Shown here: in pieces, positions 1 through 64,000 of the stretch | How positions within the stretch are numbered: position 1 is the stretch's first letter | Layout: each line of letters begins with the position of its first letter | Assembly: GCF_009765165.1 (NCBI RefSeq) | Contig: NZ_VLNU01000001.1 | Span: 1,851,001 to 1,915,000, forward strand | Direction: 5' to 3' | DNA length: 64,000 nucleotides | Source: Lysobacter panacisoli | GTDB lineage: Bacteria; Pseudomonadota; Gammaproteobacteria; Xanthomonadales; Xanthomonadaceae | The notes under the pieces: model-generated | The model's database searches: none | What the model saw: only the letters and a program-made list of their open reading frames with translations | What the model was told of the DNA's origin: nothing | Translations under genes and position numbers: made by a program

Positions 1-69
1 AAGCGCTGGCGCAAGCTCGAGGAATCGCTGGACCAACTGGAACAATCGCTCGCCGGCGCCACCGGCTGA
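1..69 (+). CDS. C-terminal fragment of an unidentified protein (5' end outside window)
   Basis: The first 22 codons in frame 1 read into a TGA at 67-69. The fragment is rich in Lys, Arg, Glu, Leu and Gln (KLEESLDQLEQSL), which suggests a helix or coiled coil. It ends 18 nt before lpdA, so it is probably the preceding gene of the same operon; in related genomes a small gene sits between the E2 gene and lpd. No family can be named from so few residues. Confidence 0.5.
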   Translation, partial: KRWRKLEESLDQLEQSLAGATG

Positions 70-87
70 CGCGAAGGAGATCCCCCA

Positions 88-1902
88 ATGGCGACCATTG
101 AAGTCAAAGTGCCGGACATCGGCGATTACGACGGCGTGCCGGTGATCGAGCTGCTCGTCTCGGTCGGCGATACGGTGAAGAAGGACCAGGGCCTGGTCAC
201 GCTCGAATCGGACAAGGCGACGATGGAAGTGCCGTCGTCGGCCGACGGCGTGGTGAAGGAGATCAAGGTGAAGATCGGCGACAAGGTCGCCGAAGGCGCC
301 GTGATCGCGATCCTCGAAGGCGCCGGCGAAGCCGCTGCGCCCGCCGCGCCGGCCAAGGCCGAAGCGCCCGCGCCCGCAGCACCCGCCGAAGCCAAGCCGC
401 CGGTCGCGCCGTCGCCGGCCGCGCCCGCGAGCGAAGCACCCAAGCCCGCGCTCGGCACCGGTCGCAAGGCCGACATCGAATGCCGCCTCGTCGTGCTCGG
501 TTCCGGTCCTGGCGGCTACACCGCTGCGTTCCGTGCCGCCGACCTCGGCCTCGATACCGTGCTGGTCGAACGTTACGCCACGCTTGGCGGCGTCTGCCTC
601 AACGTTGGCTGCATTCCGTCGAAGGCGCTGCTGCACGCGGCCGCGCTGATCGAGGAAGCCGCGCATTCGGCCGACATCGGCATAGCCTTCGACAAGCCGA
701 AGCTCGACCTCGACAAGCTGCGCGACTTCAAGCAGAACAAGGTGGTCGGACAGTTCACCAAGGGCCTGTCCGGCATGGCCAAGCAGCGCAAGGTGCGCAC
801 CGTGCAGGGCGTCGGCCGCTTCGTGTCGCCCAACGAGCTGGAGATCGTCGGCGACGACGGCAAGACGCAGCTGCTGCGTTTCGAGCAGTGCATCATCGCC
901 GCCGGTTCGCAGGCGGTGAAGCTGCCGAACTTCCCGTGGGACGACCCGCGCATCATGGATTCGACCGACGCGCTGGAGCTGCAGGACATCCCGGCAAAGC
1001 TGCTGGTCGTCGGCGGCGGCATCATCGGTCTGGAAATGGCCACGGTGTACAAGGGACTGGGCAGCGAAGTCACGGTCGTGGAATTCATGGACCAGCTGAT
1101 GCCGGGCGCCGACAAGGACCTGGTCAAGCCGCTGGCCGATCGCCTGAAGAAGCAGGGCGTGGCCGTGCACCTGAAGACCAAGGCCGCGAAGGTCGAGGCG
1201 TCGAAGAAGGGCATCGCCGTGTCGTTCGAAGCCGCCGAAGACGGTGGCACGCCGGGGATCGAATCGGGCACGTGGGATCGCGTGCTGGTCGCGGTCGGTC
1301 GTGCGCCCAACGGCAACAAGATCGACGCCGACAAGGCCGGCGTGCAGGTGACCGATCGCGGTTTCATTCCGGTCGATCGGCAGATGCGCACCAACGTGCC
1401 GCACATCTTCGCCATCGGTGACCTCGTCGGCCAGCCGATGCTCGCGCACAAGGCCACGCACGAAGGCAAGCTCGCCGCGGAAGTCGCGGCTGGCGAGAAG
1501 CGCGAGTGGGTCGCGCGCGTGGTGCCGTCGGTGGCTTACACCGATCCGGAAATCGCATGGGTCGGCGTCACCGAGACCGAAGCCAAGGCCAAGGGCCTGC
1601 ACGTGGGCGTGGGCAAGTTCCCGTGGGCCGCGTCGGCGCGCGCCGTCGGCATCGGTCGCGGCGAAGGCTTCACCAAGCTGATCTTCGACGAGAAGACGCA
1701 TCGCATCGTCGGCGGCGGCATCGTCGGCGTGCATGCGGGCGATCTGATCAGCGAGCTCGCGCTGGCGATCGAGATGGGCGCGGAAGCCGGCGACATCGGC
1801 GCCACGATCCATCCGCATCCGACACTGAGCGAAAGCATCGGGATGGCCGCGGAAGTGTACGAAGGCACCATCACCGATCTGTATATCCCGAAGAAGAAGT
1901 AA
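88..1902 (+). CDS. lpdA: Dihydrolipoyl dehydrogenase (E3) with N-terminal lipoyl domain
   Basis: This is the flavoprotein that reoxidises dihydrolipoyl groups of the pyruvate dehydrogenase complex with NAD+. The 604-residue protein has an N-terminal lipoyl domain (about 1-80, lipoyl lysine K43 in ESDKATME), an Ala/Pro-rich linker (about 80-127), and a complete E3 core. The core shows the FAD motif GSGPGG (138-143), the redox pair C170/C175 in GGVCLNVGCIPSK, an NAD-binding GGGIIG motif, and the catalytic His-Glu dyad H577/E582. E3 with its own lipoyl domain is known from Neisseria and xanthomonads. A strong GAAGGAGA ribosome site precedes the ATG. An intrinsic terminator follows, so this is the last gene of its operon. 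Confidence 0.96.
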   Translation: MATIEVKVPDIGDYDGVPVIELLVSVGDTVKKDQGLVTLESDKATMEVPSSADGVVKEIKVKIGDKVAEGAVIAILEGAGEAAAPAAPAKAEAPAPAAPAEAKPPVAPSPAAPASEAPKPALGTGRKADIECRLVVLGSGPGGYTAAFRAADLGLDTVLVERYATLGGVCLNVGCIPSKALLHAAALIEEAAHSADIGIAFDKPKLDLDKLRDFKQNKVVGQFTKGLSGMAKQRKVRTVQGVGRFVSPNELEIVGDDGKTQLLRFEQCIIAAGSQAVKLPNFPWDDPRIMDSTDALELQDIPAKLLVVGGGIIGLEMATVYKGLGSEVTVVEFMDQLMPGADKDLVKPLADRLKKQGVAVHLKTKAAKVEASKKGIAVSFEAAEDGGTPGIESGTWDRVLVAVGRAPNGNKIDADKAGVQVTDRGFIPVDRQMRTNVPHIFAIGDLVGQPMLAHKATHEGKLAAEVAAGEKREWVARVVPSVAYTDPEIAWVGVTETEAKAKGLHVGVGKFPWAASARAVGIGRGEGFTKLIFDEKTHRIVGGGIVGVHAGDLISELALAIEMGAEAGDIGATIHPHPTLSESIGMAAEVYEGTITDLYIPKKK

Positions 1903-1925
1903 CGGGAACGTCGGCGAGTCGAACG

Positions 1926-1955
1926 AAACAGGCGCGGATTCCGCGCCTGTTTTCG
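1926..1955 (+). terminator. Intrinsic terminator after lpdA
   Basis: A ten-base-pair stem, ACAGGCGCGG (1928-1937) with CCGCGCCTGT (1941-1950), has a 3-nt loop and is followed by a T-rich run. It lies 26 nt after the lpdA stop codon. Confidence 0.85.
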
Positions 1956-2035
1956 TTTGGGGCGCTAGACGCGGAAGGACTGCGACATCGCGCGATGCAT
2001 GCGCGCGTCGCGACGACTGCGCTCACCCGATTCCA

Positions 2036-2070
2036 CAAAAGGCGAAGCCCCGGGAACACCGGGGCTTCGG
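2036..2070 (-). terminator. Probable terminator of the DUF2061 gene
   Basis: The stem is GAAGCCCCGG (2044-2053) paired with CCGGGGCTTC (2059-2068). Read on the minus strand it is followed by CGCCTTTTG, a short T run, so it fits termination of the minus-strand gene that ends at 2164. Confidence 0.6.
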
Positions 2071-2163
2071 AGGGCCCACCGCAGCTTTGCCATTGACGAG
2101 GAGAGAGACTCGGCGGGCGATCGTCAGGTGGGACCGGCGTGCTCGGGAAAGGTTCCGCAATAC

Positions 2164-2388
2164 TCAGAGGGCCAGCGCGGTCGGGTCGCCGCTGCCCTGC
2201 TGGGGGACGTTCGCGCGGCGGGCCTCGATGCGCTTCCAGACCTTCTCGTGGAAGTGGAAGGCAACCGTATTGCAGGCCGGCTCGACGAGGGCCAGGGCCC
2301 CGCCCACCCAGACGCTGCCGGTCATCAGGTAGCCGACGGTGAAGGCGACGCTGAAATGGATGGCGGCGAAGCTGAAGGTCTTGGCCAT
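2164..2388 (-). CDS. DUF2061 family small membrane protein
   Basis: The 74-residue protein begins MAKTFSFAAIHFSVAF and contains two short hydrophobic stretches separated by a Gly turn, then HFHEKVWKRI. This is the usual DUF2061 layout of a small predicted inner-membrane protein of unknown function. The start at 2388 is chosen because AAGGA lies 7 nt upstream and the family normally begins at MAKTF. In-frame ATGs at 2418 and 2445 would add a polar N-terminal extension. It is transcribed divergently from the ATP synthase operon. Confidence 0.75.
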   Translation of the reverse strand: MAKTFSFAAIHFSVAFTVGYLMTGSVWVGGALALVEPACNTVAFHFHEKVWKRIEARRANVPQQGSGDPTALAL

Positions 2389-2546
2389 GACGCGGTCCTT
2401 GATGAGATCGGTTCTCATTATGGAGACGCGCTCCGGCCCGTCCAATCGAATGAAATGGCCGATTCGATAGATTGCGGCTATTGGTGGCCCGTGGTGGGGC
2501 GGAGAGCGCCGCCAGTCGCCCCACGCCGATCGGTGACCCCTGCCGG

Positions 2547-2575
2547 TTGCCCGGACTTAAGGCGACCTTTATACT
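2547..2575 (+). promoter_or_regulatory. Probable sigma70 promoter of the atp operon
   Basis: TTGCCC (2547-2552) and TATACT (2570-2575) are separated by exactly 17 nt and lie just upstream of the first ATP synthase gene. The predicted transcript start is near 2582. That leaves only about 15 nt before the TTG at 2597 and favours GTG 2627 as the atpI start. Confidence 0.65.
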
Positions 2576-2626
2576 TTTGCGGCTCTACCGGGCGCTTTGC
2601 GCCTGCCCCAGACCGACGAGTCCCGC

Positions 2627-2995
2627 GTGCACGATCCCTTGTCCGCAGGTCGCCGGCTGGCGTCGCGCGCGACTGCCTGGCAGGCCGGCGCGGCAGCGCT
2701 GGTCGCGCTGGCCTTCCTCCCCTTCGGGGCGCCTTTGGCGCTGGCGGCGGCGGTTGGCGGCGGTGCGATCGTCGCGGGCGGACTGGTGGCGGCCTTCATG
2801 GCCCTGGGCGGCGGTATCCAACCGGCCGGCATGGCGATGGGGCGGCTACTGGCCGGGGTGATGTTGAAGTGGGTAGTGGTGTTTGCAGTTTTAACGCTCG
2901 GCCTGGCCGCGTTCAAGCTGCCGCCGTTGCCGATGCTGGTGGGAGTGCTTGCGGCAACGCTCGCATTCGTACTGGCCAATCTTTTGAAACGATAA
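2627..2995 (+). CDS. atpI: ATP synthase protein I
   Basis: AtpI is a small membrane protein at the head of bacterial atp operons; it assists c-ring assembly or Mg2+ supply and is not a core subunit. The sequence is hydrophobic, with about four membrane segments (Ala/Gly/Leu-rich stretches from AGAAALVALAFL to the C-terminal LVGVLAATLAFVLANLL), and lacks catalytic motifs, as expected. The GTG at 2627 is preferred (GACGAG upstream, 122 residues, close to the usual length of about 126). A TTG start at 2597 would add ten residues but has no visible ribosome site. Its stop is 1 nt before the atpB start. Confidence 0.8.
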   Translation: MHDPLSAGRRLASRATAWQAGAAALVALAFLPFGAPLALAAAVGGGAIVAGGLVAAFMALGGGIQPAGMAMGRLLAGVMLKWVVVFAVLTLGLAAFKLPPLPMLVGVLAATLAFVLANLLKR

Positions 2996-2996
2996 G

Positions 2997-3836
2997 GTGT
3001 CTTTCGTGAGCGAACAGACCGGTTCGGGCGGCCTGAACGAATACATCCAGCATCACCTGCACCAGAACACCATCGAAGTGTTCGGCGGTGGGTTTCACAT
3101 CGACACCTGGGCGGTGTCGCTGGTGCTCGGCCTTTTCTTCATCGCCTGGTTCGCGTTCTTCGCGCGCAAGGCCTCGTCGGGCGTGCCGGGCAAGGGCCAG
3201 GCCTTCGTCGAGATGATCCTGGAGTTCATCGACGGCCAGGTGAAGGACAGCTTCCACGGCGATCGTCGTTCGATCACGCCGCTGGCGCTGACGATCTTCA
3301 TGTGGGTCGTGCTGATGAACGCGATGGACCTGTTGCCGCTGGACGCGCCGTATACGGCGGTCAAGCTGGCGGCGGGCGCCGAAGTCGCGCACAGCACCTA
3401 CTTCCGCTGGGTTCCGACCGCCGACCTCAACACCACCCTGGGCCTGTCGGTCGTGGTGTTCTTCCTGATCCTCTACCACTCGGTGAAGGCCAAGGGCGGT
3501 TTCGGCTTCGGCAAGGAACTGATGACCGCGCCGTTCCACGCGCACAATCCGGTCGTCAAGACGCTGCTGGTGCCGGCCAACTTCGGCCTCAACCTGATCG
3601 AATACCTCGTCAAGCCGGTCAGCCTCGCGATGCGACTGTTCGGCAACATGTACGGCGGCGAGCTGGTGTTCATGCTGATCGCCGGCCTGCTGGGCGGCAG
3701 CCTGCTGATGTTCGTGCCGGGCGTGCTGTTCAACACCGCCTGGGCGATCTTCCACATCCTGATCGTGCTGTTGCAGGCCTTCATCTTCATGATCCTCACC
3801 GTCGTCTACATCGCCGGCGCGTACGAGAGTCACTGA
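2997..3836 (+). CDS. atpB: F0F1 ATP synthase subunit a
   Basis: Subunit a is the membrane stator protein that carries the two proton half-channels against the c-ring. The 279-residue protein has several hydrophobic helices and the diagnostic SLAMRLFGNMYGGELV block with the essential arginine, R213 here. TTG/GTG-type initiation applies: GTG 2997 and GTG 3006 are both possible, differing by three residues. Almost no gap separates it from atpI, so translation is probably coupled. Confidence 0.95.
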   Translation: MSFVSEQTGSGGLNEYIQHHLHQNTIEVFGGGFHIDTWAVSLVLGLFFIAWFAFFARKASSGVPGKGQAFVEMILEFIDGQVKDSFHGDRRSITPLALTIFMWVVLMNAMDLLPLDAPYTAVKLAAGAEVAHSTYFRWVPTADLNTTLGLSVVVFFLILYHSVKAKGGFGFGKELMTAPFHAHNPVVKTLLVPANFGLNLIEYLVKPVSLAMRLFGNMYGGELVFMLIAGLLGGSLLMFVPGVLFNTAWAIFHILIVLLQAFIFMILTVVYIAGAYESH

Positions 3837-3892
3837 TCCGCTTCACCTTCCGCTTCACCTTCCCGTTAGTCCAAACCAAAACGTTTCAGTAG

Positions 3893-4198
<306 letters not shown>

Positions 4199-4217
4199 TC
4201 CAGCTGTAGCCACCGTT

Positions 4218-4242
4218 GAGCCGTCCGCGTCGCGGACGGCTC
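4218..4242 (+). repeat. Intercistronic hairpin between atpE and atpF
   Basis: GAGCCGTCCGCG (4218-4229) and CGCGGACGGCTC (4231-4242) form a perfect 12-bp inverted repeat around a single T. No T run follows, so it is unlikely to be a full terminator. It may stabilise the upstream atpE message or attenuate transcription, since subunit c is needed in excess. Confidence 0.7.
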
Positions 4243-4289
4243 TCCCGGGCGCATAGCCGCCCGACGACAAGCGTTCCATCGGAGCTGTC

Positions 4290-4760
4290 ATGAATCTCAA
4301 CATGACCTTCTTCGGCCAGATGATCACGTTCGCGTTGCTCATCTGGTTCACGATGAAGTTCATTTGGCCGCCGCTGAACAAGGCGATCGAAGAACGTCAA
4401 CAAAAGATTGCCGAGGGTCTGGCCGCTGCTGAGCAGAGCCAGAAGAACCTCGCACAGGCCCAGCAGAGCGTCGATGCCGAGCTGCGTGCCGCGCGTACCA
4501 AGGCCAACGAGATCATCGAGCAGGCGCATCATCGCGCCAACCAGATCGTCGACCAGGCCAAGAACGACGCGGTCGCCGAAGCCAACCGCCAGAAGGCGGC
4601 GGCCGAGGCCGAGATCGCCGCAGCGTCGAACCGTGCCCGCGAGGACCTGCGCAAGCACGTGTCCACGCTGGCCGTGACCGGCGCCGAGAAGCTGCTCAAG
4701 CGCGAAATCGACGCCAACGCCCACAAGGCGCTGCTCGACGAGCTGGCAGCCCAGCTTTGA
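4290..4760 (+). CDS. atpF: F0F1 ATP synthase subunit b
   Basis: Subunit b forms the peripheral stator stalk. The protein has exactly the E. coli length (156 residues), a single N-terminal membrane helix (about 5-27, [18 protein letters not shown]), then a long charged Ala/Gln/Lys/Glu helix expected to dimerise as a coiled coil and bind the delta subunit. GGAGC precedes the ATG. It sits between atpE and atpH in standard order. Confidence 0.95.
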
Positions 4761-4793
4761 CCTGTGTGCGTGCATCGAGCGGAATGATCTGAA

Positions 4794-5321
4794 ATGACCC
4801 AGGCCCTGACCCTCGCCCGTCCTTACGCCCGTGCCGCGTTCGCGCTTTCGCGCGAAGGCGGTCGCACTGCCGCGTGGTCGCAGGCGCTCGCCTTCGCTTC
4901 GCGCGTGGCCGCCGATCCGCAGGCCCAGGCGCTGCTCGGCCATCCGCTGCTGAACCCGGCCGACGCGGTCGGCCTGCTCGCGATGGACGGTGCCGACGAA
5001 GCCTTCACCCGCTTCCTCGGTCTGCTCGCCGATAACCGCCGCATGGCGCTGCTGCCGGAGATCACCGGCCTGTTCGAGGAACTGCGCGCCGAAGCCGAGC
5101 GCGTGGTCAAGGCCAAGGTCACCGCCGCCAGCGAACTGCCCGGCGCCGAACTCGAAGCGATCAAGGCCGCGCTCAAGAAGCGCTTCGGCCGCGACGTCGA
5201 GATCGAGACCGCGATCGACGCCTCGCTGATCGGCGGCGCCGTGATCGATGCCGGCGACGTGGTCATCGACGGCTCGCTCAAGGGCAAGCTCGCGCGCCTG
5301 CAGTCCACGCTCGCGCAATAA
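4794..5321 (+). CDS. atpH: F0F1 ATP synthase subunit delta
   Basis: Delta connects the F1 head to the b stalk. The 175-residue protein begins with the characteristic TLARPYARAAF and has the helical N-terminal domain (LSREGGRTAAWSQAL onward) and the conserved C-terminal IGGAVIDAGDVVIDGSLKGKL. Length and position between atpF and atpA are normal. Confidence 0.95.
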   Translation: MTQALTLARPYARAAFALSREGGRTAAWSQALAFASRVAADPQAQALLGHPLLNPADAVGLLAMDGADEAFTRFLGLLADNRRMALLPEITGLFEELRAEAERVVKAKVTAASELPGAELEAIKAALKKRFGRDVEIETAIDASLIGGAVIDAGDVVIDGSLKGKLARLQSTLAQ

Positions 5322-5369
5322 CGAATTCATCTGCAAATTCCGGTTAGCGCCGGATCAAGGGACTCACCC

Positions 5370-6920
<1,551 letters not shown>

Positions 6921-6939
6921 AGGCCGGAGTCGTGGTCCG

Positions 6940-6969
6940 GGATTGGTGATTCGCACGAATCGCCAATCC
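6940..6969 (+). repeat. Intercistronic hairpin in the atpA-atpG gap
   Basis: GGATTGGTGATTCG (6940-6953) pairs with CGAATCGCCAATCC (6956-6969) through a 14-bp stem with one G-U pair. The GGATTGGTGATT wording resembles the degenerate intergenic repeats common in xanthomonad genomes. It lies between two F1 genes whose products are needed at different ratios (3 alpha to 1 gamma), so it may protect the upstream message. Confidence 0.65.
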
Positions 6970-7016
6970 GACGATCACCAGTCACCCATCACGAATTACC
7001 GCGAGCGAGCGAAAGA

Positions 7017-9345
<2,329 letters not shown>

Positions 9346-9358
9346 TCCGTTGATCTTT

Positions 9359-9447
9359 GTCCCCTCTCCCGCTTGCGGGAGAGGGTTAGGGTGAGGGCTC
9401 GGCCTTCACCCTCACCCCAGCCCTCTCCCGCAAGCGGGAGAGGGGGA
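9359..9447. repeat. Inverted pair of CCCTCTCCC palindromic repeats between atpD and atpC
   Basis: Two hairpins built from CCCTCTCCCGC and GCGGGAGAGGG (9362-9385 and 9421-9444) flank an inner inverted repeat GGGTGAGGG / CCCTCACCC, so nearly the whole 89 nt is self-complementary. The same sequence family recurs at 46390-46510. It is a REP-like element inserted inside an operon. It fills most of the atpD-atpC gap and may affect message stability or partial termination before atpC. Confidence 0.85.
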
Positions 9448-9469
9448 CAATGCAGAAGGCACGTTCTTT

Positions 9470-9895
9470 ATGGCATCCACGATTCGTTGCGACATCGTCA
9501 GCGCCGAGCAGGAAATCTTCCACGGCGAGGCCGAGCTGGTGGTGGCCACCGGTGAACTCGGCGAACTCGGCATCGCGCCGAAGCACGCGCCGCTGATCAC
9601 GCGCCTGAAGCCGGGCAAGGTTGTCGTGACCCTGCCGGGCGGCGAGCACCTGGACTTCGCGATCTCCGGCGGCATCCTCGAGGTGCAGCCGACCGTCGTG
9701 ACCGTGCTGGCCGACACCGCCGTGCGCGCGCAGGACATCGACGAAGCCGCCGTCCGCGCCGCCAAGGAAGAAGCCGAGCGGATCCTTTCCAAGAAGGATC
9801 CGAAGATGAGCATGGAAGAAGCCCAGGCCCAGCTGGCCATGAGCATCGCCCAGCTCAGCGCGCTGGAACGCCTGCGCAAGAACATGAAGCACTGA
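9470..9895 (+). CDS. atpC: F0F1 ATP synthase subunit epsilon
   Basis: Epsilon is the rotor foot and regulatory subunit that inhibits ATP hydrolysis. The 141-residue protein has the N-terminal beta-sandwich ([19 protein letters not shown], then [14 protein letters not shown]) and the C-terminal two-helix region ([17 protein letters not shown] onward). It is the last gene of the operon and is followed by a clear terminator. Confidence 0.95.
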
Positions 9896-9916
9896 GATCC
9901 CGCTTCCGCGGATCGA

Positions 9917-9948
9917 CAAAAACGCCGGCCCCGTGCCGGCGTTTTTCA
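9917..9948 (+). terminator. Intrinsic terminator of the atp operon
   Basis: The stem AACGCCGGC (9921-9929) with GCCGGCGTT (9935-9943) is preceded by an A run and followed by TTTTC. It lies 25 nt after the atpC stop, which makes it the operon end and separates atp from the downstream triad. Confidence 0.88.
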
Positions 9949-10046
9949 TTCTGGGCGCGCGTCGCTTGTGTGGCGGCAGCGAGCCCCGTTAGGCTTGGAC
10001 GCGGCGCCGCAATGGCGCGGGGAAGGAATGCCCCGGGGAGGGCGAC

Positions 10047-10730
10047 ATGGACAACAACGCGATTCCGGACGTGGCGCTGGTCGACAACGCCGAACAGCGC
10101 ACGCCACTGGTGCTCGTACTGGACTGCTCGGGCAGCATGGCCGGCGCACCGATCCAGCAACTCAACGAAGGCCTGCAACTGCTGGAGCACGAACTCAAGG
10201 CCGATCCGATCGCCGCCAAGCGCGTGCGCGTGCTGATCGTGACGTTCGGCGGCATGGATTCGGCCGAGGTCGCGGGTGAATGGAGCGACGCGATGGATTT
10301 CGTCGCGCCGCAGCTGGCAGCGTCAGGCACCACGCCGACCGGCCAGGCGATCGACCTGGCACTGCAGCGCATCGAAGAAGAGAAGCAGGCATTCCGCACC
10401 GCGGGTGTTGCCTACACGCGGCCGTGGCTGTTCCTGATGTCGGACGGTGTTCCCACCGACCACTGGGAAGGCGCGGCCGATGGTTGCCGCCAGGCCGAAG
10501 CGGCGAACAAGGTCGCGGTGTTCCCGCTCGCGGTGGGCAGCGGCGCCGACGACGACACGCTCGCCGCCTTCAGCCATCGCGGCAAGGCCGCAGTGAAGCG
10601 CCTGGATGGATTGAAGTTCAGCGAACTGTTCCTGTGGCTGAGCGCGAGCATGAAGGTCGTCTCGCAGTCGCGCCCGGGCGGACACGCGCAGCTGCCCGCG
10701 ACCGATACCTGGTCGAGCGCGCCGACGTGA
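10047..10730 (+). CDS. TerY-like von Willebrand factor A domain protein
   Basis: The 227-residue protein is essentially one vWA domain. It has a MIDAS metal site DCSGSM (D26, S28, S30), the downstream Thr in GTTPTG (about 94-99) and the Asp of MSDG (D133). These features match the TerY-type vWA proteins of tellurite-resistance-associated signalling. There is no signal peptide, so it is probably cytoplasmic. Its TGA overlaps the GTG start of the phosphatase gene (GTGA at 10727-10730). The vWA, PP2C phosphatase and Ser/Thr kinase order matches the TerY-phosphatase-kinase triads described by comparative genomics. The molecular role is not known. Confidence 0.85.
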   Translation: MDNNAIPDVALVDNAEQRTPLVLVLDCSGSMAGAPIQQLNEGLQLLEHELKADPIAAKRVRVLIVTFGGMDSAEVAGEWSDAMDFVAPQLAASGTTPTGQAIDLALQRIEEEKQAFRTAGVAYTRPWLFLMSDGVPTDHWEGAADGCRQAEAANKVAVFPLAVGSGADDDTLAAFSHRGKAAVKRLDGLKFSELFLWLSASMKVVSQSRPGGHAQLPATDTWSSAPT

Positions 10731-11470
10731 CGTCCTGGCGGGTTCACGCCGCCGCCGCGACCGGCCAGTCGCACGTCATCCAGTCGTTGCCCTGCCAGGA
10801 TGCGTTCGCGCATGCGGCCGAAGGCGATGCGCTGGTGGCCGTGGTCTGCGACGGCGCCGGTTCGCAGTCGCACAGTCATGTCGGCTCCGCGCGGATATCG
10901 CGCGACGTCGCGGCCGCATTGCTGCCCGTGCTGGATGCAGCGCTGGTCGACGAGACCGCGGCGCGCAGCGCGGTGGAATCCGCCGTGGACGCCGCACTGC
11001 AATCGCTCGCCGACGAAGCCGCGCAGGGCGGATCGCCGCTCTCGTCCTTCGCCTGCACGCTGGTCGGCGCGATGGCGAAGGGCGATGTCGCATGGCTGTT
11101 CCATGTCGGCGACGGCATCGGCGTAGCCGTCGATGCCGCAGGCGCGCAGACCGTTTCGCCGCCGCACAACGGCGAGTACGCCAACGAGACGTTCTTCGTG
11201 ACGTCTCCGCAATGGCGCGACCACCTGCGCCTGCTCCGCTGCGAGCAGCCCGCGCACCGGTTCGTGCTGATGTCCGATGGCGCGATGCCGTTCGCGATGG
11301 CGCGCGGCAACGCCGCGCTGTTCCCGGCCTTCATCGATCCGGTGGTGCGCTTCCTCGCTGGCTCCGACGAGCAGGCAGGCAGTGCTGCGTTGCGCGCGAC
11401 GCTCGACGATCCGCGCACGCATGCCATCACCGACGACGACAAGACCCTGCTGATCGCGTTGCGCATGTGA
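10727..11470 (+). CDS. PP2C-family protein serine/threonine phosphatase
   Basis: The 247-residue protein carries the PP2C metal-binding motifs: QDAF with D25, VCDGAGS with D42-G43, HVGDG in the middle, a later MSDGAMPF, and a C-terminal DDDKT. It would remove phosphate from Ser/Thr residues, presumably of the adjacent kinase, its targets or the vWA protein. The GTG start at 10727 is chosen because it gives a 4-bp overlap with the upstream stop and begins right at the domain. A longer in-frame reading back to 10280 would run through the vWA gene and is not credible. Its own stop overlaps the next gene by 4 bp. Confidence 0.85.
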   Translation: MTSWRVHAAAATGQSHVIQSLPCQDAFAHAAEGDALVAVVCDGAGSQSHSHVGSARISRDVAAALLPVLDAALVDETAARSAVESAVDAALQSLADEAAQGGSPLSSFACTLVGAMAKGDVAWLFHVGDGIGVAVDAAGAQTVSPPHNGEYANETFFVTSPQWRDHLRLLRCEQPAHRFVLMSDGAMPFAMARGNAALFPAFIDPVVRFLAGSDEQAGSAALRATLDDPRTHAITDDDKTLLIALRM

Positions 11471-13593
11471 GCGCGCTGATGTCCGTGGCCGAAGGCAGTG
11501 TGCTGCGCGGCGGCGATGGTCGCTCGATCACGCTCGCCAAGCGACTGGCCAGTGGCGGCGCCGGCACGATCCACCTGCTGCGCGGGCATCCGGGCGAAGT
11601 CGCGAAGATCTACCACACGCACGTCGACGTGCCTGCGTACCGGCGCCGGATCGAGGCGATGCTCGAGCTCGCGCCGCACCTGCCCGACATCCGCGAGGGC
11701 ACACGCAGCATCGTGCAGCTCGCATGGCCGAGCACGATGCTGTCCGATCGCGCGGGCAGGTTCGTCGGTTTCCTGATGCCCGCGGTGGACGTGGCCGCGA
11801 CCACCGAACTCGAACTGATCCTGCAGACGCGCCAGGCGCAGCGTGAAGGTTTGCCCACGGGACTGGGCGCGAAGGTCACGCTCGCGGCCAACCTCGCCGC
11901 AGTGCTCGCCGAACTTCACCGCCAGCGTCACTACGTGGTCGATCTGAAACCGGTGAACCTGCGCTTCTACCGGCAATCGCTGTACATGGCGATGCTCGAC
12001 TGCGACGGCTTCAGCATCCAGGGCCGCAGCGAGCGGTTCAACGCGCCGCAATACACGCCCGACTACCTCGCGCCGGAGTTCCATCGCAATGGCCTCACGG
12101 CACATGGCGAACCCGCGCAGGATCGCTTCGCGTTGGCGGTGATCGTGTTCCAGCTGCTGAACTTCGGCATCCATCCGTACGCGGGACGGCCTTCCAGCGA
12201 GCGCGTGCCGACCGACCTCGCCTCGCGCATCGCGGGAGACTGGTATCCATATGGAATCGCGCCGCGTGCGGGTCTTGCGGCCAATCCCGGCAGTGGCCAC
12301 GCCGCGATGCCGGATGAGTTACGCAGACTGTTCGACCGCGCGTTCACCCCGGGCGCCGCAGACCGCCGTCCTTCCGCCAGCGAATGGGCGGAACTGCTGA
12401 GCGGCTACGCCTTGCGTTCGTCTGCGCGCCTCGTTGCGTGCCACAACGACGGCAGTCACCAGCATTTCGCCGGACAGCCATGTGCTGCATGCGAGCGAGC
12501 GCAACTGCTGCGCAAGGCGGCCAGTGTCGTGCGCAAGCCGCGCCGCCCTCCTCCCGTACGCGCACGCGCGGCTCGCCGCGTCGCACCGGCCATGATGCGC
12601 CACGTGCCGCGTCCGCCGACTGGCAGCGGTGGCATTGCATGGCCGGTTCCGTCGTCGACGCGGCCGCGGACGTGGTCCACATCCTCCTGGTTCTCGTCCT
12701 TCCTCGGGCGCATGTTCCGCGGCTTCATGCTGCGCCTGACAGGCGTCGTGCTGGTGTTGCTGGTGCTGGGCATCTACCACTCGGTGAAGTCGGTGATCGT
12801 CGGCTCGCAGTCGCACGCGTCCCATGAGACGTCGACGCCGCGGCCGCAGGCCTCGTCGTCGTATCGACCTCGTCCCGCCCGCCAGCCGTCACCGATGACG
12901 CCGCCGTCGCCGGCGCGACCGCTTCCGCTGGCGACGGCGGAAGCCGCGGCGATGGCCGACGTGCCGGCTGCGATCACGCGCCTCACGCGCACCGCCGAAG
13001 ATGCCGCGGCGTCCTGCGATGGGCTGCGTGTGGCGGTCTCCGGCCTGCGCTACGGCGGTGCCGATCGCACATCACCCTGGGCGAAGGCACAGCAGTCGGA
13101 GGCCACGGGCGTCTACCTGCGCGCGCCGACCGAACGCCACGCGAACGAGTACGCGCGACGCGAGCTGCGCCAGTCGCTGGAGATCATCGCCGACGTCGAC
13201 CCGCGCGCCGTCGCCGCGTTCAGCGAACTGGGCTGGATGTCGCTGGCCGACGGACTTCCCTCGGATGCGCAATGGCAGTACGCGCGTGCGCTGACCGCGT
13301 ACTCCGCCGACGCCGAGGCCTGGTACGGGCTGGGCGTGACGATGCAGGAGGACGGCCCGCGCCTGGGCGCCTTCACGATCGCCGAAACGCTGGCCTCGCG
13401 CTCGGGACGCAACGAACACATCCGCCGCCGCTTCCTCAAGCCGCAGACGGGCTACATGGAGGCGCACGAGTACGACCGGTTCCTCGCGCTCGGGCGCGAG
13501 GCCGTGGACCGGGTGCGCTATTGCGCCAGCATGCGGCCGCTCGTCAGCGGCGGTATACCCAGTGCCGGGACAGCAGGAAGCCTGCCGCGCTGA
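11467..13593 (+). CDS. Membrane-anchored Ser/Thr protein kinase with zinc-ribbon-like segment and TPR-like C-terminus
   Basis: About 708 residues. The kinase domain (about 20-315) has a Gly loop (SGGAGT), the ATP lysine K47 in EVAKIY, the catalytic loop VDLKPVN (D159, K161, N164), a DFG equivalent DGF with D180, and an APE motif (about 202-204). A Cys/His cluster follows (C325, H326, H331, H333, C339, C342), then a Pro-rich linker, one membrane helix (about 421-437), another Pro/Ser-rich linker and a C-terminal part with TPR-like spacing (LPSDAQWQYARAL and neighbours). The layout suggests a cytoplasmic kinase and a periplasmic C-terminal domain. The start is GTG 11467 (4-bp overlap) or ATG 11479. 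The 3' end overlaps the convergent GtrA gene by 50 bp. Confidence 0.82.
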   Translation: MSALMSVAEGSVLRGGDGRSITLAKRLASGGAGTIHLLRGHPGEVAKIYHTHVDVPAYRRRIEAMLELAPHLPDIREGTRSIVQLAWPSTMLSDRAGRFVGFLMPAVDVAATTELELILQTRQAQREGLPTGLGAKVTLAANLAAVLAELHRQRHYVVDLKPVNLRFYRQSLYMAMLDCDGFSIQGRSERFNAPQYTPDYLAPEFHRNGLTAHGEPAQDRFALAVIVFQLLNFGIHPYAGRPSSERVPTDLASRIAGDWYPYGIAPRAGLAANPGSGHAAMPDELRRLFDRAFTPGAADRRPSASEWAELLSGYALRSSARLVACHNDGSHQHFAGQPCAACERAQLLRKAASVVRKPRRPPPVRARAARRVAPAMMRHVPRPPTGSGGIAWPVPSSTRPRTWSTSSWFSSFLGRMFRGFMLRLTGVVLVLLVLGIYHSVKSVIVGSQSHASHETSTPRPQASSSYRPRPARQPSPMTPPSPARPLPLATAEAAAMADVPAAITRLTRTAEDAAASCDGLRVAVSGLRYGGADRTSPWAKAQQSEATGVYLRAPTERHANEYARRELRQSLEIIADVDPRAVAAFSELGWMSLADGLPSDAQWQYARALTAYSADAEAWYGLGVTMQEDGPRLGAFTIAETLASRSGRNEHIRRRFLKPQTGYMEAHEYDRFLALGREAVDRVRYCASMRPLVSGGIPSAGTAGSLPR

Positions 13594-13948
13594 GCGCCAG
13601 GTCGATCGCCGGCTTGGCGATCCAAGCCCACTTCAGCCCGACCGTGTCGTCGACGTGGCCCACGGCCCAGGTGCTGATCGCAGTCGTCGCCACCCACATC
13701 ACCGCGAAGCGCGCGAACTGGCGGCGGCCGACGGCGGTGTCCTCGCCGGCGAAGGTGAATCGTCCGTTGAGCCAGAAACCCAGCATCGCGCCGGTGATGC
13801 GGCCGGCGACGTTGGCCGGCTCCACCGCCAGTCCGAGCGCGCTGAGCAGCACGAACATCGCCCAGTCGACGAACAACTGCAGCAAACCGATGACGAAGTA
13901 ACTTCCGCCCTGGCGGAGGAATGTCGAGCGGGAGAGCCATTTGAGCAT
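13544..13948 (-). CDS. GtrA-family membrane protein
   Basis: The 134-residue protein has four predicted membrane helices (starting [16 protein letters not shown]) and the family features [10 protein letters not shown] in the middle and SRHWVYRR at the C-terminus. GtrA-like proteins are thought to move lipid-linked sugars across the inner membrane for glycosylation of surface polysaccharide. No glycosyltransferase partner is encoded nearby, so the substrate is unknown. Its 3' end runs into the end of the kinase gene. Confidence 0.85.
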
Positions 13949-14091
13949 GCGGCGATTCTAGACAACGCCGCCGCCGCGTGGGTCGAGCCCGAGGGCGGCC
14001 CTTCAGCCGCGAGGCGGGTCATCGCATGCCGCGACCCGCGCGATTGCTAAGATTCGTCATCACGAATGCCGAGCCAGGACAGGAAGGCCGC

Positions 14092-15462
14092 ATGAACCCG
14101 TTGCACGTCGTCATCCTCGCCGCCGGCGAGGGCAAGCGCATGAAGTCGTCCACCGCCAAGGTGCTGCAGAAGGTCGCCGGCAAGCCGATGCTCGGCCATG
14201 TCATCGACACCGCGCGCCGGCTCGGCGCGGCCGGCATCCACGTGGTCTACGGCCACGGCGGCGAACAGGTGCGCGCGGCGTTCGCCGACCAGACCGACCT
14301 GCACTGGACCGAGCAGGAACAGCGCCTGGGAACCGGCCATGCCGTGCAGCAGGCGATGCCGACGGTTCCGATCGATGCGCGCGTGCTGGTGCTCTACGGC
14401 GACGTGCCGCTGATCGCTGCCGACACGTTGCAGCGCCTGCTCGCCGCGCCGGGCCGCATCGCCGTGCTGGTGGCCGACCTCGACAATCCGACCGGCTACG
14501 GTCGCATCGTGCGCGACACGCAGGGTCGCGTCGGTCGCATCGTCGAGCACAAGGACGCCACCGACGAAGAGCGCGAGATCCAAACCATCAACACCGGCAT
14601 CCTCGTCGCCGACGGTGAAGCGCTGCGCCGCTGGCTGCAGGGTCTCACCAACCAGAACGCGCAGGGCGAGTACTACCTGACGGACGTGTTCGCGTCCGCC
14701 GCCGCGGAGTTCAACTCCGCCGAGATGGTGCACGTGCACGACGCGATCGAAGTGGAGGGCGCCAACGATCCGTGGCAGCTCGCGCAGCTGGAGCGCGCGT
14801 TCCAGCGCCGTGCCGCGCGCGCGCTGTGCCTGCAGGGCGCGCGCCTCGCCGATCCTTCGCGCTACGACCAGCGCGGCGAAGTGAGCGTGGGCCACGACGT
14901 GGAGATCGACGTCGACGTCGTGCTCGAAGGCAAGGTCGAACTCGGCGACGGCGTGCGCATCGGCCCGTTCTGCCGGCTCAAGGACGTGAAGCTGGGCCCG
15001 GGCACGGAAGTGCGCGCGCACTGCGACCTCGACGGCGTCGTCGTCGAAGGCGCGGCGCAGATCGGCCCGTACTCCCGTCTGCGTCCCGGCACCGTGCTCG
15101 CCGACGGCGTGCACATCGGCAACTTCGTCGAGACCAAGAACGCGCGCATCGGCGTCACCAGCAAGGCCAACCACCTGACGTACCTGGGCGACGCCATCAT
15201 CGGCAGCGGCGTGAACGTCGGTGCGGGCACCATCACCTGCAACTACGACGGCGTGAACAAGTCGACCACGATCATCGAAGACGGCGCCTTCATCGGTTCC
15301 AACTCGTCGCTGGTCGCACCGGTGACGATCGGCAAGGAGGCGACCATCGCCGCCGGTTCGGTGATCACGCGCAACGCGCCCGAGGAAAAGCTCACGCTTG
15401 CGCGCGCGCGCCAGGCCACGATCGACGGTTGGCAGCGGCCGAAGAAGAAGCCGAAGGCGTGA
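14092..15462 (+). CDS. glmU: Bifunctional N-acetylglucosamine-1-phosphate uridyltransferase / glucosamine-1-phosphate acetyltransferase
   Basis: GlmU makes UDP-GlcNAc for peptidoglycan and LPS. The 456-residue protein has the pyrophosphorylase motif [12 protein letters not shown] near the start, the [11 protein letters not shown] region, and a C-terminal left-handed beta helix of hexapeptide repeats with the NYDG and [11 protein letters not shown] signatures. The ATG at 14092 places the nucleotide motif about 10 residues in, as in the family; an upstream in-frame reading from 13978 lacks support. In many proteobacteria glmU directly follows the atp operon; here about 4.2 kb separates them. 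Confidence 0.95.
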
Positions 15463-15503
15463 TAGTCGCGAGTTGACAGGAAGCGGATCGACTGCTGCGA
15501 AGC

Positions 15504-15617
15504 TGTCATCCCCGCGAAGGCGGGGATCCAACCTGACGACGCGTCACCGACGGATATCCGACTTGCGTCGGGCGTGATCGCATCCCCGCCTGGATTCCCG
15601 CCTTCGCGGGAATGACA
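15504..15617. repeat. Inverted pair of TCATCCCCGC-type palindromic repeats
   Basis: A 27-nt unit at 15504-15530 (hairpin ATCCCCGC / GCGGGGAT, loop GAAG) recurs in inverted orientation at 15591-15617 (ATTCCCGC / GCGGGAAT, loop CTTC), 60 nt apart. The two units are almost complementary end to end. They sit between the converging glmU and histidine kinase genes and may also act as a two-way terminator. The unit type is common between genes in many proteobacteria. Confidence 0.85.
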
Positions 15618-15638
15618 ACTTTGAAATCGGCTTCGCCG

Positions 15639-16952
15639 CTAATCCACCGGCAGCGTCAGGCTGACGGTCAGGCCGCCGCCGTCGCGGTTCGCCAGCGCGA
15701 TGCGGCCGCCGTGGGCTTCGGCGATCTCGCGCGCCAGTGCGAGGCCTAGGCCGCTGCCGGTGCGCTTGGTCGAATAGAACGGCACCAGCGCGTTGGCGAG
15801 CACCGACTCCGACATGCCCGGGCCGCGATCGCTCACTTCCACGCGCACGATGCGGCCCAGCTGGCGCACCGACAGCACGACCTCGTCGACGGCAGAACCG
15901 GACTCGTGCGCGTTCTTGAGCACGTTGATCAGCGCCTGCTCGACCTGCGCCGGATCGAAGCGCGCCGCCTCGCCCGGGATCGCACCGCGCGTGAACGCAT
16001 AATGCTGCTGCAGCCGCGACAGGAACGGCGCCCAGTCCACGCGTTCCAGTTCCGGCACGGGCAGCTTGGCCACGCTGGAATACGCGCGCAGGAAGCCGTG
16101 CAGATGGCGTGCGCGTTCCTCGATCGTCTCGAAGATGCGGCCGAGCTTCTCGTAGTCCTCGCGACGCAGCAGCTCCGCGCCTGAGTGCGCGAGCGAGGTG
16201 ATCGGCGCCAGCGAGTTGTTGAGCTCGTGGCTGATCACGCGGATCACCTTCTTCCACGTCGCCACTTCCTGGCGGTTCAACTCGGCGGTCAGTCGCTTGA
16301 ACATGTACAGCGTGTGCACGCGGCCGTTGAGCTGGAAGTCGCGGCGCGCGAGGTGGTAGGTCTCTTCCTGTCCGGCATGCTCGAAGCTGAAAAGCCGGTC
16401 GCGTCCCGCGCCGAGCGCCTCGCGCAGCGGTCCCGGCGTGTGCTCCATCAGCTGCTCGAAGCGCAGGCCCTCGACCTTGCGACCATCGTGGAACAGCTGG
16501 CGCGCGGCGACGTTGCCGTAGACGATTGCGCCGCGGCTCTCGATCAGCAGCAGCGCGGTCGGCGTGTTCTGCACCACGGTGTCGAGCAGCAACTCGCGCT
16601 GGAACAGCGACTGGCGTTCCTCGCGCAGCACGCGACCCAGCTCGTTGTGCGCTTCGACGAGATCATCGAGTTCGTCGTGCGAACGACGCGCGACACTGAA
16701 GCTGAAGTCGCCATCGCGGAAACTCGCGACCGAACCCGACAGCGCGCGGAACAGGCTGAGTTGTCGTGCCAGGCAACGCCGCGCGATCCACGGCGTCACG
16801 ATCGCGCACAGCAGCAATGTGATGCTGGCGCCGAGCAGCGCGTTGTCGAACCAGTCGATCAGCAGCGCGCCCAGCACGACCGCGCCGCACATCGCCGCGA
16901 ACAGCAGCAACGTGAGCTTTCCGGCCAGTGAGAAATGGCGCTTGGGCTGCAT
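15639..16952 (-). CDS. NtrY-like membrane sensor histidine kinase
   Basis: The 437-residue protein has two N-terminal membrane helices (about 11-32 and 39-57) with a very short loop, a HAMP-like stretch, a PAS-like region (about 120-215), a HisKA domain with phosphoacceptor H242 (VISHELNNSLAP), and an HATPase domain with N (NVLKNAHES), G1 (DRGPG) and G2 (GSGLGLAL) boxes. The ATG at 16952 lies 4 nt after the stop of the regulator gene; a TTG at 16982 is a longer alternative. It should phosphorylate the adjacent NtrC-type regulator. The tiny periplasmic loop suggests it senses a membrane or internal signal. Confidence 0.9.
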   Translation of the reverse strand: MQPKRHFSLAGKLTLLLFAAMCGAVVLGALLIDWFDNALLGASITLLLCAIVTPWIARRCLARQLSLFRALSGSVASFRDGDFSFSVARRSHDELDDLVEAHNELGRVLREERQSLFQRELLLDTVVQNTPTALLLIESRGAIVYGNVAARQLFHDGRKVEGLRFEQLMEHTPGPLREALGAGRDRLFSFEHAGQEETYHLARRDFQLNGRVHTLYMFKRLTAELNRQEVATWKKVIRVISHELNNSLAPITSLAHSGAELLRREDYEKLGRIFETIEERARHLHGFLRAYSSVAKLPVPELERVDWAPFLSRLQQHYAFTRGAIPGEAARFDPAQVEQALINVLKNAHESGSAVDEVVLSVRQLGRIVRVEVSDRGPGMSESVLANALVPFYSTKRTGSGLGLALAREIAEAHGGRIALANRDGGGLTVSLTLPVD

Positions 16953-16956
16953 GGCG

Positions 16957-18297
16957 TCACCGTGCAATGCCGAGCTTCTCAAGGCGCCTGTACAGCGCCT
17001 GCCGGCTCAGTCCGAGATCGGCGGCGGCCTGGCTCATCACGCCGCCCGCGCGCTGCAGCGCAGCCTCGATCGCGTCGCGAGCGGGTTCTTCGTCCAGGCC
17101 CGTGCGCAGGGGTGCGGTCGCGGCGCTGGGCAGGCCGAGTTCCTCCGGCGCCACGCTGTCGCCTTCACCCAGCAGCAGTGCGCGCTGGATCGCGTTCTTC
17201 ATCTCGCGCACGTTGCCGGGCCACGGATGGCGCAGCAATGCGACGCGCGCGGCGTCGCTGAGGCGACGGCGTCCTTCTAGGAAATGTTCGGCCAGAGGCA
17301 GGATGTCGCCACGGCGCTCCGCCAGTGGAGGCACGCGCAGCTCGATGACGTTGAGCCGGTAATACAGGTCTTCGCGGAAGGTGCCGGCGCGGATCATCGC
17401 CGGGATGTCGGCATTGGTCGCGGCGATCACGCGCACCTTGACCTGGCGTTCGCGATTGGACCCAAGGCGCTGGAAGCGACCCGTTTCGAGCACGCGCAGC
17501 AGCTTCATCTGCCCGGCCGGTGGCAGGTTGCCGATCTCGTCCAGCAGCAGCGTGCCGCCGTCGGCGGCTTCGAACTTGCCCTCGCGCGACTTGTTGGCGC
17601 TGGTATATGCGCCGGCGTCCGCGCCGAACAGCTCCGCTTCGACCAGCTCCGACGGCAGCGCGCCGCAATTGAGCGTGACGAACGGACCGTCGCGAACGGA
17701 CGAATTGGCCTGGATGATCTCGGCGATGCGTTCCTTGCCCGAACCATTGGGGCCGCTGATCAGCACCGGCACGTCGGCGCGCGCGACGTGGCAGGCGAGG
17801 CCGACCACGCGCTCGCTGGCCGGATCGGCGAACACCACGCCGCGCAGGTCGTACTGGTCCTCCAGTTCCTGGCGACGACGACGCTCGCCCGCGCGACGTT
17901 CGGCGAGCGCGCGGTTGGCTTCGCCGAGTTCGAGCAGGTTGGTCACCGTGGTCATCAGCTTGTGGTCGTCCCACGGCTTGCCCAGGTAATCGGCCGCGCC
18001 GGCCTTGACCAGCGCCACCGCGGATTCCAGTCGCGTCCATGCAGTCAGCAGGATGATCGGCAGGTCCGGGAAGCGGTCGCGGATCGTGCGGAACAGGGCG
18101 ATGCCCTCTTCGCCGGACGTGGTGTCGGCGGCGAAGTTCATGTCCTGGATGACCAGGTCGATGGTTTCGCGCTCGAGCACGCGCAGCCCTTCCTCGGGCG
18201 ACTCCGCGCTGAGCACGCGCAGGTCCGCCAGCGAGAAGAGCACGTCGAGCGCCACGTACACGGCGTGGTTGTCGTCGATGACCAGGATCGTGCGCAT
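16957..18297 (-). CDS. NtrC-type response regulator with atypical GAFTGA loop
   Basis: The 446-residue protein has a receiver domain (about 1-120, phosphoacceptor D52 in IQDMNF), a central AAA+ domain with P loop GPNGSGKE (182-189) and Walker B LLLDEIGN (250-257), and a C-terminal Fis-type helix-turn-helix (MSQAAADLGLSRQALYRRLEK). The sigma54-contacting GAFTGA loop reads GAYTSA (229-234). Both the aromatic change and Gly-to-Ser are unusual, and GESGTGKE has become GPNGSGKE. A good GG-N10-GC promoter lies in front of the operon that encodes it, so it is probably still a sigma54 activator acting on its own operon. Confidence 0.92.
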   Translation of the reverse strand: MRTILVIDDNHAVYVALDVLFSLADLRVLSAESPEEGLRVLERETIDLVIQDMNFAADTTSGEEGIALFRTIRDRFPDLPIILLTAWTRLESAVALVKAGAADYLGKPWDDHKLMTTVTNLLELGEANRALAERRAGERRRRQELEDQYDLRGVVFADPASERVVGLACHVARADVPVLISGPNGSGKERIAEIIQANSSVRDGPFVTLNCGALPSELVEAELFGADAGAYTSANKSREGKFEAADGGTLLLDEIGNLPPAGQMKLLRVLETGRFQRLGSNRERQVKVRVIAATNADIPAMIRAGTFREDLYYRLNVIELRVPPLAERRGDILPLAEHFLEGRRRLSDAARVALLRHPWPGNVREMKNAIQRALLLGEGDSVAPEELGLPSAATAPLRTGLDEEPARDAIEAALQRAGGVMSQAAADLGLSRQALYRRLEKLGIAR

Positions 18298-18357
18298 CGG
18301 CCTAGCCTAGCAGTGGCGCGCGCCCGGACGCAGCCGGGCGCGCGGAGGGCGGACGCT

Positions 18358-19596
18358 TCAGACCGTCCGCGTGGCGACGGCCGGAGAGACGCGCGTGGCG
18401 CGGGTCGCAGGGCCGAACACGGCCAGCTGGCCCAGCAGCAGCACCGTGAGCGCGCCCAGCGGCGCGTAGTACCACGACAGGCGCGGCAGCTCGTAGTGCT
18501 TCATCAGCCAGATATTGAAGCCATACGTCAGCAGCAGGCCGAGCGCGATGCCGATGCCGACCACGATCAGGTTCTCGATCATGAAGTAGCGGCGGATGTC
18601 GAAGCGGCGCGCACCGAGCGCGCGGCGCGTGCCGATCTGCTTGACCCGGCGCGTGACCCAGAAGCTGACCATGCCGACGATGCCCAGCCCGGTGACCGCG
18701 AGCAGCGAGAAGATCACCGTGGTCAGCACCACGGTCATCGCGCGGTCCTGCCGATAGCTTTCGCCGCGGACTTCCTCGATCGAACGCAGGCCGCGCACGA
18801 TGCGGCCGGTGTTCATTTCGCCGAGCTTGCGCTCGGCTTCCTTCATCGCCTCATCGCGGCGGCCGGGTTCGGTGCGCACGAGGTAACGCGCGGAACTGCT
18901 GTCGAACTCGCCGTCCTGGTACTGCGGCACCAGCATCGAATGCTCGACCTTGTCCCAGCCCACCCACGGCGCCTGCAGGCGTTCGACGACGCCCACGACA
19001 GTGAGTGGGCCGTTGCGCCCAGGGATGCTGCTGTAGATCACCTTGCCGACGGCGTTCTCCTCGCCGAACAACGTCTGCGCGAGCGTCCGGGTCACGATGA
19101 CCGAGCTCACGCCGCCCTTGTCCTCCTTGGTGCGGTAGCTCACGTCGTCGGCGGTGAAGTTGCGGCCGGCGATCAGGTGTACGCCGAGCGTGTTCACCCC
19201 ATGCTCGTCGACGAGGTAGATCGACGTGCCCTCGGTCTTGCGCTGTTCTTCCGGAACGCTATCCGACTGCAGCGAGATGCCTTCGCTCCAGCCGCCGTTG
19301 GACAGCGGCACGGAGTTGATCGTGGTCGCGTCGACCACGCCCGGGATGCTGCGCAGCGCTTCGAGATCCTCACGGATGCTGCCGCGCAGGTCGAAACCGG
19401 GCGCGAAGCCGAGGCTGGTGATGGTGAAGAGGCTGTTCTCGTCCATGCCGCTGGGACGGTTCACCTTCTCGATTCGCTGGAGGATGATGAACACGCTGTT
19501 GCACACGATGGCCAGTGTGATGGCCACCTGCGCCGCGATCAGCAACAGGCCGGTCTTGTTGCGCATCAGCGCATTGAGGATGGGGCGGAATTCCAT
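18358..19596 (-). CDS. MacB/FtsX-type ABC transporter permease (second permease)
   Basis: The 412-residue protein has one N-terminal membrane helix (about 15-38), a large extracytoplasmic domain, and three C-terminal membrane helices with the FtsX-like RRALGARR motif. This is the architecture of MacB-type mechanotransmission transporters without the fused ATPase. The ATG at 19596 begins MEFRPILNALMRNKT, 14 nt after the stop of the first permease. Together the two permeases probably form a heterodimer powered by the ATPase encoded at 20941. Confidence 0.88.
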   Translation of the reverse strand: MEFRPILNALMRNKTGLLLIAAQVAITLAIVCNSVFIILQRIEKVNRPSGMDENSLFTITSLGFAPGFDLRGSIREDLEALRSIPGVVDATTINSVPLSNGGWSEGISLQSDSVPEEQRKTEGTSIYLVDEHGVNTLGVHLIAGRNFTADDVSYRTKEDKGGVSSVIVTRTLAQTLFGEENAVGKVIYSSIPGRNGPLTVVGVVERLQAPWVGWDKVEHSMLVPQYQDGEFDSSSARYLVRTEPGRRDEAMKEAERKLGEMNTGRIVRGLRSIEEVRGESYRQDRAMTVVLTTVIFSLLAVTGLGIVGMVSFWVTRRVKQIGTRRALGARRFDIRRYFMIENLIVVGIGIALGLLLTYGFNIWLMKHYELPRLSWYYAPLGALTVLLLGQLAVFGPATRATRVSPAVATRTV

Positions 19597-19610
19597 GACG
19601 GGCTCCTGGG

Positions 19611-20930
19611 TTACTGCGTCTTCAACTGCGTGGCCGGCTGCACCTGGCACGCACGCCAGGTGGGATACAGCCCGGCGACCAGACTCGCGACCAGCGCGAT
19701 CAGCAACGAAAGCCCGACCATGTTCCAGTCGAGCTGGGCGAGCTTCTCGATCGACGTGCCCGCATAGAGCTTGCGCAGCGCGAGCAGGCCGACACCGGTG
19801 AGCACCAGCCCGAGCACGCCGCCGGCGATGCCGACCAGTCCGGACTCTGTGAGGTACTGCGCGAACACCGCCGGCTTGCTCGCACCGACCGCGCGACGCA
19901 GGCCGATCTCCGGCGCCTTGCCCATGAACTTGGCCAGCAGCAGGCCGACGGTGTTGATCAGGCACACCGCGAAGAACGCGAACGCCAGCCACACCTGCGT
20001 GCGCACGTCGCGGCCGACCACGCGTTGCGATTCGAGCCATTCCGACACCGAACGCACGCGGTTGTTGACGGGGCGCGGGAAGCGGCCGGCCTTCTTCTGT
20101 TCCTGCACGTAGTTGTTGAGGAAGCTCAGGTAACGCTGCGCGTCGGCTTCGTCCTTCACCTGCACCCACAGGTCGACCCAGATGCATTCCGACGCCAGCA
20201 GACCCTGGTAGCCGGGCTCGGAGTCCTCGAAGCAGCTGTTGTTCGACGTGCTCACCAGCTGCTTCTCGATGCCGATGGTGAACGGCACGAACACCTGGTG
20301 CGGGTCGCCGAACGCGCCACCGGAGATGTGGTACGCGCGCGGCGTCGGGTGCCACTTATCGAGCACGCCGACGATGGTGTAGTCCTCGCCGCCGAGGCGC
20401 AGCTTGCGGCCGACGCTGTTCTCACCGCCGAACAGCTTGTCGTTGGTCTCGTCGTTGATGACGGCCACGCGCGCGGAGCCGCGGTCTTCCGCGTCGCTCC
20501 AGCCGCCGCCGTAGCGGAAAGGCGGCTCGAAGATCGGGAAGAAGCCCGACGTGGTGAACAGCGCCTCGACCATGTACGGCTTGATCTCGCGCTTGTCCGG
20601 TTCCAGCGCCAGCACGTTGGGGAAGAAGCCTGCTTCGTGCTCGGCCTTGTGCGCCTGCACGAGGTTGACCACGTCCTGGTAGGTCATCAGGTCCGGCGGC
20701 TCGCTCGGGTTGTCCTCGTCCCAGGGGCGATTCTTGTCCCAGTTGTCGAGCTGCACGCGGCGGACCTGATCGTCCTTATACGAGAGTGGGTTGGCGCCCA
20801 TCATGTGCAGCACGGTCATCGAAGTCATCGACATGCCGATGCCCAGCGCGATGGCCGCGACCATGAGGGCGGTGAGGATGCGGTTTCGCTTGAGCGAGAT
20901 CATCGCCAGGCGCAGGTAGTAGCCGAACAT
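19611..20930 (-). CDS. MacB/FtsX-type ABC transporter permease (first permease)
   Basis: The 439-residue protein starts MFGYYLRLAMISLKRNR, with an N-terminal membrane helix (about 18-38), a large extracytoplasmic domain (about 50-300) and three C-terminal membrane helices with RRAVGAS in the FtsX region. It is similar in layout to the second permease but clearly diverged, consistent with a heterodimeric MacB-like pair. It starts 10 nt after the ATPase stop. Confidence 0.88.
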   Translation of the reverse strand: MFGYYLRLAMISLKRNRILTALMVAAIALGIGMSMTSMTVLHMMGANPLSYKDDQVRRVQLDNWDKNRPWDEDNPSEPPDLMTYQDVVNLVQAHKAEHEAGFFPNVLALEPDKREIKPYMVEALFTTSGFFPIFEPPFRYGGGWSDAEDRGSARVAVINDETNDKLFGGENSVGRKLRLGGEDYTIVGVLDKWHPTPRAYHISGGAFGDPHQVFVPFTIGIEKQLVSTSNNSCFEDSEPGYQGLLASECIWVDLWVQVKDEADAQRYLSFLNNYVQEQKKAGRFPRPVNNRVRSVSEWLESQRVVGRDVRTQVWLAFAFFAVCLINTVGLLLAKFMGKAPEIGLRRAVGASKPAVFAQYLTESGLVGIAGGVLGLVLTGVGLLALRKLYAGTSIEKLAQLDWNMVGLSLLIALVASLVAGLYPTWRACQVQPATQLKTQ

Positions 20931-20940
20931 GGCGTCCTCC

Positions 20941-21672
20941 TCAGCCGGCCGATGCGGCGGCAGTCGCGGTGGCGGCGGCGATTTCGCCGCCCAGACGCGG
21001 TGCGTCGTCGAGGTCGGTCACCTGGCCGTCGATGATGTGGACGTTGCGCTGCGCGCGTGCGGCGAGTTCCGGATCGTGCGTGACCATCACGATGGTCGTG
21101 CCCTGCGCATGGATCTCCTCCAGCAGTTCCATCACGCCGCGCGCCATCAGCGAGTCGAGGTTGCCGGTCGGCTCGTCCGCGAGCAGCAGGCGCGGCGAGC
21201 CGGCCAGTGCGCGCGCGATCGCGACACGCTGCTGCTGGCCGCCGGAGAGCTCGGACGGGTAGTGCTTCATGCGCGACATCAGGCCGACGCGGCCGAGCGC
21301 GTGCTCGATGCGCTGTTTGCGCTCGGCCGCGTTGAAGCCGCGGTAGCGCAACGGCACGTCGACGTTGTCGAACAGGTTGAGGTCGGGGATCAGGTTGAAG
21401 CCCTGGAAGATGAAGCCGATCTTCTCGTTGCGCAGCTTCGAGCGCGCGTTGTCGTTGAGCCCCTTCACCGACACGCCGTCGAGCAGGTAGTCGCCATCGC
21501 TGAAATCCTCCAGCAGGCCGGCGATGTTGAGGAAGGTGGTCTTGCCCGAGCCGGACGGGCCGGTCACGGCGACGAACTCGCCTTCGCGCACGTGGATGTC
21601 GAACCCGCGCAACGCGTGCGTCTCGATCATGTGGGTGCGGTAGACCTTGCTCAGGTGGGTCATCTTCAACAT
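20941..21672 (-). CDS. ABC transporter ATP-binding protein, MacB/LolD class
   Basis: The 243-residue ATPase has Walker A GPSGSGKT (38-45), the Q loop at FIFQGFNLIPDL, signature LSGGQ (142-146), Walker B with LLLADEPTG (about 162-170) and the switch histidine in VMVTHDPELA. The sequence class (MacB, LolD, FtsE) matches the partner permeases. It is cytoplasmic and energises the pair of permeases. Confidence 0.92.
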   Translation of the reverse strand: MLKMTHLSKVYRTHMIETHALRGFDIHVREGEFVAVTGPSGSGKTTFLNIAGLLEDFSDGDYLLDGVSVKGLNDNARSKLRNEKIGFIFQGFNLIPDLNLFDNVDVPLRYRGFNAAERKQRIEHALGRVGLMSRMKHYPSELSGGQQQRVAIARALAGSPRLLLADEPTGNLDSLMARGVMELLEEIHAQGTTIVMVTHDPELAARAQRNVHIIDGQVTDLDDAPRLGGEIAAATATAAASAG

Positions 21673-21715
21673 GGCGGGACTCCTGGGTGATTCCGTGTGT
21701 GATGCGGGTTCGGCT

Positions 21716-23005
21716 TCAATCGTTGACCAGCACCTGGTCGGCGCCGTTGAACGCGGTGGTGTCGGAAATCACGACGCGGTCGCCCGTCTGCAGGCCCGAC
21801 AGGACCTCCACGTCCGACAGGCTGCTCGCGCCGGTGGTGATGGCGCGCTTGACCGCGGTGTCGCCGTCCATCACGTAGGCGATGCGACCACCACCGGTGT
21901 CGAGGAACGGGCCGCGCTGCACCATCAGCACGTTGGGCTTCTCCTCGATCAGCACGCGCGTGCTGACGCGCTGGTTTTGGCGCAGGCCGGTGGGACGCTT
22001 GCCGTCCGGCTGCGCGTCGGCGAAACGCACTCGCGCCATTACCTGACCGTTGACCACTTCCGGCGAGACCGAACGCAGCTTGCCCGCGTAGGTCTGGCCG
22101 CCGTAGCTGATTTCCGCGCCCATGCCCAGGCGCAGGTCGTCGGCGTAGCTTTCTGGCACGGGCAGTTCGACTTCGAGTTCGCGCAGGTCAACGACCACCA
22201 GCAGCGGCTGGTTGAGCGGCACCACGGTGCGGTCGGTGATGCTGACGGTGCCGACCACGCCGTCCACGGGCGAGCGGATGTTGAGTTCGTCGACCTGGCG
22301 CTGCAGTTCGGCGACCAGCGCCTGCTGGCGCTGAGCGAGCAGGTGCTTGTTGCGCGTGTCGAGACCGGCGCCGCGATCCTGCAGGCCGTAATCGCGCTGC
22401 GCATGCGACAGGCCGATGTCGGCCTTCTTCAGCGAGTCCTGCGCGCGCGCTACTTCGATGCTCGATACCGCGCCGCCGTCGAAGCCGCGCTGGCTGCGTT
22501 CCAGGTCGCGCAGTGCGGCGGTACGGTCGATCTCGGCCTGGTCGAGCAGCTTCTGCGCGGTCGAGCGCGCCAGCTGCGCGTCGAGTGCGGCGCGGCTGGC
22601 CTCGGCCTGCAGGCTGGCCAGGGTGGACTGTTCCTGCACCAGCTTGCTGCGCAGCTCGGGGCTGTCGATCTCGGCCAGCGCCTGGCCCTGCTTGATGACA
22701 TCGCCGGCCTGCACCTTCAGTTTCACCGTGCCGGCGGCCGGCGCGTACAGAGTCGGGCTGACCGCCGCGACCATGCGGCCCTGCACTGCGACGTCGCGTA
22801 CCAGGGTGCCGCGGCGCACCTCCGCGGTGCGCAGGCGTTCGCCACTGACCGACTGGCCGGATCCGAGCCAGCGGCCCAGCGTCGGCACGGTCAGCGCCAG
22901 CAGCACAGCGGCGGCGATTCCTCCGCCGATCATCAGTTGGCGGCGGCGCGGGCTGGCGGGTGGCGGGGCGAGGACGCGGTCTTGGCCGGAGGTGTCGCGG
23001 ATCAT
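21716..23005 (-). CDS. HlyD/MacA-type periplasmic adaptor protein
   Basis: The 429-residue protein has an N-terminal cytoplasmic tail and one membrane anchor (about 24-44, RRQLMIGGGIAAAVLLAL), a biotinyl-lipoyl-like barrel (KVQAGDVIKQGQALAEID), a long helical hairpin (about 115-210) and beta-barrel domains with GVVGTVSI. It bridges the MacB-type permeases to an outer-membrane channel, which is not encoded here. It is the first gene of the six-gene operon and has a sigma54-type promoter just upstream. The substrate is unknown; a peptide, lipid or macrolide-like compound is possible. Confidence 0.88.
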   Translation of the reverse strand: MIRDTSGQDRVLAPPPASPRRRQLMIGGGIAAAVLLALTVPTLGRWLGSGQSVSGERLRTAEVRRGTLVRDVAVQGRMVAAVSPTLYAPAAGTVKLKVQAGDVIKQGQALAEIDSPELRSKLVQEQSTLASLQAEASRAALDAQLARSTAQKLLDQAEIDRTAALRDLERSQRGFDGGAVSSIEVARAQDSLKKADIGLSHAQRDYGLQDRGAGLDTRNKHLLAQRQQALVAELQRQVDELNIRSPVDGVVGTVSITDRTVVPLNQPLLVVVDLRELEVELPVPESYADDLRLGMGAEISYGGQTYAGKLRSVSPEVVNGQVMARVRFADAQPDGKRPTGLRQNQRVSTRVLIEEKPNVLMVQRGPFLDTGGGRIAYVMDGDTAVKRAITTGASSLSDVEVLSGLQTGDRVVISDTTAFNGADQVLVND

Positions 23006-23043
23006 GCGGTCGCGGGGCGCTGGTTGGGATGCTCCCCATTCAC

Positions 23044-23059
23044 AGCAGGGATCGTGCCA
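23044..23059 (-). promoter_or_regulatory. Sigma54-type promoter of the adaptor-ABC-regulator operon
   Basis: Read on the minus strand, TGGCACGATCCCTGCT matches the -24/-12 consensus TGGCAC-N5-TTGC except for one base in the -12 block, and keeps the invariant GG-N10-GC. It ends about 40 nt upstream of the adaptor start at 23005, so the predicted transcript start is near 23033. The operon encodes an NtrC-family activator, which fits. Confidence 0.78.
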
Positions 23060-23101
23060 AGTCTGCTCCCTTGAGTTTCAATCACTTGCAGCCGGCCTGG
23101 C

Positions 23102-23143
23102 GTGTCCGCGGTGTCCGGCCGGACACCCCGGTGTCCGCTGTCC
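23102..23143. promoter_or_regulatory. Upstream activator site: TGTCC/GGACA palindrome cluster
   Basis: The core is a perfect 18-bp palindrome, GGTGTCCGGCCGGACACC (23110-23127). Extra direct GTGTCC copies lie at 23102 and 23131, and a TGTCC at 23139. The core is about 85 nt upstream of the predicted sigma54 transcript start, the usual distance for an NtrC-type enhancer. The nearby regulator gene is the obvious candidate ligand. The cluster also lies about 75 nt upstream of glmS on the other side. Confidence 0.72.
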
Positions 23144-23201
23144 ATCGGGCGTTGCGTAGCTCCGGCTACACTGTCCTTTCCCCTCCTGGAGTGTCGCCTG
23201 C

Positions 23202-25034
23202 ATGTGCGGAATTGTTGGTGCGATCGCCGGTCGCGACGTGGTCCCGGTGCTGATCGAAGGCCTGAAGCGACTGGAATATCGAGGCTACGATTCGGCCGGC
23301 ATCGCGGTGCTCGACGGCGACGACATCCGCCGCGTGCGCCGTACCGGCCGCGTCTCCGAGATGGAGAACGCCGCGCAGGCCGAACACTTCCATGCCGGTC
23401 TCGGCATCGGCCACACGCGCTGGGCCACGCACGGCGGCGTGACCGAGGCCAACGCGCACCCGCACGTGAGCTACGGTGAGCTGGCGGTGGTCCACAACGG
23501 CATCATCGAGAACCACGACGAGCAGCGCGAGCGCCTCAAGGCGCAGGGCTACACGTTCGAGTCGCAGACCGATACCGAGGTCATCGCGCACTTGATCCAT
23601 TACTACCAGTCGCAGGGCGCGGACCTGCTCGGCGCCGTGCAGAAGGCCGTGCGCGAACTGGTCGGCGCCTACGCGATCGCGGTGGTCAGCAAGCGCGAAC
23701 CCGGTCGCCTGATCGCCGCGCGCATGGGCTGTCCGCTGCTGGTCGGCCTGGGCGAGGGCGAGAACTTCGTCGCCAGCGACGTGTCCGCGATCCTGCAGGC
23801 CACGCGCCAGGTGATCTTCCTGGAGGAAGGCGACACCGCCGACGTCACCCGCGAAGGCGTGCGCGTGTTCGACGCGCAGGGCGCGCAGGTCCAGCGCGAA
23901 GTACATGTGTCCGACGTGTCGCTTGCGTCGCTGGAGCTGGGCCCGTACCGCCACTTCATGCAGAAGGAAATCCACGAGCAGCCGCGCGCGATCGCCGACA
24001 CGATCGAGGCGGTGATGGACGGCAATTCGTTCGCACCCGCGCTGTTCGGCGCGAATGCCGAAGACGTGCTGCGCGACGTGGAAGGCGTGCAGATCCTCGC
24101 CTGCGGCACCAGCTATTACGCCGGCCTGACCGCGCGTTACTGGATCGAGGCCATCACCGGCCTGCCGTGCTCGGTGGAGATCGCCAGCGAGTACCGCTAC
24201 CGCAAGGCGGTGGCGAACCCGAAGCACTTGATCGTCACCATCAGCCAGTCGGGCGAGACGCTCGATACGATGGAAGCGCTGAAGTACGCCAAGTCGCTCG
24301 GCCACGACAAGACGCTGTCGATCTGCAACGTTCCGGAAAGCGCGATCCCGCGCGCCAGCCGCCTCGTCTACTACACGCGCGCCGGCGCCGAGATCGGCGT
24401 GGCTTCGACCAAGGCGTTCACCACGCAGCTGGTCGCGTTGTTCACGCTGTCGGCCACGCTGGCCAAGCTGCACGGCCGCCTGTCGGTCGAGCAGGAAGGC
24501 GAATACCTCGATGCGCTGCGCCGCCTGCCGGGCAGCGTGCAGCACGCACTGAACCTGGAGCCGCAGATCGTCGGTTGGGCCGAGCGCTTCGCACCGAAGC
24601 AGCACGCGCTGTTCCTCGGTCGCGGCGTGCATTACCCGATCGCGCTGGAAGGCGCGCTCAAGCTGAAGGAAATCTCCTACATCCACGCCGAGGCGTATCC
24701 GGCGGGCGAACTCAAGCACGGCCCGCTCGCGCTGGTCGACGCAGCGATGCCGGTGGTGGTGATCGCGCCCAACGACAGCCTGCTCGAGAAGGTGAAGTCG
24801 AACATGCAGGAAGTACGCGCGCGCGGCGGCGAACTGTTCGTGTTCACCGACGAGGACAGCCAGTTCGGTTCGTCCGAAGGCGTGCACGTGATCCGCGCCC
24901 CGCGTCACGTCGGCGTGCTGTCGCCGGTGGTGCATGCGATCCCGGTGCAGCTGCTCGCCTACCACGCCGCCCTCGCGCGCGGCACCGACGTCGACAAGCC
25001 GCGCAACCTGGCCAAGTCGGTGACGGTGGAGTAA
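23202..25034 (+). CDS. glmS: Glutamine--fructose-6-phosphate aminotransferase (isomerizing)
   Basis: GlmS makes glucosamine-6-phosphate, the first step of UDP-GlcNAc synthesis completed by GlmU. The 610-residue protein begins MCGIVGAI, so C2 is the N-terminal nucleophile after Met removal. It has the glutaminase signatures RWATHGG and HNGIIENH, then two SIS domains (CGTSYYAG and SQSGETLDT) and the C-terminal [13 protein letters not shown]. There is no glmS ribozyme-like structure obvious in the short leader. Confidence 0.96.
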
Positions 25035-25065
25035 GCGCCGCCGCAAGGCTTGGTACTCGGGCATC

Positions 25066-25095
25066 GTTGGTCCAACCGGTAATGGTTGGACCAAC
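25066..25095. repeat. Inverted repeat with TTGGTCCAA / TTGGACCAA half-sites
   Basis: GTTGGTCCAAC (25066-25076) and GTTGGACCAAC (25085-25095) form an 11-bp stem with an 8-nt loop, 31 nt after the glmS stop. Each arm is itself a 9-bp dyad (TTGGTCCAA, TTGGACCAA), a shape seen in operators of GntR/FCD-type regulators. No T run follows, so it may be either a weak glmS terminator or a two-site operator upstream of norB. Confidence 0.5.
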
Positions 25096-25279
25096 CCGGC
25101 GGTGCGAGCCCATCAGCCGGTAGGAACCTTCGAGCGCGCGCGGCATGACGCGACGCGTCGATGTGCGTTTACACGAATCCTCCACAGCCGCGGCGTATCG
25201 TGGTGTGTTGCTTTTCGCCGGCATGGCAGTCGCCACGGCGGCGCCACTGTGTACGTTCCGATCCGCCGCGGAGGTTCGT

Positions 25280-27613
25280 ATGAGCAGCACCCGGAAGCTA
25301 TGGATTGCCTTGGCCACGTTGCTGGTCCTGTCGTTCTCGGTGCTGCTGTGGGCCGGTAGCGAGATCTTCCGCGCCGCGCCGCCGGTGCCCGAGCGGGTGG
25401 TCGCCGAGAATGGCCAGGTCCTCTACACGCGTGCCGACATCGAGAAGGGCCGCCAGGTCTGGCAGTCGATCGGTGGCATGCAGCTCGGCTCCATCTGGGG
25501 ACATGGCGGGTATGTCGCACCCGACTGGAGCGCCGACTGGCTGCATCGCGAAGCGATGGCGGTGCTCGACCAGTGGGCGCGCGCCGACGGCGGCATGGCG
25601 GGATACGCGGAACTGTCGGCGGAAGAGCAGGCGGCACTGCGTGGCCGCCTGCAGGAAATGATGCGGAAGAACACGTTCGATCCGGAAAGCGGCACGATCA
25701 CATTGACGCGCGATCGCGCGGTCGCCGTCTCCAACGTGGCAGCGCATTACGAGAGCCTGTTCGGAACCGATCCGGCGACGCTCGATCTGCGCAAGGCGTA
25801 CGCGATGAAGCAGGACACGGTGCCCAGCGCGGAGCATCGCCGTGCCCTGACCGCGTTCTTCTGGTGGACCGCCTGGGCCGCCACCACCGAGCGACCGAAC
25901 GAAGCCGGCGACGCGCTGGTGCCCGGCCAGCGCGGCGTCGTGCGCAAACAGGTCACCTATACCAACAACTGGCCGAGCGAGCCGCTGGTCGGCAACATGC
26001 CGGCTGCGCCGCTATGGGTGTGGTCGGCCTTCAGCGTGCTGTTCCTGATCGCGGGCATCGGCCTGCTGGGCTGGCACCATGCCGTCAGCCACGATGACGA
26101 GGATCGTGGGCACGCGATTCCCGCGACCGATCCGTTCGCGGCGTTGCGCGTCACCCCGTCCATGCGCGCCGTCGCCAAGTACTTCTGGGTGGTCCTGGCG
26201 TTGTTCCTCGTGCAGATCCTGCTGGGTGCGATCACCGCGCACTACCAGGTCGAGGGGCAGGACGCGTATGGCTTCGCGTTGTCTGAAGTCCTTCCGTATT
26301 CGTTGTCGCGCACCTGGCACACGCAGCTGGCGGTGCTGTGGATCGCCGTGGCCTGGCTGGGCACCGGCCTCTACATCGCCCCCGCACTGTCCGGACACGA
26401 ACCGAAGTTCCAGCGGTTCGGTGTCAACTTCCTGTTCGTCTCGCTGCTGATCATCGTGGTGGGTTCATTCGCCGGCCAATGGCTCGCAGTGATGCAGAAG
26501 CTGGGGCTGGAGAACAACTTCTGGTTCGGCCACCAGGGCTGGGAATACGCCGACATGGGCCGCTTCTGGCAGTGGTACCTGTTCATCGGGTTGTTGCTGT
26601 GGGTCGTGCTGGTGGGCCGGGCGTTGTGGCCGGTGCTGCGCGACAAGGCCAACGAATCGCGCCACATCGTCGGGTTGTTGTTCCTGTCGACGGCCGCGAT
26701 CGGCCTGTTCTTCGCCTCGGCGCTGATGTGGGGCGAACACACGCACATCTCTGAAGTCGAATATTGGCGCTGGTGGCTGGTCCATCTCTGGGTCGAGGGC
26801 TTCTTCGAGGTATTCGCGACGGCGGTGATGGCGCTGATCTTCACGCGCCTTGGCCTGATCAAGACCTCGACGGCGACCGTGGCGGTGTTGTTCGCCACCA
26901 TCGTGTTCATGGCCGGTGGCGTACTGGGCACGCTGCATCACCTGTACTTCGTCGGCACGCCGACGGCCGTGGTCGCGCTGGGCGCGAGTTTCAGCGCGCT
27001 CGAAGTGGTGCCGCTGGCCTACATCGGTTTCGAGGCGTACCACACGTGGAAGATCGGCCAGTCCACGCCGTGGATGGTGCGCTACCGGTGGCCGGTGGCG
27101 TTCTTCATCGCGGTGTCGTTCTGGAACCTGGTCGGCGCCGGCCTGTTCGGGTTCCTGATCAACCCGCCGTTGTCGCTGTATTACATGCAGGGGCTCAACC
27201 TGACGCCGCTGCACGGCCACACCGCATTGTTCGGCGTGTACGGCATGCTCGGCATCGCACTCGTCCTGTTCTGCCTGCGCGGACTGCGTGGCCAGATGGT
27301 CTGGGACACGAAGGTGCTCAAGGCATCGTTCTGGTGCCTCAACATCGGCCTGGCGCTCATGGCTGTCCTGACCCTGCTGCCGCTGGGCACCATGCAGCTG
27401 CTGGCGGCGATCGAACACGGTTACGCGTACGCACGCTCGGCCGAGTTCATGCAGAAGCCCATCGTCGCCATGCTGGTGTGGATGCGCGTGCCGGGAGACA
27501 CGATCTTCAGCATCGGTGCCGTGGCGCTCGCCTGGTTCGTGCTGCGACTGTGGATCGCCCCGAAGCGTGATCCATCGCTCGCTGGCCAGAGCGAGCCGGC
27601 CGACCGCGGCTGA
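25280..27613 (+). CDS. norB: Quinol-dependent nitric oxide reductase (single-subunit qNOR)
   Basis: The enzyme reduces 2 NO to N2O with quinol electrons in the inner membrane. The 777-residue protein has the N-terminal extension typical of qNOR (a first helix about 7-27, then a periplasmic domain to about 245) and then about 12 more helices. The binuclear-centre region HLWVEGFFEVF gives H502, E506 and E510. Further His ligands lie in GTLHHLYFVG and LHGHTALFGVYG. The ATG at 25280 follows GCGGAGG. An in-frame ATG 135 nt further upstream has no ribosome site. No nor accessory genes or denitrification genes are adjacent, so NO detoxification is more likely than full denitrification. Confidence 0.92.
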   Translation: MSSTRKLWIALATLLVLSFSVLLWAGSEIFRAAPPVPERVVAENGQVLYTRADIEKGRQVWQSIGGMQLGSIWGHGGYVAPDWSADWLHREAMAVLDQWARADGGMAGYAELSAEEQAALRGRLQEMMRKNTFDPESGTITLTRDRAVAVSNVAAHYESLFGTDPATLDLRKAYAMKQDTVPSAEHRRALTAFFWWTAWAATTERPNEAGDALVPGQRGVVRKQVTYTNNWPSEPLVGNMPAAPLWVWSAFSVLFLIAGIGLLGWHHAVSHDDEDRGHAIPATDPFAALRVTPSMRAVAKYFWVVLALFLVQILLGAITAHYQVEGQDAYGFALSEVLPYSLSRTWHTQLAVLWIAVAWLGTGLYIAPALSGHEPKFQRFGVNFLFVSLLIIVVGSFAGQWLAVMQKLGLENNFWFGHQGWEYADMGRFWQWYLFIGLLLWVVLVGRALWPVLRDKANESRHIVGLLFLSTAAIGLFFASALMWGEHTHISEVEYWRWWLVHLWVEGFFEVFATAVMALIFTRLGLIKTSTATVAVLFATIVFMAGGVLGTLHHLYFVGTPTAVVALGASFSALEVVPLAYIGFEAYHTWKIGQSTPWMVRYRWPVAFFIAVSFWNLVGAGLFGFLINPPLSLYYMQGLNLTPLHGHTALFGVYGMLGIALVLFCLRGLRGQMVWDTKVLKASFWCLNIGLALMAVLTLLPLGTMQLLAAIEHGYAYARSAEFMQKPIVAMLVWMRVPGDTIFSIGAVALAWFVLRLWIAPKRDPSLAGQSEPADRG

Positions 27614-27828
27614 CGGTTGCACCGTGGTGGGCAGCGAAGCGCTGCCTGCCACCGTACTGCCGCAGTGACGACCCGAAGGCGGGCGGGCCCTTCTTCGCTT
27701 TACGCATCCGCCGCATTTGTTTACGCCGATTTTGCGCCCCGGGGACGGGCGCGAATGGAGGCTTTACGGCCCTCCTGCCGAGAATTTCCGCCGTGGCCAA
27801 GAGGCTTCGTCGAAATTTGGGCAGGACC

Positions 27829-28554
27829 ATGCAACTCTCGATTTTCCGCTCGCGTGAAGGCCGCAGGCCGCTGGTCGCGGGCTTACTCGCCATGCTCGGG
27901 CTGATGGCGGTGGGCGCGCAGGCGCAAGCGACCGAAGTGACCGGCAGCGCGACGCTGACCAGCGATTACGTCTGGCGCGGCACCACGCAGACCCAGGGCG
28001 ACCCGGCCGTGCAGGCCAGCTTCAAGGTGGCCGGCGATTCCGGTTTCTACGGTTCGGTGTGGGGTTCCAACGTCGAATTCGCGCCTGAAACGCACGCGAG
28101 CAGCGAGTTCGATTTCACCGTCGGCTGGGCTGGCGAGATCGCGCCGGACTGGGCGCTCGACGTGAACGTGCTGCGCTACCAGTACCCCTCGACCACGGTC
28201 GATCTGAACTGGACCGAGCTCAACGGCACGCTGACCTACGCCGACAACTACTGGCTCTCGATGGGTTGGTCGCCGGAAGCGCTGGGCAGCGAAGAAAGCG
28301 GTGTGTACACGCAGCTCGGCGCGCGCTTCCCGATCAACGATGCGTTCCGCATCGAAGCCGCCGCCGGCTATTACTACCTCGACGACATCTACGACGAGAG
28401 CTACGCGCACGGCCAGATCAGCGCGGTGTGGGCAGTGAAAGCGCCGCTGGAGCTGCGCCTGACTGCGCATGCCACCGATTCCAACGCCGAGGACATCTTC
28501 GGCGACGACTTCGCCGGCGACCGCATCGAAGCGGCCGTGCAGGCGTCCTTCTAA
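27829..28554 (+). CDS. TorF-family putative outer-membrane porin preceding kdp
   Basis: The 241-residue protein has a signal peptide (hydrophobic core GLLAMLGLMAVG, cleavage near AQAQA), then alternating aromatic beta strands starting VTGSATLTSDYVWRGTTQT, the hallmark of the TIGR02001/TorF family, and a final VQASF ending in Phe as outer-membrane barrels do. ATG 27829 has GCAGGA upstream; GTG 27793 would only add charged residues before the signal. Its stop is 12 nt from the kdpF start with AAGGAGG between, so it is cotranscribed with kdpFABC. A role as outer-membrane potassium or small-cation pore is an inference from that linkage. Confidence 0.85.
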   Translation: MQLSIFRSREGRRPLVAGLLAMLGLMAVGAQAQATEVTGSATLTSDYVWRGTTQTQGDPAVQASFKVAGDSGFYGSVWGSNVEFAPETHASSEFDFTVGWAGEIAPDWALDVNVLRYQYPSTTVDLNWTELNGTLTYADNYWLSMGWSPEALGSEESGVYTQLGARFPINDAFRIEAAAGYYYLDDIYDESYAHGQISAVWAVKAPLELRLTAHATDSNAEDIFGDDFAGDRIEAAVQASF

Positions 28555-28566
28555 AGGAGGCAGAAC

Positions 28567-28659
28567 ATGCCCGGCTGGCTGGCTCTGGTTTGCTCCGTCG
28601 CGGTGATCGTGGCGGCCGCGTACCTGCTGTACGTGGTGCTTCGACCCGAAGACTTCTAG
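28567..28659 (+). CDS. kdpF: Potassium-transporting ATPase small subunit KdpF
   Basis: A 30-residue peptide, one hydrophobic helix (WLALVCSVAVIVAAAYLLYVV) ending RPEDF, sits directly before kdpA behind an AAGGAGG ribosome site. Size, helix and position are those of KdpF, which stabilises the KdpABC complex. Confidence 0.88.
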   Translation: MPGWLALVCSVAVIVAAAYLLYVVLRPEDF

Positions 28660-28766
28660 ACCCACTGCCGTCGAATCCGCATCCGGGCGGGAATCAGCGT
28701 CTTCGCGAAAGCAGCAAGACCGCTCGATTCCCGCCTGCCCGTGGTTGATGGCGCGAGAACACTCCC

Positions 28767-30488
28767 ATGACCGAAACACTGCTTCTCCTCATCCTTGCGA
28801 TCGCCCTCGGCTGGCCGCTCGGTCTCTATCTCGCCCGCGTGATGCGCGGCGACCGTTCGCGCATGGACGCGCTGTTCGGCTGGATCGAACGCCCGATCTA
28901 CAAGGCGCTCGGCACCGACCCGCAGCGCGGCATGACCTGGCGCGGCTACGCGAAGGCGTTCGCGTGGAGCAACCTCGTGGTCGGCCTGGTCGTCTGGGTG
29001 CAGTTCATGACCCAGGCCTGGCTGCCGCTGAATCCGGACGACATCCCGAACATGCGCTGGGACACGGCGCTGCACACGATGGTGTCGTTCCTCACCAACA
29101 CCAACCAGCAGCACTACTCCGGCCAGGCGCAGCTGAGCTATCTCTCGCAGATGGTCGGCATCGTCGGTCTGCAGGTCGTCACGCCGATGATGGGTCTGGC
29201 AGTGGTCGTCGCTACGTTGCGCGGACTGTTCGGCGGACGCGGCGATGCGAAGGCCGCCGCTTCGCGCGATGGCGAGGACCGCGATCTCGGCAACTACTGG
29301 GCCGATGTCACCCGCGCGACGGTGCGCTTCATGCTGCCGCTGTGCCTGGTCTGGTCGTTGCTGCTGACGTGGCAGGGCGTGCCCTCGACGCTGCAGGCCG
29401 GTCCGGTTGCGGCACCGATCGATGCCAGCGCCGAGATGAAGGAGCAGAAGATCCCGGTCGGTCCGGTCGCGCCGATGGTCGCGGCCAAGCAGCTCGGTTC
29501 CAACGGCGGCGGCTGGTATGGCCCCAACAGCGCCGTGCCGCTGGAGAATCCGACACCGCTGTCGAACCTGATCGAGATGCTCGGCATCGTGCTGATCCCG
29601 ATCGCCATCACCTTCATGGTCGGTCCGCTGGTCGGTCGCAAGCGCCTGACCGCGATGGTGTTCGGCACGATGCTGCTGATGTCGGTCGCATCCACCGGCC
29701 TGTCGCTGTGGTCTGAGGCGCATTCGTCGACGACCGCCGACATCGCGTTGATGGAAGGCAAGGAAGTGCGCCTGGGCGCGGAATCGTCGGCGTTGTGGTC
29801 GTCGATCACCACTCAGGTGAACAACGGTTCGGTCAACGCGATGCACGACTCGCTGGCGCCGATCACCGGAGGCATGGCGATGGTCAACATGCTGATCAAC
29901 TCCATCTGGGGCGGCATCGGCTGCGGCCTGCAGCAGTTCCTGGTGTACCTGCTGCTGAGCGTGTTCCTCGCCGGCCTGATGACCGGCCGCACGCCGGAGT
30001 TGTTCGGTCGCAAGATCGAAGCGCCCGAAGTGCGTCTGCTGGCGCTGCTGATCCTGCTGCAGCCGATGGTGGTGCTGGGCTTCTCGGCCGTCACGCTGGC
30101 GTTCCCGTCGATAACCGGCAATTCCAATCCCGGCTTCCACGGCATCAGCCAGGTGTTCTACGAGTACACCTCGGCATTCGCCAACAACGGTTCGGGTTTC
30201 GAAGGCCTCGGCGACGCCACGTACTGGTGGAACCTGAGCTGCGCCGTCGTGCTCGCGCTGGGTCGCTTCCCCGCGATGATCGTGCCGCTCGCCGTCGCCG
30301 GCCTGCTGGCCCGCAAGCGCGTCGCGCCCGAGAGCGCCGGCACGCTGCACGTGGAGACGCCGACCTTCGCACTGACGCTGGTCGCGGTGATCGTGATCCT
30401 CACGGTCCTGCAGTTCAAGCCTGCGCTGGTCCTGGGCCCCATTGCCGAACACCTGACTTTCTACAGCGCCGCTGCCGCGACGCCGTGA
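28767..30488 (+). CDS. kdpA: Potassium-transporting ATPase subunit A
   Basis: KdpA is the channel-like subunit that binds and passes K+ in the Kdp P-type system. The 573-residue membrane protein has the repeated selectivity-filter-like loops (FLTNTNQQHYSG, SNGGGWYGPNSAVPLENP and FANNGSGFEGLG) and about ten membrane helices, and starts with MTETLLLLILAIALGWPLG. It is complete and in standard order, about 100 nt downstream of kdpF. Confidence 0.96.
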   Translation: MTETLLLLILAIALGWPLGLYLARVMRGDRSRMDALFGWIERPIYKALGTDPQRGMTWRGYAKAFAWSNLVVGLVVWVQFMTQAWLPLNPDDIPNMRWDTALHTMVSFLTNTNQQHYSGQAQLSYLSQMVGIVGLQVVTPMMGLAVVVATLRGLFGGRGDAKAAASRDGEDRDLGNYWADVTRATVRFMLPLCLVWSLLLTWQGVPSTLQAGPVAAPIDASAEMKEQKIPVGPVAPMVAAKQLGSNGGGWYGPNSAVPLENPTPLSNLIEMLGIVLIPIAITFMVGPLVGRKRLTAMVFGTMLLMSVASTGLSLWSEAHSSTTADIALMEGKEVRLGAESSALWSSITTQVNNGSVNAMHDSLAPITGGMAMVNMLINSIWGGIGCGLQQFLVYLLLSVFLAGLMTGRTPELFGRKIEAPEVRLLALLILLQPMVVLGFSAVTLAFPSITGNSNPGFHGISQVFYEYTSAFANNGSGFEGLGDATYWWNLSCAVVLALGRFPAMIVPLAVAGLLARKRVAPESAGTLHVETPTFALTLVAVIVILTVLQFKPALVLGPIAEHLTFYSAAAATP

Positions 30489-30492
30489 GGTA

Positions 30493-32574
30493 ATGAACGT
30501 GACTGACAACAACTCTTTCCATCTGGGCACGGCACGCCGGCAATCGCTGGCGACGCTGGACGCCGCCGCGCTGCGCGCGTCGCTGGTCGATTCCTTCCGC
30601 AAGCTGTCGCCGCGGCAGGCGCTGAAGAGCCCGATCATCGCGATCGTGCTGCTCGGCACGATCCTGTCCGCGCTGATCACCGTCGCGGTGCCGGGCAATA
30701 CCGCCTTCGGCATCGCCGTCACCGTGATCCTGTTCGTGACGGTGCTGTTCGCCAACTTCGCCGAGGCCGTGGCCGAAGCGCGTGGACGCGGCCAGGCGGC
30801 CTCGCTGCGCGCGGCGCGACGCGATCTGGTCGCGCGTCGCCTCAATGGCCGCACCCGCGTCGCCGGCGAGAGCCGCGTCGCCGCGGCGACGCTGCGCCCG
30901 GGCGACTACGTGATCGTGACCGCCGGCGAGTTCGTTCCCGCCGATGGCGAGATCGTCGAAGGCGTGGCGACGATCAACGAAGCGGCCGTCACCGGTGAAT
31001 CCGCGCCGGTGCTGCGCGAGGCGGGCACCGACCGTTCCGGCGTGATCGGCGGCACCAAGGTGCTGTCCGACGAGATCATCGTGCAGGTCAGCGCCGAACC
31101 CGGCCACAGCTTCCTCGATCGCATGATCGCTCTGGTCGAAGGCGCGAGCCGCCAGAAGACGCCGAACGAGATCGCGCTGACGATGCTGCTCGCGGCGATG
31201 ACGCTGACCTTCCTGATCGTCGTCGCCACGCTGCCCGCGCTGGCCGGATTCGTCGGCGCCACGCTCGATCCGCTGCTGCTGATCGCGCTGCTGGTGTGCC
31301 TGATCCCGACCACCATCGGCGGCCTGCTGCCGGCCATCGGCATCGCCGGCATGAACCGCGCGCTGGCGGCCAACGTGCTGGCGAAGTCGGGCAAGGCGGT
31401 GGAAGTCGCGGGCGACGTGGACGTGCTGCTGCTCGACAAGACCGGAACGATCACCCACGGCGATCGCCAGGCGACTGCATTCCATCCGCTCGCAGGTGTC
31501 GATGTCGCGCGCCTGCGTGAAGCCGCGCTGCTGTCTTCGCTCGCCGACCCGACGCCGGAAGGCAAGTCGATCGTGAAACTGGCGCGCGAGCAGGGCACGG
31601 CGCTGCAGGATCCGGAGCGCGCCAACTATGTGCAGTTCAGCGCACAGACGCGCATGTCGGGCGTCGATCTACCAGATCCGAACGTCGACGGCGGCCTGCG
31701 CGTGATCCGCAAGGGTGCGGGCGACGCGATCGAACGCCACGTCGCCGCCCTCGCAGGTGCGGTACCGGCGGAACTGCGCGGCCGCATCGAGCAGATCGCA
31801 CGCGGTGGCGCCACGCCGCTGGTGGTGAGCGAAGGCCGCCACGCGCTCGGCGTGATCGAGTTGTCGGACGTGGTCAAGCACGGCGTCAAGGAGCGCTTCG
31901 CGCGACTGCGTGCGATGGGCATCCGGACCGTGATGATCACCGGCGACAACCCGCTCACCGCTGCGGCTATCGCGGCCGAGGCGGGCGTCGACGATTACAT
32001 CGCCGAAGCGCGGCCGGAAGACAAGCTCGCGCGCATCCGCGCCGAACAGGCCGGCGGTCGCCTGATCGCAATGGTCGGCGACGGCACCAACGATGCGCCC
32101 GCACTGGCGCAGGCCGACGTCGGCCTGGCGATGAACTCCGGCACGCAGGCGGCGAAGGAAGCCGGCAACATGGTCGATCTCGACAGCGATCCGGCCAAGC
32201 TGCTGGCGGTGGTCGAGGTCGGCAAGCAGCAGCTGATCACGCGCGGCGCACTGACCACGTTCTCGCTCGCCAACGACGTGTCGAAGTACTTCGCGATCCT
32301 GCCGGCGCTGTTCGCCGCCGCCATTCCGCAGATGGCCGCGCTCAACATCATGCAGCTGTCGAGCCCGACCAACGCGGTGCTCGCGGCGCTGGTATTCAAC
32401 GCGCTCATCATCCCGGCGCTGATTCCGTTGGCGCTGAAGGGCGTGCGTTTCAAGCCCGCCAGCTCGGTCGCGTTGCTGCGCCGGAACATGCTGGTGTACG
32501 GCGTCGGTGGCGTGCTGCTGCCGTTCGCCGGCATCAAGCTCATCGATCTCGTCCTTGTCGCCGTGGGGTTCTGA
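30493..32574 (+). CDS. kdpB: Potassium-transporting ATPase ATP-binding subunit B
   Basis: KdpB is the P-type ATPase subunit that energises K+ uptake. The 693-residue protein has the phosphorylation site D315 in DKTGT, the actuator motif TGES (167-170) whose serine is a regulatory phosphorylation site in E. coli, and the hinge motif MVGDGTNDAPAL. Its start is 4 nt after the kdpA stop, indicating coupling. Confidence 0.97.
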   Translation: MNVTDNNSFHLGTARRQSLATLDAAALRASLVDSFRKLSPRQALKSPIIAIVLLGTILSALITVAVPGNTAFGIAVTVILFVTVLFANFAEAVAEARGRGQAASLRAARRDLVARRLNGRTRVAGESRVAAATLRPGDYVIVTAGEFVPADGEIVEGVATINEAAVTGESAPVLREAGTDRSGVIGGTKVLSDEIIVQVSAEPGHSFLDRMIALVEGASRQKTPNEIALTMLLAAMTLTFLIVVATLPALAGFVGATLDPLLLIALLVCLIPTTIGGLLPAIGIAGMNRALAANVLAKSGKAVEVAGDVDVLLLDKTGTITHGDRQATAFHPLAGVDVARLREAALLSSLADPTPEGKSIVKLAREQGTALQDPERANYVQFSAQTRMSGVDLPDPNVDGGLRVIRKGAGDAIERHVAALAGAVPAELRGRIEQIARGGATPLVVSEGRHALGVIELSDVVKHGVKERFARLRAMGIRTVMITGDNPLTAAAIAAEAGVDDYIAEARPEDKLARIRAEQAGGRLIAMVGDGTNDAPALAQADVGLAMNSGTQAAKEAGNMVDLDSDPAKLLAVVEVGKQQLITRGALTTFSLANDVSKYFAILPALFAAAIPQMAALNIMQLSSPTNAVLAALVFNALIIPALIPLALKGVRFKPASSVALLRRNMLVYGVGGVLLPFAGIKLIDLVLVAVGF

Positions 32575-32575
32575 C

Positions 32576-33208
32576 ATGTCGTCCCTGACTTCCCATCCAA
32601 CCGTTACCGCATCGGACGCGAATGCGACCGAAGACCGCGGCACGCTGCGTGCGAGCGTGGTGTTCGCCGGCGTGATCCTGGTCGGCTTTGGGTTCCTGTA
32701 CTCGCTTGGTGGCGCGCTGGCCGGCAACGTGCTGTTCCCGCACCAGGCCGGCGGCAGCATCGTCATGATCGACGGAAAAGCGCGCGGCTCGTCGCTGGTC
32801 GCGCAGCCGTTCGTCGATGCGCGCTACTTCCAGCCGCGTCCGTCCGCCGCCAACTACGATCCGATGGCCGCGGCCGGCAGCAACATGGCGCGCAGCAATC
32901 CCGACCTGCGCAAGCGCATCGACGAGCTGACGCAGGCGGTCGCACAGCGCGAGGGGATCTCGCCCGCGCAGGTGCCGGGCGAACTCGTCACGCAGTCAGG
33001 CGGAGGTCTCGATCCCGACCTGTCGCCGGCCGGGGCGCAGGTGCAGGTCGCGCGCGTCGCCCGCGAACGCGGACTCGACGTCGCCACGGTCGAGCGCCTC
33101 GTCGCCGAGCACACGCAAGGCCCGCAGCTTGGCCTGCTCGGTCCGCCGCGCGTGAACGTGCTCGCGCTGAACCTGGCGCTGGACGAACTCCAGGCGAAGC
33201 CACGCTGA
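32576..33208 (+). CDS. kdpC: Potassium-transporting ATPase subunit C
   Basis: KdpC is the single-pass subunit that assists nucleotide binding and complex assembly. The 210-residue protein has one N-terminal membrane helix (about 22-45, LRASVVFAGVILVGFGFLYS), then the conserved QPFVDARYFQPRPSA and SNPDLRKRI motifs. The ATG at 32576 is one base after the kdpB stop. The N-terminal tail before the helix is slightly longer than in E. coli. Confidence 0.95.
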   Translation: MSSLTSHPTVTASDANATEDRGTLRASVVFAGVILVGFGFLYSLGGALAGNVLFPHQAGGSIVMIDGKARGSSLVAQPFVDARYFQPRPSAANYDPMAAAGSNMARSNPDLRKRIDELTQAVAQREGISPAQVPGELVTQSGGGLDPDLSPAGAQVQVARVARERGLDVATVERLVAEHTQGPQLGLLGPPRVNVLALNLALDELQAKPR

Positions 33209-33346
33209 GTCGCGCCGCATTCCGCATGGATGCGGCCGCCCGGTTCCGGTCCACCGGCGCCGGGCGTTTGCCCTTCCGACACGCGCCATCGCCCCGTTGC
33301 CCACTATCCTGTACGCGCCGCATCGCCCGGCGCACCGACCGAGCCC

Positions 33347-35971
33347 ATGATCGAACGCAGCGAACAGGCCGACGCCCTCATCGGTGAGCTCAAGCGCCAG
33401 GGCGCGGGGCGCCTGACGATTTTCCTCGGCGCCGCGCCCGGGGTCGGCAAGACCTACACCATGCTCGGCCGCGCGCGCGAACTGCAGCGTCGCGGGCTCG
33501 ACGTGGTGGTCGGCATCGCCGAGACCCACGGACGCGGCGAGACCGCCGCACTGCTCGATGGCCTGGAGGTGATGCCACGCAAGCGCATCGAGTACCAGGG
33601 CCGCATGCTGGACGAGCTCGACCTCGACGCACTGCTGGCGCGCAAGCCGGCGCTCGCGCTGGTCGACGAACTCGCGCACCGCAACGTGCCCGGCAGCCGC
33701 CACGAACGCCGCTGGCAGGACGTGGTGGAGCTGCTAGACGCCGGAATCGACGTCTACACGACGATCAACATCCAGCACCTGGAGAGTCTCAACGACGTCG
33801 TCCACCGCATCACCGGCGTGCGTGTGAGCGAAACCGTGCCCGATGCCGTGTTCGATCGGCTGCGCGACATCGTGCTGGTCGACCTGCCGCCGCGTGAGCT
33901 GATCGAGCGTTTGCAGCAGGGCAAGGTCTACGTGCCCGAACAGGCGGCGCAGGCGCTGCAGGCGTTCTTCTCGCCGAGCAACCTGACCGCGCTGCGCGAG
34001 CTGGCGATGCAGACCGCCGCCGACCGCGTCGACAGCGACCTGCGCGAGGCACAGGCCGCGCGCGGTCTGCCCGGCGTTCCGTTGCGGCGCGGCGTGATGG
34101 TCGCGATCGACGGCTGCGGCCAGTCCGAATACCTGGTGCGCGTGGCGCGCCGGCTCGCCGAACGCCGCGATTCGCCGTGGACGGTGGTGACGGTGCAGGG
34201 CGGTTCGCCGCGCGACGAGGCGCAACAGCTGGAGATCGACCGCGCGTTCGCGCTGGCGCGCCGGCTCGGCGGCGACGCGCTGGTTCTGCACGGCAACAGC
34301 ATCGTCGACGCGCTGCTCGACCAGGCCGCGCGTTCGGGCGCCAGCACCATCGTGCTCGGCCGCACGCGCGAGCGTCCGCTGGCGCGCATGTTCAACCGCA
34401 CGATCACGCAGCAGCTGCTGCAGCGCGGTGCGCATTACGAACTGACCATCGTCAGCACGCCGGAAGCGCGGGCCAAGTCGCGGCGCAGCTGGCGTTCGGT
34501 CGGCGGGCATCTGAGTCGCAGCGACGCGCTGCTCGCGCTCGCGTCGGCGACGCTGGCCACTGTTCTGGCATGGCTGGCCGAACGCTGGATCGCGCTGGAC
34601 GACCTGTCGCTGATCTTCATCGTCGCCGTGGTGCTGGTCGCCGCGCGCACGCGCATGACGGCGGCGGTGATCGCGGCCGTGCTGTGCTTCCTCGCATACA
34701 ACTTCTTCTTCATCGAACCGCGCTTCACCCTGATGATCGGTGCGCGCCAGGGCGCGATCACGGTGGTGTTGTTCCTGATCGCGGCGCTGGTCGCAGGCCG
34801 ACTCGCCTCGAAACTGCGCATGCAGGTGCTGGCGCTGCGCGCGGCGAACGCGCAGGCGACCGAACTGCAGACGCTGGGCCGACAGCTCGCTTCGGCCGCC
34901 GATCTCGGCCAGGTGCTGCACGCCGGTCGCGATGCGTTGCGCCGCGCGCTCGATGCCGACGCGATGCTGCAGGTCGGCGAGCTGGTCGTTCACGGCGACA
35001 GCCTCGACGCGAAGGATCGCGCAGCCGCCGATTGGGCGATGCGCCATCGCCAGGCCGCGGGACGCTTCACCGACACGCTCGCCGGTTCCGACTGGTGGTT
35101 CCTGCCGATGGCGCTGGGCGAACGCCGCAGCGGCGTGGCCGGCGTGCGCATGCCGCCGGGGGTGAACCGCCTCAATGCCGAACAGCGTCGCCTGGTCGAG
35201 GCGATGGTCGAGGACATCGCGCAGGCGGTCGTGCGCACACACCTGGTGTCCGACCTGGAGGATGCACGCGTCGGCAGCGAAACCGAACGCCTGCGCTCGG
35301 CGCTGCTGTCGTCGGTCTCGCACGACCTGCGCTCTCCGCTGGCGTCGATCATCGGTTCGGCGAGCAGCCTGGACCACTACGGCGCGGCGATGAGCGAGCA
35401 GGACCGCCACGGGTTGCTGGAGACGATCCGCATCGAAGGCGAGCGACTGGACCGCTACATCCAGAACCTGCTCGACATGACGCGACTGGGCCACGGCGGC
35501 CTCGCGCTCAACCGCGACTGGATCGGCGTGGACGAGCTGATCGGCTCGGCGGTCACGCGCCTGCAGCGCTACGAGCCGGACACGCGGTTCGAGGTCGAAG
35601 TGGCGCCGGACCTCGCGCCGATCTGGCTGCATCCGGCGCTGGTCGAGCAGGCGCTGTTCAACGTGCTGGAGAACGCGGCGAAGTTCTCGCCGCCAGGCGA
35701 GCCGGTGGTCGTGCAGGTGCAGGAGCTGGATGGCCAGCTGCGCATCGACGTGCGCGATCGCGGTCCTGGCATTCCCGAAGACGAGCGCCGCCGCATCTTC
35801 GACATGTTCTACAGCGTCGAACGTGGCGATCGCGGCCGCCAGGGCACCGGCCTGGGGCTGGCGATCACGCAGGGCATGATCGGCGCGCACGGCGGCAGCG
35901 TGGAGGCGCTGCCCGGCCCGGACGGGCGCGGCACGACCATCCGCATCACGTTGCCGAGGATCACGCCGTGA
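33347..35971 (+). CDS. kdpD: Osmosensitive K+ channel histidine kinase KdpD
   Basis: The 874-residue sensor has the N-terminal KdpD domain with Walker A GAAPGVGKT (28-36), a universal-stress-protein-like domain (about 245-370), four closely spaced membrane helices (about 390-490), a GAF-like part, and the kinase core with SVSHDLRSPLASI (HisKA), NVLENAAKFSPPGEP (N box) and DRGPGIPEDE. It controls kdpFABC with KdpE in response to K+ limitation. The ATG at 33347 puts the Walker motif at the family position. Confidence 0.95.
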   Translation: MIERSEQADALIGELKRQGAGRLTIFLGAAPGVGKTYTMLGRARELQRRGLDVVVGIAETHGRGETAALLDGLEVMPRKRIEYQGRMLDELDLDALLARKPALALVDELAHRNVPGSRHERRWQDVVELLDAGIDVYTTINIQHLESLNDVVHRITGVRVSETVPDAVFDRLRDIVLVDLPPRELIERLQQGKVYVPEQAAQALQAFFSPSNLTALRELAMQTAADRVDSDLREAQAARGLPGVPLRRGVMVAIDGCGQSEYLVRVARRLAERRDSPWTVVTVQGGSPRDEAQQLEIDRAFALARRLGGDALVLHGNSIVDALLDQAARSGASTIVLGRTRERPLARMFNRTITQQLLQRGAHYELTIVSTPEARAKSRRSWRSVGGHLSRSDALLALASATLATVLAWLAERWIALDDLSLIFIVAVVLVAARTRMTAAVIAAVLCFLAYNFFFIEPRFTLMIGARQGAITVVLFLIAALVAGRLASKLRMQVLALRAANAQATELQTLGRQLASAADLGQVLHAGRDALRRALDADAMLQVGELVVHGDSLDAKDRAAADWAMRHRQAAGRFTDTLAGSDWWFLPMALGERRSGVAGVRMPPGVNRLNAEQRRLVEAMVEDIAQAVVRTHLVSDLEDARVGSETERLRSALLSSVSHDLRSPLASIIGSASSLDHYGAAMSEQDRHGLLETIRIEGERLDRYIQNLLDMTRLGHGGLALNRDWIGVDELIGSAVTRLQRYEPDTRFEVEVAPDLAPIWLHPALVEQALFNVLENAAKFSPPGEPVVVQVQELDGQLRIDVRDRGPGIPEDERRRIFDMFYSVERGDRGRQGTGLGLAITQGMIGAHGGSVEALPGPDGRGTTIRITLPRITP

Positions 35972-36035
35972 ATGCGGCCCGCTCCTGCGAGAATGGGGGC
36001 GTCCGGTCCGACGGCCACGGCACACGCGAACTTCG

Positions 36036-36761
36036 ATGAGCGACGCGACCCCCACCGCTTCCACCACACCGCCGCGCATCCTGGTGGTGGACGATGAACC
36101 GCAGATCCGCCGGTTCCTCGAGATCAGCCTGCGCGCGCAGGGCTACGCGGTGGAAACCGCGGAGACCGGGCAGGGCGGACTGGAAGCGCTGGCGACGCAC
36201 GGCGCGGATTTGGTGATCCTCGATCTCGGCCTGCCCGATCGCGATGGGCAGGACGTGCTGCGCGAACTACGGCAATGGTCGACGACGCCGGTGATCCTGC
36301 TGACCGTGCGCTCGCACGAAGCGGAGAAGGTCGCGGGACTGGACTCGGGTGCGAACGACTACGTCACTAAACCCTTCAGTGCTCAGGAGCTGATGGCGCG
36401 CGTGCGCGCGCTGCTGCGCACGCGCAGCGCCGGCACCGATGCGCCGCCGCGTTACGACGACGGGCAACTGCACATCGACCTGCTGCGCCGCGAAGTGCGA
36501 TTGAACGGCGAAGCGGTGACGCTCGCGCGCAAGGAATATGCGCTACTGGAGCTGTTGGTGCGTCACGCCGGGCGGGTGGTCACGCAGCCGCAGATCCTGA
36601 AGGAGCTGTGGGGGCCGACGCACCAGGACGACACGCACTACCTGCGCGTGCTGGTCGGCAAGTTGCGCCACAAGCTTGGCGACGATGCGGCGCGGCCGCG
36701 CTACATCGCGACCGAAGCGGGCGTCGGGCTGAAGTTCATCGGCCAGGACAAGGACGGCTAG
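36036..36761 (+). CDS. kdpE: Two-component response regulator KdpE
   Basis: The 241-residue OmpR-class regulator has a receiver domain (phosphoacceptor D63 in VILDLGLPD, conserved Lys in VTKPF) and a C-terminal winged helix (TLARKEYALLELLVRHAGRV onward). It activates kdpFABC after phosphorylation by KdpD. Unlike most loci, the first 12 or so residues are a Ser/Thr/Pro-rich tail. Its 3' end overlaps the convergent small gene by 4 bp. Confidence 0.95.
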   Translation: MSDATPTASTTPPRILVVDDEPQIRRFLEISLRAQGYAVETAETGQGGLEALATHGADLVILDLGLPDRDGQDVLRELRQWSTTPVILLTVRSHEAEKVAGLDSGANDYVTKPFSAQELMARVRALLRTRSAGTDAPPRYDDGQLHIDLLRREVRLNGEAVTLARKEYALLELLVRHAGRVVTQPQILKELWGPTHQDDTHYLRVLVGKLRHKLGDDAARPRYIATEAGVGLKFIGQDKDG

Positions 36762-36919
36762 GCCGTCGTGGCGTTCGCGCGCGCGATCTCCAGCGAGCCG
36801 GTGCCCTGCGACGAAGGGTCCTGCAACGGCGATGCCGCGCGGCTGTGCAGGTAGGCGTATCCGAGCAGCGCGACCAGAAGGGTCGACAGGACCAGCATCA
36901 GTGCGTGGCGGGCTTTCAT
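36758..36919 (-). CDS. Small single-pass membrane protein, unknown function
   Basis: The 53-residue reading from ATG 36919 starts MKARHALMLVLSTLLVALLGYAY, a positively charged end and one membrane helix, followed by a short polar tail. It looks like a genuine small membrane or secreted peptide, but no family is recognised. It converges on kdpE with a 4-bp overlap at the stop codons. Confidence 0.45.
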   Translation of the reverse strand: MKARHALMLVLSTLLVALLGYAYLHSRAASPLQDPSSQGTGSLEIARANATTA

Positions 36920-36932
36920 CGGGCTTGCCTCG

Positions 36933-37109
36933 TCAGCGTGGCGGCTCGTCGCGATCGCGATGATCTCGCGGGTCGCGGGGGTCAGCGTCCCGCTTGCGCT
37001 CGGGCGGCGTCGCGCCACCGCTTCGGGAGTCGGTGAAGCGGCCCTTCTCGTCGCGACGCTGGTGTCGTTTGTCGCTGCTGGAAGACGTCGATCCGCTCTT
37101 GTCCGTCAT
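36933..37109 (-). CDS. Small highly charged hypothetical protein
   Basis: A 58-residue reading from ATG 37109 is very polar: a Ser-rich start (MTDKSGSTSSSSDKRHQRRD), then GRFTDSRSGG and a C-terminal run of Asp/Arg/Pro (DPRDPRDHRDRDEPP). It appears intrinsically disordered. It lies 13 nt upstream of the small membrane protein on the same strand. No family is recognised and coding status is uncertain. Confidence 0.35.
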   Translation of the reverse strand: MTDKSGSTSSSSDKRHQRRDEKGRFTDSRSGGATPPERKRDADPRDPRDHRDRDEPPR

Positions 37110-37245
37110 GCGCGTGCCCCGCGATGGAACCCGCCGACGATTCTGTCGGTGCGCAGGTAAAGAAACGGCAAATACGCATGAACGCACGTGCAACCATCAC
37201 GATGCGTTCACCACGCACGCACAGTTCAGATTCGCGCGAGTGCGA

Positions 37246-37683
37246 TCACCGCGTGGATGCGGGAGCAGTCGCGCGCTTGCGATAGACCACGATGATCACC
37301 AGGTCTTCGCTGCCGCGCTGCGCGAGCGCGTGCGTGCTGCCGTCGCGGGTGAGGATCGCATCGCCCGGGCCGACGTCGCGACGCTTGCCGTCGAGCAGCA
37401 GCTCGCCGCGACCGGACAGCACGTAGTAGATCTCGTCCTTGTCGTTGCGGTGCTCGCCGATGGTCGCGCCCGGGTGCAGCGCACGCTGGCGGAACACGAT
37501 GTCGAAACCTTCGGCGTCCTCGAAGAACGGATACGCCGTGGTCGTGCCCTGGCCCTCGTGCGGGCCGGGCTGCTGCACCGCGATGCCGCGCGCCTGCTGG
37601 ACGTACGAATCGCGGCGCGGTTCGCCGGCGTACGCGGTGGCGAGCACGACGCCAGCGAGCAGGAAAGCAACGGCCTTGCGCAT
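37246..37683 (-). CDS. Exported cupin-domain protein
   Basis: The 145-residue protein has a signal peptide (MRKAVAFLLAGVVLATAYAG) and one cupin barrel. The two cupin motifs are GATIGEHRNDKDEIYYVLSG, with metal-type His and Glu, and GDAILTRDGSTHAL with the later His. It is probably periplasmic and sits last in an operon with kduI and kduD, so a role in handling pectin- or alginate-derived uronates is likely but unproved. Confidence 0.75.
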   Translation of the reverse strand: MRKAVAFLLAGVVLATAYAGEPRRDSYVQQARGIAVQQPGPHEGQGTTTAYPFFEDAEGFDIVFRQRALHPGATIGEHRNDKDEIYYVLSGRGELLLDGKRRDVGPGDAILTRDGSTHALAQRGSEDLVIIVVYRKRATAPASTR

Positions 37684-37715
37684 CGTCGCGAACTCCTTCG
37701 GCTGAAGTTGCAGCG

Positions 37716-37739
37716 CCCTCCCCTGCGTGCAGGGGAGGG
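37716..37739. repeat. Perfect hairpin between kduD and the cupin gene
   Basis: CCCTCCCCTGC (37716-37726) and GCAGGGGAGGG (37729-37739) form an 11-bp perfect stem with a 2-base centre, just after the kduD stop. It belongs to the same C/T-rich palindromic repeat style as the elements at 9359 and 46390. Confidence 0.7.
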
Positions 37740-37746
37740 GATGTAC

Positions 37747-38502
37747 TCAACGCGCCAGCCAGCCGCCGTCGACCGGGATGATCGCGCCGTTGACGTAGTC
37801 GGATGCGGTCGACGCGAGGAACACCGCCGTGCCGCCCAGGTCGGCCGGCGTGCCCCAGCGACCGGCGGGAATGCGGCCGAGGATCTCCGCGCTGCGCTGT
37901 TCGTCGGCGCGCAGCTGGGCGGTGTTGTCGGTCGCCATGTAGCCCGGCGCGATCGCGTTGACGTTGATGCCCTTGTTCGCCCATTCGTTGGCGAGCAGGC
38001 GGGTGATGCCGGCGATGCCGCTCTTGCTCGCGGTGTACGAGGGCACGCGGATGCCGCCCTGGAACGACAGCATCGAGGCGATGTTGAGGATCTTGCCGCC
38101 GCCGTTGGCGATCATGTGCCGGCCCGCGGCCTGGGCCATGAAGAACGCGCCCTTGATGTTCACGTTCATCACGTCGTCCCAGTCCTTCTCGGTGAAATCC
38201 ACCGCGTCGGCGCGACGGATCAGGCCGGCGTTGTTGACCAGGATGTGGAGTCCGCCGAGGCCTTCGACTGCTTCGCGCACGACGCGGTCGATCGGTTCCA
38301 GGCTCGACAGGTTCGCCTCGATCGCGACGAAGCGGCGGCCGAGCGCGCGCACCTTCTGCTCCGTTTCGGTCGGCGGCGCGATGCCGGCGGCTGCGATGTC
38401 CGCGCCGGCTTCGGCGAGCGCGAGGGCGATGCCCTGTCCCAGGCCGGTGTTGGCGCCGGTGACCAGCGCGACCTTGCCTTCGAGACTGAACGGATTGGCC
38501 AT
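37747..38502 (-). CDS. kduD: 2-dehydro-3-deoxy-D-gluconate 5-dehydrogenase
   Basis: KduD reduces 2,5-diketo-3-deoxygluconate to 2-keto-3-deoxygluconate in pectin and uronate catabolism. The 251-residue short-chain dehydrogenase has the nucleotide motif TGANTGLGQG (15-24), NNAG (about 90-93), and the catalytic S143, Y156, K160 (YTASK). It follows kduI on the same strand. The ATG at 38502 starts MANPFSLEGKVALVTG; upstream in-frame sequence lies inside kduI and is not credible. Confidence 0.92.
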   Translation of the reverse strand: MANPFSLEGKVALVTGANTGLGQGIALALAEAGADIAAAGIAPPTETEQKVRALGRRFVAIEANLSSLEPIDRVVREAVEGLGGLHILVNNAGLIRRADAVDFTEKDWDDVMNVNIKGAFFMAQAAGRHMIANGGGKILNIASMLSFQGGIRVPSYTASKSGIAGITRLLANEWANKGINVNAIAPGYMATDNTAQLRADEQRSAEILGRIPAGRWGTPADLGGTAVFLASTASDYVNGAIIPVDGGWLAR

Positions 38503-38570
38503 GAACACTTCCCCTTTCGTGTGCTGGATGGCCGGCGCGCGACACGCGCCGGCGCGGGTTGGGCGGACGG

Positions 38571-39416
38571 TTACTTGAGCTGGCAGATGTCCAGCTGGTT
38601 CATGTCGGTGTAGTCGAGGTTCTCGCCGCCCATCGCCCAGATGAAGCAGTAGTTCTTCGTGCCCGAGCCCATGTGGATCGACCACGGCGGCGACACCACC
38701 GCCTCGTCGTTGGCGATCACGAGATGGCGCATGTCGGCCGGATCGCCCATGAAATGCATGACGCGCTGGTCGCCCAGGTCGAAGTAGAAATAGACCTCGG
38801 AGCGGCGGTCGTGCAGGTGCGGCGGCATGGTGTTCCACACGCTGCCGGGCTTGAGGATGGTCAGGCCGAGCAGCAGCTGGCAGGACTTCACCGTGGCCGG
38901 GACGATGTACTGGTAGATCGTGCGTTCGTTCGACGTCTCCAGCGCGCCGCGCTCGAGCGGAACCGCCTGCGCGATGGAGATGTGCTTGGCTTCGAAGCGC
39001 GCGTGCGCCGGGGTCGAGGCGAGGTAGAACTTCGCCGGGTTGGCGGCGTCGTTCGAGGCGAACTCGACCTGCTCGCTGCCCATCGGCACGTACAGGCCGT
39101 CCTTCGGCGCCAGCGTGAACGCGGTGCCGTCCACCGTGACCGTGCCCGTGCCGCCGCCGACATTGACGATGCCCAGCTCGCGGCGCTGCAGGAACGGCTG
39201 GCCGGCGGCCGAGGCCGGCTCGGTCTGCTTCGGCAGCGACACCGGCGCGGTGGTCGGGGCGGCGCCGCCGATCACGAAGCGCTCGTTGTGGGAGTAGTTC
39301 AGGACCACTTGGCCCGGCGCGAACAGGCCGTCGATGAGGTAGCGCTCGCGCAGCTGGTCGTTGCTGGCGCCGGCCATCATGTCCGGGTGGGTGGCGTGGT
39401 AGGTCTTGCGGAACAT
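38571..39416 (-). CDS. kduI: 5-dehydro-4-deoxy-D-glucuronate isomerase
   Basis: KduI isomerises 5-keto-4-deoxyuronate, the product of pectate-lyase unsaturated uronates, to 2,5-diketo-3-deoxygluconate, the KduD substrate. The 281-residue cupin-fold protein keeps the zinc ligands H200, H202, E207 ([10 protein letters not shown]) and H248 ([10 protein letters not shown]). Length matches the E. coli enzyme (278). It is the first gene of the operon and has a recognisable promoter with an overlapping operator-like dyad. Confidence 0.93.
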
Positions 39417-39474
39417 CGGGCCTCCGGAGTGGTTCTTGCCGGCGCGCGCGGGCTGCGCGGCGGGCGATGGCGGG

Positions 39475-39507
39475 ATGATAACGGGGTTTTGGTAACCGGT
39501 GTCAAAA
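39475..39507 (-). promoter_or_regulatory. kduI promoter overlapped by a LacI-type operator-like palindrome
   Basis: On the minus strand TTGACA (39505-39500) and TATCAT (39480-39475) are separated by 19 nt (18 if TTATCA is used). The -35 box lies inside an imperfect 20-bp palindrome, TTTTGACACCGGTTACCAAA (39507-39488), with the central ACCGGT typical of LacI-family operators. Binding there would block the promoter, which suggests uronate-induced derepression. The regulator gene is not in the window. Confidence 0.55.
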
Positions 39508-39665
39508 GCGCGGGCCGGGGTCCGGATTGGCCCTCCCGCCACCCCCGGGACAGGCCAAACGGCAGGGGGAACCGACCCGGCGGCGTTGTAGTCTCGCCGG
39601 GCCGCTCGTGCCGGCCGCCTTTCCGGGAGGAGGGTCGCAACGCACGACACCGCCGGGGAGATCCG

Positions 39666-40823
39666 ATGAAGAAGGCAAGCCTGCAGTGCCTGCTGTCCAC
39701 GCTCGTCGCGCTCGTTCCGCTGTGGGCGGGCGCACACGACATCCCCGCCACCGACGCGATCGACGCGAAGGTCCGCGGCGTCATGCAGCGCACCGGCGCG
39801 CAGGGACTGGCGATCGCGGTGATCGAGCGCGGCCGGCCGACCTACGTGCAGGCCTACGGTGTGCGTAACGGCAAGGGCGATCCGCTGGCCACGGACACCG
39901 TGATGTACGCCGCGTCGCTGACCAAACCGCTGTTCGCCTACACCGTGGTGCGGCTGGCCGAGCAGGGCCGGCTCGACCTCGACACCTCCATCGCCTCGTA
40001 TCTGCCGCGACCGCTGCCCGAGTACACCGGTGAGGACATCGCCGACCGCTACGCCGACTGGACTGCCCTGGATGAGCGCTGGCGCAGGCTCACCCCGCGC
40101 ATCTTCCTGACCCACTCGCCGGGCTTCGCCAATTTCGGCTTCCTCGAACCCGACGAGAAGCTGCACTTCCACTTCGATCCCGGCGCGCGCTACGCGTATT
40201 CGGGCGATGGCCTCAACACGCTCCAGTTCGTGATGGAGGCCGGCCTGGGCATCGACCTGCGCACGGAAACCGACCGCGTGTTCGCGCAGCTCGGAATGCC
40301 GCGTACCAGCATGATCTGGCGCGCGGACTTCGCCACGAACCTCGCCGACGGCTGGGACGCGAACGGCCGCATCGAGCCGCACGACGAGCGGTCCAAGGTG
40401 CGCGCGGCCGGCTCGATGGACACCACCATCGCCGACTTCGCGAAGTTCGCCGCCGCGTTCGTGCGCGGCGACGGCCTCTCGCGCAAGGCGCATGCGCAGA
40501 TGCTGCGCGCGAACCTGCCGATCACCACGCGCTCGCAGTTCCCGTCGCTGCAACCCGAGCTGCCGCCGCAGGAGCGCCGGCGCGACCTCGCCGCGGGCCT
40601 GGGCGTGGTGGTGTTCGACGGCCCGCAGGGCGCGGGCTTCTTCAAGGGCGGCCACAACGACACCACCGGCAACACCTGGGTGTGCGTGCAGCGCAGGCAG
40701 CGGTGCCTGGTGGTCCTGTCCAACGACGTGCGCGCCGAACGCGGCTTCGCGGAACTGGTCGAGTACGTCCTCGGCGATACCGGCGTGCCGTACGACTGGG
40801 AATACGGCCCGGCGAAGGACTGA
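39666..40823 (+). CDS. Exported serine hydrolase, beta-lactamase/esterase class C family
   Basis: The 385-residue protein has a signal peptide ([22 protein letters not shown]), then a penicillin-binding-like fold with SLTK (S84, K87), the tyrosine motif YSG (Y178) and a KGGHND block standing in for KTG near the C-terminus. Such proteins are beta-lactamase-like esterases, D-amino-acid peptidases or PBP-related enzymes. The substrate cannot be told. YSG in place of YSN/YAN is common in the non-lactamase members. It stands alone between two divergent or unrelated units. Confidence 0.82.
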
Positions 40824-41065
40824 GCGACGCGACGCCCGGCGCCGTATCGGCCCGATTCGGCACAGTACGCCTGCGACGGTTTCCCGTCCCCGCACGACGC
40901 AGTCCACAGTTTTCATGCGTCGGCCGGTGCGTCGGGCGGACGTCTAGCCCGAACGTCACTTGACGCCACACGATCCCCCTGCCCACAGTCCGAACGCTTT
41001 GTCTCGTTCGCTTGCCTGCCGCGTCGCCGCGACGTCGTGCGGGCCCATCCGGGGGTAATACAACA

Positions 41066-42694
41066 GTGGATAGACGCTCCTTCCTGACGATGTCCGGCAT
41101 CGGCGTGGCCGGCCTCATGCTGCCGTTCGGCCGCTCGATCGCCGCCGACGCCCTGATCACCACCATCGACGTGGGCAAGAAAAAGGCCCTCGCCGATGCC
41201 GCGCTCGCCGCCGCCACTTCGGCCGGTGCGAGCTACTGCGACGTGCGCATCGGCCGCTACCTGCGCCAGTTCGTGATCACGCGCGAGGACAAGGTCCAGA
41301 ACGTGGTCAACACCGAATCCACCGGCGTCGGCGTGCGCGTGCTCGTCCACGGCGCGTGGGGCTTCAGCGCGACCAACGAGCTGAGCACGCAGGGCGTGGT
41401 CAAGGCCGCGCAGCAGGCCGCCGCCATCGCCCGCGCCAATGCCAAGACGCAGACCGCGCCGGTGCAGCTGGCCAAGGCGCCGGGCGTGGGCGAGGTCAGC
41501 TGGAAGACGCCGATCCGCAAGAATTCGATGGAAGTGCCGCTCAAGGACAAGGTCGACCTGCTGCTGGGCGTGAACGCCGCGGCGATCAACGCCGGCGCCA
41601 GCTTCGTCAACTCGATGCTGTTCCTGGTCAACGAGCAGAAGTACTTCGCCTCGACCGACGGCAGCTACATCGACCAGGACGTCCACCGCATCTGGGCGCC
41701 GATGACGGTCACCGCCATCGACAAGGCCAGCGGCAAGTTCCGCACCCGCGAAGGCCTGTCCTCGCCGATGGGCATGGGCTTCGAATACCTCGACGGCGCG
41801 AAGTCTGGCAAGGTCATCTCGCCCAACGGCGTGGTCAACTACGGCCTGTCGTACGACATGACCGAAGACGCGATCGCCTCGGCCAAGCAGGCCCGCGCCA
41901 AGCTCACCGCGCCGTCGGTGAAGCCGGGCAAGTACGACCTGGTGCTCGACCCGTCGCACACCTGGCTGACCATCCACGAGTCGATCGGCCATCCGCTCGA
42001 ACTCGACCGCGTGCTCGGCTACGAGGCCAACTACGCCGGCACCAGCTTCGCCACGCTCGACAAGCGCGAGCAGAAGTTCCAGTACGGCAGCGCCAACGTC
42101 AACGTCTTCGCCGACAAGATCCAGCCGGGCAGCCTCGGCGCGGTCGGTTACGACGACGAAGGCGTGAAGACCAAGAAGTGGGACCTCATCAGCGAAGGCA
42201 AACTGGTCGATTACCAGACCATCCGCGACCAGGCCCACATTCTCGGCAAGACCGAATCCGACGGCTGCTGCTATGCCGACTCGTGGTCGAGCGTGCAGTT
42301 CCAGCGCATGGCCAACGTCTCGCTGGCGCCGGGCAAGAACAAGCTCAGCGTCGCCGACATGATCAAGGACGTCGAGAACGGCATCTACATCATCGGCGAC
42401 GGCTCGTTCTCGATCGACCAGCAGCGCTACAACGCGCAGTTCGGCGGCCAGCTGTTCTACGAGATCAAGAACGGCCAGATCACCCGCCAGATCGAGGACG
42501 TGGCCTACCAGATCCGCACGCCGGAATTCTGGAACGCCTGCGTCGCGGTCTGCGACGACAGCGACTACCGCCTGGGCGGTTCGTTCTTCGACGGCAAGGG
42601 CCAGCCGGGCCAGGTGTCCGCGGTCTCGCACGGTTCGAGCACGGCGCGCTTCAACGGCATCAACGTCATCAACACCGCCCGCAGCCTCGGCTGA
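41066..42694 (+). CDS. TldD-like metalloprotease with twin-arginine signal (paralogue 1)
   Basis: TldD family members are zinc proteases that work as a heterodimer with TldE/PmbA. The 542-residue protein has the HExxxH site HESIGH (304-309) inside a complete TldD fold. It starts MDRRSFLTMSGIGVAGLMLP, an RR-x-F-L twin-arginine motif with a hydrophobic stretch and a probable cleavage region near SIAADA. Normal TldD is cytoplasmic, so an exported version is notable. The GTG at 41066 is the start that exposes the signal. It is a close paralogue of the protein encoded at 44054. Confidence 0.88.
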   Translation: MDRRSFLTMSGIGVAGLMLPFGRSIAADALITTIDVGKKKALADAALAAATSAGASYCDVRIGRYLRQFVITREDKVQNVVNTESTGVGVRVLVHGAWGFSATNELSTQGVVKAAQQAAAIARANAKTQTAPVQLAKAPGVGEVSWKTPIRKNSMEVPLKDKVDLLLGVNAAAINAGASFVNSMLFLVNEQKYFASTDGSYIDQDVHRIWAPMTVTAIDKASGKFRTREGLSSPMGMGFEYLDGAKSGKVISPNGVVNYGLSYDMTEDAIASAKQARAKLTAPSVKPGKYDLVLDPSHTWLTIHESIGHPLELDRVLGYEANYAGTSFATLDKREQKFQYGSANVNVFADKIQPGSLGAVGYDDEGVKTKKWDLISEGKLVDYQTIRDQAHILGKTESDGCCYADSWSSVQFQRMANVSLAPGKNKLSVADMIKDVENGIYIIGDGSFSIDQQRYNAQFGGQLFYEIKNGQITRQIEDVAYQIRTPEFWNACVAVCDDSDYRLGGSFFDGKGQPGQVSAVSHGSSTARFNGINVINTARSLG

Positions 42695-42715
42695 TCGCGC
42701 CTGGAGACCCAACGC

Positions 42716-44050
42716 ATGAGCATTTTCACCGAAGAACAGGCCAAGGCCATCCTGGACAAGGTCATCAAGCTGTCCAAGGCGGACCAGTGCAGCGCGACGC
42801 TGGCCGGTTCGGTCGACGGCAACATCCGTTTCGCCCTGAACAACATCTCCACCAGCGGCATCGTCGACAACACCGAGCTGGCCGTGGAAGTCGCGTTCGG
42901 CAACCGCGTCGGTACCGCCACCATCAACGAGTTCGACGATGCCGCGCTTGAACGCGTCGTGCGTCGTGCCGAGGACCTGGCGCGCCTGGCGCCGGAGAAC
43001 CCCGAGTTCATGCCGGCGATCGACAAGCAGGCCTACAAGGCCAGCCCGACTTTCAGCCAGTCCACCGCGGCGATCACGCCCGAGTACCGCGCCAAGGTCG
43101 CGGCCGACTCGATCGCGCCGTGCCGTGGCGACAAGCTGATTGCGGCCGGCTTCCTCGAGGACGGCCACAACTTCGTCGCCATCGCCAACAGCAACGGCAA
43201 CTTCGCCTACCAGCGCGGCAGCAACTTCAACTACACCTGCACGGTGCGCACCGAAGACGGCCGCGGTTCTGGCTGGGTCGGCCGCAACCTCAAGGACGCG
43301 TCCGACTTCAAGGCCGATGCCGACATCCGCACCGCCATGCGCAAGGCCACCGAATCGGCCGAAGCCAAGGCGCTGGAGCCGGGCAAGTACACGGTGATCC
43401 TGGAACCGGCCGCGGCCGCGGGCCTGATCTCGTTCATGATGAATTTCTTCGACGCGCGCCAGGCCGACGAAGGCCGCAGCTTCCTGTCGAAGAAGGGCGG
43501 CGGCAACAAGCTCGGCGAGCAGGTCTACGATCCGCGCGTGAACATCAGCGCCGACCCGTGGGACGAGCGCGCGCCGGTGCTGCCGTGGGACAACGAAGGC
43601 CTGCCGCGCGAGAAGATGGCGATCGTCGAGAACGGCAAGGTCGTCGCGCTCAACTATTCGCGCTTCTGGGCGAAGAAGCAGGGCAAGCGCGCGGTCGGCG
43701 AGCCGGGCAACCTGCTCGTCGCCGGCGGCGACAAGACCACCGCGCAGCTGGTGGCGAGCACGCAGAAGGGCATCCTGGTCACGCGCACCTGGTACATCCG
43801 CATGGTCGATCCGCAGACCGTGCTGCTGACCGGCCTCACGCGCGACGGCACGTTCTACATCGAGAACGGCCAGATCAAGCACCCGGTGAAGAACTTCCGC
43901 TTCAACGAATCGCCGGTGATCATGCTCAACAACATCGAGGAACTCGGCAAGCCGGTGCGCGTTGCCGGTGACGAATCCTCGTTCGTGATGATGATCCCGC
44001 CGATGAAGCTGCGCGACTTCACCTTCACCTCGCTTTCGGATGCGGTCTGA
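42716..44050 (+). CDS. TldE/PmbA-like protein without export signal
   Basis: The 444-residue protein belongs to the TldD/PmbA superfamily, with the family features GNLLVAGGD near residue 330 and GLTRDGTFYIENGQI toward the end. It has no HExxxH motif, as is normal for the TldE/PmbA partner, which shapes the active site of the heterodimer. It begins MSIFTEEQAKAILDK with no signal peptide, although both flanking TldD paralogues carry one. Start is 21 nt after the first TldD stop. Confidence 0.86.
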   Translation: MSIFTEEQAKAILDKVIKLSKADQCSATLAGSVDGNIRFALNNISTSGIVDNTELAVEVAFGNRVGTATINEFDDAALERVVRRAEDLARLAPENPEFMPAIDKQAYKASPTFSQSTAAITPEYRAKVAADSIAPCRGDKLIAAGFLEDGHNFVAIANSNGNFAYQRGSNFNYTCTVRTEDGRGSGWVGRNLKDASDFKADADIRTAMRKATESAEAKALEPGKYTVILEPAAAAGLISFMMNFFDARQADEGRSFLSKKGGGNKLGEQVYDPRVNISADPWDERAPVLPWDNEGLPREKMAIVENGKVVALNYSRFWAKKQGKRAVGEPGNLLVAGGDKTTAQLVASTQKGILVTRTWYIRMVDPQTVLLTGLTRDGTFYIENGQIKHPVKNFRFNESPVIMLNNIEELGKPVRVAGDESSFVMMIPPMKLRDFTFTSLSDAV

Positions 44051-44053
44051 TCA

Positions 44054-45679
44054 GTGCAACGTCGTGATTTCCTGAACTTCACCGGTCTCGGTCTCGCCGG
44101 CCTGCTGCTGCCTTACGGCCGCAGCATCGCCGCCGAGGCGCTGCTGGAACCGGTCGACACCGCGCGCCGTCGGCTCCTCGCCGACGCCGCGCTCACCACC
44201 GCCCGCGCCGGCGGCGCGCAGTACTGCGACGTGCGCGTGGGCCGGTACCTGCGCCAGTCGGTGATCACGCGCGAAACCCGCGTGGAGAACGTGGTCAACG
44301 CCGAGTCTTCCGGCGTCGGCATCCGCGTGCTCGCCGACGGTGCGTGGGGCTTCGCCGCCACGAACGTGCAGACGCCGGACGCGGTGGCGCAGGCCACGCG
44401 CACCGCGCTCGCCATCGCCCGTGCGAACGGACGCAACCAGACGCGCAAGGTCGAACTCGCCCCGGTCAAGGGCGTGGGCGAGGTGCGCTGGGCCACGCCG
44501 GTCGCGAAGAACGCGATGGCGGTGCCGCTCAAGGACAAGGTCGACCTCCTGCTCGGCGTCAACGCCGCGGCGATGAAGGCCGGCGCGGACTTCTTCAACT
44601 CGACGCTGTTCCTGGTCAACGAGCAGAAGTACTTCGCGTCCACCGACGGCAGCTACATCGACCAGGACGTGCACCGCATCTGGCTGCCGTTCACCGCGAC
44701 CGCGGTGGACAAGGCCAGCGGCAAATTCCGCACGCGCAACGGCCTGTCCGCGCCGATGGGCATGGGCTACGAATACCTCGACGCCGATCCCGCCGGCCGC
44801 TTCGCGCTGCCCGGCGGCGTGGTCGCGTACGGGCGCAGCTACGACGTGATGGAAGACGCGGTCGCCGCCGCGCGCGACGCGCGCGCCAAGCTCAAGGCGC
44901 CGTCGGTCAAGCCGGGCAAGTACGACCTGGTGATCGATCCGTCCAACCTGTTCCTGACGATCCACGAGAACGTCGGCCATCCGCTCGAACTCGACCGCGT
45001 GCTCGGCTACGAGGCCAACTACGCGGGCACCAGCTTCGCCACGCTCGACAAGCGCGACCAGGGCTATCGCTGGGGCAGTCCGATCGTCAACTTCGTCGCC
45101 GACAAGACGCGGCCGGGCAGCCTCGGTGCGGTCGGTTACGACGACGAAGGCGTTAAGACGAAGCAGTGGGACCTGGTGCGCGACGGCATCCTCGTCGACT
45201 ACCAGGCCACGCGCGACGAGGCGCATATCCTCGGCCACGCTGAATCGCACGGTTGCAGCTACGCCGATTCGTGGTCGAGCGTGCAGTTCCAGCGCATGGC
45301 CAACGTGTCGCTGATGCCGGGCAAGACGCCGCTCAGCGTCGCCGACATGGTCAAGGACGTGGAGAACGGCCTGTACATCCACGGCCGCGGCTCGTACTCG
45401 ATCGACCAGCAGCGCTACAACGCGCAGTTCGGCGGCCAGCTGTTCTACGAGATCAAGAACGGCAAGGTCACCGGCCTGGTCGAGGACGGCGCGTACCAGA
45501 TCCGCACGCCGGAATTCTGGAACGCCTGCGCCGCGATCTGCGACGAGCGGGATTTCCGCGTGCACGGTTCGTTCTTCGATGGCAAGGGCCAGCCCAGCCA
45601 GGTGTCCGCTGTTTCGCACGGTTCCAGCACCACGCGGTTCAACGGCATCAACGTCATCAATACCGCGCGTTCGATATGA
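44054..45679 (+). CDS. TldD-like metalloprotease with twin-arginine signal (paralogue 2)
   Basis: The 541-residue protein is collinear with paralogue 1 along its whole length, with HENVGH also at 304-309 and the same twin-arginine start (MQRRDFLNFTGLGLAGLLLP). The high similarity indicates a gene duplication around the TldE-like gene. The GTG start is 3 nt after the TldE-like stop. Its own stop overlaps the ATG of the next gene, so all four genes are translationally linked. Confidence 0.88.
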   Translation: MQRRDFLNFTGLGLAGLLLPYGRSIAAEALLEPVDTARRRLLADAALTTARAGGAQYCDVRVGRYLRQSVITRETRVENVVNAESSGVGIRVLADGAWGFAATNVQTPDAVAQATRTALAIARANGRNQTRKVELAPVKGVGEVRWATPVAKNAMAVPLKDKVDLLLGVNAAAMKAGADFFNSTLFLVNEQKYFASTDGSYIDQDVHRIWLPFTATAVDKASGKFRTRNGLSAPMGMGYEYLDADPAGRFALPGGVVAYGRSYDVMEDAVAAARDARAKLKAPSVKPGKYDLVIDPSNLFLTIHENVGHPLELDRVLGYEANYAGTSFATLDKRDQGYRWGSPIVNFVADKTRPGSLGAVGYDDEGVKTKQWDLVRDGILVDYQATRDEAHILGHAESHGCSYADSWSSVQFQRMANVSLMPGKTPLSVADMVKDVENGLYIHGRGSYSIDQQRYNAQFGGQLFYEIKNGKVTGLVEDGAYQIRTPEFWNACAAICDERDFRVHGSFFDGKGQPSQVSAVSHGSSTTRFNGINVINTARSI

Positions 45680-46386
45680 ACCGCGCGCAGTTCCTCCGCC
45701 TGATGCTCGCGGGCGCGGCGGGGGCGCTGCTGCCGCAGCCGTGGACGGGCGCGCGCGCCGCGAGCGTGGAGTACGACTTCTGGCTCACCCGCCTGAAGTA
45801 CGACTCCGGCGACTGGGACGTCGACCAGCGCATGCCGGCGAACCTGATCACGTCGCTGATCGACTACACGACCCTGCGCGTGGACCCGAAGGAACACGTG
45901 CTGGCGCTGGCCGATCCGAAGATGCTGACGGCGCCGTTCTGCTACCTCGCCGGGCACAAGCTCGTCGAGTTCAACCCGGCCGAGCGGCGCAACTTCGAAC
46001 GCTACGTGCGCAACGGCGGCTTCGTGTTCGTGGACGACTGCAACCACGACATCGACGGCCTGTTCGCCAAGTCGTTCGAAGCGCAGATGCGTTCGATCTT
46101 CGGTCCGAAGGCGCTGAAGAAGCTGCCCAACAACCACGCGCTGTACCGCAGCTTCTTCGAGTTCAAGGACGGCCCGCCCGCGACCGGTTTCGAACTCAAC
46201 GGCTGGGGCGACGACCTGGTGCACGATTACCTGCAGGGCATCGAGATCGACGGACGGCTGGGCGTGCTCTACAGCAACAAGGACTACGGTTGCGAGTGGG
46301 ACTACGACTGGCGCAACAAGCGTTTCCTGGCCGAGGACAACACGAGGTTCGCGGTCAATATCGTGATGTATGCATTGAGCAGCTGA
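45676..46386 (+). CDS. DUF4159 family exported protein
   Basis: The 236-residue protein has an N-terminal export signal (MNRAQFLRLMLAGAAGALL; only one Arg, so it may be Sec or a weak twin-arginine signal). It then matches the DUF4159 pattern: FWLTRLKYDSGDWDVDQRMP, the AGHKLVEFN region and NGGFVFVDDCNHD. The fold is glutamine-amidotransferase-like and no activity is known. It is coupled to the upstream TldD gene by ATGA. DUF4159 proteins are commonly linked to MoxR/DUF58/Bat gene sets, as here. Confidence 0.82.
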   Translation: MNRAQFLRLMLAGAAGALLPQPWTGARAASVEYDFWLTRLKYDSGDWDVDQRMPANLITSLIDYTTLRVDPKEHVLALADPKMLTAPFCYLAGHKLVEFNPAERRNFERYVRNGGFVFVDDCNHDIDGLFAKSFEAQMRSIFGPKALKKLPNNHALYRSFFEFKDGPPATGFELNGWGDDLVHDYLQGIEIDGRLGVLYSNKDYGCEWDYDWRNKRFLAEDNTRFAVNIVMYALSS

Positions 46387-46389
46387 ATT

Positions 46390-46510
46390 CCCTCTCCCTG
46401 GCGCTGCGCGCCTGTCCCTCTCCCGCAAGGGGAGAGGGCAAAGCACGGCGCCTCCTCCCTCTCCCCTTGCGGGAGAGGGACAGGCCACCGAAGGTGGCCA
46501 GGGAGAGGGG
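46390..46510. repeat. 121-bp nested palindrome of CCCTCTCCC repeats
   Basis: Four C/T-rich or G/A-rich blocks form two nested inverted pairs. An outer pair (CCCTCTCCCTGGC with GGCCAGGGAGAGGG) encloses an inner pair (GCCTGTCCCTCTCCCGC with its complement). The whole stretch can fold back on itself. It occupies most of the gap between the DUF4159 gene and moxR and is the second copy of the family seen at 9359. Confidence 0.85.
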
Positions 46511-46541
46511 AAGGGCCGCACCAAACCTCTGGAAATCCGGA

Positions 46542-47537
46542 ATGAACAGCACTCTCACCGAAGCAGACATCCAAACCCAGCTCGCGAAGCTCGGCACGTT
46601 GCGCAGCGCCATCGCACAGGCCATCGTCGGCCAGGAAGCCGTTGTCGAGCAGTTGCTGATCGGCCTGCTCGCGGGCGGGCACTGCCTGCTCGAAGGCGTG
46701 CCCGGCCTGGGCAAGACGCTGCTGGTGCGTTCGCTCGGGCAGGCGCTGGAACTGCAGTTCCGCCGCGTGCAGTTCACGCCGGACCTGATGCCCAGCGACA
46801 TTCTCGGCACCGAGCTGCTGGAAGAAGACCACGGCACCGGTCATCGCCACTTCCGTTTCCAGCCGGGCCCGATCTTCACCAACCTGCTGCTCGCGGACGA
46901 ACTCAACCGCACGCCGCCGAAGACGCAGGCCGCGCTGCTCGAAGCGATGCAGGAACGCACCGTCAGCTACGCCGGCGTGACCCACACGTTGCCCGCGCCG
47001 TTCTTCGTGCTTGCCACGCAGAACCCGCTGGAACAGGCCGGCACGTATCCGTTGCCTGAAGCGCAGCTCGACCGCTTCCTGCTGCACATCCGCGTCGATT
47101 ACCCGAGCGAGAACGAAGAGCGCGACATCCTTGCGCAGACCACGGGCACGCGTCATTCCGACGTGCCCAGCGTGATGCACGGCGAGGAAGTGCTGGCCCT
47201 GCAGGCGCGCGTGCGCGAAGTGCATTTCGGCGACGACCTGCTGTCGTGGGTCACGCGCCTGGTGCGCGCCAGCCGCCCGGGCGAGAACGCGCCGGCGGAA
47301 GTGCGCCAGTGGGTGAAATGGGGTGCCGGTCCACGCGCGGGCCAGTCGCTGGTCCTGGCCGCGAAGGCGCGCGCGCTGCTGCACGGCCGCCTCGCCGCCA
47401 CGCGCGAGGACATCGCCGCGCTCGCCGCACCGGTCATGCGCCATCGCCTGCTGCTGTCGTTCGCTGCCGAAGCCGAACAGAAGAGCGCCGACGACGTGAT
47501 CGCCGCGCTGCTGCGCAGCGTGCCGTTCGCCGCCTGA
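46542..47537 (+). CDS. MoxR-family AAA+ ATPase
   Basis: The 331-residue ATPase has Walker A GVPGLGKT (52-59), Walker B with LLLADELNRTPPKTQ, sensor 1 ATQNPLEQAGTYPLPEAQLDRF, and the C-terminal lid. MoxR proteins act as chaperones for maturation of metal or protein complexes and are paired with DUF58 and vWA proteins, as here. It is the first gene of a tight downstream block, 155 nt after the DUF4159 gene. Confidence 0.92.
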   Translation: MNSTLTEADIQTQLAKLGTLRSAIAQAIVGQEAVVEQLLIGLLAGGHCLLEGVPGLGKTLLVRSLGQALELQFRRVQFTPDLMPSDILGTELLEEDHGTGHRHFRFQPGPIFTNLLLADELNRTPPKTQAALLEAMQERTVSYAGVTHTLPAPFFVLATQNPLEQAGTYPLPEAQLDRFLLHIRVDYPSENEERDILAQTTGTRHSDVPSVMHGEEVLALQARVREVHFGDDLLSWVTRLVRASRPGENAPAEVRQWVKWGAGPRAGQSLVLAAKARALLHGRLAATREDIAALAAPVMRHRLLLSFAAEAEQKSADDVIAALLRSVPFAA

Positions 47538-47547
47538 CGGAGCGTCC

Positions 47548-48462
47548 GTGGCAGAGCCGGGTTCCCGCATCGCCGACTTCATCCCGCCGCAGGTGCGCGC
47601 GCGGTTGAAGGACCTGCGCCTGACCTCGCGCCGCGCGGTCGGGCTGCAGGGTCTGGGCCTGCACCACAGCCGCAGTCGTGGCGCGGGCCTCGAATTCGCG
47701 CAGTACCGCGCCTACGAACCCGGCGACGAACTGCGCCAGATCGACTGGAAGCTCTATGCGCGTTCCGACCGCTTCTTCGTGCGCGAGGCCGAACGCGAAA
47801 GTCCGCTGGCGGTGTGGCTGCTGATCGATGCGAGCGCGTCGATGGCACAGGAAGACGCAGCGCGTCCGGGCTGGTCGCGTCTCGCCGCGGCGAAGGGCCT
47901 GGCCGCCTGCATCGCCGAACTCGCGCTGCGCCAGGGCGACCGCTTCGGGCTGGTGGCGTTGCGCGACGACGGCGTGCGCCTGCTCGCACCCGGCGCTGGC
48001 GTGCGCCAGCGCGATCGTTTCATGCTCGAACTGCACGGCCTCGCCGCGCGCGGCCGCTGGCCCGCGCCGGAGCAGCTGCGCCCGCTGTGGGAACGCATCG
48101 GCCAGGGTGACCTGGTGGTGCTGCTGAGCGATGGCTTCGATGACGGCTCGGTCGAGGTGATGACGCGACTGGCCGCCGCGCGCCGCGAAGTGCTGGCGAT
48201 CCGCCTGCTCACCGCCGAGGAACGCGATTTCCCGTTCCGGGGTGGCCATCGTTTCCACGACCCGGAAACCGGCGAGGAACTGCTCGGCGACGGCACGGCG
48301 ATGCGTGGCGAGTTCCTCGAGCGCTTCATGCAGGCGCGGCGCGAACTCGATGCGCGGCTCGACACCGCCGGCATCCGCCACGCCGAGTACGTCCTCGACC
48401 AACCGCTGGACCTGCCGTTGCGACGGCTGTTCGGCTCGCGCGACGCCGCGGAGTACGCGTGA
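47548..48462 (+). CDS. DUF58 domain protein (vWA-like)
   Basis: The 304-residue cytoplasmic protein has the DUF58 signature YEPGDELRQIDWKLYARS followed by a vWA-like core with a DASAS metal motif (WLLIDASASM). DUF58 proteins are the usual partner of MoxR ATPases. GTG start is 10 nt after moxR; the stop overlaps the next start by 4 bp. Confidence 0.9.
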   Translation: MAEPGSRIADFIPPQVRARLKDLRLTSRRAVGLQGLGLHHSRSRGAGLEFAQYRAYEPGDELRQIDWKLYARSDRFFVREAERESPLAVWLLIDASASMAQEDAARPGWSRLAAAKGLAACIAELALRQGDRFGLVALRDDGVRLLAPGAGVRQRDRFMLELHGLAARGRWPAPEQLRPLWERIGQGDLVVLLSDGFDDGSVEVMTRLAAARREVLAIRLLTAEERDFPFRGGHRFHDPETGEELLGDGTAMRGEFLERFMQARRELDARLDTAGIRHAEYVLDQPLDLPLRRLFGSRDAAEYA

Positions 48463-49622
48463 GCCTGGTCTTCCTCCTGCCGGCGGGATTGGCCGCCCTC
48501 GCCGCGTTGCTGCTGCCGCTGCTGATCCACCTGGCGCGACGCAGCGAGCAGCGACCGACGGAATTCGCGGCCCTGCGCTGGCTGCGGCAGAAGCCGCGTC
48601 CGCGTCATCGGATCCGCTTCGACGAGTGGCCGCTCCTGCTGGTGCGCCTGCTGCTGCTCGCGCTCACGGCGCTGCTGCTCGCGCGTCCGGCGCTGCTCGG
48701 CGACACGCGCGCGCAGGCACATGTCGCGATTGCGCCCGGCGTCGACCTCGCACAGGCACGCGCGGCGTTCGGAACGACGCCCGCGCAATGGCATTGGCTG
48801 GCGGCCGATTTTCCCGCCATCGAAACAAGCGCGCCCGAATCGCAGGCGAGCATCACCAGTCTCGTGCGCGAACTAGATGCACGGCTGCCTATCGACGCAC
48901 CGCTGACGGTATTCGTTCCCGAACGGATCGACGGCGCCGACGGCCAACGCATGGCGCTCGGACGCAAGGTCGACTGGCGCGTATTGCCTGCGACGAGGGC
49001 CGCGTCTGACGCGCCCGCGACGAGCACGCGCGCGCCGTCGCCGAGCGTGCGGTACGCGCCGGGTCGCGAACCGGCGCTGCGTTACCTGCGCGCGGCGCAC
49101 GCTGCGTGGCAGGGCGACGCGCGGGCGACGCTCGACATCGCACCGTCGTCGCAGCCACTGTCGCCCACGACGCGATCGCTGGTATGGCTCGTGCCGGGCC
49201 CGTTGCCGTCGGTAATCGCAGAGTGGATCCGCAATGGCGGTACCGCGCTCGTGGATGCGCAGGCGCAGGTCGAGAGCGCTTCGACGGCGACGCCGCTGTG
49301 GCGCGACGACACCGGCGCCGTGCTGGTCGATGGCGCGACGTTCGGACGTGGCCGACTAATGCGTCTGCACCGCGAACTGTCACCGCAGGCGATGCCGCAA
49401 CTGCTCGATGCCTCGTTCCCGCGCCATCTGCGCGCGCTGTTCGAAGCGGTTCCGCCTCCGCCGTCGCGTGCGCACGCACGTGAACACGCACCGGTGACCG
49501 GTGGCCCGACCTTCACCGCACCGCCACGCGAACTCGCGTCGTGGCTGGTGCTTGCGATCGCGCTGGTGTTCCTGCTCGAACGCTGGATGGCGACCGGTCG
49601 CCGCCGGACGGTGGCGCCGTGA
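48459..49622 (+). CDS. BatA-type N-terminal membrane protein
   Basis: The 387-residue protein has two N-terminal membrane helices (about 1-23 and 53-77) around a positively charged loop (LARRSEQRPTEFAALRWLRQ), the pattern of the aerotolerance regulator BatA N-terminal domain. A periplasmic domain follows, then a C-terminal helix (about 350-370). No MIDAS-type vWA motif is visible in this copy, so it lacks the vWA part of classical BatA. It overlaps neighbours by 4 bp at both ends. Confidence 0.78.
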   Translation: MSLVFLLPAGLAALAALLLPLLIHLARRSEQRPTEFAALRWLRQKPRPRHRIRFDEWPLLLVRLLLLALTALLLARPALLGDTRAQAHVAIAPGVDLAQARAAFGTTPAQWHWLAADFPAIETSAPESQASITSLVRELDARLPIDAPLTVFVPERIDGADGQRMALGRKVDWRVLPATRAASDAPATSTRAPSPSVRYAPGREPALRYLRAAHAAWQGDARATLDIAPSSQPLSPTTRSLVWLVPGPLPSVIAEWIRNGGTALVDAQAQVESASTATPLWRDDTGAVLVDGATFGRGRLMRLHRELSPQAMPQLLDASFPRHLRALFEAVPPPPSRAHAREHAPVTGGPTFTAPPRELASWLVLAIALVFLLERWMATGRRRTVAP

Positions 49623-51790
49623 ACGCCGCGACGCTGCTGCGTAACGTCCTGCACGACGCGCGTCGTCGCCGTGCGCTCGATGTCGTCGCAACAGGTCTGC
49701 CGTGCCTGATCGCCGCGGCCGTGCTGGCGTGGCGGCTGTCCGGAACGACCGCCGCGATCCTCGTCGTCGCCACGTTCGCGCTCGCCATTGGCGCTGTCGC
49801 CTGGCATCGCATGCGCACGCTCGACACGCGCTGGCTCATCCGCCAACTCGACGCGCATCGCCGCGATCTGGAGGACAGCAGCGATCTGCTGTTCGCGCCG
49901 GACTCGTCGCTGGCGCCGATGGAGCGCCTGCAACGCACGCGCCTGCAGCAGCGCCTGGAATCGCGCACCGCGCCGGACCTGCGTCCGCGCTGGTCGTCGC
50001 GCGCGATCGGTCTCGCCTGCACCGCGGGTCTCGTCGTCTCCGCAGCCGCGCTGCTGTGGCCGGCGCACACCCCGACGCGCTTCGACGACGTGGTGGCAGC
50101 GATCACCGGCGAGCCCGTCGCCCCGACGCAAACGCGCGTACTCGAACAGAACCTGCGCGTGACGCCGCCGGCCTACACGCGACAGTCCGCACGCAACGAA
50201 CCCTCGCTCGATGCGAAGGCGCCGGTGGGAACACGGCTGCAATGGTCGTTCCGTTTCTCGCCGCAACCGCACTCGGCCGCACTGGCGTTCCACGATGGCC
50301 GTCGGATCGCGCTGCAACACGATGGCGACGTATGGCGTGCCGATCACGCTCTGGCGAAGTCCGCGTTGTACCGCCTTGAACTCGACGGCGCGCCACCGCT
50401 CGAAACAACGCGCCGACACAGGCTCGATGCCATCGCCGACCGACCCCCGCAGCTGCGCGTGCTCGAACCCGACCGTGGCCTGAGCCTCATCGAACCGGGC
50501 CAGCGCAGTTGGTCGGTCGCGTTCGAAGCCACCGACGACTACGGCGTCGCCGGCGATGCACGACTGCGCATCACCCTCGCCCAGGGCAGCGGCGAGAACA
50601 TCACCTTCCGCGAGCAGACCGCGACGCTGCACGGCAGCGGCAGCGCGACGACGAAGCGCTTCGCGCACCGGCTCGACCTCGCGGCACTCGGACTCGCCGC
50701 CGGCGACGACCTCATCGTGCAGCTGGAGGTGCGCGACAACCGCGCGCCCACGCCGCAGAGCGCACGCAGCGCGAGCCTGATCCTGCGCTGGCCGTCGGAA
50801 CTCGGTACCGAGACGAGCGGGCTCGAAGGCATGGTGCGCAAGACGTTGCCGGCGTACTTCCGCAGCCAGCGCCAGATCATCATCGACGCCGAGGCCTTGC
50901 TGAAGGAGAAGCGCAAGCTGCCCGCCGAGCGCTACCTCAAGCGCAGCGACGAGATCGGCGTGGACCAGCGCATCCTGCGCCTGCGCTATGGACAGTTCCT
51001 CGGCGAGGAAGCCGAGGGCGCGCCCAAGCCGCCGCCGACCAGCGACGCGGAGCCGGCGGCCGATGGCGCGTCGCACGACGATCACGCGGAAGCCACCGCC
51101 ACCGAAGCGAAAGACGACCACGACCATGCGCCTGCCAGCAACGCCACGTTCGGCCAGGACGGCGACGTGCTCCAGGAATACGGCCACACGCACGACCATG
51201 CCGAAGCGGCGACGCTGCTCGATCCGGAAACGCGCACGATCCTGAAGGCCGCGCTGGATGCGATGTGGCAGTCGGAACTGCACCTGCGCCAGGGCCATCC
51301 CGACCAGGCGCTGCCGCACGCCTATCGCGCACTGGCGCGCATCAAGGAAGTGCAGCAGGCCAGCCGCATCTATCTCGCGCGCGTGGGGCCCGAACTGCCG
51401 CCGATCGACGAGGGCCGGCGCATGGGCGGCGACCGCGCGGGCATCGCGAGCCGCGCCGCCGCGCTGTTGCCGGCGACCGCGCCGGATCCCACGCTGGCGA
51501 CGCTGTGGCGTTCGCTGGATGCGCCATCGTCTTCGCGCGACGCGATCGATTTCGCTGCACTGGAACGCTGGATGCGCGAGAACGAATCGCGACTTGCCGA
51601 TCCTCTCTCGTTCATCGCCGCAGTCGAGACGCTGCGCGCCGAGCCCGATTGCATGCGCTGCCGCGACGACCTGCGCGCGCAGTTGTGGCCGCTGTTGCCG
51701 CGCCCGGCAGCGGGCGTTCCGCGTCGCGAGGATGCCGACGCCGATGGACGTCGCTATCTCGATGCACTACGCGGGGAGGCGACGCGATGA
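49619..51790 (+). CDS. Large membrane protein with His/Asp-rich segment (DUF4175-like)
   Basis: The 723-residue protein has two N-terminal membrane helices (about 20-60) and one near 120-140. A long extracytoplasmic region follows, with beta-rich domains and a helical part (VRKTLPAYFRSQRQIIIDAEALL). Residues about 483-525 contain a striking His/Asp/Glu-rich stretch (SHDDHAE, KDDHDH, YGHTHDHAE). The layout resembles DUF4175-type proteins found in MoxR/DUF58 clusters. The His-rich stretch suggests metal binding. GTG start from a 4-bp overlap. Confidence 0.6.
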   Translation: MNAATLLRNVLHDARRRRALDVVATGLPCLIAAAVLAWRLSGTTAAILVVATFALAIGAVAWHRMRTLDTRWLIRQLDAHRRDLEDSSDLLFAPDSSLAPMERLQRTRLQQRLESRTAPDLRPRWSSRAIGLACTAGLVVSAAALLWPAHTPTRFDDVVAAITGEPVAPTQTRVLEQNLRVTPPAYTRQSARNEPSLDAKAPVGTRLQWSFRFSPQPHSAALAFHDGRRIALQHDGDVWRADHALAKSALYRLELDGAPPLETTRRHRLDAIADRPPQLRVLEPDRGLSLIEPGQRSWSVAFEATDDYGVAGDARLRITLAQGSGENITFREQTATLHGSGSATTKRFAHRLDLAALGLAAGDDLIVQLEVRDNRAPTPQSARSASLILRWPSELGTETSGLEGMVRKTLPAYFRSQRQIIIDAEALLKEKRKLPAERYLKRSDEIGVDQRILRLRYGQFLGEEAEGAPKPPPTSDAEPAADGASHDDHAEATATEAKDDHDHAPASNATFGQDGDVLQEYGHTHDHAEAATLLDPETRTILKAALDAMWQSELHLRQGHPDQALPHAYRALARIKEVQQASRIYLARVGPELPPIDEGRRMGGDRAGIASRAAALLPATAPDPTLATLWRSLDAPSSSRDAIDFAALERWMRENESRLADPLSFIAAVETLRAEPDCMRCRDDLRAQLWPLLPRPAAGVPRREDADADGRRYLDALRGEATR

Positions 51791-53655
51791 CCGCGCCGCT
51801 GTCGCCCGTGCCTGCGTTCATGTCACCGGAGGCGGTGGCGCTCGTGCTGGTCGTTGCCGTCGTCATCGCATGCGCACGACTGTTGCTGAAGCAGTACCGC
51901 GCCGAACCCGCCTCACGTTCGCGAGGCTGGCGTATTGCATTGCTTGTGTTCGCGCAGCCGTTGTGCGCGGTGTTGCTGTATTTCGCGCTATGGCCGCCGA
52001 CGGTGCCGGGCGAAGCGGGCACGCTGATCGTCGCGACGGGCGGCGCCACGCGCGCACAGGCCGACGCTGCGCGCGGCGACACCACGGTGGCTTTGCCGGA
52101 AGCCAATGCATGGGACGGCGTGGCGCGCGTGCCCGATCTCGCCACTGCGTTGCGCCAGCATCCGGGTACGCAGCGCGTGCGCGTGATCGGCGCGGGATTG
52201 AACGCGCGCGATCGCGACGCGGCGCGCGGCGTGGCGCTGGATTTCGTGCCGGCACCGCTGCCGCGCGGACTGGTCGAACTCGACGGCCCCGATCGCGTCG
52301 CCGCCGGTGCCTCGTTCCGGATTGGCGGCCGCGCGAACGAGGCGGGCCCGAATACCGTGGTGGAACTGCTCGATCCCGCGCGCCGTCGCGTCGACCGCGT
52401 CGCGGTCGGTGCGGATGGCCGCTTCGTGCTCACGGCGAATGCGCGCACGCCGGGCGCCGCGACCTTCACGGTGCGACTGCGCGACGCCTCGCAGCGCACG
52501 ATCGAGGACGTGGCGTGGCCGCTCCAGATCGAGGCTTCGCCGCCCCCACGCGTGTTGCTGGTGGCCGGCGCGCCCGGGCCGGAAGTGAAGTACCTGCGGC
52601 GCTGGGCGGACGACGCCGGCCTGCCGCTGCGTACGCAGATGTCGGTCGGCGGCGGCGTGCAGCTGGGCGATGCGCCGGTCGCGTTCAATGCGGGTTCGCT
52701 CGCGCGCTTCGACATCGTCGTGCTCGACGAGCGCGCGTGGTCCACCCTTGGCGATGCACAGCGCGGTGCGCTTCACGATGCCGTGCGCAACGGGCTCGGA
52801 CTGCTTGTGCGCGTCACCGCCGCGTTGTCCGATGCGGAACGCCGTCGCCTGCGCGCGCTCGGTTTCGACGTCGATGCCGGTCGCGACAGCGCTGCGTTCC
52901 AGCTGGCTGGCAACGCGCCCGACGACGATGCGGTGCGCGCACGTCTCGGCCCCGGCACGCGCGATGCGCCGCGCGCGCACGACGCCGTCGTTGAGGAAGT
53001 GCCGCAACTCACGCGCCGCAGTTTGCGCGTGCGTGCCGACGACAGCGTCCAGATCGCCGCTGCGCAGGACGGCGCGGCACTTGGACAGTGGCGTGCGATG
53101 GGGCGCGGACGCGTCGGGGTATGGACCGCAACCGATACGTATCGACTCGTTCTCGCCGGGCGCGACGATCTTCATTCGGAGCTGTGGTCGGACGTAGTGG
53201 CGACACTGGCGCGCGCCAAGCCCGGTACTGCGTTTAGCATCGAAGGCGCTGCGCGCGCGGGTGAACGCGTCGCGCTGTGCGGCCTTCCCGCCGTGCAGGC
53301 AAGCGTGACGACGCCGGCGGGCGTGGATGTGCCGGTGCTGCGCGATCCCACGACCGGATCGCGCGCCTGCGCGGCGTTCTGGCCGCGCGAGGGCGGCTGG
53401 CATCGCCTGCGTTCCGGCGAACGCGAGCAGTGGCTGTATGTGCGCGCCGCGAACGAGGCGCCGGGCCTTCGCGCGAACGAACTGCGCACGGCGACGCTGG
53501 CGCTGGCCACTTCGGCTCCGGCCGTCGCGACGACGAACACTGTCGTTGCGCCGCGTCATCCGACCTCGCGCTGGCCGTGGTGGTTGTCGTGGCTGCTGGC
53601 GAGCGTCGCGCTGTGGTGGTTCGAGCGTTCGCGCCTCGGTCGTCGGGCGGCCTGA
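51787..53655 (+). CDS. Bat-cluster membrane protein with carboxypeptidase-regulatory-like and amidotransferase-like domains
   Basis: The 622-residue protein starts with two membrane helices (about 13-33 and 47-69). It has a beta-sandwich region around 170-250 (VVELLDPARRRVDRVAVGADGRF), then a class-I glutamine-amidotransferase-like part (VLLVAGAPGPEVKYLRRW to DIVVLDERAW) without a clear catalytic triad, and a final membrane helix near the C-terminus (WPWWLSWLLASVALWWF). It closes the five-gene MoxR block. Function is unknown. It overlaps the preceding gene by 4 bp (ATGA). Confidence 0.68.
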   Translation: MTAPLSPVPAFMSPEAVALVLVVAVVIACARLLLKQYRAEPASRSRGWRIALLVFAQPLCAVLLYFALWPPTVPGEAGTLIVATGGATRAQADAARGDTTVALPEANAWDGVARVPDLATALRQHPGTQRVRVIGAGLNARDRDAARGVALDFVPAPLPRGLVELDGPDRVAAGASFRIGGRANEAGPNTVVELLDPARRRVDRVAVGADGRFVLTANARTPGAATFTVRLRDASQRTIEDVAWPLQIEASPPPRVLLVAGAPGPEVKYLRRWADDAGLPLRTQMSVGGGVQLGDAPVAFNAGSLARFDIVVLDERAWSTLGDAQRGALHDAVRNGLGLLVRVTAALSDAERRRLRALGFDVDAGRDSAAFQLAGNAPDDDAVRARLGPGTRDAPRAHDAVVEEVPQLTRRSLRVRADDSVQIAAAQDGAALGQWRAMGRGRVGVWTATDTYRLVLAGRDDLHSELWSDVVATLARAKPGTAFSIEGAARAGERVALCGLPAVQASVTTPAGVDVPVLRDPTTGSRACAAFWPREGGWHRLRSGEREQWLYVRAANEAPGLRANELRTATLALATSAPAVATTNTVVAPRHPTSRWPWWLSWLLASVALWWFERSRLGRRAA

Positions 53656-53659
53656 GTCG

Positions 53660-54060
53660 CCTCCACGAAGCGAGGAGGGCCGCGTTGCAGGGCTCCCGGG
53701 CCTCATCGACGGAGCAGAACGCCCCGCCATCCGGGCTCCGAGCCTCAGCGACGGGACAAAACGCCTGGCCGTCCGGGCTCCCGAGCCTCATCGACCGGGC
53801 AAAACGCCTCGTCGCTCGAGCTCCGGAACCTCATCGGCCGGGCAAAACGCCTCGTCGTCCCGGCTCCCGAACCTCGTCGGCCGGGCAACATGCCTCATCG
53901 TCCGAGCTCCGAGCCTCATCGACGGAGCAAAACGCTTCGCCGACCGGGCGCACTCGCCTCATGGGCGGAGCAATGCGCTTCGCCGTTCGAGCTCGCGAGC
54001 TTCATGGATGGGGCAAAACGCCTCGCCGTCCGGGCCCCGAGCCCGGCAGGCGGAGCCCGG
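53660..54060. repeat. Tandem repeat array with a 42-43 nt period
   Basis: Starting just after the stop at 53655, about nine imperfect units follow each other. The CCTCATCGAC-like anchor occurs at 53701, 53743, 53786, 53829, 53872, 53914, 53957 and 54000, with degenerate units at 53660 and about 54042. The consensus unit begins CCTCATCGACGGGGCAAAAC and continues CGCCTCGCCGTCCGGGCTCC. The period is not a multiple of three, so no frame keeps a repeated peptide for more than a few units, and both strands show accidental open frames. No spacers separate the units, so it is not CRISPR. The repeat fills the stretch between the last Bat gene and the btuB terminator. Confidence 0.85.
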
Positions 54061-54138
54061 AGACCCAAGGCGAGGCGTCGAGGCTCGGCGATGAGCCTGC
54101 GGATGCGTCGCGCTCGACCTCGAATGCCCGACAGCAAG

Positions 54139-54163
54139 AAGCCCGGCCAAGAGCCGGGCTTCC
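54139..54163. terminator. Bidirectional-looking terminator after the tandem array
   Basis: AAGCCCGGC (54139-54147) and GCCGGGCTT (54153-54161) form a 9-bp stem with a short loop. On the minus strand it follows the btuB stop by about 25 nt; on the plus strand it follows the repeat array. T runs are short on both sides. Confidence 0.6.
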
Positions 54164-54186
54164 TGTCGTCTGCGTAGCGGACTGGG

Positions 54187-56058
54187 TCAGTTGACGGGCG
54201 CGTAGCGCAGCGTCAGGTACCACTCGCGGCCGGGCTGGTTGTAGAACGACACGGTCTCGTATTCGCGATCGAACACGTTGGCGACGCGGGCCTGCAGCGT
54301 CAGCGCGTCGCTCAGCGCGTACTCGGCGCGCAGGTCGAGCGTGCCGTAGCCGGCGAGACGGCGCGTGTTGGCGACGTCGTCGTAGCGCGAGCCTTCACCG
54401 GCCGCGGTGACGCCGACGCGGAACGCGCCGAAGGCACGGTCGATCTCGATGCGTGCGCTGTTCTTCGCGCGGCGGGCGAGGTCGTTGCCTTCGAAGAAGC
54501 CGGAGCGGTTCTCGGTGTCGAGCCAGCTGATCGCGCCGTTGACGGTCCAGTCGGCGAGCGTGGCGTTGGCGGTGAGTTCGGCGCCGCGCATGCGCGCACT
54601 GTCGACGTTGTTCGGGCGGTTCTGGCTGGCGTCGAAGGCGATCAGGTCGTCGACGTCGGTGCTGAAGGCGTCGAGGTTCACGCCCACGCCGTCGCCCTGC
54701 CAGCCCACGCCGAGTTCCCACGTCTCCGACTCTTCCGGATCGAGGTCCGGATTGCTGAAGAACGGGAAGTACAGCTCGTTGAAGGTCGGCGCCTTGAAGG
54801 CGGTGCCGTAGCCCGCGCGGACGCGCCAGTTCTCGGCGAAACTCATGCCCCACGCCGCGCTGCCGGTGGTGTGCCCGCCGAACTGTTCGTTGTCGTCGCG
54901 ACGCACGCTCGCCTCGAGCGACTGCGCACCGAAGCGGCCCTGGTACTGCACGAACGCGGCCTTGTTGTCGCGCTCGGTCTCGTCGTAGGTGGTGGTCGCA
55001 TCGACGCGGTCGCGCAGCCAGTCCAGGCCCAGCGTCAGCAGCTGGCCGCTGGCGATGCCGAAGTCGCCCTGCAGCGTCGCGCTGTCGCGATCGGTGCTGA
55101 AGAAATCGACGAAGTCCTCGCCGAGGAAGTTGTCGGAGGCATCGACGTTGCGGCCGGCGGTGAGGTGCAGGTCGACGCGCTCGGACGGGCGCCAGCGCAG
55201 CTTGCCGCCGATCACCTGCTGGATCGTCTCGGAACGATCGGTGAAATCGCCGTCGAATTCGTTGTCGCCCTCGTTGCGCAGCGCATGGCCTTCCAGGCTC
55301 CACTGCTCGCCGAACTGCACGCCGCCGCGCAGCGACAGCGCATCCTTGTCGTAGCCGTCGCGATCTGGCTGCGAGTCGGTGGCGATGAAGCAGCCCGCGC
55401 CGTCGAAGGTCAACGGATCGAAGAAACCGTTGCAGGCGTTGATGCCGGTGGTGCGCGTGTGCTGGTAGTCGGCGCCGAACCAGGCGCGCTCGCTGGCGCC
55501 GCCGAAGCCCATGCCGTATCCGAGCGAGTCGTTGCTGCCGGCATCGAACCGCACGCGCGGCACGAATGCGCCGCGGTCGCGACGGGTGAACACCTGGATC
55601 ACGCCACCGATGGCGTCGCTGCCGTACAGGCTCGCGCGCGGACCGCGCACGATTTCCACGCGCTCGATCATTTCGATCGGCAGGTCCTGGAACGACACCA
55701 GCCCCGAGGTCGATGAACCGATGCGGATGCCGTCGACCAGCACCAGCACGTGGTCGGATTCCGCGCCGCGCAGGAACAGCGTGGTCAGCTTGCCCTGGCC
55801 GCCCTGGTTGGACAGCGAGATGCCGGCGCGGCCCTGCAGCAGTTCGGGCAGCGAGCGCGCCTGGCTGTGGCGGATCTGTTCGGCGTCGATCACTTCCACC
55901 GGTGTGAGCGCATCGTTGACGCTGATCGCGGTGCGGTTGGCGGTGACGACGACTTCGTCGAGATCGGTGGCGGCCTGCGCGCGGGCGAGGGCGGGCAACG
56001 CGAGGGCGCAGGCGAGCGCGAGTGCGGCGTGGATCGGGGTGGCATTACGCGGGGACAT
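54187..56058 (-). CDS. btuB: TonB-dependent vitamin B12 receptor, BtuB-like
   Basis: This is an outer-membrane receptor for cobalamin or a related corrinoid. The 623-residue protein has a signal peptide (ALALACALALPALARAQA), a DLDEVVVTANR stretch just after it, a plug domain with the RSLPELLQGRAGISL and GSDAIGGVIQVFT motifs, and a long beta-barrel with alternating aromatic residues. A cobalamin riboswitch precedes the gene, which supports the substrate. The ATG at 56058 is chosen as the start of the signal peptide; the longer in-frame reading runs through the riboswitch. It ends YAPVN instead of the aromatic residue usual for barrels. Confidence 0.9.
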   Translation of the reverse strand: MSPRNATPIHAALALACALALPALARAQAATDLDEVVVTANRTAISVNDALTPVEVIDAEQIRHSQARSLPELLQGRAGISLSNQGGQGKLTTLFLRGAESDHVLVLVDGIRIGSSTSGLVSFQDLPIEMIERVEIVRGPRASLYGSDAIGGVIQVFTRRDRGAFVPRVRFDAGSNDSLGYGMGFGGASERAWFGADYQHTRTTGINACNGFFDPLTFDGAGCFIATDSQPDRDGYDKDALSLRGGVQFGEQWSLEGHALRNEGDNEFDGDFTDRSETIQQVIGGKLRWRPSERVDLHLTAGRNVDASDNFLGEDFVDFFSTDRDSATLQGDFGIASGQLLTLGLDWLRDRVDATTTYDETERDNKAAFVQYQGRFGAQSLEASVRRDDNEQFGGHTTGSAAWGMSFAENWRVRAGYGTAFKAPTFNELYFPFFSNPDLDPEESETWELGVGWQGDGVGVNLDAFSTDVDDLIAFDASQNRPNNVDSARMRGAELTANATLADWTVNGAISWLDTENRSGFFEGNDLARRAKNSARIEIDRAFGAFRVGVTAAGEGSRYDDVANTRRLAGYGTLDLRAEYALSDALTLQARVANVFDREYETVSFYNQPGREWYLTLRYAPVN

Positions 56059-56189
56059 CGTTTTCTCCAGCGCGCGGACGGGCCGCGTCGGACAGCGGGA
56101 AGTCGCGTGGAGAAAGCGGGCTGCGTGGCGGGCGCGCATCGCGCCGGCATCGCCGCCGCGACGCCCTCCGCATCGCAACCAGTGGCGGG

Positions 56190-56395
56190 TCGAATGACCC
56201 TGCGTCCAGGCCGGTCTCCGGACTCGCGAGTGGAGGCATGCCTCCGGGCGCGGCGCCTTCCCGTGCGATCGCACAGTGGCGGTTGCCGTGCCTTGCTCGC
56301 TTACCGTTGCGGGGGCAGTGCCGGAATGGCCGCGGGCGGCGTCACCGGCTTCCCGTTTCAACCCGTTGGCGGACGCCGTCGGGTCACCTGAAAGC
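56190..56395 (-). promoter_or_regulatory. Cobalamin (AdoCbl) riboswitch upstream of btuB
   Basis: Read on the minus strand, the leader contains the B12 box GCCACTGTG followed after a short variable stretch by CACGGGAAGG (about 56282-56258), the hallmark of the cobalamin riboswitch. The upstream GAAGCCGGTGA and CCCCGCAACGGTAA blocks and the closing GAGTCCGGAGACCGGCC are also present, in the right order. Bounds are approximate. Bound cobalamin should switch btuB off, probably by hiding the ribosome site or by terminating transcription. The rest of the stretch to 56458 shows nothing else. Confidence 0.92.
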
Positions 56396-56458
56396 GCGCG
56401 CAGTCTACGCGATACCGGCCTCGTGGGCCAAAGCGCCGGGGGCTTGGGAGCCGCAGGG

Positions 56459-56839
56459 TTACTCGCGTTCGCCGGGTTCGTCGAACAGCGACGGCATGGC
56501 CATGCTGCTCTCTTCGCCCATCTGCGTGGTCGTGACCGGCGCGGCGGCCGGCCGGTAGCGTGGCGGCGGCAGCAGGGCGATGGCGGCTTCGGCGGCGACG
56601 ACCAGCTCGCTGCGGCGTTCGTCGGAGATCTCCTGCCAATGGCAGTCCTGCAGCGCACCCTCGATGGCGTACAGCAGGTTGAGGGTGGGCTTGAAGCCCG
56701 CGCGCTTGACGCGCATGAAAGCATCCACCGTACCCGCCGCGGCCAGGTCCTCGCGGGTGCGAAGGCCGACCTGGCGCAGCCAGGCGGCGGACTTGGGTCC
56801 GATGTTGCGCAGCTTGTCCGTACTCGTACCCGTCGTCAT
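56459..56839 (-). CDS. TfoX C-terminal domain protein
   Basis: The 126-residue protein matches the TfoX/Sxy C-terminal domain: LRNIGPKSAAWLRQVGLRTREDL, then GTVDAFMRVKRAGFKPTLNLLYAIEGAL and a helical end. It lacks the N-terminal TfoX domain, so it is a stand-alone C-terminal copy, common in this group. A Met/Pro/Glu tail follows. The start ATG overlaps the stop of the upstream free-Met-sulfoxide-reductase gene by 4 bp. Confidence 0.82.
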   Translation of the reverse strand: MTTGTSTDKLRNIGPKSAAWLRQVGLRTREDLAAAGTVDAFMRVKRAGFKPTLNLLYAIEGALQDCHWQEISDERRSELVVAAEAAIALLPPPRYRPAAAPVTTTQMGEESSMAMPSLFDEPGERE

Positions 56840-57321
56840 TCCAGCGACTCCACGAATGCCTGCGCGATCGACTCCAGGCCGTGCTGGTCTTCAACGTCAA
56901 AACGGGCGTGTTCAGGACTGTCGAGATCGAACACGCCGATCAGGGAGCCGTCGGCGGCCACCAGCGGCACCACCAACTCCGAGTTGGAGGCCGAATCGCA
57001 GGCGATATGACCCGGGAACGCATGGACGTCCTCGATGCGCTGGGTCTGGCGGGTGCTGGCCGCGGCACCGCACACGCCCTTGTCGAGCGGGATGCGCACG
57101 CAGGCCGGCAGGCCCTGGAACGGGCCGACGACCAGTTCGCGACCGTCGAAGAAATAGAATCCCACCCAGTTGAGCGCCGGCAGCGAGTGGTAGACCAGTG
57201 CCGAGAGGTTGGCCGCGTTGGCGATGCGGTCGCGCTCACCGTGCAGCAGCGCGCGCGCCTGCGCGAGCAGCTGTGCGTACTGTTCCGGCTTGGGGCCGCT
57301 TAGACTTTCGCTGGTGAACAT
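56836..57321 (-). CDS. msrC: Free methionine-(R)-sulfoxide reductase, GAF fold
   Basis: The enzyme reduces free Met-R-sulfoxide and protects against oxidation. The 161-residue GAF-domain protein keeps the three redox cysteines C74, C84 and C108 with the same spacing (10 and 24) as C84, C94 and C118 of the E. coli enzyme, and ends with VPLVAADGSLIGVFDLDSP. The ATG at 57321 gives the standard length; the in-frame extension to 57372 has no support. It is transcribed away from bioD. Confidence 0.9.
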   Translation of the reverse strand: MFTSESLSGPKPEQYAQLLAQARALLHGERDRIANAANLSALVYHSLPALNWVGFYFFDGRELVVGPFQGLPACVRIPLDKGVCGAAASTRQTQRIEDVHAFPGHIACDSASNSELVVPLVAADGSLIGVFDLDSPEHARFDVEDQHGLESIAQAFVESLE

Positions 57322-57387
57322 GAGCGCCTCTTTCCTGAAGTCTAACAGTGTGGGCGGAACCGGCGCGGGCAAGGGCGCGCGGCGTCA

Positions 57388-58056
57388 ATGAGCCGCGGCT
57401 GGTTCGTCACGGGCACCGACACGGGCATCGGCAAATCGCTGGCCAGTGCGACGCTGCTGCACGCATTGCGCACGCGTGGCTTGCGTGCGGTGGGCATGAA
57501 GCCGCTCGCGAGCGGTTGCGAATACACGCCGGAAGGATGGCGCAACGAGGATGCACTCGCGTTGCAGGCGGCGAGCGATCCGCGCCCCGCGTACGAGGAC
57601 GTGAATCCGTACGCATTGCCGCAGCCGCTGGCGCCGGAGCTGGCCGCCGCCGACGCAGGCGTCGAGATCGCGCTGGCGCCGATGCTCGACGCCTTCGAGC
57701 GCCTGTCGGCGCATGCAGACACGGTCGTCGTGGAGGGTGTGGGAGGATGGGCCGCACCGCTGTCGGCCACGCTGGACCAGCGCGATCTGGTCCGTGCGCT
57801 GGACTTGCCGGTGGTGCTGGTGGTCGGGCTGCGCCTGGGCTGCATCAACCATGCGCGGCTGACCGCGCGCGCGATCGAGGCCGACGGGCTGCACCTGGCG
57901 GGCTGGATCGCCAACGACATCGACCCGCACATGGCGCGCGCGGACGACAACTTCGAATTGCTCCTGCAACGCCTGCCGGTTCGGTGCTGGGGCCGACTTC
58001 CGTTCCGTGATACACCCGAACCGGCAAAGTTGGCGCATTTGCTCGAAACGGCGTGA
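57388..58056 (+). CDS. bioD: Dethiobiotin synthetase
   Basis: BioD closes the ureido ring of dethiobiotin from diaminopelargonate, CO2 and ATP. The 222-residue protein has the P loop GTDTGIGKS (9-17) near the N-terminus, the substrate block GMKPLASGC, and VVEGVGGWAAPL in the middle. No other bio gene is adjacent. A hairpin near 58060-58090 (CCCATCCCC with GGGGATGGG) may terminate it. Confidence 0.93.
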   Translation: MSRGWFVTGTDTGIGKSLASATLLHALRTRGLRAVGMKPLASGCEYTPEGWRNEDALALQAASDPRPAYEDVNPYALPQPLAPELAAADAGVEIALAPMLDAFERLSAHADTVVVEGVGGWAAPLSATLDQRDLVRALDLPVVLVVGLRLGCINHARLTARAIEADGLHLAGWIANDIDPHMARADDNFELLLQRLPVRCWGRLPFRDTPEPAKLAHLLETA

Positions 58057-58179
58057 TTGCCCATCCCCGTGACCAATGGGGGATGGGGCCTCCCATCGGA
58101 ATGTTAGACTGGTCGGTATAGGAATTAGAGCCAATCTGAGCTGCAACGCTCGTACATGACGGAATCGGAGTCTTCCCCC

Positions 58180-59391
58180 ATGCTCAAGAACCCGCGCACG
58201 GTGGCTGTCGCCGCCGCGTTGGCACTCGCACTGTCCGCCTGCGGCGGCAAGGATCAGGCCCAGCAGGGCGGCATGCCCCCGCCGGAAGTCGGCGTGGTCA
58301 AGGTGCAGCCCAGCGACGTTCCGCTGCAGAAGGACCTGGTGGGCCGGCTGGCCGCATTCCGCAGCGCCGACGTCCGTGCCCGCGTGCCGGGCGTGCTGCA
58401 GCGCCGCGTCTATGAAGAAGGCAGCGACGTGAAGGCCGGCCAGGTGCTGTTCCTGATCGATCCGGCGCCGCTGCAGGCCGAAGTCGGCCAGTCGCAGGCC
58501 TCGCTGGCTTCGGCGCAGGCCAATTACGCCAACGCCAAGGCCGCGGCCGATCGTGCCCGCCGCCTGGCGCCGGAGAAGTTCGTCTCGCAGTCCGACCTCG
58601 ACAACGCCCTCGCCGCCGAGCGCAGCGCCGCCGCGGCGGTGAAGCAGGCCGAAGCCGCGCTGGCCAATTCGCGCATCAACCTCGGCTACGCCACGGTGAC
58701 CGCGCCGATCAGCGGTCGCGCCAACCAGCAGCAGGTCACCGAAGGCGCGCTGGTCGGGCAGGGCACGCCGACGCTGCTGACCACGATCGACCAGATCGAC
58801 CAGCTGTACGTGAACTTCTCGCTGAGCGTGACCGAGCTGGAGCAGATCCGCCGTGCGCAGCTGACGTCGCGCGACTCGCACGTGCAGGTGATCCTGCCGG
58901 ACGGCACGCCGTACGAACGCCAGGGCGCGCTGGACTTCTCCGGCGACGTGGTCGATCCGGCCACGGGTGCGATCGCGCTGCGCGCGCGCATCCCGAATCC
59001 GGACAAGACCCTGCTGCCGGGTACTTTCGTGACCCTGAAGGCGACGCTGGGCGTGCAGCCCAACGCTTATGTCGTGCCGCAGATCGGCGTGCTGCGCGAT
59101 GCCAAGAGCGCGTACGTGCTGGTCGTCGGCGCCGACGGCAACGTCGCGCGCAAGGACGTGACCACCGACCGCCAGCAGGGTTCCAACTGGATCGTCACCA
59201 AGGGCCTGGCCCCGGGCGACCAGGTCGTCGTCTCCGGTGTCCAGCGTGCGCAGCCGGGCCAGCCGGCCAAGGCCACGCCGGCGCCGCCGGCCGGCCAGCC
59301 TGCCGATGCCGGCAAGGCCGCGGCCGCCGGTCCCGACGCGAAGAGTGAAGCGAAGGCCGAGCCCGCCAAGGCACCGGCCACGAAGGACTAA
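58180..59391 (+). CDS. AcrA-type RND efflux adaptor lipoprotein
   Basis: The 403-residue protein has a lipoprotein signal ending LSAC (C21), a lipoyl-like domain (GVLQRRVYEEGSDVKAGQVL), a coiled-coil hairpin (about 95-170), and beta-barrel and membrane-proximal domains ending GLAPGDQVVVSGVQ. The C-terminus is an Ala/Pro/Lys-rich tail. ATG 58180 has GGAG 9 nt upstream; ATG 58156 has none. It starts 9 nt before the pump gene ends its ribosome site, so both are cotranscribed. Which AcrAB/MexAB-like pump this is cannot be told. Confidence 0.9.
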   Translation: MLKNPRTVAVAAALALALSACGGKDQAQQGGMPPPEVGVVKVQPSDVPLQKDLVGRLAAFRSADVRARVPGVLQRRVYEEGSDVKAGQVLFLIDPAPLQAEVGQSQASLASAQANYANAKAAADRARRLAPEKFVSQSDLDNALAAERSAAAAVKQAEAALANSRINLGYATVTAPISGRANQQQVTEGALVGQGTPTLLTTIDQIDQLYVNFSLSVTELEQIRRAQLTSRDSHVQVILPDGTPYERQGALDFSGDVVDPATGAIALRARIPNPDKTLLPGTFVTLKATLGVQPNAYVVPQIGVLRDAKSAYVLVVGADGNVARKDVTTDRQQGSNWIVTKGLAPGDQVVVSGVQRAQPGQPAKATPAPPAGQPADAGKAAAAGPDAKSEAKAEPAKAPATKD

Positions 59392-59400
59392 TCCCCCGCC

Positions 59401-62400
59401 ATGTCCAGATTCTTCATCAACCACCCGGTCTTCGCCTGGGTCATCGCGATCCTGATCTCGCTTTGCGGCGTGCTCGCGATCCTGAACCTCGGCGTCGAGT
59501 CGTACCCCAGCATCGCACCGCCGCAGGTGACGGTGTCCGCGTCCTATCCGGGCGCGAGCGCCGAAACCGCGGAAGGCGCGGTCACGCAGGTGATCGAGCA
59601 GCAGCTGACGGGCATCGACAACCTCGTCTACTTCAACTCGTCGTCCAGCTCCAGTGGCGGCACCAACATCACCTTGACGTTCGAGCCGGGCACCGATCCG
59701 GACATCGCGCAGGTGCAGGTGCAGAACAAGGTCGCGCTGGCGACCCCGCGCCTGCCGACGGAAGTCACGCAGCAGGGCGTCGTCGTGGCCAAGGCCAACG
59801 CCGGCTTCCTGAAGGTCGTGGCGCTGCGCTCGGAAGACGAGTCGATGGACCGCGACGCGCTGAGCGACATCATCGCCTCGCGCGTGCTCGACCAGATCGC
59901 GCGCGTGCCGGGCGTGGGCAGCACCCAGCTGTTCGGCAGCGAATACGCGATGAACATCTGGTTGAACCCCGACCAGCTGCGCGGCTACGGGCTGTCTGCC
60001 TCGCAGGCGCTGCAGGCGGTGCGTGGCCAGAACGTACAGTTCGCGGCCGGCAAGGTCGGCGCCGATCCGGCGCCGGAGGGCCAGGGCTTCACCGCGACGG
60101 TGTCGGCCGAGGGCCGCTACAGCACGCCCGAACAGTTCGGCAACATCATCCTGCGCACCAACGCCGACGGCACCACGGTCAAGCTGCGCGACGTCGCACG
60201 CATCGGCCTGGGCGCGGCGTCCTACGGCTTCGACAGTCGCTGGGACGGCAAGCCGGCGGCCGGTTTCGCGATCCAGCTGGCGCCGGGCGCCAACGCGCTG
60301 GGCGTGGCCGAGGACGTCACCAAGCGCATGAACGAGCTGCAGTCCACGTTCCCGAACGGGGTCACGTGGTTCTCGCCGTACGACAGCTCGACCTTCGTCG
60401 CGGTCTCGATCAAGGAAGTGGTCAAGACGCTGTTCGAAGCGATCGTGCTCGTGTTCCTGGTGATGCTGATCTTCCTGCAGAACTTCCGGGCCACGCTGAT
60501 CCCGACGCTGGTCATTCCGATCGCGCTGCTCGGCACGTTCCTGGGCATGTACTTCATCGGGTTCACGATCAACCAGCTGAGCCTGTTCGGCATGGTGCTC
60601 GCGATCGGCATCGTGGTGGACGACGCGATCGTGGTGATCGAGAACGTCGAACGCATCATGACCGAGGAGGGGCTGTCGCCGAAGGCGGCCACCCGCAAGT
60701 CGATGGGCCAGATCAGCGGCGCGGTCGTGGCGATCACCGTCGTGCTGGCGGCGGTGTTCATCCCGTCCGCGTTCCAGGGCGGTTCGGCGGGCGAGATCTA
60801 CAAGCAGTTCGCCATCACCATCGCGATGGCGATGGGCTTCTCGGCGTTCCTCGCGCTGGGCTTCACCCCGGCGCTGTGTGCGACGCTGCTCAAGCCCACC
60901 GCCGATCACCACCGCGACAACTTCGTCTTCCGTACCTTCAACAAGTACTACGACAAGGTCGCCAAGACCTACGTCGGCCACATCGGTGCGGCGATCAAGC
61001 ACACGCCGCGCTGGATGGCGGTGTTCGGTCTGCTGGTCGTGCTGTGCGGCTTCCTGTACACGCGCATGCCGGGCAGCTTCCTGCCCGAGGAAGACCAGGG
61101 CTATGCCATCGCCCTGATCAACCTGCCGCCGGGCGCGTCGATCACGCGTACCAACGCCGTGCTCGACCAGGTGCGCGAGACGATGATGAAGGAAGACGGT
61201 TTCGACGGCATCTTCACCGTCGCCGGCTTCAGCTTCGTCGGTCAGGGTGAGAACGTCGGCATCGCCTTCGTCCGCCTCAAGCCGTGGGACGAACGCAAGG
61301 TCACCGCCACGGATTTCATCCAGAAGGCGAACATGGCGTTGTTCGGGATCCGCGACGCGCAGATCTTCGTGATCAACCTGCCGACGGTGAGCGGACTGGG
61401 CCAGTTCGGCGGCTTCGACATGTACCTGCAGGACCGCCAGGGCCAGGGCCGTGCGGCGTTGACCGAGGCGCGCAACACGCTGCTCGGCAAGGCCGGCCAG
61501 AACACCGCGCTGACCGCGGTGCGTCCGAACGCACTGGAAGAAGCACCGCAGCTCAAGCTCGACGTCGACCGCGTGCAGGCGACGTCGATGGGCCTGTCGG
61601 TGGGCGACATCTACAGCGCGATCCAGCTGATGCTGGCGCCGGTCTACGTCAACGACTTCGTCGACGCCGGCCGCGTGAAGCGCGTGACCATGCAGGCCGA
61701 CGCGCCGTACCGCACCGGACCGGAGTCGCTGGCGCGCATCTACACGCCAAGCCCGCTGACCACCGCCGAAGGCGCATCGACGCCGTCGATGGTGCCGCTG
61801 TCGAACGTCGTGCACAGCCACTGGATCACCGCGTCGCCGTCGCTGACCCGCTACAACGGCTACGCGGCGGTGGAGATCGTGGGTTCGCAGGCGCCGGGCC
61901 ACAGCTCGGGTGAAGCGATGACGGCGATGCAGAACATCGTCGACAACGACCTGCCCGAGGGCTTCGGCTACGACTGGACTGGCCAGTCGTACCAGGAAAT
62001 CCTGTCGGGCAACCAGGCGCCGGCGCTGCTCGCGCTGTCGATCCTGGTGGTGTTCCTGTGCCTGGCGGCGTTGTACGAGAGCTGGTCGGTGCCGGTCGCG
62101 GTGCTGCTGGTGGTGCCGCTGGGTGCGCTCGGTGCGGTGCTGTTCTCGCTGCTGCGCGACCTGCCCAACGACATCTACTTCAAGATCGGCCTCATCACCG
62201 TGATTGGCCTGGCGGCCAAGAACGCGATCCTGATCGTGGAGTTCGCCATCGAGCAGCGCCAGCACGGCAAGACGCTGCGCGCTGCGACGATCGAAGCGGC
62301 GCACCTGCGTTTCCGCCCGATCCTGATGACCTCGTTCGCTTTCATCATGGGCGTGTTCCCGCTGGCCATTTCCAGCGGTGCGGGCGCCAACGCGCGTCAC

Positions 62401-62574
62401 GCCATCGGCACGGGCGTGATCGGCGGCATGGTCTTCGCGACGTTCCTCGGCCTGCTGCTGATCCCGCTGTTCTACGTCGCGGTGCGTCGCCTGCTTGGCG
62501 ACAAGCTCGACGAGAAGCCGGTCATCATCCGAGACGATGAGGACGAGGAACCCGCACCGCGACCGGCGACCTGA
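59401..62574 (+). CDS. RND (HAE1 family) multidrug efflux pump, inner-membrane component
   Basis: The 1057-residue protein has twelve predicted membrane helices and two large periplasmic domains, as in AcrB. The proton-relay aspartates of helix 4 lie at D407 and D408 (IVVDDAIVVIENVERIM), at exactly the AcrB positions. It exports drugs or metabolites with the adaptor just upstream. No outer-membrane channel gene follows, so it must use a TolC-like channel encoded elsewhere. A terminator closes the operon. Confidence 0.95.
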   Translation: MSRFFINHPVFAWVIAILISLCGVLAILNLGVESYPSIAPPQVTVSASYPGASAETAEGAVTQVIEQQLTGIDNLVYFNSSSSSSGGTNITLTFEPGTDPDIAQVQVQNKVALATPRLPTEVTQQGVVVAKANAGFLKVVALRSEDESMDRDALSDIIASRVLDQIARVPGVGSTQLFGSEYAMNIWLNPDQLRGYGLSASQALQAVRGQNVQFAAGKVGADPAPEGQGFTATVSAEGRYSTPEQFGNIILRTNADGTTVKLRDVARIGLGAASYGFDSRWDGKPAAGFAIQLAPGANALGVAEDVTKRMNELQSTFPNGVTWFSPYDSSTFVAVSIKEVVKTLFEAIVLVFLVMLIFLQNFRATLIPTLVIPIALLGTFLGMYFIGFTINQLSLFGMVLAIGIVVDDAIVVIENVERIMTEEGLSPKAATRKSMGQISGAVVAITVVLAAVFIPSAFQGGSAGEIYKQFAITIAMAMGFSAFLALGFTPALCATLLKPTADHHRDNFVFRTFNKYYDKVAKTYVGHIGAAIKHTPRWMAVFGLLVVLCGFLYTRMPGSFLPEEDQGYAIALINLPPGASITRTNAVLDQVRETMMKEDGFDGIFTVAGFSFVGQGENVGIAFVRLKPWDERKVTATDFIQKANMALFGIRDAQIFVINLPTVSGLGQFGGFDMYLQDRQGQGRAALTEARNTLLGKAGQNTALTAVRPNALEEAPQLKLDVDRVQATSMGLSVGDIYSAIQLMLAPVYVNDFVDAGRVKRVTMQADAPYRTGPESLARIYTPSPLTTAEGASTPSMVPLSNVVHSHWITASPSLTRYNGYAAVEIVGSQAPGHSSGEAMTAMQNIVDNDLPEGFGYDWTGQSYQEILSGNQAPALLALSILVVFLCLAALYESWSVPVAVLLVVPLGALGAVLFSLLRDLPNDIYFKIGLITVIGLAAKNAILIVEFAIEQRQHGKTLRAATIEAAHLRFRPILMTSFAFIMGVFPLAISSGAGANARHAIGTGVIGGMVFATFLGLLLIPLFYVAVRRLLGDKLDEKPVIIRDDEDEEPAPRPAT

Positions 62575-62600
62575 TCGCCATCGCGTCGGCAGGAAAAAGG

Positions 62601-62629
62601 AAAAGCCCGCCGAAAGGCGGGCTTTTCGT
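62601..62629 (+). terminator. Intrinsic terminator after the RND pump gene
   Basis: An 11-bp stem, AAAAGCCCGCC (62601-62611) with GGCGGGCTTTT (62616-62626), has a GAAA loop. The symmetrical A and T runs allow it to serve the converging gene at 62651 as well. Confidence 0.88.
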
Positions 62630-62650
62630 TGGTGCGGTGTGCGCGACGAG

Positions 62651-62992
62651 TCAGCGCGGACGCAACCACTCCAGGTCGCGCAATGCGGCGTCGTAGGCCA
62701 GTTCCAGTTCTTGCGTGCGCGCACGAGCGAGCGCCTGGACGTCGGGCGGCAGGTGCGCGACGCGGTCGGGAAGATACTCGTCCAGTCGGGCGCGGTAGGC
62801 GGCCTCGATCGTCGTGCGATCCGCATCGCGCGCGACGCCGAGCACCTGGTGCCACATCGCCGGCGGTTCGCCGGGCATCGGCGGCGGTTGCACGACCGGG
62901 CGCGCGTCGCGAAGGTTCGGCCACATCACCGCGACCAGCCAGTAGCCGAGCGCGCCGCCGCCGATGATGACGGTCCATTCGGTCAGGGTCAT
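62651..62992 (-). CDS. J-domain-like protein with degenerate HPD motif, membrane anchored
   Basis: The 113-residue protein has an N-terminal membrane helix (MTLTEWTVIIGGGALGYWLVAVMW) and a C-terminal J-like region (QVLGVARDADRTTIEAAYRA, then DEYLPDRV, and a helix LARARTQELELAYDAAL). The HPD tripeptide that stimulates DnaK reads LPD, so cochaperone activity is doubtful. It overlaps the upstream gene by 4 bp. Confidence 0.7.
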   Translation of the reverse strand: MTLTEWTVIIGGGALGYWLVAVMWPNLRDARPVVQPPPMPGEPPAMWHQVLGVARDADRTTIEAAYRARLDEYLPDRVAHLPPDVQALARARTQELELAYDAALRDLEWLRPR

Positions 62993-63696
62993 GCCAGTTC
63001 CTCGATTCGTTCGCGTGCGCGCAGCAGCGCGGCGTCATCGCCGCGGAACGCCATCGCGTAGGAGAGCCGTTCGCGCATTGCGTCGCCGGTGCGGCGCGCC
63101 TCGTCGCGATCGAGCCAATGTGCGATCGTGGCGACCGCATCGCCGTGCAGGCCGTGGCGCAGGGAGAGGCGCCGCACGACGTTGATCGCGTGCGGTGGAC
63201 AACACAGCAGTTCGAAGCCCATCGAAAGCGCTTGCCGCGAATCCAGCCCGTACACGCGGCGATGACGCCACACCTGCAACGCGACCCATGCCGTCGTCGC
63301 GTACACGAGCACCAGCAGCGCCAGCAGCGCGAGCGGATGCGCGTACGCCCACAGCAACAGCGGAAGGCCTACGAGCAGTAGCACCCAAAGGACGCGACAA
63401 CCGCCATTCACCGCGCCGAGCGACACGATGAAATGACGCGTGCCCGGACGCTGCGCAGTACCGTCGCAGTCATCTTCGGAAAGCCAGCTGCAACGGAACA
63501 GCGGTCCGGCCGGGCGCAGCGGATCGGGCAGGAACACGCGCCGTCCGCGGAACTCGACCGGCCCGCCGGCCGATGCGCGCCAACGCGGGCCGGCCCGCGT
63601 CAGCGCGATCTCGTCGTAATGCAGCAGCAACGCGGAGTCCTGCAGGTACAGCGCGTATACGCCGAGCACCAGCAGCAGCTCCATCGGCAGGTTCAT
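62989..63696 (-). CDS. Membrane protein of unknown family
   Basis: The 235-residue reading from ATG 63696 has an N-terminal hydrophobic helix (MNLPMELLLVLGVYALY), a soluble part with paired Cys and Trp residues (FRCSWLSEDDCDG), and two adjacent helices (about 122-165, VLWVLLLVGLPLLLW onward). No family is recognised. It is tightly overlapped by both neighbours (4 bp each), so it belongs to one operon with the DUF2167 gene and the J-like gene. Confidence 0.6.
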   Translation of the reverse strand: MNLPMELLLVLGVYALYLQDSALLLHYDEIALTRAGPRWRASAGGPVEFRGRRVFLPDPLRPAGPLFRCSWLSEDDCDGTAQRPGTRHFIVSLGAVNGGCRVLWVLLLVGLPLLLWAYAHPLALLALLVLVYATTAWVALQVWRHRRVYGLDSRQALSMGFELLCCPPHAINVVRRLSLRHGLHGDAVATIAHWLDRDEARRTGDAMRERLSYAMAFRGDDAALLRARERIEELA

Positions 63697-64000
63697 TCCG
63701 ACGATTCGTCCTTGCCGCCGAACAGCTTGCGGATCGCCGCGCCGATGCCGACCAGGCCAATCAGCACCAGCTTCCACGCCTTCGCCAGGAACACCGCGAT
63801 CGCCGCGAAGAAGCCCTTCTTCGACGCCACTGCCGCCGCGCCACCGGTGATCAGCGCCGCCAGACCGTACTCGGCGACGTGGTCGCCCGCCTTGTACTCG
63901 GCGTACTTCTCGCCGCTGTTGAACGCGTAGCCGGGCACGAGTTCCTTGAACTCCGAAACCGCACCGTCCAGGCCTTCCGGATCGGCGACGAGGATCACTT
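63693..64000 (-). CDS. DUF2167 family membrane protein, C-terminal part (5' end outside window)
   Basis: The last 100 or so residues read ILVADPEGLDGAVSEFKELV, then GYAFNSGEKYAEYKAGDHVAEYGLAALITGG and a hydrophobic C-terminal helix (about 20 residues) followed by KKLFGG-like RKLFGGKDESSE. This is the typical end of DUF2167 membrane proteins of unknown function. The reading frame continues past the window edge, so the start is not visible. Confidence 0.78.
   Translation of the reverse strand, partial: VILVADPEGLDGAVSEFKELVPGYAFNSGEKYAEYKAGDHVAEYGLAALITGGAAAVASKKGFFAAIAVFLAKAWKLVLIGLVGIGAAIRKLFGGKDESSE

Follow-up and report, generated by a model that had tools for sequence, protein, structure and literature searches.

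TldD and TldE are known as cytoplasmic proteins that take part in the maturation of microcin B17 and in the degradation of antitoxin fragments. A locus of Lysobacter panacisoli, situated in the 64,000-nucleotide stretch of DNA analysed here (the window), raises the question of whether such a pair can also work outside the inner membrane. The original prediction was that two TldD paralogues with twin-arginine (Tat) signals are exported and that the signal-less TldE encoded between them may be carried along. Judged from sequence, we put at about two in three the probability that the locus encodes an exported TldD/TldE metallopeptidase in which TldE hitchhikes via Tat and which works with a membrane MoxR-VWA module.

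Table 1 Genes of the locus and their positions in the window
Feature	Position	Strand	Characteristics
TldD1	41066..42694	+	GTG start; Tat motif RRSFL; HESIGH at 304-309; Asp509 at the Cys metal-ligand position
TldE-like partner	42716..44050	+	ATG start; without Tat motif; without HExxxH
TldD2 paralogue	44054..45679	+	GTG start; Tat motif RRDFL; HENVGH at 304-309; Asp at the ligand position
DUF4159 protein	45676..46386	+	start overlaps the TldD2 stop; N-terminus MNRAQFLRLMLAGAAGALL, Tat-like motif with one arginine
MoxR-type AAA ATPase	46542..47537	+	ATG at 46542
DUF58 protein	47548..48462	+	weak VWA match
BatA-like membrane protein	48459..49622	+	two N-terminal anchors; one C-terminal hydrophobic segment
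Large protein, 724 aa	49619..51790	+	conserved in the cluster; hydrophobic segments at the N-terminus; no Pfam family reached the cut-off
622-aa protein	51787..53655	+	two N-terminal hydrophobic segments; relatives in 55 of the best 80 of 574 loci

The coordinates predicted for the trio were confirmed, as were the HExxxH motifs of both TldDs at residues 304-309 (Table 1). PmbA/TldD domains 1, 2 and 3 were present in TldD1, TldE and TldD2, all above the Pfam cut-offs. Related loci were collected by a TldE-alignment scan of named genomes, and the best 80 of 574 candidates were used; HExxxH was found in all 125 TldDs (two from the window and 123 from these loci) versus none of the 84 TldEs. TldD2 is 73% identical to TldD1, and the idea that it is a dead copy was rejected since HExxxH and Asp are both retained. 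None of the three reached the NCBIfam equivalog cut-offs for canonical orthologues (TldD1 66 and TldD2 75 bits versus 513; TldE 52 bits versus 438). Canonical TldD and PmbA, which are better family matches, are encoded ca. 0.74 Mb away in the same genome, and TatC is encoded in this genome as well.

A structure model of TldD1 (mean pLDDT 78.8) had the TldD/TldE fold. Its top Foldseek match was E. coli TldD (E about 1e-34), with a Z score of 29.4 over 449 residues. TldE-type chains tied with this value (28.8 for 1vl4, and below), and the two types are therefore not told apart by Z; the fold places TldD1 in the family, and it is the motif that makes it a TldD. Residues 308-327 and 506-518 of the model, which are the catalytic loops and include Asp509, had pLDDT values below 50.

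The N-termini of TldD1 and TldD2 read VDRRSFLTMSGIGVAGLMLPFGRSIA-ADA and VQRRDFLNFTGLGLAGLLLPYGRSIA-AEA, respectively, the hyphen marking the cleavage point as judged from reading the sequence. In both proteins, the twin-arginine motif comes directly after the GTG, and a hydrophobic stretch and then an A-x-A region lie behind it. The best 80 of the 574 loci contained 123 TldD frames, two of which were cut by contig ends (L069 and L071), and all 121 complete N-termini carried RRx(F/L) at the start (RRxFL in 112, RRxFM in 5, RRxFI in 2 and RRxLL in 2). The codon two residues before RR was TTG in 47 cases, GTG in 41 and ATG in 33. Since RR stood at this distance from a start codon in every case, a motif arising by chance is not expected and the TldD starts are fixed; chance motifs and misplaced starts were thus ruled out. 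The hydrophobicity of the best 15-residue window within the first 45 residues had a median of 1.71 and a minimum of 1.2 among the 123 TldDs, and all 123, the window's two counted in, had an A-x-A-like stretch, by a loose pattern, behind the hydrophobic part. RR was also present in 10 of 10 further TldDs from stretches L127-L129 and L178-L181, of which at least L181 seemingly repeats L112. When motif and hydrophobicity were checked together, none of 20 canonical TldDs had a Tat-like start. RR letters in two sister TldDs (L131 and L185) were dismissed as signals because charged or Pro-containing residues come next, the stretch of L185 being doubtful as it is mildly hydrophobic after RR. The RR motifs of both TldDs are accordingly real and their GTG starts right, and the concern that orthologues might lack the motif was refuted.

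These N-termini bear directly on the view that they are not working Tat signals and that the proteins are cytosolic TldD/TldE paralogues which serve in the maturation of a metal enzyme or of a peptide product, PQQ for example. MoxR systems are generally viewed as cytosolic chaperones, and the sister pairs that have Cys at the metal site are signal-less, both of which would agree with a cytosolic location. In addition, tldD and tldE mutants of Gluconobacter point to a role in PQQ supply (PMC8602642, in excerpt). However, the position of RRx(F/L) exactly at the start codon, with a hydrophobic stretch behind it, in 121 of 121 proteins and its absence from the sister and canonical forms make this explanation very improbable.

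For the partner protein, the question is whether a signal might have been overlooked. The TldE of the window begins with MSIFTEEQAKAILDKV, and an in-frame stop lies seven codons upstream of its ATG. A Tat motif after Met was found in none of the 84 TldEs of the best 80 of 574 loci; RR-like letters were seen in two of them (L099 and L114), in both cases before Met. There were 15 or fewer in-frame codons upstream of TldE in 48 of the 84 relatives and more in the other 36, and a hidden upstream signal is ruled out for the TldE of the window and for the 48 without upstream room, an argument that does not cover the remaining 36. The hydrophobicity of the TldEs, measured in the same way as for the TldDs, had a median of 0.78 (n = 84) with a slight overlap between the two groups; five of the 84 reached the lowest TldD value of 1.2, all without RR. 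The predicted lack of a twin-arginine signal held for TldE in the window and for all 84 TldE frames, counted after Met.

The Tat pathway is described as carrying signal-less subunits together with tagged partners (PMC10924467, in excerpt), and TldE may leave the cytoplasm in this way. The same lack of a Tat motif after Met in 84 TldEs would also fit an arrangement in which TldD alone is exported and acts outside as a homodimer. TldE would then remain cytoplasmic and might serve as a chaperone or inhibitor that holds TldD before export. A homodimer of Sulfolobus TldD was reported to be active, as cited in PMC5810440, and homodimers of E. coli TldD were seen by ultracentrifugation; on the other hand, E. 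coli TldD required TldE for activity, and the instability of its homodimer prevented purification from cells (PMC5810440, in excerpt). At the level of the loci, extra Tat-bearing TldDs without an adjoining TldE were found near the operon, on the opposite strand, in L112 and L117; an extra TldD with no TldE next to it was also found in L181, which appears to be the L112 contig again. These copies speak for TldD acting alone, but TldE stood beside TldD in all of the best 80 of 574 loci and was duplicated along with TldD in four of them. We thus consider the export of TldD alone unlikely and favour the export of TldD together with TldE.

The metal site of the Tat-bearing TldDs differs from that of the canonical enzymes. 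The metal of E. coli TldD has the two His of HExxxH and Cys454 as its ligands, and it has been noted that Asp may stand in for Cys in some species, a Gemmatimonas TldD being named as an Asp type (PMC5810440, in excerpt). We compared the TldDs of the locus with 20 canonical and 11 sister TldDs, hand-picked from the listed matches. DGKGQ was present in 125 of 125 TldDs (the window's two and 123 from the best 80 of 574 loci) where canonical forms have CGKxGQ, and the third-ligand position was occupied by Cys in 20/20 canonical and 11/11 sister TldDs versus Asp in 125/125 Tat-bearing TldDs; in the MAFFT alignment with the canonical set, Lys of the Tat-bearing forms, not Asp, fell under the canonical Cys owing to a gap two columns off. 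In a gapless alignment with two signal-less sister TldDs, the sister Cys lay exactly opposite Asp. Because of the DGKGQ/CGKxGQ motif and this gapless alignment, Asp was assigned to the place of the Cys ligand, where it may bind the metal.

In a tree of 72 sequences (44 Tat/Asp forms, 8 of the 11 sisters and 20 canonical forms), the Tat/Asp TldDs formed one clade with a support of 100/97. This clade adjoins the Cys-type sisters, and the tree program warned of long branches meeting there. The export motif and Asp would so have arisen once, together or in close succession, and their link therefore represents one event. From this single event, it is plausible that Asp took the place of Cys because the oxidising periplasm would endanger a Cys ligand. 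The Tat clade also shares two cysteines, at TldD1 residues 58 and 492 (FWxxC in 124 of 125 and SYC in 108 of 125), which are absent from the two aligned sister TldDs; a disulfide after export is possible.

The original prediction treated the trio as a unit. The pairing stood, since in every one of the 80 loci TldE is preceded on its own strand by a TldD, but the trio was not complete: it belongs to a longer TldD/TldE-DUF4159-MoxR-DUF58-BatA-like operon (Table 1). Among the best 80 of 574 loci, DUF4159 came next in 74 of 74 with a continuing contig, the other six ending within 215 bases, and MoxR was present in 74, DUF58 in 69 and the BatA-like gene in 62. The 18 loci without a BatA-like match were mostly short contigs, but they include five from Massilia/Duganella whose flanks are long (L116, L119 and L122-L124). 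Neither did the two-TldD layout prove to be a general rule: the arrangements as seen, with some contigs cut, were D-E in 39, D-D-E in 31, D-E-D in 6 and D-E-D-E in 4 of the 80 loci, one TldD with one TldE on that strand thus being found in 39.

Since the operon resembles one membrane complex, with hydrophobic anchors in the BatA-like protein and in both large proteins encoded after it, we considered whether the TldDs stay on the inner membrane through an uncleaved signal as the anchored arm of the MoxR-VWA module on its outer face. The TldD signals of the window lie below the membrane-helix threshold, and the A-x-A-like stretch past the hydrophobic part (123/123 by the loose pattern) argues for cleavage. 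Retention on the membrane is thus regarded as improbable, and export of the TldD/TldE pair is preferred.

A Tat-like motif with a single Arg, (N/T)-R-x-x-FLRLM, is frequent at the N-termini of the DUF4159 proteins (window and L045-L124). The strict RR pattern was found in 9 of 74, with the match of at least L054 beginning before Met, and the Massilia/Duganella forms were without a signal. A model of the DUF4159 protein (mean pLDDT 80.8) was nearest to 4i66, an uncharacterised Haliangium protein, among solved structures; matches to glutamyl-hydrolase or ThuA-like folds were weak. A search of the literature, with most subscription papers outside its coverage, returned no paper on DUF4159.

Positions 46390-46520, between DUF4159 and moxR, contain inverted repeats resembling REP-type palindromes, one of them perfect over 29 bases and the others smaller. 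Repeat-like readings similar to these inverted repeats also occurred directly before DUF4159 in several relatives. Elsewhere in the window, a GC-rich palindrome of the CCCTCTCCCGC/GCGGGAGAGGG type is present at 9362-9444 in two copies of opposite orientation, and a TonB-dependent receptor gene at 54187-56724 on the minus strand encodes a protein that, from its translation alone, resembles a cobalamin (BtuB-type) receptor.

The best 80 of the 574 loci came from Lysobacter, Stenotrophomonas, Xanthomonas, Pseudoxanthomonas, Luteimonas, Arenimonas, Sphingomonas, Sphingobium, Erythrobacter, Brevundimonas, Massilia, Duganella and others (L063 being the operon of Lysobacter enzymogenes), and Tat-bearing TldD was found in Xanthomonadales, Sphingomonadales, Caulobacterales and relatives of Massilia. 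In 99 genomes of the window's family, this TldD was present in 39 and DUF4159 in 40, with all 39 shared; the genome with DUF4159 only is a 72% complete assembly. Since some genera contain both positive and negative genomes, this TldD and DUF4159 seem to have been gained or lost together. Among 398 genomes across the phylum, 13 had TldD relatives with at least 63% identity, followed by a gap to 43%. Sampling beyond the host phylum consisted of one plasmid record, and the Gemmatimonas Asp-type TldD (PMC5810440) lies outside the sample. A mobile element was rejected as TldE relatives in phage and plasmid collections all had less than 60% identity. PADLOC, run on eight proteins (TldD2 was not among them), gave just weak AAA matches to MoxR, a result that does not support a defence island.

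Based on these results, the following mechanism is proposed. TldD would fold in the cytoplasm and take up its metal there, the ligands being His304, His309 and Asp509 and the catalytic base Glu305, and would then pair with the signal-less and catalytically empty TldE. The hollow TldD-TldE heterodimer would leave by the Tat pathway on the signal of TldD. Where two TldD paralogues share one TldE, two enzymes of different specificity could arise around a common inert half. Outside the inner membrane, the pair would trim or degrade unfolded peptides at their N-termini, which is what its E. coli counterpart does within the cell. The MoxR ATPase, DUF58, BatA-like and large membrane proteins may form a membrane-bound AAA/VWA chaperone which prepares the substrate or the enzyme by unfolding, maturing or delivering it, and DUF4159 may be an accessory.

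In its full form, namely a TldD/TldE that has switched compartments, with the metal loaded in the cytoplasm, Tat export of the whole together with its inactive half, an oxidisable Cys replaced by Asp, and feeding by a membrane MoxR-VWA machine with DUF4159, this scheme is put forward tentatively, as a possibility with the balance somewhat against it. If it is true, the locus would encode a system for energy-assisted peptide processing beyond the inner membrane. Export by itself would extend the TldD/TldE family to a new compartment and add a protease to the examples of Tat export in which one half has no signal. The longer conserved operon and the change of metal ligand are new beyond the original prediction: an exported TldD/TldE would give a partner, and hence a testable function, for the conserved DUF4159-MoxR-DUF58-BatA-like genes, and the Cys-to-Asp change gives a simple prediction on metal sites in oxidising compartments.

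No description of an exported TldD/TldE was found in the literature searched, of which the available portions were considered and which leaves most subscription papers and database annotations outside its coverage; within this coverage, the predicted novelty of the setting was borne out. The accessible parts of papers on Gluconobacter, Bradyrhizobium, Rhodobacter, Photorhabdus and Fervidobacterium held nothing on TldD export, and the Bradyrhizobium paper lists TldD as cytoplasmic. PMC11508158 was dismissed as a link between TldD and Tat, since the two stand in unrelated lists in the available text. An operon of S. maltophilia, NIPOLPBK_01784 to 01792, comprises nine locus numbers, for which eight products are named, two of them TldDs and a third a MoxR-like ATPase; some of its genes were lower in biofilms in all seven isolates, and it was called not yet characterised (PMC7688217, in excerpt). 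This is very likely the same operon (compare L050 and L052-L054), reported in the available text as lower in biofilm without mention of export or the metal site.

Among known Tat hitchhiker complexes, periplasmic Ni-Fe hydrogenases and formate dehydrogenases likewise have one signal-bearing subunit and are assembled before export, but they are redox enzymes (PMC10924467, in excerpt), unlike the putative peptidase of the window, whose co-export is predicted. In E. coli, TldD and TldE associate into a hollow heterodimer, by which unfolded peptides are digested starting at the N-terminus; only TldD contains an active site, and both subunits are needed for activity (PMC5810440, in excerpt). E. coli TldD/TldE (PmbA) shares with the proteins of the window the fold, the PmbA/TldD domains, HExxxH on TldD only and the paired TldE, whereas the identity is only ca. 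21-22% over the structure and the window has Tat motifs, Asp for Cys and a different operon. The signal-less sisters (G187 and Nonomuraea, with ca. 40% identity, and a family with ca. 30-36%) also have adjacent TldD and TldE and share the GKxxPxQV region; they differ in the lack of a Tat signal, in Cys at the metal position, and in that no DUF4159 or MoxR relative was detected in the 9-16 kb examined. AAA/VWA gene modules of the MoxR-DUF58-BatA type are a general type. The same gene order is found here, but the module is coupled to Tat-bearing TldD/TldE and DUF4159.
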